IMG/VR virus record: IMGVR_UViG_3300023184_000237
Location: 1-42,754 of that record
Reading direction: 5' to 3' (one strand)
From: a virus
DNA length: 42,754 bases
The position numbers and the translations under genes are program-made. The notes beneath the pieces are model-generated. The model was not told where the DNA came from and did no database searches. It worked only from the letters and a program-made list of their open reading frames with translations. Of the stretch, positions 1 through 42,754 are shown in pieces. Within the stretch, counting starts at the first letter, position 1. Every line of letters starts with the position of its first letter.

Positions 1-2
1 GC

Positions 3-3000
3 CAGGTAAAAATCTCTGGCAACATAGTCACAACCACCGTTACCAATCTGGGACTTACGTTAGCCGGCAACGGTATTGGTAATATCACAGCCAACAGCAC
101 CATTGTTCCTGGCACCGCCGGTGTGTATGATCTTGGTGCTCCTGACAACAAATTTCAATACATTTACGGTGATTACCTTGTGGGCAACGGTGCCCTAATC
201 ACCGGGATTGTTGCCAACACCTCCTACAACAATGCCAATGTTGCGGCCTTCTTGCCCACATACACTGGCAATCTGGTCAGTCTCACAGGACCTGTCAGAA
301 CCACAGCCAACGTCATTGCTGGCAATATCATAACCAGCGGATTTTTAGGAGTATCTGGCAACATCGCCGGTGGCAATATCACCGGCGTCAATTTGATCAG
401 CTCAGGATCGATTTCGGCCGTTGGTAACATAACCACAGTTGGTAATATTGCCGGCAACTATTTCCTTGGCAACGGTGCTTTCTTAACAGGCATAACCGCA
501 ACCAATATCTCAGCCGCAGCATTGACCGGAACCACGCTGAGTTCAAATGTGTTGTATTCAAGTCTAAAAGTAGTAGATGATTTACTGTATTTGGACGTGA
601 TCGGTAATGTCACCACCCAGGGCAGATTCATTGGATCAGGTGCTGGACTAACAAATATACCGGGTGCCAATGTTACTGGACAAGTTGCTAATGCCTTGGT
701 TGCAGGTACTGTTTACACTAATGCACAACCAAACATAACCAGCGTTGGCACACTAACTTCATTAACTGCAACCGGTAATATCGCCGGCAATTATTTTATT
801 GGTAACGGTGCATTACTAACTGGTATATCAGCTTCGAGTGTAAATGCCAACGCATTGGTTGGTGATGTACTAAGTTCTAATGTACTGTATTCAAGTTTAA
901 AAGTCGTAGATGATTTGTTGTATTTGGATGTGATTGGTAACGTTACCACTCAAGGCCGTTTTATTGGATCAGGTGCTGGACTAATCAACATACCGGCTGC
1001 CAACATCACAGGTGTTGTGGCCAATGCTACCTATGCCACTACTGCAGGCACAGCATATTCAGTTGCTGGTGCCAATGTCACAGGTACAGTAGCCAATGCT
1101 ACCTATGCCACTACCGCTGGTAGTGCTACCAGTGCTAACACTGCCACCACTGCCACATATGCTAATACGGCAAATGCTGTGGCTGGTGCAAACGTATCTG
1201 GTACAGTGGCCAACGCTACCTATGCTACCACAGCAGGTAGTGCAACTACAGCAACCACAGCAACCACGGCTGGCACCGTGACCACGGCCGTACAGCCAAA
1301 TATTACCAGCGTTGGTACATTAACTTCGGTCTCGGTGTCAGGCAATGCCACCGCAGGAAATATATTAACCGGCGGAACAATCAGTGCTGTTGGCAATATC
1401 ACCGGCAATTACTTTATAGGTAATGGTAGTCAGTTAACTGGCGTGGCTGCATCAAATGTCAGGGCCAATGCCTTGATTGGTGATGTACTAAGTTCTAATG
1501 TACTGTATTCAAGTTTAAAAGTTGTAGATGATCTATTATACTTAGATGTTATTGGCAATGTGACCGGTAATTATTTTATTGGTAATGGTAGTTTACTAAC
1601 TGGAGTTGTGGCCACAGGAATCGGAACTCTTGCATCATTGAGTGTAACTGGCAATACTCGAACTGGTAATCTACTCACTGGCGGAATGATCAGTGCTGTA
1701 GGCAATATCAAAACTACCGGCAACGTGTCAGCAAACTATTTTATAGGTAACGGCGCTGGCCTAACAGGTATTATAGCAAGTGCAGGCGCCGCAATTATAA
1801 ACGGCAACAGCAATGTCACAGTCAATGCAAATGGCAACGTTACAGTCGGAGTAGTTGGAACCAGTAATGTAACAGTGTTTGCTAATACCGGTGCCTACAT
1901 CACTGGAGAAGTAAGTGCCACTGGCAACGTAACTGGCAATTATTTACTAGGTAACGGGGCATTCATAACTGGGTTGCCAGCAGGATATAGCAACGCTGAT
2001 GTGGCTAACTACTTGCCAACATATTCTGGCAATCTGGTTAGCCTAACTGGACCAGTAACAACAACTTCAAACATCACAGGTGGTAATGTTGTAACAGGTG
2101 GATTGGTATCCGCGACAGGTAACGTTACAGGTAATTATATTCTTGGTAATGGTGCGCTACTAACTGGTGTTATCACAAGTGTAGCCAACATCAACAACGG
2201 CACATCGAATGTTACTGTTGTAAGTTCAGGTGGCAACGTCACTGTTGGTGTAGGTGGCACAGCAAACGTAGCAGTGTTTGCTACTACAGGTGAATACATC
2301 ACTGGTGTATTGAGTGCAAATGGCACAGTCACTGGTGGTAACTTATTGACCAGTGGATTAGTAAGTGCTGTATCTAACATCACTGGTGGCAATTTACTCA
2401 CACAAGGACTTGTGAGCGCAACTGGTACGATTACATCATCTGCTAACATTACAGGTGGTAATGTTTTAACTAATGGATTAGTATCGGCCACAGGAACTGT
2501 CACTGGATCAAGTTTATTAGCATCAGTTGTTAGTGCAAGTGGCGATATAACTGGTGGCAATATATTGACCAGTGGGTTAGTAAGTGCAACTGCTAATATC
2601 ACCGGCGGCAATTTAGTCACTGCTGGCCTGGCTACAGTATTGGGAAATATCACAAGTGGTAATGTATTAACAGGTGGCGTAGTTTCTGCAACTGCTAATA
2701 TCACCGGCGGCAATATTAGAACTTCTGGATTAATCACTGCCACCGGCAATATCATTGGCGGCAATGTTAACACCAGCAACATTCAACCTCTCAGTGGCGC
2801 ACTAACAATTTCCACAGCCTCAGGCAATCTAAATCTACAACCTGCTGGCAATATTGTGTTGGCCAACACTATTATTAGCGGGTTAGCACAACCATTACAA
2901 GATCAAGATGCGGCAACTAAACTTTATGTTGATAACTTTGCCACAACTGGTATCAGTTATCACCAACCGGTGGCTGCCGCTACTACAACAACTATGGCAG

Positions 3001-6000
3001 TGGCTACCAGCGGTACAATCACATATACTCAGCCTAACGGAGTATCAAATGGTATTGGCGCATATTTGAGCACCACTGGATCGTTTAACTTGATCGACAC
3101 AGCTAATATCCAAACAGTTGGAACCAGAGTGCTGGTCAAGAACGAAGCAAATGCAGTCTATAATGGTGTGTATACCTGGTCTAATGCCACAGTAATTGTT
3201 CGTTCGACTGACACAGATCAATACGGCGCAAACAGTACAGAAGAGTTGAGTATTAACGATTACTTCTTTGTATCAGGTGGCAATGTCAACGCTGGTAGTG
3301 CTTACGTTGTTAGCGCACCGCCTGGCACAATTACCTTTGGCACAAGCAACATCACGTTTAGCCAATTCAGTTCGAGTCAGACTTACACAGCCAACACTGA
3401 TGCTGGTATAAGTTTAACGGGCACTCAAATCAACGCCAAGGTAGATCAAAATACCACAGCATTCGATGGTGGCGGCAATATCATCGTCAAAGCCAATGCC
3501 AATCTTACAACACCAAACATTGGTGCCGCAACAGGTACAAGCCTAAGTGTCACTGGTAATGTAACTGGTGGCAATGTATTAACTGGTGGCGCAGTTTCGG
3601 CCACTGCCAATGTTACTGGTGGTAACTTACTAACTGCTGGTGTGGTCTCGGCCACTGCCAATGTTACTGGTGGCAACTTAACAACCGCTGGACAAATATC
3701 AGCAACCGGCAACATAACTGGCAACTACTTTATTGGTAATGGTTCGGCCCTTACTGGAGTTATTGCCGCAGGCGGCCAAGGTAACACAATTACATTGGGT
3801 ACTCCTACAGACGGTAATCTTGTACAAAACGTGGCCTATCCAGGATGGACCACAGCAACTTTTGTCACAGACGGCCTGGATGACTTGAATCAAGTGGCAT
3901 TGAACATAGCCAACAGTACCTATGTGGGCAATGCCTATATCACTGCCAATGTGAGTTCAGGACCTAGTCCATTAAGCGTGGCACTGACCGGACGTTACAT
4001 TGGCAATGCCAATGCTTACTTGTGGCAATTTGGAGATGGTACAGCCAATGTAACAACAGCCAACGCGGTGCATACATTCAGCAATGTATCAGGTGGCACA
4101 TTCACAGTTACCTACACTGCATACAATACCAATGGAACCTACAATGGAAATGCAGCCAACGGTGCAAAAGGATCAACCAGCACAGCGTCTACCACGATAA
4201 CATTGTATACGCCTACTCCAATACCATCGTTTACTGCCAACCGAACAAGTTTGGACACCCCAGGCGGCGTGTTAATAACCAATACAAGTCAGTATGCAGA
4301 GACTTACTCAATCAACTGGGGCGATGGCACCATAGTAATTCCAGCCAACAACTGGACCACATCAAGCCATACCTTCACCAACGCTACAGCCAATACTGAC
4401 GTGTTGTACGGAGTTAATTTAACTGGTAACAGTGCCAATGCAGGCGCAAGTCCAGTAAGTGTAACATCATCCAACACCAACGTTAAAGTTTATTCGTCAC
4501 AGTCTGGCAATGTATTTGTCACTGCCAACGTTGCCAACGTGATCAATGGTGTGGGCACAATAAGTTTCCGCAACGATTCAAATGGCACACCTGGTAACAC
4601 AGCAAGTTTTGGCGCACAACAGTTGTACAGTTTCAATTATGGTGACGGCAACATCAGCAACGTCAACATTCAATCGGGTCTTGCTGGCAACCCAAGTGCT
4701 GCCAACGTCACGCACTTGTTTGCATTGAGTGCGGCCAACCAATCAGGTAACAAGTACGAACAATACACAGCAAACTTGTCCTTGTACACCGGTTACAGCA
4801 CCAGCCCATTTAAGAGCGGCAACATCACAATCACCATTGAACCACAGACTCGTGCCAACTTTGTTGGAACCACTGCCAACGTCACTACCAATGCCACTGC
4901 CAACACAGGCAATGCCAGAGTGGGCTATCTTTACACTGACTACAACGGTGCCAATCGCTCAACATTCACATTCCAGAACACCAGTGAAAACAGCAACATT
5001 GCCAACTGGACCTGGGGTGACAGCACATTCAGCAATGGCGTAAGCAATGTGGGCAATGTGTTACATACCTATAACAGTACTGGTGCCTTTACCGTGTCAC
5101 TACAAGCCAACGGCACACCAAATGGTATAACCAGTACAGCACAAAGTAATACCTTTAGTACCACAGGTTATATCTTTATTGCCGCCAACCCAACTGCACC
5201 CACAAACCTTAGCGGATTTGCCAACTTGACCATTGCCAATGCCAGCCAAGGCACAAGTCCATTGCTGGCCGCCGGCGCAACAGATGCATCAGGTGGCAAT
5301 ATTCCAGCCAATGGCACAAGCGTCACACGTTTTGCAACAACAGCAACTATCACAACCAGTGCCAACGTTCAACTGGCAAACACAGCCGTAACAGGTACGT
5401 TGTATGCTTATGTGAACAATGCCAACGCAGGTAGTGTAACATTTAGTAATGTGAGCAACACTGTTGGAACGTCGGGCGCTTTGGTGGTGTCAGCAGACCA
5501 AGACTTACATGTGGCCAATGCCGCGGTACCTAGTTACTTCTACAAAGTGTTCAGTGCCAACGTAAGTTGTGCTTTGAGCAGTTTGAGCACAGGTTACAAC
5601 AACTACAAAATGGTACACTCAGTATCAGGCAACACCAACTATGTGGGCTTTGTCAAAGACAATTTGAACACAGCACCTAGTCTGGTTACCGGTAACGTAG
5701 CAATGGTTGAAGCCACAGCAGGAACTTACAGATATATTTCGGGCGTTCCTTACTACAACACAGGATCACCCACAATTACAATTGCTAACCTACAGGTGGC
5801 AAACTTGGCTGGACAGACATTTACCAGTACCAATCCGTTTATACTTGATAGCGGAACAGTATACGAAGGCTCGGGCGCAGTAGTGGCAGCAAGCCAAACT
5901 AAATCTTTAGCAGGAATTAACAACGCCGGCAACAGTATGTTGACCAGTAGCAACGTCAAAGCCAATATTGGTGTTACTGCAAACTATACTTTTGGTAACT

Positions 6001-6830
6001 TGACTGCTAACCTTGGTGGTAGCAACAACAGCGTGAGTACTTTGCAAGCCAACATACTCAATGTGATTGGAACCAGTACCACAGTGCAATTACCAACCAA
6101 GATACAGATGTATGCTGGTGCAAACTCCGGGGTGAATGAGCAATCAATTGCCTGCACACCCACTGCCAACACACAAGCGGCCATACGTATTGTGATGAGC
6201 ACAGCAGGCAATACTCCAGTATTTTCTGACTCAACTAATTATTACACAGCCAATGCTTGGTCCGGAGCACAGACCATTGCTGGCACACCAGAAGCTGTGG
6301 TGCGATATGGAGTACTCACACAATACGCAGTTGATTTATCGACAGGATATTTGCCAGTAGGACCAAACTTGTCAATAGGTGGGAATCGTACCAGCACACA
6401 GTACTTTACTTTTGCGTTTGCAAGACCAAGTCTAGCAAACTTTGATATCAGATTAACAACCACTACAGGTGTTGCTGGTGTTTGGCTTGCGGCACCCGGA
6501 ACAACCATAGACAAGGGCGGATTCTCATCACCTACTCCTGGATTCCCTGGACCTACCAGTACCATCAACGGATGGTTAGAAGCATTCACACAGTATGCTG
6601 GATCTGGAGTTCCTGGCGCTGCCAGTGGTACTGGTGGTAACGGCTCAAACGGTTGTGCTTTAACTGGTGCAGATGTGATACCGTTAAATACAGCAATTGC
6701 TAATGTAGGTTATACAATGACTCTGGGATCTCAAAACGCCGCCAACAGTACTGGCACCAATATTTTAATTAGAATTGCATTGGCTACTGGTCAATCTATC
6801 ACAGCCTTGTCAATAGGAGTAGCCGCTTAA
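3..6830 (+). CDS. Very long tail fibre / adhesin with PKD domains (5' end outside window)
   Basis: The reading frame is open from the first bases of the window, so this is the 3' part of a longer gene; about 2275 residues are visible. An internal GTG at 123 is not a credible start because the same repeat protein continues upstream of it. The first ~2800 nt encode Gly/Asn/Thr-rich repeats of the types GNYFIGNGxxLTG and TGGNLLTGGLVSATGNI. Nt 2898-3543 encode a non-repetitive module starting ATKLYVD that recurs in the 9410 fibre. Nt ~3960-5120 hold about four PKD-like domains (WQFGDGT, INWGDGT, FNYGDGN, WTWGDST, each followed by an H-[TL]-[FY] strand). The C-terminus (GxGGNGSNGCALTG, then a QSITALSIG end) resembles terminal receptor-binding domains of marine T4-like fibres, from memory. 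The likely role is host-surface recognition. The TAA stop overlaps the next ATG (TAATG), implying translational coupling. Confidence 0.85.
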   Translation, partial: QVKISGNIVTTTVTNLGLTLAGNGIGNITANSTIVPGTAGVYDLGAPDNKFQYIYGDYLVGNGALITGIVANTSYNNANVAAFLPTYTGNLVSLTGPVRTTANVIAGNIITSGFLGVSGNIAGGNITGVNLISSGSISAVGNITTVGNIAGNYFLGNGAFLTGITATNISAAALTGTTLSSNVLYSSLKVVDDLLYLDVIGNVTTQGRFIGSGAGLTNIPGANVTGQVANALVAGTVYTNAQPNITSVGTLTSLTATGNIAGNYFIGNGALLTGISASSVNANALVGDVLSSNVLYSSLKVVDDLLYLDVIGNVTTQGRFIGSGAGLINIPAANITGVVANATYATTAGTAYSVAGANVTGTVANATYATTAGSATSANTATTATYANTANAVAGANVSGTVANATYATTAGSATTATTATTAGTVTTAVQPNITSVGTLTSVSVSGNATAGNILTGGTISAVGNITGNYFIGNGSQLTGVAASNVRANALIGDVLSSNVLYSSLKVVDDLLYLDVIGNVTGNYFIGNGSLLTGVVATGIGTLASLSVTGNTRTGNLLTGGMISAVGNIKTTGNVSANYFIGNGAGLTGIIASAGAAIINGNSNVTVNANGNVTVGVVGTSNVTVFANTGAYITGEVSATGNVTGNYLLGNGAFITGLPAGYSNADVANYLPTYSGNLVSLTGPVTTTSNITGGNVVTGGLVSATGNVTGNYILGNGALLTGVITSVANINNGTSNVTVVSSGGNVTVGVGGTANVAVFATTGEYITGVLSANGTVTGGNLLTSGLVSAVSNITGGNLLTQGLVSATGTITSSANITGGNVLTNGLVSATGTVTGSSLLASVVSASGDITGGNILTSGLVSATANITGGNLVTAGLATVLGNITSGNVLTGGVVSATANITGGNIRTSGLITATGNIIGGNVNTSNIQPLSGALTISTASGNLNLQPAGNIVLANTIISGLAQPLQDQDAATKLYVDNFATTGISYHQPVAAATTTTMAVATSGTITYTQPNGVSNGIGAYLSTTGSFNLIDTANIQTVGTRVLVKNEANAVYNGVYTWSNATVIVRSTDTDQYGANSTEELSINDYFFVSGGNVNAGSAYVVSAPPGTITFGTSNITFSQFSSSQTYTANTDAGISLTGTQINAKVDQNTTAFDGGGNIIVKANANLTTPNIGAATGTSLSVTGNVTGGNVLTGGAVSATANVTGGNLLTAGVVSATANVTGGNLTTAGQISATGNITGNYFIGNGSALTGVIAAGGQGNTITLGTPTDGNLVQNVAYPGWTTATFVTDGLDDLNQVALNIANSTYVGNAYITANVSSGPSPLSVALTGRYIGNANAYLWQFGDGTANVTTANAVHTFSNVSGGTFTVTYTAYNTNGTYNGNAANGAKGSTSTASTTITLYTPTPIPSFTANRTSLDTPGGVLITNTSQYAETYSINWGDGTIVIPANNWTTSSHTFTNATANTDVLYGVNLTGNSANAGASPVSVTSSNTNVKVYSSQSGNVFVTANVANVINGVGTISFRNDSNGTPGNTASFGAQQLYSFNYGDGNISNVNIQSGLAGNPSAANVTHLFALSAANQSGNKYEQYTANLSLYTGYSTSPFKSGNITITIEPQTRANFVGTTANVTTNATANTGNARVGYLYTDYNGANRSTFTFQNTSENSNIANWTWGDSTFSNGVSNVGNVLHTYNSTGAFTVSLQANGTPNGITSTAQSNTFSTTGYIFIAANPTAPTNLSGFANLTIANASQGTSPLLAAGATDASGGNIPANGTSVTRFATTATITTSANVQLANTAVTGTLYAYVNNANAGSVTFSNVSNTVGTSGALVVSADQDLHVANAAVPSYFYKVFSANVSCALSSLSTGYNNYKMVHSVSGNTNYVGFVKDNLNTAPSLVTGNVAMVEATAGTYRYISGVPYYNTGSPTITIANLQVANLAGQTFTSTNPFILDSGTVYEGSGAVVAASQTKSLAGINNAGNSMLTSSNVKANIGVTANYTFGNLTANLGGSNNSVSTLQANILNVIGTSTTVQLPTKIQMYAGANSGVNEQSIACTPTANTQAAIRIVMSTAGNTPVFSDSTNYYTANAWSGAQTIAGTPEAVVRYGVLTQYAVDLSTGYLPVGPNLSIGGNRTSTQYFTFAFARPSLANFDIRLTTTTGVAGVWLAAPGTTIDKGGFSSPTPGFPGPTSTINGWLEAFTQYAGSGVPGAASGTGGNGSNGCALTGADVIPLNTAIANVGYTMTLGSQNAANSTGTNILIRIALATGQSITALSIGVAA

Positions 6831-8674
6831 TGGCCGCCTCGTTCAACGAATCACAAAAGATTGATTACCTTTGGAAAAAGGTCGGCTACGGTGTAACCAA
6901 AACAGCCGAGCCCGAATCTAAGCAAGCCTTCAACGAAAGCATACCCAGTCCACTGCTGTATCGCGGTGATCTTATTTGGACACAGAGTGGAGACATACCT
7001 GCCTTACCACCTGCTAGTACCACATCACTGGTGCAAGTTTACAAAGACGGTGGTGGCGCTGGATACAGTCCCACAGTACAATGTACGGAAGACCTGACTG
7101 CTCCTGACAATCAAACCTGGAAAACCAACCTAATCAACTGGATTCCCACACAGTTTGGTGACAACTACCTGGTACAGGTGTATGCTGGCCCAGCAGGGTT
7201 GACCAACCCTCAAACAGCAGGTACCAAGTTGTTTGGTGCTGGTTCCGGTAGCGATGACACTTGGTTCTTTGATTATCAGTCTGGGGTTTTAAACTTCAAC
7301 GGCGCGACCATACCAACTCCGATTGGTACAGGAACAGCCAATACAATCTATGTTGTGGGCTACAGATATGTTGGTGAGTACGGGGTAGACACAACATTTA
7401 TCAGCAACGGCACGAGCAATGTAAACATTGCCACGGCCAATGGCAACATTACCATGGCGGTCAATGGTACTGGCAATGTTGCTGTAATTTCTAATACCGG
7501 TGCATACATTTCGGGTGTGGTTAGCGCAAGTGGGAATATAACTGGAAACTACTTCATCGGTAATGGTAGTCAGTTGACTGGTGTGGCTGCAGCCAGCGTA
7601 AATGCTAACGCATTGATTGGCAACACACTAAGTTCGAACGTACTATATTCAAGCCTGACTCAAGTTGGTACACTGAGTAATGTATCAGTCTCTGGCAACG
7701 TTGTTGGTGGCAACATATTAACAGGTGGAGTTGTATCGGCCACAGGTAACGTAACTGGTGGCGGTGTTGTTACTACTGGACCTAGTGGTAACATCAGTGG
7801 CGCCAATGTAATTTCTGCTACTACTTTTACTGCTACTGCCAACATAACTGGCGGTAACATACTAACAGTTGGCCTAGTCTCTGCAACAGGTAATGTTTAT
7901 GGCAATGCAATACGGTCCGACAACTACTGTTATGCCAATGGCGTTCCAATTCCCACTGGTATTGTTTACACCGCCGCAACGTCTCCACCTGCTGGACCTG
8001 ATGTTGGAGATCAATGGTACGATACTGCCAGTGATGTGTTGTATGAATTTATCAACGATGGCACCAGCACTTATTGGGTTGATACAACTAGTCCTGCATT
8101 TGCTGGTGGTGTAGTTGCCAACGTGGCAATTTCTGGCACATTAGTGCCAGTTGCCAATGTCACTTATGATATTGGTACCAACTCAGTATATTTCCGCAAC
8201 ACTTACACACAAAATCTCTACACCAACAATAGATTACCTGGATACAACATGCCCTTGGGGGCAGTGATACAAACAGTAATGAGTTCAAGCCTGGGCGGAA
8301 GTACAACAAACAGCACTGGTTATGCTGACATCAGTTATGCAAATGTAACAATTACTCCATCTAGTGTAACAAGTAAAGTTTTAATTATAGCCACTGGTAC
8401 CAGTGAATTTAGTGCGGTATCAGGGTTTGGCGTTACCTCCTATACTCAATTGGTACGAGGCGCCAGTACAAGTTTGCAAGTTCAAAACACCGGAACATCG
8501 GGCACGGGCGGCACAGATGCAGGCGCAATAGGTGCTATTTCCTATAGTTATATGGATGCACCAGCAACCGCAAGTGCTGTGACTTATAAATTACAGCAAA
8601 AGGTGTCTACTGCCAGCAGTACACTGACCAGCACAAATATTTGGTTGATAGCCATGGAGATTGCCGCATCATGA
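6830..8674 (+). CDS. Tail fibre with putative baseplate-attachment N-terminal domain
   Basis: 614 residues. The ATG overlaps the stop of the upstream fibre (TAATG). Residues ~1-185 form a non-repetitive domain (FNESQKIDYLWKKVGYGVTK near the start, later TWFFDYQSGVLNF) that I recall from the N-terminus of many T4-like marine phage fibres; it may anchor the fibre to the baseplate, which is inference. Residues ~190-360 carry the same GNYFIGNG and TGGNILTGG repeats as the neighbouring fibres. Residues ~375-430 contain a module also found in the 9410 fibre (SPPAGPDVGDQWYDT, then YWVDTTSPAFAGGVVAN). The C-terminal ~140 residues (from PLGAVIQTV) form a beta-rich tip domain. The short length suggests an adapter or short fibre working with the two giant fibres. 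The end overlaps the next gene by ATGA. Confidence 0.8.
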   Translation: MAASFNESQKIDYLWKKVGYGVTKTAEPESKQAFNESIPSPLLYRGDLIWTQSGDIPALPPASTTSLVQVYKDGGGAGYSPTVQCTEDLTAPDNQTWKTNLINWIPTQFGDNYLVQVYAGPAGLTNPQTAGTKLFGAGSGSDDTWFFDYQSGVLNFNGATIPTPIGTGTANTIYVVGYRYVGEYGVDTTFISNGTSNVNIATANGNITMAVNGTGNVAVISNTGAYISGVVSASGNITGNYFIGNGSQLTGVAAASVNANALIGNTLSSNVLYSSLTQVGTLSNVSVSGNVVGGNILTGGVVSATGNVTGGGVVTTGPSGNISGANVISATTFTATANITGGNILTVGLVSATGNVYGNAIRSDNYCYANGVPIPTGIVYTAATSPPAGPDVGDQWYDTASDVLYEFINDGTSTYWVDTTSPAFAGGVVANVAISGTLVPVANVTYDIGTNSVYFRNTYTQNLYTNNRLPGYNMPLGAVIQTVMSSSLGGSTTNSTGYADISYANVTITPSSVTSKVLIIATGTSEFSAVSGFGVTSYTQLVRGASTSLQVQNTGTSGTGGTDAGAIGAISYSYMDAPATASAVTYKLQQKVSTASSTLTSTNIWLIAMEIAAS

Positions 8675-9342
8675 TAACCATATTTCACGCTATTCAAAGT
8701 TTGGTACCTGGTGCAGAAGTCAGTGTGGGTTTGTATGACCAGGCAATAACTTGGCACAAGCCCGAAACTGCTCCAGTAACTACGGAACAAATACAAGCAG
8801 AACAACAACGGCTGCAACAGGCCTATGACTGGGATGAGTACAAAAGAAACCGTGCTAGAGAATACCCCACCATTCAAGAACAACTGGATGCCTTGTACCA
8901 TGCCGGTGTGTTTCCACCGGCTATGGCCGCTAGAATACGAGCAGTAAAAGCCAAATACCCACGCTATTCTCCAGATCATACACAAACCGCAGAACAGACC
9001 ACACCCACAATGTCAGTTGAAGAGTGGCTGGCACAAGAAGCAGCCAAAACAACTGCTGAACAGTGGTTGGCGCAACAGCAACAATCTGCCACGCCCATGA
9101 CACGGGAACAATGGCTGGCATCGCAAGTTGAGGTCAAAACAACTCACACGCCAACACCAACAAACTTGGTCACTGTGACTCGCACCATGACCACAGAAGA
9201 ATGGTTGCGAGAGCAAGCATCTCAACAAACTGCCCAAACACTGACCCGTGAACAGTGGCTAGAACAACAAAAACAACAGGATCAACCACGTAAAATGACC
9301 CGTGAAGAATGGCTTGCAGAGCAAGCAAATATAGGAAATTAA
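8671..9342 (+). CDS. XkdW-like tail-fibre assembly protein with EQWL repeats
   Basis: 223 residues. I start it at ATG 8671 because this forms a tight ATGA overlap with the fibre stop and the protein then begins MITIFHAIQSL; the open frame reaches further upstream only through a weak TTG. Residues ~1-95 resemble the XkdW or tail-assembly-chaperone type domain found next to phage fibre genes (RNRAREYPTIQEQLDALYH, then AVKAKYPR). Residues ~114-223 are low complexity and contain six copies of a [ST]-x-E-[EQ]-W-L-x-x-Q motif separated by Gln/Thr-rich linkers. The tail is predicted to be helical and probably makes repeated contacts with a partner. The position between fibres supports a fibre-folding or attachment role, but this is inference. 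Confidence 0.65.
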   Translation: MITIFHAIQSLVPGAEVSVGLYDQAITWHKPETAPVTTEQIQAEQQRLQQAYDWDEYKRNRAREYPTIQEQLDALYHAGVFPPAMAARIRAVKAKYPRYSPDHTQTAEQTTPTMSVEEWLAQEAAKTTAEQWLAQQQQSATPMTREQWLASQVEVKTTHTPTPTNLVTVTRTMTTEEWLREQASQQTAQTLTREQWLEQQKQQDQPRKMTREEWLAEQANIGN

Positions 9343-9409
9343 AAAGATCATGCTAAAAAGCAAAAATTTAATCTGGCATAAGTAATGTATAAGACCAACA
9401 GGAGAAATT

Positions 9410-12400
9410 ATGGCCTTCCCAGTATCACCCACAAATGGACAAGTAACAGTAGTAAACCAGGTATCGTACCAGTATTCTAGCGCAACCAATTCATGGACTA
9501 GAATTCTTTCTACCGCCAACGTTATCACAGCAAACACCATTGCTGTAAATGGGGCTCTTACTGTAGGCACCACAATCAGTGCTACAGGCAACATTACCGG
9601 TAGTTACTACTTTGGTAATGGTTCACAACTGACCGGTGTTGCGGCTTCCAGTGCTGGCTTTCCAATTTCGGCTGGCAACAGCAGTCTTTCAGCCGTGGCC
9701 AATGGCAATATTTCCGTCAACATCGCCGGAACACCAAACGTGGCTGTATTTGCCACCACAGGCGAATACATCACTGGTGTTCTCAGTGCTAGTGGTACAA
9801 TTACAGGTGGTAACCTGGCCACAGCAGGCACAGCAAGTGCTACTGGTAACGTAACTGGTGGCAACATATTAACCGGCGGATTGGTCTCTGCAACCGGTAC
9901 TGTGACTGGATCAAGTTTCTTGGGTGCAGTGGTCAGTGTGACTGCCAACGTCACAGGTGGCAATATCAACACAGCCGGACTGGTCAGTGCCACAGGCAAC
10001 ATTTATGGCGGAAACTTGATTGTTTCTGGCATTGAATCAGTGACAGGCAACATTGCGGGTGGCAATCTATTGACTGGCGGCGTTGTCAGTGCCACTGGCA
10101 CAATTACAAGTGCTGCCAACGTTGCAGGTGGCAACTTGACCACAGCAGGCCAAGTGAGTGCTACAGCAAACATAACTGGTGGCAACTTGCTCACGGCAGG
10201 ATTGATTTCGGCCACATCAACAATCACATCAGCGGCCAATATCACTGGTGGTAATGTGCTCACAGGTGGTTTGGTATCAGCCACCGGAAATGTAACTGGT
10301 AACTATATTCTTGGTAACGGCTACTTCCTGACAGGTGTAATCACATCTGTGGCCAACATCAACAATGGCACAAGTAATGTGAATATTGCGGCAGCAAATG
10401 CCAACGTCACGGTCAGCGTGAACGGCACATCAAATGTGGCGGTATTTGCCACAACAGGTGAATATATCACCGGTGTACTCAGTGCATCAGGAAATGTGAC
10501 AGGTGGTAACCTGCTCACAGCAGGCCTTGTCAGTGCAACAGCCAATGTAACAGGTGGCAACATCACCACAGCAGGTCAAGTATCGGCAACCGCCAATGTA
10601 ACAGGTGGCAATGTATTGACAGGTGGCGTGATTTCAGCCACTGCCAACGTCACAGGTGGCAATTTGGTCACCGCCGGTGTGACACAAACAAATAACCTCA
10701 GTATCACTGGCAACGTAATTGGTAATTTGTTACCCAGTGCCAACGCAACATACAGTCTTGGCGGTCCAGGACAGTACTGGAAAAACTTGTATTTGAGTGG
10801 CAATACTCTCACACTTGGTGATCAATCACTCAGTTCAAATGCCACAGCAATTTTTACTGCTAACAATCTCAGTGCAAACAACGTAACTGCAACCAATGCT
10901 TTGTCAGCCGGCACCACAGTCAGTGCAACAGGCAACGTAATCGGTGGCAACATTACCACAGCAGGTCAAGTGACTGCCACTGCCAACATCACAGGTGGCA
11001 ACGTACTCACAGGTGGATTAGTCTCAGCAACTGCCAACGTGATCGGTGGCAACTTAACCACAGCAGGCCAAGTGTCAGCCACAGCCAACGTCACCGGTGG
11101 TAACGTATTAACGGGTGGTATAGTAAGTGCTACTGCCAACGTAACAGGTGGCAACTTGACAACTGCTGGACAAGTATCGGCCACTGCCAATGTAACCGGT
11201 GGAAACATATTGACTGGTGGATTGATTTCAGCCACTTCCACAATCACTTCATCCGCCAACATTACAGGTGGTAATGTTCTAACTGGTGGTCTGATCAGTG
11301 CAACTGGCACGGTCACAGGATCAAGTTTGCTGGGCTCAGTAGTATCAGTCACAGGCAACGTGACCGGTGGCAACATTACCACAGCAGGTCAAGTATCGGC
11401 CACAGCCAACATCACAGGTGGCAACGTACTAACAGGTGGTTTGATTTCCGCTACATCAACTATCACCAGTGCAGCCAACATCACAGGTGGCAACGTACTC
11501 ACAGGTGGCATCGTGTCAGCCACCGGTAATGCCACATTCGGCAATATCAGCACCAGCGGATCAGGCGGCAATATTTCTGGCGCCAACGTAATTTCTGGTA
11601 CCACACTCAGTGCAACTGCCAACATCACTGGTGGTAACATATTGACTGGTGGACAAATTTCAGCAACTGGCAACATCACAGCAGCCACAGGTTCGTTCTT
11701 TATTGGTAATGGTTCAGCACTGACAGGTGTTACTGCCACAAGTGCTGGCTTCCCAATCACTGCAGGAACCTCAAACATCGCAGCCACTGCCAACGCCAAC
11801 ATTGCAGTCACAGTAGGCGGCACAGCCAATGTGGCAGTATTTGCTACCACAGGTGAATATATTACTGGTGTACTAAGTGCTACAGGTAACGTAACTGGCG
11901 GTAACGTATTAACCGCTGGACTAGTAAGTTCAACTGGTAACATCACTGGCGGTAACGTATTAACTGCTGGCCTGATCAGTGCTACATCAACAATCACAAG
12001 TGCGGCCAACGTCACAGGCGGCAACTTGTTGACAGCAGGTTTGATAAGTGCTACTGCTACTATAACTGGTGGCAACTTGGCCACAGGCGGTACATCAAGT
12101 GCCGCAGGCAACGTAACCGGTGGTAATGTACTCACAGCAGGATTAATATCTGCCACAGGTAACGTAACTGGTGGCAACATTCTAAACAACGGATTGATTT
12201 CCAGTTCGGGCAACAGTACTGCAGGAAACTATCTAACTGGCGGATTGATATCCGCAACTGGCAACTTAAATGCTGGTAACGTAAACACCAACCAACTGCG
12301 TAATGTGTCGGGTAACCTGACCATTGGTGTCACTGCTGGCAACTTGATTTTAGGCCCAAGCGGCAACGTGGTAATGAGTGCCAACACATACATCAACAAC

Positions 12401-15400
12401 GTGTTGGATCCAGTACAAAACCAAGACGTGGCAACCAAGTACTATGTTGATACTTTGTCATCAACTGGAATTGCATATCACTCTCCAGTGGCAGCGGCAA
12501 CTACAACAACATTGGCCGCAGCCACAGGTGGTACAATCACTTATGCTCAGCCCAATGGTGTAAGCAACGGCATTGGTGCAACGTTGACCACAACTGGCAC
12601 ATTCAACTTGATTGACACAGCCAACGTTCAATCAGCAGGCACACGTATCCTGGTCAAGAACGAAGGCAATGCAGTATACAACGGCGTTTACACTTGGTCA
12701 AATGCCACAGTGATTGTTCGTTCAACTGATACTGACGAGTATGGACCAGACAGTGTTGAGCAGTTGAGTGTGAATGACTACTTCTTTACCACAGGCGGTA
12801 ACGTCAACGCTGGCACAGCATTTATTGTTAATTCTCCAACAGGTGTGATTACATTTGGTACATCAAACATTACGTTCAGTACATTTAGCACTAGCCAAGT
12901 TTACACAGCCAATACTGCGGCCGGTATCAGTTTAAATGGCACAGTAATCAATGCCAAGATAGATGGTATCACAACGGCGTTCGACGGTGGTGGTAACATT
13001 ATTGTCAAGGCAAGTGCAAACTTAACAACACCCAACATTGGCGCGGCAACTGGCTCAAGTTTAAACACTAGTGGTAACTTAACTGGTGGCAACTTACTCA
13101 CAGGCGGATTGATATCTGCCACAAGCACTATCACTAGTGCGGCCAACGTGATTGGTGGCAACTTAACAACCGCTGGTCAAGTATCAGCAACTGCCAACAT
13201 CACAGGTGGCAACTTGTTAACAGGTGGATTGATCAGTTCGGCTGGTACAATAACTGGTACAAGTCACCTAGGTTCAGTTGTTTCAGTAACAGCAAACGTA
13301 ACTGGTGGCAACTTGTTAACAGGTGGTTTGGTCAGTTCAACAGGCAACGTCACAGGTGGTAACGTATTAACTGCTGGCCTGATAAGTGCCACTGGTGGAA
13401 TAACCTCAACTGCAAACGTAACTGGTGGTAACTTGTTGACAGCAGGTTTGATAAGTGCAACTAGCACAATCACTAGTGCGGCAAACATTACCGGTGGTAA
13501 CTTACTAACAGCAGGTTTGGTCAGTGCAACAGGCAACATCACAGCAGGTACAGGGTCGTTCTTTATTGGTAACGGATCCCAATTGACAGGTGTTACTGCC
13601 ACAAGTGCTGGTTTCCCAATCACATCTGGCAACTCAAACATTGCTGCCACAGTAAACGGTAATATTGCTGTCACTGTAGGTGGCACAGCCAACGTGGTTG
13701 TATTTGCCACAACTGGTGAATATGTAACTGGTGTCGTAAGTGCTAGTGGTAATGTAACAGGTGGAAACCTAATAACAGGTGGTTTTGTAGAGGCCACAGC
13801 CAATATCTTCACTAGTGGAAATATAGTTACCAATGTTGGTGCGTTTTATGGTAAGTTAGCCACACCAAACCAATCAAATATCACAAGTGTGGGTAATCTT
13901 ACTACACTTACAGTAATTGGTAGTATTGACTCAGGCAATTTGCTTGCCACTGGATTTGTTAGTGCAACTGGTAATGTAATTGGTTCTGGCAACGTTACCG
14001 GTGGCAACTTGCTCACAGCCGGCTACATATCAGCCGCAGCCAACATAACGGGTGGTAGTTTGTTGACTGGTGGCGTGGTTTCAGCAACTTCCAACATTAC
14101 TGGTGGTAATGTATTAACAGGTGGCGTGATTTCAGCCACAGCCAACATCACAGGTGGCAACTTGTTAACAGGTGGATTGATCAGTTCGGCTGGTACAATA
14201 ACTGGTACAAGTCACCTAGGTTCAGTTGTTTCAGTAACAGCAAACGTAACTGGTGGCAACCTATTGACCGGCGGATTGATATCAGCAACTTCAACCATAA
14301 CAAGTGCTGCCAATATCACAGGCAGTAACTTGCTGACAGGCGGATTGGTCTCGGCCACAGCCAATGTGATCGGTGGCAACTTGACCACAGCAGGTCAAGT
14401 GAGTGCTACAGCCAACATCACAGGTGGTAATGTATTAACAGGTGGCGTGATCAGTTCAACTGGTACAATAACAAGTGCTGCCAATATTACAGGTGGCAAC
14501 GTATTAACTGCTGGTATAGTGAGTTCAACTGGTACCATCACAGCCGGTAATGTACTGACTGGTGGCTTGATATCAGCGACTGGTAACATCACTGGCAACT
14601 ACTTCAACGGTAATGGTTATTTCTTGACAGGTATTATTACCTCAGTGGCCAACATCAACAATGGCACATCAAATGTGAACATTGCCTCGGCCAATGCCAA
14701 CATCACAGTCAGTGTGAATGGCACATCAAATGTTGTTGTTTGGGCCACAACAGGTGAATATGTAACTGGATTGATATCGGCCAGCGGCAACGTCACAGGT
14801 GGCAACGTACTCACAGGCGGTGTAGTAAGTGCTAGTGGCAACATCAACTCCGGCGGCAATATCTACGCAACATCATCAATATCAACTGGTGGATTCTTGT
14901 CATCAACTGGTAATGTCATTACCAACCAAAACGTGCAAGCAACTGGTTATGTGAGTGCTGTTGGCAACGTTGCAGGTGGCAACGTTGTAACAGGTGGGTT
15001 GATCAGTGCCACAGCCAATATCACAGGTGGTAACTTGTTGACCGCTGGTTTGATATCAGCCACTTCAACTATCACCAGTGCTGCCAACATCACAGGTGGC
15101 AACTTGCTCACAGCAGGTCAAGTGTCGGCCACAGCCAACATCACAGGCGGTAATGTATTAACAGGTGGATTGATCAGTGCTACTGCCAACGTCACAGGTG
15201 GTAACTTGCTCACAGCCGGCATCATAAGTGCCACAGGCAACATCCGTGGTGGAAACGTCAGTGCAACAAACTACTACTATGCCAACGGTGTGGCAATCAT
15301 CAACTACACAGCAAGTACAACACCTCCTTCAAGTCCCAGCACAGGTTGGCAGTGGTACAATACCACAACAGATGTGCTGTACGAATACATTACAGATGGT

Positions 15401-17089
15401 ACTACTCCATACTGGGTTGACATATCAAGTCCGGCATTTGCAGGTGGTGTGGTAGCCAATGTGTCAATATCAGGTAACATATTGGTCAACGCCAATGCTG
15501 TCTACGACATTGGTAGTTCAAGCCAGACATTCAAGAATGTTTATGCTCAAAACTACTATGGTAACGGCGCCACATTGACAGGTATTATCACCAGCACCAG
15601 CAACATCAACAACGGCACCACCAACATGAGTGTTGCAAGTTCGGGTGGTAATATTGCAGCCACAATTGGTGGCACATCCAACGTGGCTGTGTTCTACAGT
15701 GGTGGAGTGAGCATTACAGGTGACTTGACTGTGACTGGCAATGCCACACTAACAGGTAACATTGTTGCAGACCGTATTCAGAACGGCACAACCCTGATTG
15801 ACATCCAAAATGCCGGTGGCAATGCCAACATCACAATCGGCGGCACCAGCAATACCGCGGTGTTTAGTTCAAGTGCATTGACCTTGGCAACCAATCTATT
15901 GCCAAGTGCCAACATCACATACGATCTGGGTTCAACAACTCAACGTTGGAAAGACCTGTGGTTGAGCAACAGCACAATTTATCTGGGCAACAGTCAGATC
16001 AGTGCCAACGCAACTGCGGTTACAATTACCAACCCAGCAGGCGGACAAACAGTGTTGGCAGGCGCTTCGCCAAGCATTACAGGCAACGTGGTCAGTGTAA
16101 GCGGTAACGTCACTGGCGGCAACATACTGACTGCCGGTGTTGTGAGTGCCACAGGTAATATTACCGGCAACTATGTCATTGGTAACGGTAGTCAGTTGAC
16201 TGGTTTGCCAGCAGGATACACCAACTCCAACTTGGCATCATTGGGTTCCAACGTGATATCAACCAGTGGCAACGTGACCGGTGGCAACTTCTTGACAGGT
16301 GGCCTGATATCCGCAACTGGTAACATTTTGGCCGGCAATATCATAGTTGTTGGAGGTTTCTACGACACAGGTGATCATTTGGTCACCAGCACCGCTGCCA
16401 ATGCCAACGTTGTGCTAACTCCAACCGGTACTGGCATAACACAAAACAATAGTGCATTCAGTGCAAGTGGTAATGTAACTGGTAGCAACTTGCTAACAGG
16501 CGGCCTGATCAGTGCCACAGGTACCATAACTGGCTCAAGTCATTTGGGTGCTGTGGTATCAGTAACCGGTAACATCACTGGTGACAACTTGACAGTGTCA
16601 ACTGGCACAGTGACCTTGGGCAACATTGTCAATGCCAACGGCAACGCAGTTGGTAACATTGGATCATCAAGCAACTACTTCAACACCATATTTGGCAAGG
16701 CAACCACAGCACAATACGCTGACTTGGCTGAATTGTATTTGGCCGATGCGGAGTATACTCCAGGCACTGTGTTGGATTTTGACGGGGCTCAAGAAGTAAC
16801 ACTAAGTACTAGTGCTTCCAGCAAGCGAGTTGCGGGTGTGGTATCTACCAATCCTGCTCACTTGATGAACTCAACCTTAGATGGTGATCACGTGGTGGCT
16901 GTGGCCTTGGCAGGTCGTGTGCCAACCTTGGTCACTGGCCGTATCGCCAAAGGCGATTTGATGGTATCTGCTGGGAATGGTCGTGCCAAGGCCAAGTCCA
17001 ATCCTGCAGTGGGTACCGTGATTGGTAAAGCATTGGAGAACTTTGACGGCGGCGAAGGCACTATCGAAATCGTGATAAGTATGCAATAA
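9410..17089 (+). CDS. Giant repetitive tail fibre (2559 aa)
   Basis: ATG 9410 has an AGGAG Shine-Dalgarno at 9400-9404. The N-terminus (MAFPVSPTNGQ, then YQYSSATNSWTRI) is shared with the 17100 gene and is typical of cyanophage/marine fibres. Most of the chain is a ~17-residue repeat of the type SATGNITGGNLLTGGLI, with a variant lengthened by about six residues (STITSAAN), and GNGSxLTGV and VANINNGTSNV units between blocks. Nt ~12415-13062 encode the non-repetitive ATKYYVD module also present in the first fibre. Nt ~15250-15470 encode the TGWQWYNTTTDVLYEYI module shared with the 614-residue fibre. The C-terminal ~130 residues (KATTAQYADLAELY, then AGVVSTNPAHLMNS and GRVPTLVTGRIAKGD) form a conserved domain at fibre ends of T4-like cyanophages, possibly a trimerisation or intramolecular-chaperone-like head. 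The regular repeats suggest a beta-solenoid shaft. Confidence 0.85.
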   Translation: MAFPVSPTNGQVTVVNQVSYQYSSATNSWTRILSTANVITANTIAVNGALTVGTTISATGNITGSYYFGNGSQLTGVAASSAGFPISAGNSSLSAVANGNISVNIAGTPNVAVFATTGEYITGVLSASGTITGGNLATAGTASATGNVTGGNILTGGLVSATGTVTGSSFLGAVVSVTANVTGGNINTAGLVSATGNIYGGNLIVSGIESVTGNIAGGNLLTGGVVSATGTITSAANVAGGNLTTAGQVSATANITGGNLLTAGLISATSTITSAANITGGNVLTGGLVSATGNVTGNYILGNGYFLTGVITSVANINNGTSNVNIAAANANVTVSVNGTSNVAVFATTGEYITGVLSASGNVTGGNLLTAGLVSATANVTGGNITTAGQVSATANVTGGNVLTGGVISATANVTGGNLVTAGVTQTNNLSITGNVIGNLLPSANATYSLGGPGQYWKNLYLSGNTLTLGDQSLSSNATAIFTANNLSANNVTATNALSAGTTVSATGNVIGGNITTAGQVTATANITGGNVLTGGLVSATANVIGGNLTTAGQVSATANVTGGNVLTGGIVSATANVTGGNLTTAGQVSATANVTGGNILTGGLISATSTITSSANITGGNVLTGGLISATGTVTGSSLLGSVVSVTGNVTGGNITTAGQVSATANITGGNVLTGGLISATSTITSAANITGGNVLTGGIVSATGNATFGNISTSGSGGNISGANVISGTTLSATANITGGNILTGGQISATGNITAATGSFFIGNGSALTGVTATSAGFPITAGTSNIAATANANIAVTVGGTANVAVFATTGEYITGVLSATGNVTGGNVLTAGLVSSTGNITGGNVLTAGLISATSTITSAANVTGGNLLTAGLISATATITGGNLATGGTSSAAGNVTGGNVLTAGLISATGNVTGGNILNNGLISSSGNSTAGNYLTGGLISATGNLNAGNVNTNQLRNVSGNLTIGVTAGNLILGPSGNVVMSANTYINNVLDPVQNQDVATKYYVDTLSSTGIAYHSPVAAATTTTLAAATGGTITYAQPNGVSNGIGATLTTTGTFNLIDTANVQSAGTRILVKNEGNAVYNGVYTWSNATVIVRSTDTDEYGPDSVEQLSVNDYFFTTGGNVNAGTAFIVNSPTGVITFGTSNITFSTFSTSQVYTANTAAGISLNGTVINAKIDGITTAFDGGGNIIVKASANLTTPNIGAATGSSLNTSGNLTGGNLLTGGLISATSTITSAANVIGGNLTTAGQVSATANITGGNLLTGGLISSAGTITGTSHLGSVVSVTANVTGGNLLTGGLVSSTGNVTGGNVLTAGLISATGGITSTANVTGGNLLTAGLISATSTITSAANITGGNLLTAGLVSATGNITAGTGSFFIGNGSQLTGVTATSAGFPITSGNSNIAATVNGNIAVTVGGTANVVVFATTGEYVTGVVSASGNVTGGNLITGGFVEATANIFTSGNIVTNVGAFYGKLATPNQSNITSVGNLTTLTVIGSIDSGNLLATGFVSATGNVIGSGNVTGGNLLTAGYISAAANITGGSLLTGGVVSATSNITGGNVLTGGVISATANITGGNLLTGGLISSAGTITGTSHLGSVVSVTANVTGGNLLTGGLISATSTITSAANITGSNLLTGGLVSATANVIGGNLTTAGQVSATANITGGNVLTGGVISSTGTITSAANITGGNVLTAGIVSSTGTITAGNVLTGGLISATGNITGNYFNGNGYFLTGIITSVANINNGTSNVNIASANANITVSVNGTSNVVVWATTGEYVTGLISASGNVTGGNVLTGGVVSASGNINSGGNIYATSSISTGGFLSSTGNVITNQNVQATGYVSAVGNVAGGNVVTGGLISATANITGGNLLTAGLISATSTITSAANITGGNLLTAGQVSATANITGGNVLTGGLISATANVTGGNLLTAGIISATGNIRGGNVSATNYYYANGVAIINYTASTTPPSSPSTGWQWYNTTTDVLYEYITDGTTPYWVDISSPAFAGGVVANVSISGNILVNANAVYDIGSSSQTFKNVYAQNYYGNGATLTGIITSTSNINNGTTNMSVASSGGNIAATIGGTSNVAVFYSGGVSITGDLTVTGNATLTGNIVADRIQNGTTLIDIQNAGGNANITIGGTSNTAVFSSSALTLATNLLPSANITYDLGSTTQRWKDLWLSNSTIYLGNSQISANATAVTITNPAGGQTVLAGASPSITGNVVSVSGNVTGGNILTAGVVSATGNITGNYVIGNGSQLTGLPAGYTNSNLASLGSNVISTSGNVTGGNFLTGGLISATGNILAGNIIVVGGFYDTGDHLVTSTAANANVVLTPTGTGITQNNSAFSASGNVTGSNLLTGGLISATGTITGSSHLGAVVSVTGNITGDNLTVSTGTVTLGNIVNANGNAVGNIGSSSNYFNTIFGKATTAQYADLAELYLADAEYTPGTVLDFDGAQEVTLSTSASSKRVAGVVSTNPAHLMNSTLDGDHVVAVALAGRVPTLVTGRIAKGDLMVSAGNGRAKAKSNPAVGTVIGKALENFDGGEGTIEIVISMQ
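9800..12290 (+). repeat. 51-bp in-frame degenerate repeat array in fibre gene
   Basis: The DNA encodes successive ~17-residue units of the TGGNLLTGGLISATANI type; 17 codons equal 51 bp. Copies differ mainly at synonymous positions and at a few variable residues (L/V, G/A, S/T). Similar blocks lie at about 2080-2770, 13070-13550, 13975-15240, 17500-18120 and 18780-19260. This is protein-coding repetition, not a non-coding tandem repeat. Confidence 0.8.
13193..13312 (+). repeat. Perfect 120-bp direct repeat, copy 1
   Basis: By eye this stretch is identical to 14141-14260, an offset of 948 bp within the same fibre gene. Adjacent repeat units are only degenerate, so a perfect 120-bp match points to recent duplication or gene conversion. 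Confidence 0.85.
14141..14260 (+). repeat. Perfect 120-bp direct repeat, copy 2
   Basis: Second copy of 13193-13312. Identity begins at GCCAACATCACAGG and ends at ACTGGTGGCAAC; flanking bases differ on both sides. It encodes GNLLTGGLISSAGTITGTSH and following residues in the same frame. Confidence 0.85.
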
Positions 17090-17099
17090 AGGATAGAAA

Positions 17100-19817
17100 A
17101 TGGCCTTCCCAGTAGCGCCGACAAACGGCCAAACTGCTGTTGTTAACAACATAACATATCAGTTTTCCAACGTCGGCAACACGTGGACACGCATACTGTC
17201 CACGGCCAATGTGATCTCGGCCAACGTGGTTTCTGCCAATGTAGTCTCGGCCAACACCCTCAGTATCAACAATGCTCTCACGGCACCATCATTCAGTGCT
17301 ACAGGCAACATCACCGGCAACTACTTTATCGGTAACGGTGCCTTGCTTACAGGGATAAGCACAGGCAGTAGTTCAAATATCGCCAACGGCACATCAAATG
17401 TTGTAGTAGCAGCCAGCGGAAACATCACTGTTGCTGTGGCTGCAACACCAAACATAGCAGTATTTGCATCAACTGGTGAATACATTACAGGAGTTGTAAG
17501 TGCTAGTGGTAACATTACCGGTGGCAATATTATTACTGGTGGATTGATATCGGCCACAGGAACACTCAGCGTAACTGGTAATACCACAGTGGCCAACATC
17601 AGTGCAGGCAACATCTCAGCAGGTAATGTAACCACAGGTGGTCTGGTTAGCGCAACTGGTAATATCACAGGCGGCAACTTGAGTGGTACCAGTATCGCTG
17701 GCACACTTACCACGGCCGCTCAAACCAATATCACAAGTGTTGGCACATTGGGCTCATTAGCCGTTACTGCCAACGTAACTGGTGGTAATCTATTGACAGG
17801 TGGATTAATATCTGCCACTGCCAATATCACAGGCGGTAACTTACTTACTGCGGGCCTAATATCAGCCACCAGCACAGTAACTGGATCAAGTTTCCTGGGC
17901 ACAGTAGTAAGTGCCACAGCCAACATAACTGGTGGTAATTTATTAACAGGTGGATTGATAAGTGCTACGTCAACTGTTACATCAGCCGCCAACATAACTG
18001 GTGGTAACTTGTTGACAGGCGGTCTTGTTAGTGCTACATCAACTATCACAAGTTCGGCCAACATCACTGGTGGTAACTTGTTGACAGGTGGACTTGCATC
18101 TGTAACTGGTAATATCCTATCAGCCAACAACATTATCGCCAGCAAAGTAGTAACAGCAAATGACAACATAGTAATTAACTCCACTGGATCAGAAGGTGGT
18201 CAACTGGTCATAGCCTGGGCCAACGTTAATGGTCTAATTGGACAAGCCAACTCCACCTGGAACATGGATGTAGATAATGGCAACGTTTTAAGAATATTCT
18301 ATCAAAACGCCGCGGCAGCCGCAGGTGTGATGATGACTGCAAATGCTACAAGTAACATAGTAACATTCCCACAAAGTGCCGGTGTCAGTGCCACAGGCAA
18401 CATCAGTGCTCCGTACTTTATTGGCAACGGGTCGCAACTAACTGGTATATCGGGTGGCGGCGGCGGATCGAGCATAACCAACGGCACATCCAACGTGGTG
18501 GTGGCTGCTAGTGGCAACGTCACAGTTGGTGTTGCTGGCACAGCCGCAGTGGCAACATTTACCACAGCAGGGTTGGTTGCCAATTCAATAGCCGCTACCA
18601 ATAATGGTGCTGGTACCAACTTTAAAGTGGGCGACGATGCCTGGATTGGTGATATCAACCTGGCAGACACAATAGGTGTTCGTGGTCAACAAAACTTTGC
18701 CAACGGATATATTGTGTTTGGTAATGCTGATGGTACACAGTTAGGTCGTGCCGGGTCCGGTCCTTTAACATACGCCGGTGCATTTAGTGCTACAGGTAAC
18801 ATAACTGGTGGCAACTTATTAACTGCTGGATTGATCAGTTCAACAGGTACAATCACTGGCTCAAGTTATTTGGGTGCCGTGGTATCAGTAACTGCCAACG
18901 TCACAGGTGGTAACTTGTTGACAGGTGGTCTGATCTCAGCCACATCAACTATTACCAGTGCTGCCAACATCACAGGTGGTAACATCTTGACAGGTGGATT
19001 GGTAAGTGCCGCTGGCACAATCACTGGTACTAGCCATTTGGGTGCTGTGGTATCAGTAACTGCCAACGTCACAGGTGGTAACTTGTTGACAGGTGGATTG
19101 GTAAGTGCTACTGGCAACATCACAGGTGGCAACCTATCAGTGACCAATATTGTTGGTACACTAACCACTGCCGCACAAACCAACATTACATCAGTTGGTA
19201 CGCTAGGAAGTTTAGCAGTAACCGCCAACGTCACAGGTGGCAACATCTTGACAGCAGGCTTAATGAGTTCCACCGGCAATGCTATTCATGGCAACGTGAT
19301 CATCAACGGTACCGCGGCATTGGGCAGTGGTGTGCTGATTGTGAGTGGTAATATTCAAACCTCCACAGCCAACGCCACAGCCAACATTGGCAACGCTACC
19401 AACTACTTTAATACCATATTTGGCAAGGCTACCACAGCACAATACGCTGACTTGGCAGAACTTTACTCAGCCGATGCTGATTATGCGCCAGGTACTGTGT
19501 TAGATTTTGGCGGCTCTCACGAAGTTACCTTGAGCAAACAACAGGGCAGTGCAAAAATAGCCGGCGTGGTTTCTACCAACCCGGCTCACTTGATGAATTC
19601 AACTCTGGAGTCCGATTATACAGTGGCGGTGGCCTTGACTGGTCGTGTACCCACATCAGTCACAGGCACCATACGCAAAGGTGACATGATGGTGTCAGCA
19701 GGCAATGGATCAGCACAGGCCAGTGCTCAGCCAGCCATGGGCACGGTGTTGGGCAAAGCATTGGCAGACTTTGACGGTGTGTCAGGTGTGATAGAGATTG
19801 TGGTTGGTAGACTATAA
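17100..19817 (+). CDS. Repetitive tail fibre (905 aa), paralogue of the giant fibre
   Basis: ATG 17100 lies 10 nt after the preceding stop, with AAAGGAT as a ribosome site. The first ~45 residues (MAFPVAPTNGQ to NTWTRILSTANVI) and the last ~130 residues (KATTAQYADLAELY onward) closely match those of the 2559-residue fibre, so the two genes are paralogues differing mainly in shaft length. The shaft uses the same ~17-residue TGGNLLTGGLISAT repeats. Two non-repeat inserts are present: residues ~350-430 (a VINSTGSEGGQLVIAWAN region) and residues ~495-560 (FKVGDDAWIGDINLADTIGV). These may be knob-like side domains that bind receptors; that is inference. The stop overlaps the convergent Nudix gene by 6 nt. 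The gene may be co-transcribed with the larger fibre. Confidence 0.82.
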   Translation: MAFPVAPTNGQTAVVNNITYQFSNVGNTWTRILSTANVISANVVSANVVSANTLSINNALTAPSFSATGNITGNYFIGNGALLTGISTGSSSNIANGTSNVVVAASGNITVAVAATPNIAVFASTGEYITGVVSASGNITGGNIITGGLISATGTLSVTGNTTVANISAGNISAGNVTTGGLVSATGNITGGNLSGTSIAGTLTTAAQTNITSVGTLGSLAVTANVTGGNLLTGGLISATANITGGNLLTAGLISATSTVTGSSFLGTVVSATANITGGNLLTGGLISATSTVTSAANITGGNLLTGGLVSATSTITSSANITGGNLLTGGLASVTGNILSANNIIASKVVTANDNIVINSTGSEGGQLVIAWANVNGLIGQANSTWNMDVDNGNVLRIFYQNAAAAAGVMMTANATSNIVTFPQSAGVSATGNISAPYFIGNGSQLTGISGGGGGSSITNGTSNVVVAASGNVTVGVAGTAAVATFTTAGLVANSIAATNNGAGTNFKVGDDAWIGDINLADTIGVRGQQNFANGYIVFGNADGTQLGRAGSGPLTYAGAFSATGNITGGNLLTAGLISSTGTITGSSYLGAVVSVTANVTGGNLLTGGLISATSTITSAANITGGNILTGGLVSAAGTITGTSHLGAVVSVTANVTGGNLLTGGLVSATGNITGGNLSVTNIVGTLTTAAQTNITSVGTLGSLAVTANVTGGNILTAGLMSSTGNAIHGNVIINGTAALGSGVLIVSGNIQTSTANATANIGNATNYFNTIFGKATTAQYADLAELYSADADYAPGTVLDFGGSHEVTLSKQQGSAKIAGVVSTNPAHLMNSTLESDYTVAVALTGRVPTSVTGTIRKGDMMVSAGNGSAQASAQPAMGTVLGKALADFDGVSGVIEIVVGRL

Positions 19818-19824
19818 AGTCTGC
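19807..19824. terminator. Small hairpin at convergent gene ends
   Basis: AGACT-ATAA-AGTCT forms a five-pair stem, extendable by a T-G and a G-C pair to seven, spanning the overlapping stop codons of the fibre and the Nudix gene. There is no U-tract on either strand. It could reduce read-through between converging transcripts, but this is weak evidence. Confidence 0.2.
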
Positions 19825-20240
19825 TCCACCTGCTGAATTTTCTGTTGCACAGCATCAAGGTTCATGGTATTCCATAATCCAGGATGCATGGGCCGAGGCC
19901 AGGTGCCGGCATCAATCCAGGCATAGCCCAGGTGCTCATAGTTGAGTCTGGGCACAAACTCAGTGTCCACCACACAAATCCAGGTGTGATATTCAAAAGC
20001 CAAGTCAGCAGAGGTAAATTTTTCTAGTGGTATCAATCTCAAGTAAGTGGGAAAGAAACCCAGTTCTTCAATACATTCACGTTCCATGCCACCCAACAAC
20101 GTTTCGCCAGTTTCAATCTTGCCACCAGGCAGTCCCCAAGCACCCGGATGCTTGGCGTCGTTGCGTAAGAGATAAAGATAACGTTTGGTGTCCCGACTAC
20201 GGAACCACACCCCCACTGCCTTCAAAGCACTAGACTCCAT
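19812..20240 (-). CDS. Nudix hydrolase
   Basis: 142 residues, near the usual length for a single-domain Nudix enzyme. A complete Nudix box G-x5-E-x7-R-E-U-x-E-E-x-G-U runs from Gly40 to Phe62 (GKIETGE, then RECIEELGF), which binds divalent metal and hydrolyses nucleoside diphosphates linked to another group. The preceding WGLPGG strand is typical. The substrate cannot be read from the sequence: oxidised dNTPs, NAD-type compounds, capped RNA or GDP-mannose-like sugars are all possible, and the GDP-mannose mannosyl hydrolase subgroup often shows a similar Y-E-H-L-G-Y-A-W-I strand. The start ATG 20240 lies inside the 3' end of the gp15-like gene (19-nt overlap), so translation is probably coupled. 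The 3' end overlaps the fibre stop on the other strand. Confidence 0.9.
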   Translation of the reverse strand: MESSALKAVGVWFRSRDTKRYLYLLRNDAKHPGAWGLPGGKIETGETLLGGMERECIEELGFFPTYLRLIPLEKFTSADLAFEYHTWICVVDTEFVPRLNYEHLGYAWIDAGTWPRPMHPGLWNTMNLDAVQQKIQQVEQTL

Positions 20241-21628
20241 GTGCCTCCGACATAAACACCTTGATAACTCTTAACCCATTCAACACCAGTCCATTCGTAT
20301 TGAACACCGGTGGTAATGTTTGTGACATATTGCACAGTGTCTGCTTGTGCCACACTGTTAAAAACTATCTTCCAGTAAGTACCGGTCCATTCAATCACAT
20401 CGTTGGCACTTGCCACCAGGGGTTGTCCTGCAGATCCCAGCCATGCTTCTGCTGGATAGGTGTTGATGTTTGCGCCAGTGGCATCAGTCAACAAATAACG
20501 TTGACCCACAGCGGGTGCTGGAAGCCCGTAATTGGGTCCTGAAATCAGCGGATCGATAATAGCGGTGATTGGCAACAAAGTATTTTGTGGTGCTGTGTCT
20601 TGGTCGATGTTGTAGATCAACAGTCGATCATCGTTGGGATTGATCACAATGGTACCTACAATTGTGGTGCTATCCTCTTGATCCAGACGTATTTGACTGA
20701 TACCTGGGCGTAGCACACCATATGCACTGATCACAGCCGGCCATAACAGGCTACTGCCTGCCACAATTGCAGTAGGAGTTAAATCTTCATTGGCACCATT
20801 GGGCACAATGGTACGACCTTGCAAGCATTGTATTTGATTGCCAATTACCACAATTTCGTAGTTCCAGGGAGTTACAATGACTCTGGTGCCCAACAACAGG
20901 TCATTGTCTGTAACAGCATTGCTCAAATCACCTTGAGCATCGTACATGCTCATGATCACACGTTCGACCACGCCCAGTTTCTTGACCTTGGCCGGACTTG
21001 AGATCCAAATTGGCAGGCTAAATTTGATGGTGGCCATATCAATGGGATTTTCGGTGCCAATGGGCACAGTTCTAGAAGTCCAGGTCACTGATTCCAAATC
21101 AACCACACTCAAACTGGTCCAGTCGATAAAGTTGTCTGTGCTTTGCACTTCCAGGCTGGGATTGAACAAGGTCAAGATCTGTTCCAACAACTGCATTTTT
21201 TGATTGGTATTCGACGTCCAGATGTCCAAAGTAATGCCCAGTTTGTAGGGCACAGGCATCAGTCTCTCAATGGTAAACGCATTGCCTTGTGTGGTTTCAA
21301 ATGAGTCAGTTTCGGTATCATAAGTGCGTTGACGTACATTGAGTTTACTCACATGGTAAGGTTCTTGCATTCGGGGACGATCATAATCCAGACTTGAAAC
21401 ATAAAAAGTCATGAGTGGTGAGGCCGGCATTGAGTTACGACTGTTCTCTTGAATGATCACCTGTGCATTACGGCTAGCATCTCCATAACGAACTGGCACA
21501 CGTATCAAGGCGGCATTGTTCACGCCATCTGTTTCGTTGCCGTATTCAATTTGGAAATTGCTGACAATTCGTGTGAACTGCAATAAAAATCTGCGTATTT
21601 GCGCATCGTAGAAGAACATCTGACTCAT
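20222..21628 (-). CDS. gp15: Tail sheath stabiliser / completion protein, T4 gp15-like
   Basis: 468 residues. The first ~235 residues follow the layout of T4 gp15: FFYDAQIRRFLLQFTRIVSN matches the FYNSSFRRY start, followed by an IRVPVRYGD strand, a SPLMTFYVSSLDYD segment, VPYKLGITLDIWTSN and a LLEQILTLFNPSLEV helix, ending in an IKFSLPIWISSP strand. T4 gp15 caps the tail and joins it to the neck. The protein is much longer than T4 gp15 (272 residues, from memory): residues ~235-370 are an unassigned beta-rich extension, and the last ~95 residues (RYLLTDATG, ASANDVIEWTG, QYEWTGVEWVKSYQGVY) form a terminal module I associate with other marine T4-like structural proteins. It lies 2 nt downstream of the gp14-like gene, the same 14-15 order as in T4. 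Confidence 0.78.
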   Translation of the reverse strand: MSQMFFYDAQIRRFLLQFTRIVSNFQIEYGNETDGVNNAALIRVPVRYGDASRNAQVIIQENSRNSMPASPLMTFYVSSLDYDRPRMQEPYHVSKLNVRQRTYDTETDSFETTQGNAFTIERLMPVPYKLGITLDIWTSNTNQKMQLLEQILTLFNPSLEVQSTDNFIDWTSLSVVDLESVTWTSRTVPIGTENPIDMATIKFSLPIWISSPAKVKKLGVVERVIMSMYDAQGDLSNAVTDNDLLLGTRVIVTPWNYEIVVIGNQIQCLQGRTIVPNGANEDLTPTAIVAGSSLLWPAVISAYGVLRPGISQIRLDQEDSTTIVGTIVINPNDDRLLIYNIDQDTAPQNTLLPITAIIDPLISGPNYGLPAPAVGQRYLLTDATGANINTYPAEAWLGSAGQPLVASANDVIEWTGTYWKIVFNSVAQADTVQYVTNITTGVQYEWTGVEWVKSYQGVYVGGTWSLVL

Positions 21629-21630
21629 GG

Positions 21631-23004
21631 TTAACTCGATTTCTGGCCCGGTTGTGTGTCTGGCGGCGGTTTGGGATCCTGGAAACCTTTCTGGTCTCCG
21701 TTGTCCGCACGTGGTCTCAATATCTGGCTGAGACTCTGACGTTGTGGAATGTTGCCAAGATCTGTTGTGGACGTAGTGTATGTATTGTTCACAAAGCCCG
21801 ACCGTAAAGTATCATTGGCAGGCCCGTTGTTGAGATTGGTGCGCACCTTGTCCTCTATTTTGACCCAACGTCGACTATCGTAGCGGAACAGTCTATTAGG
21901 GAAATAATCCACTCGCAAGCAGTAGTCGCCGGCCACAGCACCCAACGGGAACTGTACACCCGACGTAACTGGCAATCCATTTGGTGGTACACCATCGCCG
22001 GTCAAGTAGCCCACAGTATAACCATCGGCTTTTGGTGTGACATTCATGCCACCTTGAGTGCCGTCAACTGTGTCGCCGTTGATTGTGGTCAGTGAAGTGG
22101 GATTGGCCGGTTGTCCATTGTCTAATGTAGCCACAACGTAAAGAGGTTTGACGTCGTAACCAGATACTGGCACTTCCACATCTGCTTGTGTGAGTATGGC
22201 ATCGTTGATTTGATTGTCTTTGGGACGAGTTGAAAATACGTCGCTTTGTGTGGGTGGAGTATACACTTGCCAGTAGTCAGTGTCGTTGATATCTGTACCG
22301 GCCGGCACGTTTTGCTTGGCCTGATAATATACATCACCGTAGTTGGTGACCCATCCGGTGGGATAGAAGTTGCCATTGTCCCAGATGTTTTCGCTGACCA
22401 CAGGTTTTTTGAGTATGTCTTTGAACTCTTGATTGTTGGTCATTGGGGTTGCTTTCACACGCCAGGTGTGTGGCAACCAGGTTTGGCTCATGCCTTCTGT
22501 GGCATAGTCAGCGTCTTGCACCACATAGTATCGGGGCAAGGGCTGTGGAATGGCCTGATTTAGCGGATAGTAATCTTTCAAGTTGGGCACTTCCAACACA
22601 TCACCGTTCATGATCTTGCGTCCTAGGCTGTCAATCATGTCGTTGAAGTGAAAGGTGATAAACAAAGTATCATTGTTTAGGAACAGGCCAAACTGTGTTA
22701 GGTCAAAGTCAATATCTTGGTGATTGTAAACACCACGCATGACATAAACGTCCGGATCATAAATTCTATCACGGTTTTCTAGCAACAGCAAATCTTGAAT
22801 GTTCAGCGGGTCTAAGGTATCGTAAATGGGCTGGGTAGCATCACCATTACCGGAAAATGCCGAATCCTCACCGCCAGTTTGTGGACCCATGTATCGGTGC
22901 AGGAAAATATCCATTCCCCCGACGGTGTACATCTCCGAAATGGTACGATCCAAAAATTGGTAATCGCGAGTTCTATTAGGGCGGTAAAGGCTTAGGCGGG
23001 GCAT
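21631..23004 (-). CDS. gp14: Neck protein, T4 gp14-like
   Basis: 457 residues from ATG 23004; a TTG at 23040 would add 12 residues but lies beyond the late-type promoter at 23010-23017. The core (NIQDLLLLENRDRIYDPDVY, TQFGLFLNNDTLFITFHFND, SLGRKIMNGDVLEVPNL, then YYVVQDADYATEGMSQTW) fits the gp14 family of T4-like neck proteins, although similarity to T4 itself is weak. gp14 helps build the neck between portal and tail and is needed for head-tail joining. Nt ~22265-22385 encode an inserted module (TNYGDVYYQAKQNVPAG, DTDYWQVY) with the spacing of a CBM5/12-like carbohydrate-binding fold. The C-terminal ~60 residues are proline- and polar-rich. It is followed immediately by the gp15-like gene. 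Confidence 0.6.
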   Translation of the reverse strand: MPRLSLYRPNRTRDYQFLDRTISEMYTVGGMDIFLHRYMGPQTGGEDSAFSGNGDATQPIYDTLDPLNIQDLLLLENRDRIYDPDVYVMRGVYNHQDIDFDLTQFGLFLNNDTLFITFHFNDMIDSLGRKIMNGDVLEVPNLKDYYPLNQAIPQPLPRYYVVQDADYATEGMSQTWLPHTWRVKATPMTNNQEFKDILKKPVVSENIWDNGNFYPTGWVTNYGDVYYQAKQNVPAGTDINDTDYWQVYTPPTQSDVFSTRPKDNQINDAILTQADVEVPVSGYDVKPLYVVATLDNGQPANPTSLTTINGDTVDGTQGGMNVTPKADGYTVGYLTGDGVPPNGLPVTSGVQFPLGAVAGDYCLRVDYFPNRLFRYDSRRWVKIEDKVRTNLNNGPANDTLRSGFVNNTYTTSTTDLGNIPQRQSLSQILRPRADNGDQKGFQDPKPPPDTQPGQKSS

Positions 23005-23009
23005 AATAG

Positions 23010-23017
23010 TATTTATG
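23010..23017 (-). promoter_or_regulatory. T4-type late promoter element (CATAAATA)
   Basis: On the minus strand the sequence reads CATAAATACTATT-ATG. It matches 7 of 8 positions of the T4 late promoter TATAAATA. Only five bases separate it from ATG 23004 and no Shine-Dalgarno is present, so the mRNA may be leaderless. It would drive gp14, gp15 and Nudix. Confidence 0.55.
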
Positions 23018-23022
23018 GGCGG

Positions 23023-23051
23023 TTGACCAATAAATCCCAAAGTGCTATAAT
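23023..23051 (+). promoter_or_regulatory. Sigma70 promoter
   Basis: TTGACC (23023-23028), a 17-bp spacer, then TATAAT (23046-23051) preceded by TGC. This is near-consensus for host sigma70. Transcription would start near 23058, leaving room for the AAGGAG ribosome site at 23068-23073 before ATG 23079. It is back to back with the late element for the minus-strand gp14 gene. Confidence 0.75.
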
Positions 23052-23078
23052 TACTGTATTACCACTCAAGGAGCCCTG

Positions 23079-24206
23079 ATGAAATCCGTTAAACTGCTGA
23101 ACCCCCGTAGTTCTGATACCAATGTTATGGGTGGTGAGCCTCCGTGGAAAACGCAACCTACAGAAAATCGCATCAGCGCCCTGAGCAAAGCATTCTCCTG
23201 GTACAACTATTTTTATGGCAAAAAAGATGCTCGTGAAATGATTGTGAATTATTTGGAGTCACAAGACCGCAAGGCAGATGTGCGAGCACTAAAAAGTATC
23301 CCAGATTCAGCCATACGTTTGACCACAGGCTGGTTGTGTCGCATGAAAATGGTAGGCTTGGAGTTGAGTGAAACAGAACAGATCAAACTGGACAACTTGC
23401 TAAAAGAAATACTTGCCAGCAAACAAACAGTTGAGGCGGAATTTGAGCCAGCAATAGAAGGCCCGGCCCGGCCTAATATACAAGATCGACTGAGAGAAAA
23501 AGTAGGTGAGTGTGCAGCCGAACTTGATGCTATGTTTGATGAGTTTATGATGGCAGGTGCCAAAATGTCAGCGGACTACAAGCCTATCATGGTTATCCGT
23601 GGCATGAACGTGGTGCCGCAGATGATCAGCGAAATCGCCAACCGTTGGAAACGCAAACTGGCTGAGTTTGAAGAAGCAGTAGAAGGCAAGGATGCGTTGT
23701 TGGTAGAAGCATACTCATACCTGACCAAGATCCAATTGCGTAATTGTGTGAAGTTTTGTGAAGCAGTGATCAACGACTGCGGTGCTTATGTACAGATCAA
23801 GAAAGTGGAACGCAAGCCAAGAAAAGTCAAAGCGGTCCCACCTGAAAAACGTGCGGCCAAGTTCAAACACGTTTTGGAATTTGCTGAACTCAAAATTAAA
23901 GGGTTGCCTGCCGCAAGTCTAGTAGACAAGGCCGAAGCCTGGTTGTACGATACCAAGAAACGCAAGTTGATTCACTTGGTAGCAGACAGTCACACACAGG
24001 CGTTTACCATTAAAAACAACAGCATAATTGGATACAGTACTGTGGAAACGCTACAAAAAACTGTGCGCAAGCCTGCAGATGTTGTCCGAGCAATACAAGC
24101 CGCAGGCAAGCCGGCCGCTAGAAAGATCTACCGGGATCTAACCACTACAGAAACACCCTGGAATGCCCGGGGTACTGAGAACTTGATAGTACTAAAGGCC
24201 TGGTAA
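23079..24206 (+). CDS. Conserved hypothetical protein (375 aa)
   Basis: I do not recognise this family. ATG 23079 has AAGGAG at 23068-23073 and a near-consensus sigma70 promoter just upstream, so it is probably expressed early, unlike the virion genes around it. The protein is mostly helical and charged. Residues ~25-135 look like a helical bundle (FSWYNYFYGKKDAREMIVNY). Residues ~150-250 contain an EIANRWKRKLAEFEEAVEGK segment and further long helices. Residues ~255-375 are basic (KKVERKPRKVKAVPPEKRAA) and then turn beta-rich with a compact C-terminal domain (AWLYDTKKRKLIHLV, then TIKNNSIIGYST). No signal peptide or membrane segment is visible. The basic linker is consistent with nucleic-acid binding, but this is only inference. 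Confidence 0.75.
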   Translation: MKSVKLLNPRSSDTNVMGGEPPWKTQPTENRISALSKAFSWYNYFYGKKDAREMIVNYLESQDRKADVRALKSIPDSAIRLTTGWLCRMKMVGLELSETEQIKLDNLLKEILASKQTVEAEFEPAIEGPARPNIQDRLREKVGECAAELDAMFDEFMMAGAKMSADYKPIMVIRGMNVVPQMISEIANRWKRKLAEFEEAVEGKDALLVEAYSYLTKIQLRNCVKFCEAVINDCGAYVQIKKVERKPRKVKAVPPEKRAAKFKHVLEFAELKIKGLPAASLVDKAEAWLYDTKKRKLIHLVADSHTQAFTIKNNSIIGYSTVETLQKTVRKPADVVRAIQAAGKPAARKIYRDLTTTETPWNARGTENLIVLKAW

Positions 24207-24209
24207 ATA
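24202..24209 (+). promoter_or_regulatory. Late promoter element (GGTAAATA)
   Basis: TAAATA at 24204-24209, 20 nt before the gp13 ATG; its first three bases are the stop codon of the upstream gene. The same GGTAAATA octamer precedes the sheath, tube and HNH genes. It allows late expression of gp13 independent of the sigma70 promoter upstream. Confidence 0.5.
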
Positions 24210-24229
24210 AGGGGGAACGGAGTCTCCCA

Positions 24230-24994
24230 ATGGCTGAACAAAACTTACTACCTGAGTTAAAGCAAAACCTTATTGAGTATTGCAAATTAACCATGGGTGA
24301 TCAAATAGTCGATCTTGAACTAGACCCTGCACACTACGAAGCCGCATATCAGCGCACCATAGGCACCTATCGCCAACGTGCCAACAATGCCTACGAAGAA
24401 GCATATATCTTTATGGAGTTGATTCGTGACGTAAACATCTACACCTTGCCCCAAGAAGTGTATAGTGTGCGTCAAATATTCCGGAGAACTTTCGGCGACT
24501 CAACTGGGCCTTTTGCCAGTAACTTTGATCCGTTTGCACAGGCCTCAATCAATGTGTACCTCATGAACTTCAACGTGGCAGGCGGTCTTGCCACATATGA
24601 TTTTTATTCACAGTATGTGGAACTGGCTGGACGCATGTTCGGTGCATACATGAACTACACCTGGAATCCTGTCACAAAGAAACTGCAACTGATTCGTGAC
24701 CCAAAAGGCACTGGCGAAAATGTGCTACTTTGGGTGTATCAAATTAAACCTGAAATTCAATTGCTGAGTGACTACCAAATCAGTCAATGGATCCGAGACT
24801 ACATGGTAGGTGCTTGTAAGATGATCATTGGCGAAGCACGTGAAAAGTTCTCAACCATTGCTGGACCACAGGGCGGCGGGCAACTAAACGGTGCCGCAAT
24901 GAAATCAGAAGGGCAAGCCATTATGGATGCCAAAATTGAAGAACTCAAAATGTATGTGGATGCCTCGCAGCCGTTAACTTGGGTCATCGGCTAA
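24230..24994 (+). CDS. gp13: Neck protein, T4 gp13-like
   Basis: 254 residues. The organisation matches gp13 of marine T4-like phages: an N-terminal helical region (LLPELKQNLIEYCKLTMGD, then IVDLELDPAHYEAAYQRTIG), a LPQEVYSVRQIFRR strand-helix unit, a YVELAGRMFGAYMNYTW core, a LLWVYQIKPE strand, and a C-terminal helix pair (WIRDYMVGACKMIIGEAREKF, then MDAKIEELKMYVDASQ). T4 gp13 and gp14 form the neck on the portal after DNA packaging. The gene sits near gp14 and gp15 but on the opposite strand, so the T4 order 13-14-15 has been split by inversion or insertion. A possible ribosome site GGGGGAACGGAG lies at 24211-24222. Late expression is suggested by the TAAATA element. Confidence 0.72.
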   Translation: MAEQNLLPELKQNLIEYCKLTMGDQIVDLELDPAHYEAAYQRTIGTYRQRANNAYEEAYIFMELIRDVNIYTLPQEVYSVRQIFRRTFGDSTGPFASNFDPFAQASINVYLMNFNVAGGLATYDFYSQYVELAGRMFGAYMNYTWNPVTKKLQLIRDPKGTGENVLLWVYQIKPEIQLLSDYQISQWIRDYMVGACKMIIGEAREKFSTIAGPQGGGQLNGAAMKSEGQAIMDAKIEELKMYVDASQPLTWVIG

Positions 24995-25002
24995 TTTAAG
25001 AC

Positions 25003-25031
25003 TTGATCTTTCTCTAAAAGTCTGCTATACT
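25003..25031 (+). promoter_or_regulatory. Sigma70 promoter, predicted leaderless start
   Basis: TTGATC (25003-25008), a 17-bp spacer, then TATACT (25026-25031) preceded by TGC, as in the 23023 promoter. The expected start point, about seven bases after the -10 box, falls on ATG 25038, and no Shine-Dalgarno is present. It would drive the exonuclease, radical SAM and dNMP kinase genes. Confidence 0.65.
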
Positions 25032-25037
25032 AAGTGC

Positions 25038-25559
25038 ATGGCTGATATTATGATTGATATTGAAGGTCTTGCAACAGGACCAGATGCCACTATTCTTACA
25101 ATAGCGGCGCAAACTTTTAACCCATTGAGCAGTGGGTATTATCCACGACAATATTATGCTCGAATAACATTAGAAAGCCAGGAAGATCGAAAGATTGAGC
25201 AGGGCACCATAGACTGGTGGGCAACTCAAAAAGAAGCACAGGCAGAAGCATTCGCTGAAGATGGGCGTATTCCGCTAGACCAAGCACTAAAAGAATTACA
25301 TAAACTGACCTGGCAATGCAACAGAGTGTGGATGAATGGGCCCACGTATGATGCTAATATTTTAGAACACGCTTACAAGAGTTATGGAATGGGATTGCCG
25401 TGGCAGTATTACAAAATTAGAGACACAAGGACCATTTACAGCCTGTGGCCCGAACTACCTATACCTCCCACTAGCCACCATGCACTAGAAGACTGTCGCA
25501 GACAAATCGGAATGCTTCAAGACACTCTTAAATACCTCAATGTCCAAGAGTTAAAATGA
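25038..25559 (+). CDS. DEDDh 3'-5' exonuclease (Rv2179c-like)
   Basis: 173 residues, typical of the family. The DEDD catalytic set can be placed: Asp7 and Glu9 in MIDIEGL (motif I), Asp105 in GPTYDANI (motif II), and His147 with Asp152 in HHALEDCRRQ (motif III, DEDDh type). The WW and Y-YKIRDTRT segments are characteristic of the Rv2179c-like exoribonuclease group, which removes 3' nucleotides with two metal ions. Possible roles are degradation of host RNA or DNA, or nucleotide recycling. Its start codon coincides with the predicted transcription start of the upstream sigma70 promoter. A second ATG at codon 5 could also be used. The stop overlaps the radical SAM start (ATGA), indicating a shared operon. 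Confidence 0.85.
   Translation: MADIMIDIEGLATGPDATILTIAAQTFNPLSSGYYPRQYYARITLESQEDRKIEQGTIDWWATQKEAQAEAFAEDGRIPLDQALKELHKLTWQCNRVWMNGPTYDANILEHAYKSYGMGLPWQYYKIRDTRTIYSLWPELPIPPTSHHALEDCRRQIGMLQDTLKYLNVQELK
25529..25534 (+). promoter_or_regulatory. Possible internal late element (TAAATA)
   Basis: TTAAATAC inside the 3' end of the exonuclease gene, 21 nt before the radical SAM ATG. Being within coding sequence it may be chance; listed because its placement resembles that of the other late elements. Confidence 0.2.
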
Positions 25560-26650
25560 GTGATTCAAAGTTTATATGCAAAGCCCCTTGGGTAAGTGTA
25601 GCATTTCAGCCTAGTGGCCAAGTTGGCCCGTGCTGTATATTTGAACTTGACAATCTCAAAGACATAGGCACATCAGTTGAAAGTGTGTTTGAGCAAGAAC
25701 GCAATGATTTTCTCGCTGGAAACATTCCCCAGGGTTGTAAAAAATGTCACTATAGTTTTTTAGAAACTGGAAAAAGTGCAGCCGACTCGTTTGATCAATA
25801 TCAAACTGATTTTGATAAAGTTCACATACAAGAAATAAACGTTAAATCAAACAATATTTGTAATCTTGCCTGCAGAAGTTGCGGCCCACATTTTAGTTCA
25901 AAATGGGAAGAAGAGTTTGGGAACATTATAACAATAACCAAAAATAAGTCGGTATTAGACAATATAAAATTGATAAACTTATCTCATCTTAAAACTGTGG
26001 TCATAGCCGGTGGCGAGCCCACGTTGACTCAAGAGCATGTGGATGTTTTACAAAATTTGTTGGATATAGGGCATACCAATGTTGCCATACGTATTTCAAC
26101 TAATCTAACAAGTCTAAAATACAAGCAAGTCGACCTGATCTCTCTCTGGCAGAATTTTCCTAATCTTCAATTACAACTCAGCATCGATGCAGTAGAAGAC
26201 CGTGCCAAACACATACGATCGGGCTCAGACTGGGAAGTTATTGGTAAAAATCTCAAAACAATTGTTGCTAGTAAAATATCATACTATGTCAACGTCACTG
26301 TGAGTGCATTAAACATTTGGTTCCTTGAAGAAACGTTGGCACATTTAAAAACCAACTTTGATATAGATTTTAAAAACATTAGTTTTAACATACTATTTGG
26401 CCCGGAGCAGTTGAGTATACAAATTATACCATCGGAATACCGAGAAGATCTAAATCTCATGTTGGATAGGTGCACTGCCCTGGGATATAGTCTAAAGCAA
26501 GTAAAAACTTATTTTGACAGTACGAACAGACAAGATCTTTGGCCAAATTTTTTAATATATAATCTTATGTTGGATCGTTCGAGAAAAGAAAATTTCTTTG
26601 ATTCATTGCCCATAAAAAAACATTTGATAGAACAATGGATTAAACTTTAA
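25556..26650 (+). CDS. Twitch-domain radical SAM protein
   Basis: 364 residues. The N-terminal part has the cysteine pattern of a twitch/SPASM-like domain placed before the core: Cys8 in CKAPW, Cys26-Cys27, Cys61 and Cys64. The radical SAM cluster motif C-x3-C-x2-C is Cys102, Cys106 and Cys109 (CNLACRSC), and the GGE motif that helps bind S-adenosylmethionine is Gly152-Glu154 (AGGEPTL). Such enzymes cleave S-adenosylmethionine to a 5'-deoxyadenosyl radical; an N-terminal twitch domain usually holds a second iron-sulfur cluster. The substrate is unknown; peptide, nucleotide or sugar modification are all possible. ATGA coupling to the exonuclease and a dNMP kinase 10 nt downstream place it in a nucleic-acid operon. 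A second protein with the same N-terminal pattern begins at 42607. Confidence 0.88.
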   Translation: MSDSKFICKAPWVSVAFQPSGQVGPCCIFELDNLKDIGTSVESVFEQERNDFLAGNIPQGCKKCHYSFLETGKSAADSFDQYQTDFDKVHIQEINVKSNNICNLACRSCGPHFSSKWEEEFGNIITITKNKSVLDNIKLINLSHLKTVVIAGGEPTLTQEHVDVLQNLLDIGHTNVAIRISTNLTSLKYKQVDLISLWQNFPNLQLQLSIDAVEDRAKHIRSGSDWEVIGKNLKTIVASKISYYVNVTVSALNIWFLEETLAHLKTNFDIDFKNISFNILFGPEQLSIQIIPSEYREDLNLMLDRCTALGYSLKQVKTYFDSTNRQDLWPNFLIYNLMLDRSRKENFFDSLPIKKHLIEQWIKL

Positions 26651-26660
26651 TAGGAAAAAT

Positions 26661-27296
26661 ATGATTATTGGCATTTGTGGATTTATTGGTTCAGGCAAAG
26701 ATACCATTGCTGATTACCTGGTAAACTTGCATCATTTTCGCAGAGAAAGTTTTGCAAGCACACTAAAAGATGCTGTGAGTCAAGTGTTTGGTTGGGACAG
26801 AACCCTGCTGGAAGGTCGCACCAAGCAAGCACGTGAATGGCGTGAACAAGTGGATCCATGGTGGGCGGAACGCCTACACATACCTACACTAACACCGCGT
26901 TGGATCCTACAATACTGGGGCACAGAAGTATGCAGAGCCGGCTTCCACGATGACATCTGGATTGCCAGCCTAGAAAACAAACTGCGTCACAGCCAGGATG
27001 ATGTGGTGATATCAGACTGCCGCTTTCCCAATGAAATCCGTGCTATCAAAAACGCCGGCGGCCGAGTCATCAGAGTCACTCGTGGTGCAGAACCTGCTTG
27101 GTATGATGCCGCAATGAGTGTAAATCGTGGTGCTAATGGCAACTCAACTTGGGCACTGAGTCAGCGCAAATTGGAAAAATATGGTGTACATGCATCGGAA
27201 ACTGCTTGGGTAGGCACCCGGTTTGACGTGGTACTAGACAACAACGGCACTCTAGATGACTTGTACCAGCAGGTTAAACAACTTGTGGCAAATTAA
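26661..27296 (+). CDS. Deoxynucleoside monophosphate kinase (T4 gp1-like)
   Basis: 211 residues, slightly shorter than T4 gene 1 product. The P-loop GFIGSGKDT is at residues 7-15. Further family features are FASTLKDAVSQVFGWDR, the LQYWGTEVCR segment, a VVISDCRFPNE strand (residues ~115-125) and a VIRVTRG strand. These enzymes phosphorylate dNMPs, including modified ones in phages with altered DNA, to dNDPs for replication. The ribosome site AGGAA is at 26652-26656. A weak promoter, TTGATA at 26624-26629, 16 bp, TTTAAT at 26646-26651, could also serve it. The stop overlaps the stop of the convergent GIY-YIG gene. The context with an exonuclease suggests recycling of host DNA into phage precursors. 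Confidence 0.9.
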   Translation: MIIGICGFIGSGKDTIADYLVNLHHFRRESFASTLKDAVSQVFGWDRTLLEGRTKQAREWREQVDPWWAERLHIPTLTPRWILQYWGTEVCRAGFHDDIWIASLENKLRHSQDDVVISDCRFPNEIRAIKNAGGRVIRVTRGAEPAWYDAAMSVNRGANGNSTWALSQRKLEKYGVHASETAWVGTRFDVVLDNNGTLDDLYQQVKQLVAN

Positions 27297-27946
27297 TTGT
27301 CAGGCTCCAAATCTCCCTTTTTCCAAACACTGTCTGTACGTTGAAGATTTATTTCGCAATTCTTACAGACACTACGCAAATTCTTGAGATCATTGTGTGC
27401 CAAATTTCCATCTACATGGAACACTAACATTTGTGCTGACCATCTAGCTTTGAATCCGCAACAATCGCAACTCATTTTCTTTTTATAACCTGCCGCTTTC
27501 CACCGCGGCACAAACGGTTTTGGATTTTTCTTTTTCTTCAGGCATGCATCACATCTAGTGCGGTAATGTGTTATATCATCCTTGATATAATTTACAGCCA
27601 CAGGTCTTTGTTCACAAACACAGCACAATGATCGTGCAACTTGTTTAGTTGGTTGTTTAACTCGAAGGCCTGATGATCTAGATGACGAGTTATAATAATT
27701 ATCATTGTCTGCTACATCATATAATCCAAGATAGTAATTTTCACGATCTTTTATTTTGCTTGCATCATTTACATATTCAAGAATTTTACGTTCAAAATTT
27801 GCAAGCCCATGTTCTCTTAGAGAACTCCGGAATCGTTTACCTCCACCTATATACCCATCGTCTTCTGATCCAGTATGGGCACCAATGTACTTCATGTTAT
27901 CAATTTTGTTAGTCCATTCATATATGAATCCAGCATATTCGCTCAT
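27293..27946 (-). CDS. GIY-YIG endonuclease with C-terminal HNH/zinc domain
   Basis: 217 residues with AGGAG before ATG 27946. Residues ~5-90 form a GIY-YIG nuclease domain: GFIYEWTN replaces GIYxITN, KYIGAHTG supplies the YIG half, followed by REHGLANFERKILEY and a glutamate in RENYYLGLYD. The C-terminal part is cysteine-rich: CCVCEQRP and CDACLKKK form one zinc-ribbon-like set, then CDCCGF, FHVDGNLAHNDLKNLRSVC and NCEINLQ follow the H-x-DG-N-x-x-x-N-D-L-x-N-L pattern of HNH nucleases. Both halves could cut DNA, or the HNH-like part may only bind it. It lies alone on the minus strand between plus-strand genes, typical of a free-standing homing endonuclease in T4-like phages. Confidence 0.82.
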   Translation of the reverse strand: MSEYAGFIYEWTNKIDNMKYIGAHTGSEDDGYIGGGKRFRSSLREHGLANFERKILEYVNDASKIKDRENYYLGLYDVADNDNYYNSSSRSSGLRVKQPTKQVARSLCCVCEQRPVAVNYIKDDITHYRTRCDACLKKKKNPKPFVPRWKAAGYKKKMSCDCCGFKARWSAQMLVFHVDGNLAHNDLKNLRSVCKNCEINLQRTDSVWKKGDLEPDN

Positions 27947-27972
27947 ATTTTTCTCCTAAACCTTTACAAAGG

Positions 27973-27980
27973 TATTTATG
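27973..27980 (-). promoter_or_regulatory. Late promoter element (CATAAATA)
   Basis: On the minus strand CATAAATACC lies 26 nt before the GIY-YIG ATG 27946. It is the same octamer as the element before the minus-strand gp14 gene. Confidence 0.45.
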
Positions 27981-28003
27981 ATTGCGACTTTTTTTTACTA
28001 ATC

Positions 28004-28011
28004 GGTAAATA
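28004..28011 (+). promoter_or_regulatory. Late promoter element (GGTAAATA)
   Basis: GGTAAATATT lies 24 nt before the sheath ATG, with AAAAGGAAA (28022-28030) as the ribosome site. Together with the minus-strand element at 27973-27980 it makes an 89-bp divergent late-promoter region. Confidence 0.55.
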
Positions 28012-28035
28012 TTAGAACTTGAAAAGGAAACCATT

Positions 28036-31000
28036 ATGGCTTTAACATCACCAGGCGTAGAAGTAACAGTAATTGACCAGAGTCAATACATACCTTCAGC
28101 CGTTAACACAGTACCTTACTTTTTGCTGGCCACAGCGCAAAACAAAGTATCCAGTGACGGCGTCACTGTAGCAGCCGGTACTCTTGCCGCTAATGCAAAC
28201 AAAACATATTTGATCACCAGTCAACGCGATTTGGCACAGACTTTTGGTGTGCCGTTCTTCTACAACACCACAACAGGTACTCCCATCAACGGATACGAAC
28301 TCAACGAGTACGGATTACTTGCCGCTTACTCAGCCCTGGGCGTTACAAACCGTTGTTATGTACAACGTGCCAACATTGATTTGACAGCACTCACTGCAAG
28401 TTTAACTCGTCCTACTGGTGCACCTGCAAATGGTTCTTTTTGGTTGGATACATCTATTACATCGTGGGGCATTCAGGAGTGGAATGCCGCTACTCAAGCA
28501 TTTGAAGTAGTAACACCATTGGTAGTCAATGACACCACTGAAGTTGTTAATTTTGACGATGATACTCTTGGTACTGCTGATTACGCTCCTATACCATCTT
28601 ATGGCGCAATTGGCGACTATGCAGTAATCTCTTGTTCACAACACAATCCAATCTATTACAAAAATTATTTGAACACCTGGGTTCTTGTTGGCAGCAATGC
28701 CTGGAAAGCGTCATACCCCACAGTGCAAGGCACAAACTCACCAACTTCACTGACCATTGGTGCCAACATGATCATCAATGGCACCACTGTCACTGTTGGT
28801 GCAACCAACACTGTGGACGGATTTGCTACTGCCATTAATACTGCTGCCATTACAGGAGTCACAGCCAGTGCTGTGAGCAATCAACTGTATATCTATGCCA
28901 ACAGTACCGCTGCCAATGATGGTTCAACTCTCAGCAATGATGGTGTTGTTTCTATTCAAGCAGGCCCCAATCTTGGCACAGCATTGTTGACAGCCCTGGG
29001 CATCACAGCATCTGAATATGCCGCACCAGAATATTTGCCATCATACAGTTACGAACAACCAAAATGGATCACAGCCGCAGGTGCAGCTTATGCTAGACCA
29101 ACCGGCAGTGTTTGGCAAAATCTCAGCATTGCCAACAATGGAATGCAACTGGTTCTAAAACAATACAGCGCCGCACTTGGCACCTGGGTTGCACAATCAG
29201 TTCCTGTATATTTCAATGATGCTTACGCAAATTATGCATTAGATCCAACCGGTGGCGGTAAAAATATTCCTGTTGGTACCACGTATGCTCAATACAATGC
29301 CATGGGATATTTGAGCACCCCATTGACCACAGCAGCTTTTGAGATTTATGAACGTTATGCATTGGGTGCAACTGTGGTCACAGGAACCACAGTTCCTACC
29401 GGAAATGCATTTGCAGGTGTCAGTTTCTTCTTGAGCGGCAGCCAACCTGGCAGCACAGCAACCAACATATCCCTGGTCACAGTTGGTGGCACAGGTACAG
29501 CAACAGATTATATAACAGCGGTCAGTGCGGCAAACGTGCCTTATGTGAGTGCCACTATAAATTCTGCTGGTAACATAGTGTACACCAACAGTTCAGGGGG
29601 AACCATTGGCTTGGCTGACAGTGTAGGAACAGGCACCGCCACAGCTGGATTCACAGATTCAACTGAGTTTTGTCGTCCAAGTAATATCACTGCTAATTTG
29701 TTGATTCTCAGTAACTGGGTAAATGGTCCTACATTTACGCATACATCTAGCAATACCGCCCCGGGCCAAGATCCAGCAGATGGTCGCTTGTGGTATTACA
29801 GTGCAGTGGATGCGGCTGATATCATGATTCAAGACGATGGCATGTGGATGGGTTATCGAAACGTGACCAACGATGCTCGTGGTTACAATTTGACTTTGAC
29901 CAATGCAACCGGACCTATCATCAGCGCCACTGCACCCACAACACAAACCAACACCGCAATGTCGGCCTTGGTGTATGGTGATCTATGGATCGACACCAGT
30001 GACTTAGAAAACTATCCCAAATTGTATCGCTGGCAACCAGTCAGTGGTGTTGCACAATGGGTAGAAATTGATACCACTGATCAAACCACACAAAACGGTG
30101 TTTTGTTTGCTGATGCACGTTGGGCACCAAATGGAACAACAGACCCAGTGGCAGATCCTTTGCCACCAATTGGCACTGGAAGCACACCATTGAATACCAG
30201 TAACTACCTGGATCCAGACGCTCCTAACTCTAGTTTGTATCCACAAGGTATGCTGTTGTTTAACACACGTCGTTCAGGTTATAATGTCAAGAGTTTCCAA
30301 ATGGATTACTTTACGACCACAGCCACCGACTATGCAATTGATGCATACTCGGCAACTACGGCTTACGCTGTGAATGACTTTGTGAGTTACAACAACGGCA
30401 TTTATGTTTGCACCGTTGCTACCTCAGCAGGTACTGCACCAAGCAATACTGCATACTGGGATTTGATCAATCTCAACACCTGGCTCACAGCAAGTGGCAA
30501 CAAGGACAACGGAAGCATGTGGTCGGGTCGCCTGGCACAACGTCAAATTATTGTGCAGGCGCTCAAGTCAGGCATTGATACCAGTGTCACAGCACGTGAA
30601 GAGCAGACACAATACAATATCATTGCCACACCTGCTTACCCAGAATTGACACCAAACATGATTGCACTCAGCAACGAGCGCAACAACACCTTGTTTGTGG
30701 TGGGCGATACACCAATGCGTTTGGGCCCTGATGGCAACAGCCTAGTGGCATTTGCTACCAACAACAACGGTCTGGGACAACCCAATGGTGATGGCAACAT
30801 CTTGACCAGCAACTATTGCGGCGTGTTCTATCCCAGTTGCCAGACCAGCGACCTTGGCGGCAACACAGTGGTTCAACCTCCGAGTCACATGATGGTTCGT
30901 ACTATCCTGCGCAGTGATGCCGCAAGTTATCCATGGTTGGCGCCAGCTGGCACACGTCGTGGTGTTGTCGACAACGCTATCTCAATTGGTTACATCGATG

Positions 31001-31470
31001 CCACAACAGGCGAGTTCAATCAGATTGGCGTAAGTCAATCAGTGCGCGATATCTTGTACGAGCGTAACATTAATCCAATCACGTTTATTCCTGGAATTGG
31101 TATTACCAACTTTGGCAACAAGACCACCACTGCTACAACAACAGCACTGGATCGTATCAACGTGGCTCGCTTGGTGTGTTTCTTGCGTGGACGCCTGGAA
31201 GAAATTGGCAAACTGTACCTGTTTGAACCCAACGACACAATCACACGCAATCAAATCACCAACAGTGTGAACAGTCTCATGATTGACTTGGTGGCCAAAC
31301 GTGCCTTGTATGATTACCTGGTTGTTTGTGACTTGAGCAACAACACTCCTGCACGTATTGACCGCAATGAATTGTGGGTAGACGTTGCTATTGAGCCAGT
31401 AAAAGCCGTGGAATTCATCTATATTCCATTGCGTATCAAGAACACTGGGGCAATTGCTGCCGGACAATAA
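28036..31470 (+). CDS. gp18: Contractile tail sheath protein, T4 gp18-like (enlarged)
   Basis: 1144 residues against 659 for T4 gp18. The N-terminus (TSPGVEVTVIDQSQYIP, then NTVPYFLLAT) and the C-terminal third (RQIIVQALKSGIDTS, FVVGDTPMRLGPDG, PPSHMMVRTILRSD, WLAPAGTRRG, NAISIGYID, ERNINPITFIPGIG, FLRGRLEEIGK, LWVDVAIEPVKAVEFIYIPL) are classical sheath sequences; this conserved core contracts during injection. The middle carries inserted domains. Residues ~237-295 look like a flagellin-hook IN motif (INGTTVTVGATNTVDGFATA). Residues ~776-812 look like a CBM5/12 carbohydrate-binding module (YAVNDFVSYNNGIYVC, YWDLI). Repeated SFWLDTS, RLWYYSA and DLWIDTS segments suggest duplicated surface domains. 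A strong hairpin follows the stop. Confidence 0.95.
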   Translation: MALTSPGVEVTVIDQSQYIPSAVNTVPYFLLATAQNKVSSDGVTVAAGTLAANANKTYLITSQRDLAQTFGVPFFYNTTTGTPINGYELNEYGLLAAYSALGVTNRCYVQRANIDLTALTASLTRPTGAPANGSFWLDTSITSWGIQEWNAATQAFEVVTPLVVNDTTEVVNFDDDTLGTADYAPIPSYGAIGDYAVISCSQHNPIYYKNYLNTWVLVGSNAWKASYPTVQGTNSPTSLTIGANMIINGTTVTVGATNTVDGFATAINTAAITGVTASAVSNQLYIYANSTAANDGSTLSNDGVVSIQAGPNLGTALLTALGITASEYAAPEYLPSYSYEQPKWITAAGAAYARPTGSVWQNLSIANNGMQLVLKQYSAALGTWVAQSVPVYFNDAYANYALDPTGGGKNIPVGTTYAQYNAMGYLSTPLTTAAFEIYERYALGATVVTGTTVPTGNAFAGVSFFLSGSQPGSTATNISLVTVGGTGTATDYITAVSAANVPYVSATINSAGNIVYTNSSGGTIGLADSVGTGTATAGFTDSTEFCRPSNITANLLILSNWVNGPTFTHTSSNTAPGQDPADGRLWYYSAVDAADIMIQDDGMWMGYRNVTNDARGYNLTLTNATGPIISATAPTTQTNTAMSALVYGDLWIDTSDLENYPKLYRWQPVSGVAQWVEIDTTDQTTQNGVLFADARWAPNGTTDPVADPLPPIGTGSTPLNTSNYLDPDAPNSSLYPQGMLLFNTRRSGYNVKSFQMDYFTTTATDYAIDAYSATTAYAVNDFVSYNNGIYVCTVATSAGTAPSNTAYWDLINLNTWLTASGNKDNGSMWSGRLAQRQIIVQALKSGIDTSVTAREEQTQYNIIATPAYPELTPNMIALSNERNNTLFVVGDTPMRLGPDGNSLVAFATNNNGLGQPNGDGNILTSNYCGVFYPSCQTSDLGGNTVVQPPSHMMVRTILRSDAASYPWLAPAGTRRGVVDNAISIGYIDATTGEFNQIGVSQSVRDILYERNINPITFIPGIGITNFGNKTTTATTTALDRINVARLVCFLRGRLEEIGKLYLFEPNDTITRNQITNSVNSLMIDLVAKRALYDYLVVCDLSNNTPARIDRNELWVDVAIEPVKAVEFIYIPLRIKNTGAIAAGQ

Positions 31471-31505
31471 TGAAACTGGGGGCTGATTTTTCGGCCTCCG
31501 TTTCA
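31471..31505 (+). terminator. Strong intercistronic hairpin between sheath and tube genes
   Basis: Immediately after the sheath stop, 5' TGAAAC-T-GGGGGCTGA, a TTTT loop, then TCGGCCTCC-GTTTCA 3' form about 15 pairs (two G-U) with one bulged T. No U-tract follows; the next bases are GGTAAATA, the late promoter for the tube gene. It may be a weak terminator, an mRNA 3'-end stabiliser or a processing site that sets sheath and tube levels separately. Confidence 0.6.
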
Positions 31506-31513
31506 GGTAAATA
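31506..31513 (+). promoter_or_regulatory. Late promoter element (GGTAAATA)
   Basis: GGTAAATAAA directly follows the hairpin and lies 19 nt before the tube ATG, with AGGAG at 31521-31525 as ribosome site. Confidence 0.55.
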
Positions 31514-31532
31514 AACATATAGGAGATAACAA

Positions 31533-32183
31533 ATGGCAAGTGCATCACTAAACAAAATGACAGTTCCGCTGGCAAGCGATCAATCCGCGAGCGCCCAGGG
31601 CCTGTTGATGCCCAAACTCAAATATAGATTTAGAGTATTGTTTCAAAATTTTGGTGTAACTAATAGCACAACAGAAATGACCAAACAAGTTGTCAGTGTG
31701 GCAAGACCCAATCTAACATTTGAAGAAATCGCATTACCAATCTACAACTCAACGCTGAAGTTGGCCGGTCGTCACACCTGGGCTGATATCGCATGCTCAG
31801 TACGTGATGACGCATCGGGTAGCGTTATGACTCTAGTTGGAGAGCAAATGCAGAAACAACTGGACTTTTTGGAACAAGCAAGTGCCGCGGCTGGTATTGA
31901 CTACAAGTTCATGACCACAATTCAAATTCTTGATGGCGGTAACGGTGCAGACACACCCACAGTTCTTGAGAACTGGGAACTGTATGGTTGCTACTTGAAG
32001 GGCGCTGACTATGGTGAACTCAACTATGGTACCAACGAAGGTGTCACAATCAACTTGAACATTGCTTACGATAACGCCGCACAGACCAAGACAAGTGTGA
32101 ACGATGGTGGTATCGGTGCTATTGCCACAGGACTTGGTCGCACCATTGGTGGCGCAGTAACAGGTGTTGGCCTAGGCGCCTAA
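31533..32183 (+). CDS. gp19: Tail tube protein, T4 gp19-like
   Basis: 216 residues, the usual size for gp19-like tubes in marine T4-like phages. Characteristic elements are LMPKLKYRFRVLFQNFG near residue 30, a VVSVARPNLTFEEIALPIYN strand pair, AGRHTWADIACSVRDDASG and VLENWELYGCYLKGADYGEL. Rings of the protein stack into the inner tube inside the sheath. The last ~25 residues (GGIGAIATGLGRTIGG and following) form a Gly/Ala-rich flexible tail. AGGAG ribosome site at 31521-31525. It follows the sheath gene as in T4 (18-19), separated by a hairpin and its own late promoter. Confidence 0.92.
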   Translation: MASASLNKMTVPLASDQSASAQGLLMPKLKYRFRVLFQNFGVTNSTTEMTKQVVSVARPNLTFEEIALPIYNSTLKLAGRHTWADIACSVRDDASGSVMTLVGEQMQKQLDFLEQASAAAGIDYKFMTTIQILDGGNGADTPTVLENWELYGCYLKGADYGELNYGTNEGVTINLNIAYDNAAQTKTSVNDGGIGAIATGLGRTIGGAVTGVGLGA

Positions 32184-32193
32184 GGGCCGAGCC

Positions 32194-33339
32194 ATGCCAA
32201 CATTTGGTCAACAATTCTGGCAAGGATTTACAGACGTTAATGCCTTGCGTGATTACACTCACGCAAGCAAGGTCTTTACTCCCAACTCATTTGAACTTAA
32301 ACCTCGGTACAAGTTCCTTTTTCACGTTAGTTTTACACTCAATTTTGCAGGTGTTCCTGGGTTAGGGGCCTATCTTGGAGTGTCTGGCAACTCACAATTG
32401 AGTTATGTGGTCAAGACTGTGGATCTACCCAAGTTCACAATTGCCAACGAAACTCTCAATCAATACAATCGCAAACGTGTGGTACAGACCAAGATCAATT
32501 ATGATCCTGTAACTATTGTGTTCCACGATGACGCCGGCGACAATGTGCGCAAGATGTGGTACGCTTACTACAACTACTACTACAAAGATGCATCTCAACA
32601 GTATAACGAAGTACTGGCCAATGGCAACAATGGCAGTCTAGGTGAAAGCGCCAACAAGGTCACAGGATTTGGATACAATATTCGCGACATCTATGACAAT
32701 CAACGTGTGGGCAATGTGAACGATTGGGGATACATTGGCGAAGCCTACAACGATGGCACATCAGGCCCTTCGGGTAAGGCGCCATTCTTTCTGGACATTC
32801 AGATCACCGGCATGGATCAACACAAGACAGCAACATATGTGTTGGTCAATCCCTTGATAACCAATTTTGCACATGATCAGTATTCCTATGCTGAAGGTGC
32901 TGGCACCATGCAGAACACCATGACCATTGCTTATGAGACTGTGAAATACTACACAGGAGCCATCGGCCAGGCCAGGCCAGATCAAAACATCAAAGGTTTT
33001 GCTGATCCCAGTCACTACGATCAAACACTGAGTCCAATTAGTCGTCCGGGCAGTCGCGCCAACTTCATGGGACAGGGTGGCTTGTTGGATGCCGCCGGCG
33101 GCATCATAGAAGACTTGACCAGCGGCGGACCATTGGGCATTATTGGTGCTGTACAAAAAGCCGGCACAGCCTACAACACATTCAAGGGCAAAGACCTCAA
33201 GAGCATTGCCGTTAACGAAACAGTTGCCCTGGGGACAAACTATCTCAAAGGTTCTGCTATACCTGCGGCCATGCGACAAATTCCCGGCAGATCAAGTGGC
33301 ATGTATTATCCTACACCACAAAATCCTCCAACTAACTAA
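32194..33339 (+). CDS. Second tail-tube-fold protein (gp19/gp54-like)
   Basis: 381 residues, 10 nt after the tube gene. Residues ~30-230 follow the tail-tube pattern: RYKFLFHVSFTLNF, SYVVKTVDLPKFTIANETLN, RKRVVQTKINYDPVTIVFHD, then VRKMWYAYYNYYYKD and a PFFLDIQITGMD strand with VLVNPLITNFAHDQYSY. Residues ~255-381 form a Gly/Pro-rich C-terminal extension. In T4 the tube fold is reused in the tube initiators gp48 and gp54 of the baseplate, so this may be such an initiator or a tail terminus protein; which one cannot be decided here. No clear late element lies directly before it, so it is probably co-transcribed with the tube gene. Confidence 0.7.
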   Translation: MPTFGQQFWQGFTDVNALRDYTHASKVFTPNSFELKPRYKFLFHVSFTLNFAGVPGLGAYLGVSGNSQLSYVVKTVDLPKFTIANETLNQYNRKRVVQTKINYDPVTIVFHDDAGDNVRKMWYAYYNYYYKDASQQYNEVLANGNNGSLGESANKVTGFGYNIRDIYDNQRVGNVNDWGYIGEAYNDGTSGPSGKAPFFLDIQITGMDQHKTATYVLVNPLITNFAHDQYSYAEGAGTMQNTMTIAYETVKYYTGAIGQARPDQNIKGFADPSHYDQTLSPISRPGSRANFMGQGGLLDAAGGIIEDLTSGGPLGIIGAVQKAGTAYNTFKGKDLKSIAVNETVALGTNYLKGSAIPAAMRQIPGRSSGMYYPTPQNPPTN

Positions 33340-33345
33340 TTGATT

Positions 33346-33720
33346 ATGGCCAGCATCAACTATACCAACTACAACATTGATCAAACAGTGCGAGTGTTTG
33401 ACACATTCTACGACTATGACGTGAACATTGCTGTGGGCGACTATGATGTGGTCAACAGTTACTTCAAGAGTGTGATGACCACAAAACAAGCCGCAGACAA
33501 CTTTACTGTGAGTTTGTTTAGAGTGGCTCAAGATACAAATATTCCTCCGTTGACATTGCTACAGTCATTTCAAGCAGGCAATACCAACAACAATCCGGGC
33601 CTGAGTCTCAACATCAACATGGCCTACTATCTCAACAGCATCAGAAATCGTGCTACCTTGTTGGGCGTGGGCATTGCTGTAGCACCCAACTACTACGCAG
33701 CCAGAAACGTCATACAATAA
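33346..33720 (+). CDS. Small conserved protein in the tail/head-completion operon (124 aa)
   Basis: 124 residues from ATG 33346 (MASINYTNYN); a TTG at 33340 would add two. I do not recognise a named family, though similar short proteins occur between tail and head-completion genes in marine T4-like phages, from memory. It appears mainly helical and acidic, with FDTFYDYDVNIAVGDYDVV, KQAADNFTVSLFRVAQDT, PPLTLLQSFQ and INMAYYLNSIRNRATLLGVG. No signal peptide or transmembrane segment. The TAA stop overlaps the gp4 start (TAATG), so the two are translationally coupled. A minor virion or assembly role is inferred from position only. Confidence 0.75.
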   Translation: MASINYTNYNIDQTVRVFDTFYDYDVNIAVGDYDVVNSYFKSVMTTKQAADNFTVSLFRVAQDTNIPPLTLLQSFQAGNTNNNPGLSLNINMAYYLNSIRNRATLLGVGIAVAPNYYAARNVIQ

Positions 33721-34151
33721 TGGCACATTGGGCACAAGGCACATACACTGTGGTCAACCGTGCCAAGTATGTGGGCAACGGTGAGCCCCGCTACAGATCC
33801 GGTTGGGAATTGTCATTTATGCGATTCCTGGACTCAAACGATCATATTTTACAATGGGCTAGCGAAAGCATTGCCATCCCTTATCGTCATCCACTCACAG
33901 GTAAGATGACACAATATATCCCAGATTTTTTGATCACATACCGTACCAAAAACAATCAAATGCGGGCTGAACTGATTGAAATTAAACCCAAAAAGCAAAG
34001 CGTGATAGAGTCAAAAATGAACAGCCGAGACCGCACTATAGTAGCGATCAACTACTGTAAGTGGGACGCGGCGACCAAATGGGCCCGACGCAACGGACTC
34101 ACATTTAGAGTTATTACTGAGAATGACATGTTTGTAAATGGTCGAGCGTGA
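33720..34151 (+). CDS. gp4: Head completion nuclease-like protein, T4 gp4
   Basis: 143 residues, matching T4 gp4 (about 150). The family signature is plain: YTVVNRAKYVGNGEPRYRSG, WELSFMRFLDSNDHILQWAS, IAIPYRHPLTGKMTQYIPDF and ELIEIKPKKQ. Asp69 in IPDF and Glu87-x-Lys89 in IEIKP form a PD-(D/E)xK nuclease-like active site, as in TnsA-type endonucleases. In T4, gp4 (gp50/65) completes filled heads before tail joining and is thought to trim DNA. The start overlaps the upstream stop (TAATG). The C-terminus overlaps the longer possible start of the next gene at 34138. Confidence 0.92.
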   Translation: MAHWAQGTYTVVNRAKYVGNGEPRYRSGWELSFMRFLDSNDHILQWASESIAIPYRHPLTGKMTQYIPDFLITYRTKNNQMRAELIEIKPKKQSVIESKMNSRDRTIVAINYCKWDAATKWARRNGLTFRVITENDMFVNGRA

Positions 34152-34154
34152 GCC

Positions 34155-34162
34155 ACTAAATA
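34155..34162 (+). promoter_or_regulatory. Late promoter element (ACTAAATA)
   Basis: TAAATA at 34157-34162 is followed by TTGGC and then ATG 34168, the same 5-nt spacing as before gp14. This favours 34168 over 34138 as start of the gp16-like gene. Confidence 0.4.
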
Positions 34163-34167
34163 TTGGC

Positions 34168-34674
34168 ATGACACGCAAACTTGAAGACCTTTTTGATCTC
34201 CCGCCAACTCAGGAAGAAGTAGACATTGCTCTACCCACACTTCCCACCAATCGAGAAACACTACAAGCACTAGATGACGCCATTGACAAAGTTGATGGTG
34301 CGTTGCCTGCTGTGCGTGGACTTGAAGCCACAGACACCGAAATGGATGAACTTGCTGGTTTGGCCACTGGCAGTTACAAGGATTTAATGGATCTTGGTTT
34401 TCAGGTCGATTCAAGATTTGCCAGCGAAATCTTTAGTGTAGCATCGAACATGCTGGGCCACGCCATCACAGCAAAAACAGCCAAACTAGACAAGAAACTC
34501 AAGATGATTGATCTACAGATGAAGAAAATGCGCCTGGATCAACAGCAACAGGCCCTGGATGCCAAAGATCCCGAAGGCATAGCCGCCGCACAAACAGCAC
34601 ACGGAGTGGTTTTGAGCCGCAACGATTTGCTGGAACGTATTATTGGCAAAGGCCAAAACGTACAAAAAGAATAA
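34168..34674 (+). CDS. gp16: Candidate small terminase subunit, T4 gp16-like
   Basis: 168 residues from ATG 34168 (MTRKLEDLFDLPPTQEEVD); an upstream ATG at 34138 would add ten and overlap gp4. Residues ~55-120 form two long helices (SYKDLMDLGFQVDSRFASEI, NMLGHAITAKTAKLDKKLKM, LQMKKMRLDQQQQ). I recall this pattern from proteins annotated as gp16-type terminase subunits in marine T4-like phages. The C-terminus ends in LSRNDLLERIIGKGQ. gp16 recognises phage DNA and stimulates the gp17 packaging motor. A gp17 gene does not follow here, which is unusual. The call rests on helix pattern and gene neighbourhood (gp4 upstream), not on catalytic residues. Confidence 0.55.
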   Translation: MTRKLEDLFDLPPTQEEVDIALPTLPTNRETLQALDDAIDKVDGALPAVRGLEATDTEMDELAGLATGSYKDLMDLGFQVDSRFASEIFSVASNMLGHAITAKTAKLDKKLKMIDLQMKKMRLDQQQQALDAKDPEGIAAAQTAHGVVLSRNDLLERIIGKGQNVQKE

Positions 34675-34677
34675 ATA
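34670..34677 (+). promoter_or_regulatory. Late promoter element (AATAAATA)
   Basis: TAAATA at 34672-34677; its first three bases are the stop codon of the gp16-like gene. It lies 18 nt before ATG 34696. Confidence 0.5.
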
Positions 34678-34695
34678 GTAAACAGGATATCGAAT

Positions 34696-35301
34696 ATGAA
34701 ACCATTTGCCAAATACCTAGCCGAAAGCGAACGTACATACACCTACCGCATCAAGGTAATTGGTGATGTACCTGAAGGCTTTTTCCGAGAACTCGAAGAC
34801 AAGTGTGCTCAGTTTGACGTGGTCAAAATGTCTAAACCAAAGAATACACCAGTTCGCCGAGTGATCCCTGATTTTCCAGCGTTTCCCAATCAGCCAATGA
34901 GCATTGTGGATGTAGAATTCAAATATCCAGCCATTGAGCCACAAATCAAACAACTGGCACAATTGTTGGGTGTAGATCCCAATCGGATTGTTATGAACAC
35001 AGACGGTTATGAAGACAGTCTCAATATTGAAAACAACAAGATTGAAGACGAAAACAAAGACTTGTTGGACTCACCATATCCTGCTCCTGATGCAGAGCAA
35101 CGAGCACTCAAGAAAGACTACGCAACTGGTCCGTACGATCACGAAGTTTTAAAGAATGCATATCGTACTAACTTTACTGTAGCCGGAGGCAAGACTCCTC
35201 CTGCCAAAACCACAAATGAATTGCCAATGGGCAACAAGAGCCCTATGACCACGATCAAGCGTCAACCCCGGCCAGCCACTGGCGCAAACCCAAGAGGCTG
35301 A
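34696..35301 (+). CDS. Putative internal head protein with capsid-targeting-like N-terminus
   Basis: 201 residues. The first residues, MKPFAKYLAE-SERTY, resemble the T4 capsid-targeting sequence MKTYQEFIAE-A, after which the gp21 protease cleaves T4 internal proteins. Residues ~12-110 form a compact alpha/beta domain (YTYRIKVIGDVPEGFFREL, FDVVKMSKPKNTPV, MSIVDVEFKYPAIEPQIKQL, LGVDPNRIVM), a family I recall as recurring in marine T4-like phages without a known function. Residues ~120-201 are disordered and rich in Asn, Lys and Pro (ENNKIEDENKDLLDSPYP and beyond). The predicted role, packaging in the head and possible delivery into the host, is inference. It has its own late element. Confidence 0.7.
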   Translation: MKPFAKYLAESERTYTYRIKVIGDVPEGFFRELEDKCAQFDVVKMSKPKNTPVRRVIPDFPAFPNQPMSIVDVEFKYPAIEPQIKQLAQLLGVDPNRIVMNTDGYEDSLNIENNKIEDENKDLLDSPYPAPDAEQRALKKDYATGPYDHEVLKNAYRTNFTVAGGKTPPAKTTNELPMGNKSPMTTIKRQPRPATGANPRG

Positions 35302-35309
35302 GGTAAATA
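35302..35309 (+). promoter_or_regulatory. Late promoter element (GGTAAATA)
   Basis: GGTAAATATA immediately follows the stop of the preceding gene and lies 62 nt before the HNH endonuclease ATG, giving that mRNA an unusually long leader for this phage. Confidence 0.5.
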
Positions 35310-35337
35310 TAGGTGTAGTTCGCGGCACGCCAATGCC

Positions 35338-35366
35338 CAACTACTCTAATAGTTGAAAGGGAACTA
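35338..35366 (+). promoter_or_regulatory. Alternative hairpins around the HNH ribosome site
   Basis: TAGTTG (35350-35355) can pair with CAACTA upstream (35338-35343, six pairs, six-base loop), or its TAGTT can pair with AACTA downstream (35362-35366), which would put the GAAAGGG ribosome site in a small loop. The two pairings exclude each other, so they could switch translation of the endonuclease. Stems are short; moderate evidence only. Confidence 0.35.
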
Positions 35367-35371
35367 TCAGC

Positions 35372-36010
35372 ATGACTACTTATCAGCGAATAAACTATCG
35401 TAAAATCTACGAGCAGTACCACGGACCTATACCAAAAGAGCCCAACGGGCGCAGTTATGAAATACATCATAAAGATGGGAATCATACCAATAACAATCCT
35501 ACAAATTTAGTAGCCGTAACTTTACAAGAACATTATGATATACATTATGCTCAAGGTGATTATGGAGCATGTTATATGATGGCATCTCAGCGTATGAATA
35601 GAACTCCAGAAGAAATTGCACAGATTGCCAGTCTTCAACAACAAGCCAGAGTAGCGGCAGGAACACATCACTTATCGGGTGGACAAATACAAAGACGATT
35701 AGTAGCAGAAGGAAAACATCACTTACTAAGTGGCGACATTCAGCGACGAACAGCACTAAAAAGAGCGGCAGAAGGAACACTGCCGGGGCAAGGACCTAAG
35801 AATCCATTCTGGGGCGGTGAAATACAGAGAAAGTTAGTTGCTGAAGGAAAACATCCATTGCAAGGACCTGCTCATAATCTAAATCGTATTAAGAATGGAA
35901 ATCATCCTTCTCAAATTAAAAAAACTTGCCCGCATTGCGGCAAAACTACAAGTACTAATACCTATGCCCAGTGGCATGGTGATAAGTGCAAAGTATCGAA
36001 AGGCGTATAA
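35372..36010 (+). CDS. HNH homing endonuclease with NUMOD3-like repeats
   Basis: 212 residues. The HNH motif is at residues 30-58: EIHHKDGNHTNNNPTNL with His32, His33 and Asn45, then QEHYDIHY (His54, His58). Residues ~93-180 hold repeated GGxIQRRLVAEGKH units of the NUMOD3 DNA-binding type. A C-terminal zinc-finger-like knuckle uses Cys186, Cys189, His202 and Cys206 (CPHCGK, WHGDKC). Such genes cut phage DNA lacking the element and spread by repair; they usually give the phage no structural component. The ribosome site AAAGGGA lies 10 nt before the ATG and inside possible hairpins. Codon use is visibly more AT-rich than in neighbouring virion genes, consistent with a mobile element. Confidence 0.88.
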   Translation: MTTYQRINYRKIYEQYHGPIPKEPNGRSYEIHHKDGNHTNNNPTNLVAVTLQEHYDIHYAQGDYGACYMMASQRMNRTPEEIAQIASLQQQARVAAGTHHLSGGQIQRRLVAEGKHHLLSGDIQRRTALKRAAEGTLPGQGPKNPFWGGEIQRKLVAEGKHPLQGPAHNLNRIKNGNHPSQIKKTCPHCGKTTSTNTYAQWHGDKCKVSKGV

Positions 36011-36013
36011 ATA
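36006..36013 (+). promoter_or_regulatory. Late promoter, perfect TATAAATA
   Basis: Exact match to the T4 late promoter consensus. The stop codon of the HNH gene (36008-36010) is inside it. It lies 24 nt before ATG 36038, with TTAGGA near 36025 as ribosome site. Confidence 0.65.
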
Positions 36014-36037
36014 AGTCATATTACTTAGGAACCCGAC

Positions 36038-38509
36038 ATGGACAATTTTTTCTACAATCTTAACGACAAGTTGAATAGCATTCGCGAGAAGCCAGAGACC
36101 ACACACAAACAACTCAACGAACGTGACATGAGTCGTGCTGCCAAGGGCTATGAGAAGTATGGCAAAGAGGGCATGGAGGCTTTGGCCAAGGCCGGACGTG
36201 AAGGCAAGAGCCTGGACCCTATACGTGACAAGTACAACAAGTATAAAGATTCCGTAGAAGAAGCCTCGGGTGATTATTCAGCCAAGAAGGCACGTGCCGG
36301 CCGAGACATTGGCAAGCCAGGCAAGAACTTTGAAAAGATTGCCAAGGATGCTGGCCAGCGTTATGGTTCAAAAGCAGCCGGTGAGCGTGTGGCAGGTGCT
36401 GTGCTGAACAAATTGCGTCATCCCAAAGAAGGCATGGGCGACGTAGTGAAAAAAGTTGGCAGTGCAGTTAAGAAAGTTGGCGGCGCTGTGTTAAACAAAT
36501 TAGGCCATGGTGACGATCAAGCCATGCGCAAAGACTTACAACGCAAGATGGGCATGCCACAAACAGGTAAGAAGCCAGAACAAGTTAAAGAAAAAATGTC
36601 ACCGGCTAAATCACAAAGTTTTGCCGCCTTGGCACCTCCCAAAGACAAAATTACTTTTGCTGACAAGATTGCCGGCGCTAAAAAAGAAGTTGATGAAATG
36701 TTGGGCGATGTGGCTGCTGAAGCAATCAAAGGTGTGCTCAGTCCCAAGCAAAAGAAAATCGACATGAACAAGAATGGCCGACTAGATGCCAACGACTTTG
36801 CTATGCTACGTGGTGGCAAGACCAGCAACGGCGGCACAGTTACCAAGACCAAGACAGGTATGAAGCACTCTGCAGGTCCAGGCCGATACGGCGGATCAGA
36901 CGAAGAATCCCATGTGGTTGATCGTCTCAAAGGTCCAAGCACAAAGAATCTGACAGGTAAACAAGAGACCGACGAAGGCTGGGACGAAATGGAAAAAGAC
37001 GTCAAGAGCCGTATGGGTGCTCGTAAGGTTGGTGACGTCACACACGGTGACAAACATGACACACAAGAGATTCCTGGCGGTCGCAGAGTAACACGCCGTG
37101 TTGATCCCAACACAGGTTATTCAGTAGGTGCCGATAGTGATGAGCCAGCCGCAGGTGAAAAGCGCGGACGTGGTCGTCCAAAAGGCCCTGCTAAAGCACC
37201 AGAGCGTGTGACCGGCCGGGCTACCAAACACAAAGGCGGTCGTAAAACCAACGAAGGTGATCTTGAAATTACAGATCGTGGCGAGTACGATCAAGAAGGC
37301 GAAATGGCCAAAGATGACATCAAGACTATTGTGCGTCATGCACAGGCCTTGGAAAAAATCCTGGGTGACAACGACAACTTGCCAGAATGGGTGCAAGCCA
37401 AGTTGGCCAAGATTGAAGGCATGATGACTGCTGTGGATGACTACATGCAGAATCAAGAGGGTGATGACGAAATGGCCATGGGCGAAGAAAAAACTTCTAC
37501 TCGTGACAACCGCGCTGAACGAGCCGGCCGCAAGGTAACCAAAGACATTGAGTATGATGAGAAAAAGAAAGATCATATTCACGGCAAGAAGCGTGGCAGT
37601 GAAGATGCTAAGGCAGAAAAAGCCGGCAAGAAAGTGGCTAAAGACATTGAGTACGATGAAAAGAAAAAGAAAGTCAAAGAAGCAGGCGGAACAGACACTC
37701 CCACAGCATCAAGTGGTTTTGGTTTTGGACAAGGCATTTATGATTCAATGAATCGTGAACTTGAAAGCATGATTGCTGAAAGTATGAATGTTAGCATGAG
37801 CATGAACACAGATGCCAACGGTGGTCCAAGCAAGAGCATAACTGTTACTGCTACAGATGATGACGCACTCAAACTAGGCGAGTTGTTGAAAAACGCCGGC
37901 CTAGGCGGACATGATTACCCACACATTGAAGGTGGTGCTGATATGGATCATCCAGGTGCTATCGAAGTAAATGGCACAATGGATGCTGAAGGTGCAGAAG
38001 CACTTGCTGATAAAATTCGCCAGGCCATGGGCGACCATGATCACGCAGAAGGCGAAGTATGCGATGCCTGTGGTCAAGAAGACTGCGGTTGCGAAGAAGT
38101 TGACGAAGCCTACGGCGATGACGCAGTGAGCCAAAACTCACCTGACTTCCCGAGCAACACTGAAACCAATGATGATTCACTACAATATTCCGGTGGCCTA
38201 AACGGTCCCAAGTCAACTGGTCAAACAACTATACCTGTTGTTGCCAGTCAAGATGACAGACAAAAAGGTTATGGAGATGGATTTGATGAAGACAGCCTAG
38301 CACGTTTGCGTGAAATGGCCGGGATCCGTGAAGCCAAGAAAGATGTTGAAGAAGAAAAAACTGAAGAAGGTAATCTTTTTACCGGCAACTTAGCCAAGGC
38401 CCGTGCTGATGGCAAAAAAGAAGCCGACTTAGATGGCGACGGTGACATGGAAAAAGTCAAAGAAAGCATTCGTGATTTGACACGTCGTTGGAACCAATTC
38501 AAAGGATAA
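36038..38509 (+). CDS. Large charged head-associated protein candidate with AT-hook and EF-hand-like motifs (823 aa)
   Basis: 823 residues, strongly Lys/Glu/Asp/Gly-rich, largely disordered or helical. The N-terminus (FFYNLNDKLNSIREKP, then GYEKYGKEGMEALAKAGREG) recurs in marine T4-like phages, from memory. An EF-hand or dockerin-like loop DMNKNGRLDANDF is encoded near 36760-36800, and a second Asp-rich loop DLDGDGDMEKVKE near the C-terminus. KRGRGRPKGPAKAP (near 37160) is a canonical AT-hook for minor-groove DNA binding. Two near-repeats of AGKKVxKDIEYDEKKK lie at ~37530-37670, and CDACGQEDCGCEE at ~38065-38095 may bind metal. An I-A-E-S site at 37772-37783 fits the T4 prohead protease consensus. 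A scaffold or DNA-associated internal head role is plausible but unproven. Confidence 0.75.
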   Translation: MDNFFYNLNDKLNSIREKPETTHKQLNERDMSRAAKGYEKYGKEGMEALAKAGREGKSLDPIRDKYNKYKDSVEEASGDYSAKKARAGRDIGKPGKNFEKIAKDAGQRYGSKAAGERVAGAVLNKLRHPKEGMGDVVKKVGSAVKKVGGAVLNKLGHGDDQAMRKDLQRKMGMPQTGKKPEQVKEKMSPAKSQSFAALAPPKDKITFADKIAGAKKEVDEMLGDVAAEAIKGVLSPKQKKIDMNKNGRLDANDFAMLRGGKTSNGGTVTKTKTGMKHSAGPGRYGGSDEESHVVDRLKGPSTKNLTGKQETDEGWDEMEKDVKSRMGARKVGDVTHGDKHDTQEIPGGRRVTRRVDPNTGYSVGADSDEPAAGEKRGRGRPKGPAKAPERVTGRATKHKGGRKTNEGDLEITDRGEYDQEGEMAKDDIKTIVRHAQALEKILGDNDNLPEWVQAKLAKIEGMMTAVDDYMQNQEGDDEMAMGEEKTSTRDNRAERAGRKVTKDIEYDEKKKDHIHGKKRGSEDAKAEKAGKKVAKDIEYDEKKKKVKEAGGTDTPTASSGFGFGQGIYDSMNRELESMIAESMNVSMSMNTDANGGPSKSITVTATDDDALKLGELLKNAGLGGHDYPHIEGGADMDHPGAIEVNGTMDAEGAEALADKIRQAMGDHDHAEGEVCDACGQEDCGCEEVDEAYGDDAVSQNSPDFPSNTETNDDSLQYSGGLNGPKSTGQTTIPVVASQDDRQKGYGDGFDEDSLARLREMAGIREAKKDVEEEKTEEGNLFTGNLAKARADGKKEADLDGDGDMEKVKESIRDLTRRWNQFKG

Positions 38510-38512
38510 TAT

Positions 38513-38686
38513 ATGACAACCAATCAACCTTTTACCGCAGGCCTAACAACACCTCCAGTGATGAACCCACACAGTCCAGCCACTGGTGGTTACAAACAAC
38601 AACCGGTATACATTCCGGGTGTGTTGGATCAAACACGCAACTTGTTTCAACCAGTTGTGAGTGAACCACCTAAGGATACAAAATAA
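38513..38686 (+). CDS. Small proline-rich protein (57 aa)
   Basis: ATG 38513 follows the stop of the 823-residue gene by 3 nt, with AAAGGA at 38501-38506 as ribosome site; the TAA stop overlaps the next ATG (TAATG). The protein is polar and proline-rich (FTAGLTTPPVMNPHSPATGG, then YIPGVLDQTRNLFQPVV) with no recognised domain. The tight coupling on both sides argues that it is a real gene. Possibly a minor virion peptide; no function can be assigned. Confidence 0.65.
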   Translation: MTTNQPFTAGLTTPPVMNPHSPATGGYKQQPVYIPGVLDQTRNLFQPVVSEPPKDTK

Positions 38687-39012
38687 TGGCTGCCGTTCAA
38701 GTTGTTAACACTGGATCAAACGTTCTTTGGACCACCGACAAGGTTGAAATTGCCACGACTCTTGCTACAGTAAATTTTCAAGTTATTCAAACACAGACAC
38801 AATACATACAGGCCAATGGTATTCCTGTAAATACTTCAATGCCAACTGGCAACTTATACGCAAATTCAGTTGTGGTTCCAGGAAACACTGTACAACAATA
38901 TTATGTTGGTGCAGGCAATTATCTGAGCATCACTGGCACTGTGTTTTCTGCCACAGCAATAGGTACTGCTACATCAGCACAGGCCGGTGTGTACGGCTCA
39001 ACTTCAAACTAA
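38686..39012 (+). CDS. Small putative virion protein (108 aa)
   Basis: 108 residues, translationally coupled to the 57-residue gene (TAATG). The composition is Thr/Val/Asn/Ala-rich with few charges, typical of beta-rich phage surface proteins: VQVVNTGSNVLWTTDKVEIA, NGIPVNTSMPTGNLYANSVV, VQQYYVGAGNYLSITGTVFS. No signal peptide or membrane helix. It might be a head decoration or fibre-associated protein; the asparagine- and glycine-rich style resembles the fibre genes at the left of the window. No named family recognised. Confidence 0.7.
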   Translation: MAAVQVVNTGSNVLWTTDKVEIATTLATVNFQVIQTQTQYIQANGIPVNTSMPTGNLYANSVVVPGNTVQQYYVGAGNYLSITGTVFSATAIGTATSAQAGVYGSTSN

Positions 39013-39014
39013 CA

Positions 39015-39401
39015 ATGCGAGCCTGTGAGTTCATGACTGAAGGCGCTGGTAAGCGTGGCGGAACAAGAGCCGCCGCCAGCCACGAGTTTGAACGAGCACA
39101 TCCTGGTATAGTTGGTCCTGGGGGCAAGGGAGACGTATATTGGGGCCGGTATTACGATCATTATCGTGTGGCAACATTGGCTGGTATGGATCTTGAGCAG
39201 TTGGAAAAAGCAGGCGATATAAATTTCTTTGGAAACTTGCCCATCTTCAGCGCCTACACTGAACACGATCGCAAAAAACTCACTGCCATTATGAAAAAAC
39301 TGGGTATGAAACCCCAAGATTCTATCAGCAACGGTAGTCATGAACCTGACTACGTCAATCACTCAAGCCCAGTGGCCGCCTTCAAGGGCTACAAAAAATA
39401 A
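39015..39401 (+). CDS. MRAxEF-family protein 1, putative internal head protein
   Basis: 128 residues, 2 nt after the preceding stop. It begins MRACEFMTE-GAG, close to the T4 capsid-targeting pattern (MKTYQEFIAE-A). The rest shares a scheme with the proteins at 40279 and 40671: a Y-x-x-Y-R hydrophobic strand (DHYRVATLAGMD), an aromatic-D helix (YTEHDRKKLTAIMKKLG), an S-x-E segment (NGSHEPDYVNH) and the end SSPVAAFKGYKK. I know of similar unnamed families in marine T4-like phages. Head packaging and injection is a hypothesis based on the N-terminus. Confidence 0.75.
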   Translation: MRACEFMTEGAGKRGGTRAAASHEFERAHPGIVGPGGKGDVYWGRYYDHYRVATLAGMDLEQLEKAGDINFFGNLPIFSAYTEHDRKKLTAIMKKLGMKPQDSISNGSHEPDYVNHSSPVAAFKGYKK

Positions 39402-39403
39402 TC

Positions 39404-40282
39404 ATGTGCGTAATCCTTGCCAAATACTTTGATGGTATTGGATGGGCCGGCGCCAAAAATCGCGACCGTAACTACACCCCTGTGTTGGATTTTGTTGAAG
39501 ACAAAAGCCACGACGTACAACGCATGATGATGCATGATCAAATAACTGGCTACAAAGAAGGCATCAACAATCATGGCATTAGCATCTTGAATACTAGTCT
39601 AGATGTATACGATGACGAAAGTGAAGTCGAAGCAGGCACCGCAGAAATCAGTCCTGACGGCCAAATAATTGCCCGGGCATTAACACAACATTCAGTAGCA
39701 GACGCTGTTCGAGTTCTACTAAAAGGAAAACTAGGCGGTTGTACAATTGTGTTTGATCAATACAAACTGTATCTAATCGAAGCCAGTGATTGGGATGGTG
39801 AACGGCCGTTTAAGTACGTGGTCAAACAAATCCCACGTACAGACACAGTGGCTAGAACCAATCATGGAATTTGGATGACTGACACAGGATACCAACGTAA
39901 CCCCAGTAATCGAAGCGAAACACTCAGCAGAATTTCAAGCGAAACCAGACTTGCATTGGCTGAAGCAGTGGTGGCTATTGCCGAAGAACCTGAAGATTTA
40001 GTGGACGGTATGTGCCAGGTGTATATAAACAATCCGCAACTAAATATAATGCGGACCAGCACAGAAGGCAAAAAAATGCGAACTACTAGTCAGCAGTTGT
40101 GTGTGCCTCGAGAGCGAACACTATATTGCCGCCCAGTTAGCAGTCATTTGCAATTTGACTTCTGGGGATTGAATCAACCCAACACTGATGTTTGGGTAGA
40201 AATTTTGAGCAATCGCGCACTGTGGCAGAATACCCAAGGTGATCCACCTTTTGGGCATATGAAAATGAAAGACGTCAAATGA
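39404..40282 (+). CDS. Ntn-hydrolase-like protein (C45/C59 type)
   Basis: 292 residues. The start MCVILAKYF places Cys2 at the mature N-terminus after Met removal, the nucleophile arrangement of N-terminal nucleophile hydrolases. AKNRDRNY (Asn19, Arg20, Asp21, Arg22), GINNHGISILNTSL and ARTNHGI (residues 150-156) match the acyl-CoA:6-aminopenicillanate acyltransferase (C45) and choloylglycine hydrolase group, which cleave or form linear amide bonds. The phage substrate is unknown; an acyl-homoserine lactone, a peptide or a host small amide are possible. It lies 2 nt after one MRAxEF gene and overlaps the next by ATGA, so it is part of the same operon. It has no capsid-targeting N-terminus itself. 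Confidence 0.8.
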   Translation: MCVILAKYFDGIGWAGAKNRDRNYTPVLDFVEDKSHDVQRMMMHDQITGYKEGINNHGISILNTSLDVYDDESEVEAGTAEISPDGQIIARALTQHSVADAVRVLLKGKLGGCTIVFDQYKLYLIEASDWDGERPFKYVVKQIPRTDTVARTNHGIWMTDTGYQRNPSNRSETLSRISSETRLALAEAVVAIAEEPEDLVDGMCQVYINNPQLNIMRTSTEGKKMRTTSQQLCVPRERTLYCRPVSSHLQFDFWGLNQPNTDVWVEILSNRALWQNTQGDPPFGHMKMKDVK

Positions 40283-40674
40283 GAGCAAAAGAATTTGTAG
40301 TAGAAGCAAAGTTTGGCAGTGCCCAGGACATTCCTGCAGATTCTAAAAAACTTCCAAAATCACATGCTTCAGCTATGAAAGGCATGATCAGCATGCCTGA
40401 CATTTCAATGACCAAACAAGGCGGCAGTCCTTACACACAATGGCGTTTTGGTATTGCCATGGCTGGTGCTCCTGACTATCCTACTGAACCTGCTGGCGCA
40501 TTTGCAGGTGACCCGTTGTTGGCAACCTACAGTGATGTTGATCTAGACATAATTAATGCGGCAGCAAAAACTGTAGGTGCCGGTGAAGTCAAAAAATTAA
40601 CCGACAATCGCAGTACCGAAGCCGAGCACGTACACAAAGCAAGCCCAGTTCGAGCATTTGGAGGATACAAATGA
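40279..40674 (+). CDS. MRAxEF-family protein 2, putative internal head protein
   Basis: 131 residues, coupled to the Ntn-hydrolase by ATGA. N-terminus MRAKEFVVE-AKFG resembles the T4 capsid-targeting sequence with a V-x-E-A cleavage-like site. The core has YTQWRFGIAMAGAP, TYSDVDLDIINAAAKTVG, and the end NRSTEAEHVHKASPVRAFGG. It aligns by eye with 39015 and 40671 over the whole length except for variable loops, so these are paralogues. No catalytic motif is visible. Confidence 0.75.
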   Translation: MRAKEFVVEAKFGSAQDIPADSKKLPKSHASAMKGMISMPDISMTKQGGSPYTQWRFGIAMAGAPDYPTEPAGAFAGDPLLATYSDVDLDIINAAAKTVGAGEVKKLTDNRSTEAEHVHKASPVRAFGGYK

Positions 40675-41051
40675 GAGCCCGAGAATTCATCACTGAACAA
40701 GCAACATTGCCTCCTGAACTGGCAGATCCCATGAATCATGTGTTTGTGTTGCCCGGTGTGCCATCCAGTGACCCGTATAAGATATATCGCTTGGGAGTGG
40801 CCATGGCTCGAGCCCGCAGTGATGCCGGCACTAACGATCCCATACCCAACATGCCTGAGTGGTCAGCACAAGCCGCATTTGGCGAAGACGCTGTGGTTGC
40901 TGGATTTAATGCTTCAGTTGAACCAATCATTGATCAAGCATTGAAAATGTCCGGATTGTCTGCTGAAAAAATACAAATCAGTACCCCAAATAGTTTAGAA
41001 CCACCTTCGGTAAACAAACAAAGCACAGTCAAGCCGTTTAACGGTTATTAA
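40671..41051 (+). CDS. MRAxEF-family protein 3, putative internal head protein
   Basis: 126 residues, coupled to protein 2 by ATGA. N-terminus MRAREFITE-QATL is the closest of the three to T4's EFIAE-A. The core follows the family: YKIYRLGVAMARARSDAG, VEPIIDQALKMSGL, NSLEPPSVNKQSTVKPFNGY. The tandem arrangement with overlapping start/stop suggests duplication followed by strong divergence. Function unknown; virion packaging is inferred from the N-terminus. Confidence 0.75.
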   Translation: MRAREFITEQATLPPELADPMNHVFVLPGVPSSDPYKIYRLGVAMARARSDAGTNDPIPNMPEWSAQAAFGEDAVVAGFNASVEPIIDQALKMSGLSAEKIQISTPNSLEPPSVNKQSTVKPFNGY

Positions 41052-41058
41052 ATTTAGA

Positions 41059-41066
41059 AATAAATA
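41059..41066 (+). promoter_or_regulatory. Late promoter element (AATAAATA)
   Basis: TAAATA at 41061-41066, then GATC, then ATG 41071. The 4-nt gap leaves no room for a Shine-Dalgarno after the expected start point, so a leaderless or nearly leaderless mRNA is predicted. Confidence 0.5.
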
Positions 41067-41070
41067 GATC

Positions 41071-41676
41071 ATGGCCAATCCACCACCACCATACGCAAAC
41101 ATAGCCGGCATTTCACGTGCCGACATGAAAGACAATGCACAGATCACTGTGCAAAATTACAATGGCGTTGCCAGACCCAGTGAACTTGTGGTTGATCAAC
41201 TTACTCAAAACGTATATGTAGGAAACACCAACGGTAATTTGAATTTAATAGCATACGGATCCGGAGTTACTAATCCCACAGCGTTTGACCCACAGTGGAC
41301 CGATGCATCAAGCACCACTGCTGGCGCAACGGTCACAGCATCCTACACCCTGATGGGCCCACTTTGTTATTTTCAGGTATATGTGGATTTTGCTACCTGC
41401 ACCAACTTTGGTACTTTAGGTTACCAAATTACTTTGCCATTCCCGTCTGATCAGACCATGCGTATGGCCGGCGGCACCTTGCATCAAACGTCAGGCACAG
41501 GTTCGCCGGCTCAATTTCACATTGCTGGCATTACTGATATAGCAAACAGTAACACCATACACAAACTGTACTATTCAGGCAGCACCACGGACCTAGCCTG
41601 GAAATACAACACACCGGTCAATGCTACCAACACTGGCAGCCACTTTGATCTCTGTGGCGTCTATCAAATAGCATAA
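41071..41676 (+). CDS. Putative virion surface protein (201 aa)
   Basis: 201 residues. The N-terminal ~65 residues (YANIAGISRADMKDNAQITV, then ARPSELVVDQLTQNVYVGN) form a domain I recall at the start of other marine phage structural proteins. The remaining ~130 residues are beta-rich with alternating hydrophobic strands (ASYTLMGPLCYFQVYVDF, LGYQITLPFP, AGGTLHQTSG, HFDLCGVYQIA), like a jelly-roll or fibre-tip domain. No signal peptide. A decoration or short fibre role is likely, but the family is not identified. It has its own late element and is followed by a perfect late promoter directly after its stop. Confidence 0.65.
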   Translation: MANPPPPYANIAGISRADMKDNAQITVQNYNGVARPSELVVDQLTQNVYVGNTNGNLNLIAYGSGVTNPTAFDPQWTDASSTTAGATVTASYTLMGPLCYFQVYVDFATCTNFGTLGYQITLPFPSDQTMRMAGGTLHQTSGTGSPAQFHIAGITDIANSNTIHKLYYSGSTTDLAWKYNTPVNATNTGSHFDLCGVYQIA

Positions 41677-41684
41677 TATAAATA
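41677..41684 (+). promoter_or_regulatory. Late promoter, perfect TATAAATA
   Basis: Exact T4 late consensus starting one base after the preceding stop, followed by CTGG and ATG 41689. The 4-nt spacing again predicts a leaderless mRNA. Confidence 0.6.
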
Positions 41685-41688
41685 CTGG

Positions 41689-42504
41689 ATGAAAAAACTC
41701 ATCTTTGTGCTGTTGCTCACAGCCGTTAACTTGGCCCACGCCTGGGACCAACGAGCCCCTAACCCCCCACAAGCCTGTGCAGTACACTCACCTTATGGAT
41801 TTGCCACAGTCAAACGACCTGTGCAACCCATTTGCCGCGAAGCGTATCTTGTGGCATATGATGCTCCTGTAAAGATTCCTGCTTATGTGGCCTACACATT
41901 GTTACCGCAAAACGCACTGGGTTGTTTTCCGCGTACCAATGCCTTTGTTGCTGATCAAAGCGTCCAGGGTGGTGCCCGACCAGATGACTATGCTGGCACA
42001 GGCTATGACAAAGGACATGCCGCTCCTGATGGTGACCTATCCTGGTCAGCACAAGTGGAATATGAATCATTCTTGATGACCAATATGTATCCGCAACACG
42101 GATCACTCAATCGTGGTATTTGGAAACTGTTGGAAACAAGTGTGCGTGGTTGGGCAGTACAACTCAATCAACCCTACACAATCTATGTAGGTGCGTTCTA
42201 CGGTGCCGGTGATGAGTCAATTGGCAACGGCGTCGTTGTGCCACACGGCTTTTACAAAATTGTAATCAATAACCAAACTAAGCAGATTGCTGGTTGGGCA
42301 TTCCCACATACCAAACCCTATGTTAATTTAGGCAATGACTTGACCAAGTTCCGACTGCCAGTTAGCCAAATTGAAATCACAGCCGGTGTTAAATTTGCTT
42401 ACCCAGCAGGTGCTCGAGAACTACAACCAGGTCAGGAATGGCCAGTGGACTACGGTGCTCTCACCAATGCCAAACGTGCCAAGTGTGGTCGCAATGCGGA
42501 ATAA
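41689..42504 (+). CDS. Secreted DNA/RNA non-specific endonuclease (NUC1 family)
   Basis: 271 residues. A clear signal peptide MKKLIFVLLLTAVNLAHA ends with an A-x-A cleavage site (Ala16-His17-Ala18), so the product should reach the periplasm or the outside. The catalytic motif of the Serratia nuclease family is present as Asp107-Lys108-Gly109-His110 (YDKGHAAPDGD; usually DRGH), with His110 as general base. Downstream NMYPQHGSLNRGIWKLLE contains the metal-binding Asn141, with Trp145 and Glu149 as in the family. These enzymes cut DNA and RNA without sequence preference. Export of a nuclease by a lytic phage is unusual; it could destroy competing DNA outside, salvage nucleotides, or act at lysis. 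It has a perfect late promoter. Confidence 0.92.
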   Translation: MKKLIFVLLLTAVNLAHAWDQRAPNPPQACAVHSPYGFATVKRPVQPICREAYLVAYDAPVKIPAYVAYTLLPQNALGCFPRTNAFVADQSVQGGARPDDYAGTGYDKGHAAPDGDLSWSAQVEYESFLMTNMYPQHGSLNRGIWKLLETSVRGWAVQLNQPYTIYVGAFYGAGDESIGNGVVVPHGFYKIVINNQTKQIAGWAFPHTKPYVNLGNDLTKFRLPVSQIEITAGVKFAYPAGARELQPGQEWPVDYGALTNAKRAKCGRNAE

Positions 42505-42571
42505 CGAGTATCCAGTGTTGCCGCCTGATGATGGTTACGACAGATATCGTAACCCTTACAGCCCTGTGTAA
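42494..42571 (+). CDS. Possible 25-residue peptide gene
   Basis: ATG 42494 overlaps the end of the nuclease gene and the frame ends at TAA 42569. The product is tyrosine/proline-rich (MRNNEYPVLPPDDGYDRYRN). No good ribosome site. It may be real by analogy with other coupled small genes here, or chance. Confidence 0.25.
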   Translation: MRNNEYPVLPPDDGYDRYRNPYSPV

Positions 42572-42594
42572 ATCTAACATGTTAAAATTGGTCA

Positions 42595-42602
42595 CGTAAA
42601 TA
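42595..42602 (+). promoter_or_regulatory. Late promoter element (CGTAAATA)
   Basis: TAAATA at 42597-42602, then CTAC, then ATG 42607: the 4-nt spacing seen at 41061 and 41677. Confidence 0.45.
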
Positions 42603-42606
42603 CTAC

Positions 42607-42754
42607 ATGAGCAATTTTTACTGTGCGGCCCCATGGCGAGGCCTGCATATCAATCCCCAAGGCAATGTCAAAACATGTTGTGCCGGCAACCCCAACATGC
42701 TGGGCAACCTCAATGCCAACACAATTGAGGAAATTTTAAATACCGATCGCATGG
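42607..42754 (+). CDS. Second twitch radical SAM protein (3' end outside window)
   Basis: 49 residues are visible before the window ends. The N-terminus FYCAAPWRGLHINPQGNV followed by KTCCAG has the same C-x-A-P-W and Cys-Cys pattern (Cys6, Cys24, Cys25) as the protein at 25556 (Cys8, Cys26, Cys27), followed by the LGNLN segment common to these proteins. The radical SAM core itself is not in the window, so the call rests on this N-terminal signature. It is preceded by a late-type element, unlike the first copy, which is in the sigma70 operon; the two may act at different times or on different substrates. Confidence 0.7.
   Translation, partial: MSNFYCAAPWRGLHINPQGNVKTCCAGNPNMLGNLNANTIEEILNTDRM

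Follow-up and report, generated by a model that had tools for sequence, protein, structure and literature searches.

The three small paralogous proteins encoded between positions 39015 and 41051 of an environmental T4-like phage sequence (IMG/VR record IMGVR_UViG_3300023184_000237; the whole 42,754-base stretch is referred to here as the window) are probably carried inside the head of a large T4-like phage; their common nine-residue start would act as a T4-type capsid-targeting sequence, and their mature forms would be injected. This start, MRAxEFIxE, is best explained as a novel version of the T4 capsid-targeting sequence that marks internal, probably injected, proteins. What the sequences show directly is a modular tag whose conservation breaks off sharply at the Glu; the group also encodes a gp21-type protease and a capsid protein with a site of like form. 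The capsid-targeting interpretation is well supported by sequence but not proven, and from it we infer injection and an effector role. According to the proposed mechanism, M-R-A-x-E-F-[IVLM]-x-E would dock the protein on the prohead core and a gp21-type protease would then cut after the Glu; the mature protein of ~120 amino acids would remain in the head, enter the host with the DNA, and most likely interfere at an early stage with host defence or physiology. In relatives, the tag would serve as a delivery module for a wide range of other bodies, to which it is fused.

Layout of the locus and its three paralogs

Four genes, overlapping or nearly touching, occupy positions 39015-41051 on the plus strand, after the tail and head-completion genes. 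The first (39015-39401) encodes the A-type paralog, a predicted internal head protein of 128 amino acids starting with MRACEFMTE|GAGKRGG; cleavage is predicted after Glu9 of the putative capsid-targeting tag MRACEFMTE (39015-39041), which would leave a mature protein of 119 amino acids with a pI of 9.3. It is followed by a gene for an Ntn-type hydrolase without the tag (39404-40282; 292 amino acids, starting MCVILAKYFDG), by that for the B-type paralog (40279-40674; 131 amino acids, MRAKEFVVE|AKFGS, predicted tag MRAKEFVVE at 40279-40305), the start of which overlaps the hydrolase stop (ATGA), and by that for a third paralog (40671-41051; 126 amino acids, MRAREFITE|QATLP, predicted tag MRAREFITE at 40671-40697). 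A small protein is encoded 2 nt upstream of 39015 (38686-39012, plus strand), and its gene occupies the same place in several relatives; from this gene onward, the intergenic gaps are 2 nt and 2 nt, followed by two ATGA overlaps. An earlier note on this DNA had described three consecutive small proteins with the starts MRACEFMTE-G, MRAKEFVVE-A, and MRAREFITE-Q. The starts are as described, but the genes are not strictly consecutive because the hydrolase separates the first from the second.

The three paralogs share ~30% pairwise identity and resemble one another at the two ends as well as centrally (YR.G.AMA), with S[PT]VxxFxGY near the C-terminus conserved in all of them. The alignment of the 40671 family contains a second near-invariant element close to the C-terminus, S-x-E ~8 residues before S-P-V-x-x-F-K-G-Y, which is nearly as conserved as the tag and might serve as a further site of processing or docking. 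No convincing Pfam, PHROGs, or NCBIfam match was obtained for any of the three, and no sequence similarity to the bodies of T4 IPI-IPIII; nor did they contain a recognizable effector domain. Deposited phages yielded no homolog of the 40671 protein and none of one other paralog. The predicted fold comprises three helices, at low confidence (pTM 0.47). Head-shell genes were not found in the window, which is apparently a partial contig, and the protease and capsid protein data presented below are from relatives.

A gene for a DNA/RNA non-specific endonuclease (41689-42504; PF01223, E = 8.8e-37), the product of which has a signal-peptide-like start, lies just downstream of the cassette in the window and in several related contigs. 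ORFs resembling HNH and GIY-YIG homing endonucleases, by sequence appearance only, lie amid structural genes (35372-36010 and 27293-27946).

The tag recurs on unrelated proteins

When related phages were searched for the MRAxEFxxE start, as previously suggested, it recurred on unrelated bodies: among the matches listed, from pooled loci of uncultured relatives, MR(A)xEF[ILMV]xE begins 278 distinct ORFs in ~38 sequence-unrelated body clusters (BLAST), of which a few singletons may be chance matches and some could be merged by remote homology (loci L020 and L330 are one contig and were counted once). Judged by this distribution, the MRAxEFIxE start is a modular N-terminal tag. The corresponding DNA pattern was present in at least 120 stretches in all of IMG/VR versus 19 in total for a scrambled motif, many of the latter lying within longer frames or being repeat copies of one gene. 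Of the pattern matches listed, 93 of 96 begin an ORF of at least 50 amino acids; for all loci of the IMG/VR scan the figure is 143 of 148, again among the matches listed. A slightly wider DNA pattern matched 83 times in 31 contigs that had been picked for containing at least one motif; read backward, it did not match once. Across ~580 kb in four related contigs, a regular expression for such starts retrieved almost only these gene families, plus two more tagged genes; the resemblance of the starts thus exceeds chance. The Glu is usually followed by a small or polar residue (G, D, A, E, N, or S), and tagged genes can occur in runs of up to five within ~8 kb (G024 and G036). The open-access literature searched held no description of the MRAxEFIxE motif.

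The T4 relative RB68 provided a positive control. The equivalent ten-residue pattern picked out only two of its genes, 61.1 and the one for Ip4, which is annotated as an internal virion protein. The similarity of Ip4 to most other internal-protein families is confined to its first 13-32 residues (PHROGs), and by this measure it shows the same modular behavior as the tagged proteins. Both features of T4-type capsid targeting, a short leader ending in hydrophobic-x-Glu and the sharing of that leader by proteins with otherwise unrelated bodies, were found in the tagged proteins.

Some tagged proteins are very small (L160, ~11640-11838, minus strand; L170, 7400-7597, minus strand; L189, 95-331), and their sequence after the Glu resembles the start of the phage's own mature capsid protein (FIKE|NASVGATSSGSVATV in L160 and L170, YLKE|NASAGSTAAGNIATL in the capsid protein). 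The post-Glu sequence of RB68 61.1 (L335, 952-1116) apparently resembles the mature start of gp23; PHROGs places the L170 protein and 61.1 in different families, so a copying of the capsid protein start by such small proteins is noted as an observation and taken no further.

Conservation ends at the glutamate

Within the paralog family (n = 210), mean pairwise identity was ~0.8 at residues 1-9 and 0.1-0.3 at residues 10-21; conservation is high through residue 9 and at background level from residue 10. Because this first family set had been chosen by means of the motif, the boundary was retested with a profile of the body only and with loci fetched by other genes. The profile lacking the N-terminus retrieved 225 ORFs, of which 219 were tagged, 2 were truncated, and 4 kept hydrophobic-x-Glu; in two of these four variants the Glu is shifted by an insertion (MRASEFISAQLME and MRAREFVSAVLSE), and the other two are conservative (MRINELLTE and VKIRDLLIE). 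In the loci fetched via other genes rather than the motif, every intact paralog carried the tag.

These data bear on the notion that MRAxEFIxE is a conserved N-terminal helix that has another role, such as docking a different partner, and is never cleaved. The motif was found in none of the isolates examined (there was no convincing case of the tag in nine related jumbo isolates), which is compatible with such a role and also counts against the capsid-targeting reading. However, conservation is lost right past the Glu, the shifted variants preserve hydrophobic-x-Glu and not the residue number, and the start agrees with the N-terminal sites of the capsid protein and the protease; we consider an uncleaved helix quite improbable. 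Hardly credible at all is that the likeness of the N-termini reflects a nucleotide feature, that is, a translation initiation element, or ancestry within a single family, instead of a protein signal. Although every match sits at a start codon, the codons at the fixed tag residues are synonymous and vary freely, and therefore the constraint acts on the peptide. This already largely refutes a nucleotide feature, and the tagged ORFs are moreover spread over 38 body clusters and include some with GTG starts.

Protease and processing sites of the group

The earlier note had made its proposal hinge on the presence of a gp21-like protease. Such a protease (PF03420) is absent from the window, as a partial contig, but was found in 5 of 23 close relatives, a set that includes many fragments, and, among the motif contigs from the pattern scan, in each of the seven that measure at least 150 kb; an example is that at 61613-62251 of contig G018. 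A gp23-type capsid protein was found in 10 of the 23 close relatives. In the capsid protein alignment, the T4-type site FLTE|A is matched by YLKE|N in this group, and the PA5oct and SCTP-2 counterparts are FLVE|N and MLKE|S. By alignment, YLKE|N is the putative processing site of the group's capsid protein; the group's own proteases start with YL[RK]E or a similar site. The tag N-termini are of the same form as these capsid protein and protease sites, and the leader site thus agrees with the alignment-derived capsid processing site of the group. Predicted candidate substrate peptides for the protease are MRAREFITEQATL and TRRYLKENASSG. Related contigs encode capsid proteins that share ~50-61% identity with those of RaK2, 121Q, GAP32, SCTP-2, and PA5oct, which assigns the group to a T4-like, jumbo-type lineage.

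In T4, gp21 cleaves after L/I-x-E and has a LIE-9 site near its own start; the first 10 residues suffice for head targeting, with residues 4 and 7 being important for targeting and residues 8 and 10 for processing (PMC9026906). The T4 leader residues 7, 8, and 10 (F, I, and E) are retained in MRAxEFIxE, whereas Y4, involved in targeting, is without clear counterpart.

The capsid-targeting reading of the earlier note has gained from the gp21-type protease in the group, the form of the capsid site, the motif on unrelated bodies, and the RB68 control; where it lost ground is the Glu of a further protein that had been said to fit as well. This conserved virion structural protein (34696-35301, plus strand; 201 amino acids, MKPFAKYLAE|S) starts with MKPFAKYLAE or close to it in this group, and it is a virion protein by homology: its PA5oct homolog, EST35_0202, was detected by ESI-MS/MS as a virion protein, as was the product of the gene after it, and the PA5oct gene order resembles that of the window block. 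However, the Glu is missing from the starts of the homologs in isolates (MKSFRDYYDAS in PA5oct and MKNFYEYLSSV in Phosso). A cleaved tag on this protein is possible in this group only.

At the place corresponding to that of the PA5oct virion protein EST35_0203, the window encodes a charged protein of 823 amino acids (36038-38509) with a weak dockerin/EF-hand match. Among four PA5oct ORFs with the same nine-residue layout, two are MS-detected, which is not significant; these start with MKINDIITE (at the gp67 position) and MKIKDILVE. The rare tag variants MRINELLTE and VKIRDLLIE (in L181 and L100) resemble these two starts, and it is possible that they bridge two leader types.

Nature of the tagged cargo

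Among the bodies bearing the tag are an ADP-ribosyltransferase (PF03496, E = 9.5e-13), GNAT acetyltransferases (PF00583), GH19 lysozymes, and LRV repeats, along with an ART-PolyVal match just under the cut-off. T4 injects an ADP-ribosyltransferase, Alt, that has a leader of this kind. The processing of Alt has been discussed (PMC9026906). By analogy with Alt, ADP-ribosyltransferase, GNAT, GH19, and kinase bodies would be the kind of cargo to expect. Tagged GH19 lysozymes would, however, be unexpected if the tag means only "inside the head", which counts against the best explanation.

Three tagged loci deserve mention in their own right. The product of L290 4470-5591 (minus strand) matches phrog_15752 (phage protein kinase, inhibitor of host transcription; E = 1.2e-6). 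L183 6640-7946 (minus strand) holds two adjacent tagged genes, one a clear PF03496 member and one with an ART-like start (YHATG) and no profile match. In L106 2992-3612, a TAT-like segment (a weak PF10518 match) lies between the tag and a GH19 lysozyme; the protein may possibly be packaged and then exported after injection.

The cargo also helps to weigh whether the paralogs are structural or core head proteins, similar to gp67/gp68, that are sorted and processed by means of the same signal but do not act as injected effectors. That relatives of the third paralog are widespread (56 loci in IMG/VR), with one to several copies of the family per contig and beside structural genes, and that the PA5oct protein at the gp67 position begins MKINDIITE, would suit core proteins. 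On the other hand, copy number and bodies differ between phages, the same tag is borne by enzymes such as the ADP-ribosyltransferase and GNAT proteins, and several tags lie in accessory-looking gene runs (G024, G036, and G031). A core role is possible, though we would not call it likely, and internal head proteins delivered with the DNA remain our preferred reading.

The hydrolase gene accompanies the A-type paralog

Over most of its length, the hydrolase gave a weak but consistent match to the C45 Ntn acyltransferases/hydrolases (NCBIfam C45_proenzyme NF040521, E = 2e-7, 30.7 bits, below the cut-off of 85; PF03417, 16.1, below the cut-off of 23.2), with which it shares an N-terminal Cys. Cys2 is invariant (10 of 10) and, once Met is removed, is the candidate nucleophile. 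Unlike the C45 family, the protein has no pro-segment (Cys is residue 2), scores far below the cut-off, and always adjoins tagged paralogs. Its AlphaFold model was too poor (pLDDT 47), and a PDB fold search gave no usable match. No relatives were found in bacterial and archaeal genomes.

The earlier note had placed an Ntn hydrolase in the same operon, which is right but understated. In all nine loci fetched with the hydrolase, the gene directly upstream of it is an A-type paralog, and all seven A-type genes fetched otherwise, including that of the window, have the hydrolase directly downstream (a contig end cuts two); as one contig is in both sets, 15 distinct contigs agree, so that the hydrolase directly follows the A-type paralog in every contig showing it, and none disagrees. 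The B-type paralog, which also occurs alone, follows the hydrolase wherever the contig continues, and the order A-type/hydrolase/B-type persists at identities as low as 64% and where the outer genes differ. From the constant adjacency of A-type paralog and hydrolase it follows that the pair is inherited as a unit. The enzyme might instead be an unrelated passenger gene inserted between two paralogs: it is missing from most loci with a 40671-type relative (found in 3) and never carries the tag. Against this stand the A-type pairing in both directions and the retention of the B-type neighbor across divergent loci; we regard a passenger as unlikely, and chance insertion was set aside because the pairing is constant.

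Constant pairing and the lack of a tag on the enzyme are the sole basis for a further, equally doubtful proposition, in which the tag would define a modular injected-effector system of a large uncultured T4-like clade and the untagged hydrolase would be carried into the head in trans by the A-type paralog, as a carrier-cargo pair. A hydrolase that needs a free N-terminal Cys would then enter the head via its A-type partner. It may also act on the A-type protein during assembly.

Relation to known systems and significance

The closest parallel is the T4 capsid-targeting sequence of IPI, IPII, IPIII, and Alt: likewise an N-terminal leader of 9-10 residues, ending EFI-x-E in the internal proteins, on unrelated bodies (in Alt an ADP-ribosyltransferase, like one tagged body here), with a gp21-type protease and a capsid protein site of the [LI]xE type. 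The T4 consensus, however, is MKTYxEFIxE (10 residues) and not MRAxEFIxE (9 residues); the tagged phages are a different, uncultured group, nearer to RaK2/PA5oct/121Q by capsid protein; and the tagged bodies are unrelated in sequence to the T4 internal proteins, with their packaging being a prediction. IPI, Ip2, and Ip3 of T-even phages are injected anti-restriction factors directed against GmrSD type IV enzymes (PMC12373910, PMC9391042). T-even internal proteins are also small and diverse, with the leader alone in common; in contrast, the window paralogs are one conserved family with a near-invariant C-terminal SxE...SPVxxFKGY. In the phiKZ-like giant phages, processed proteins of the head and of ejection, SPN3US gp53/gp54 among them, similarly have an N-terminal propeptide with a short motif ending in Glu, and sister proteins with identical N-termini, but their motif is S/A-x-E and the propeptides are mostly long (PMC5694885), compared with hydrophobic-x-Glu and nine residues here.

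Host defences first encounter those phage proteins that are injected, and these are normally identified singly, through their resemblance to T4 proteins or through virion proteomics. As the same tag precedes ~38 unrelated protein types, the injected proteins of such phages may be predictable, and a nine-residue signature would allow the candidate injected repertoire of an abundant uncultured group to be listed from its genomes, with many families of unknown kind beside the enzymes named above. The claim of packaging is thereby reduced to a simple peptide test, and the A-type paralog and hydrolase may exemplify a tagged protein that is inherited together with an untagged one.
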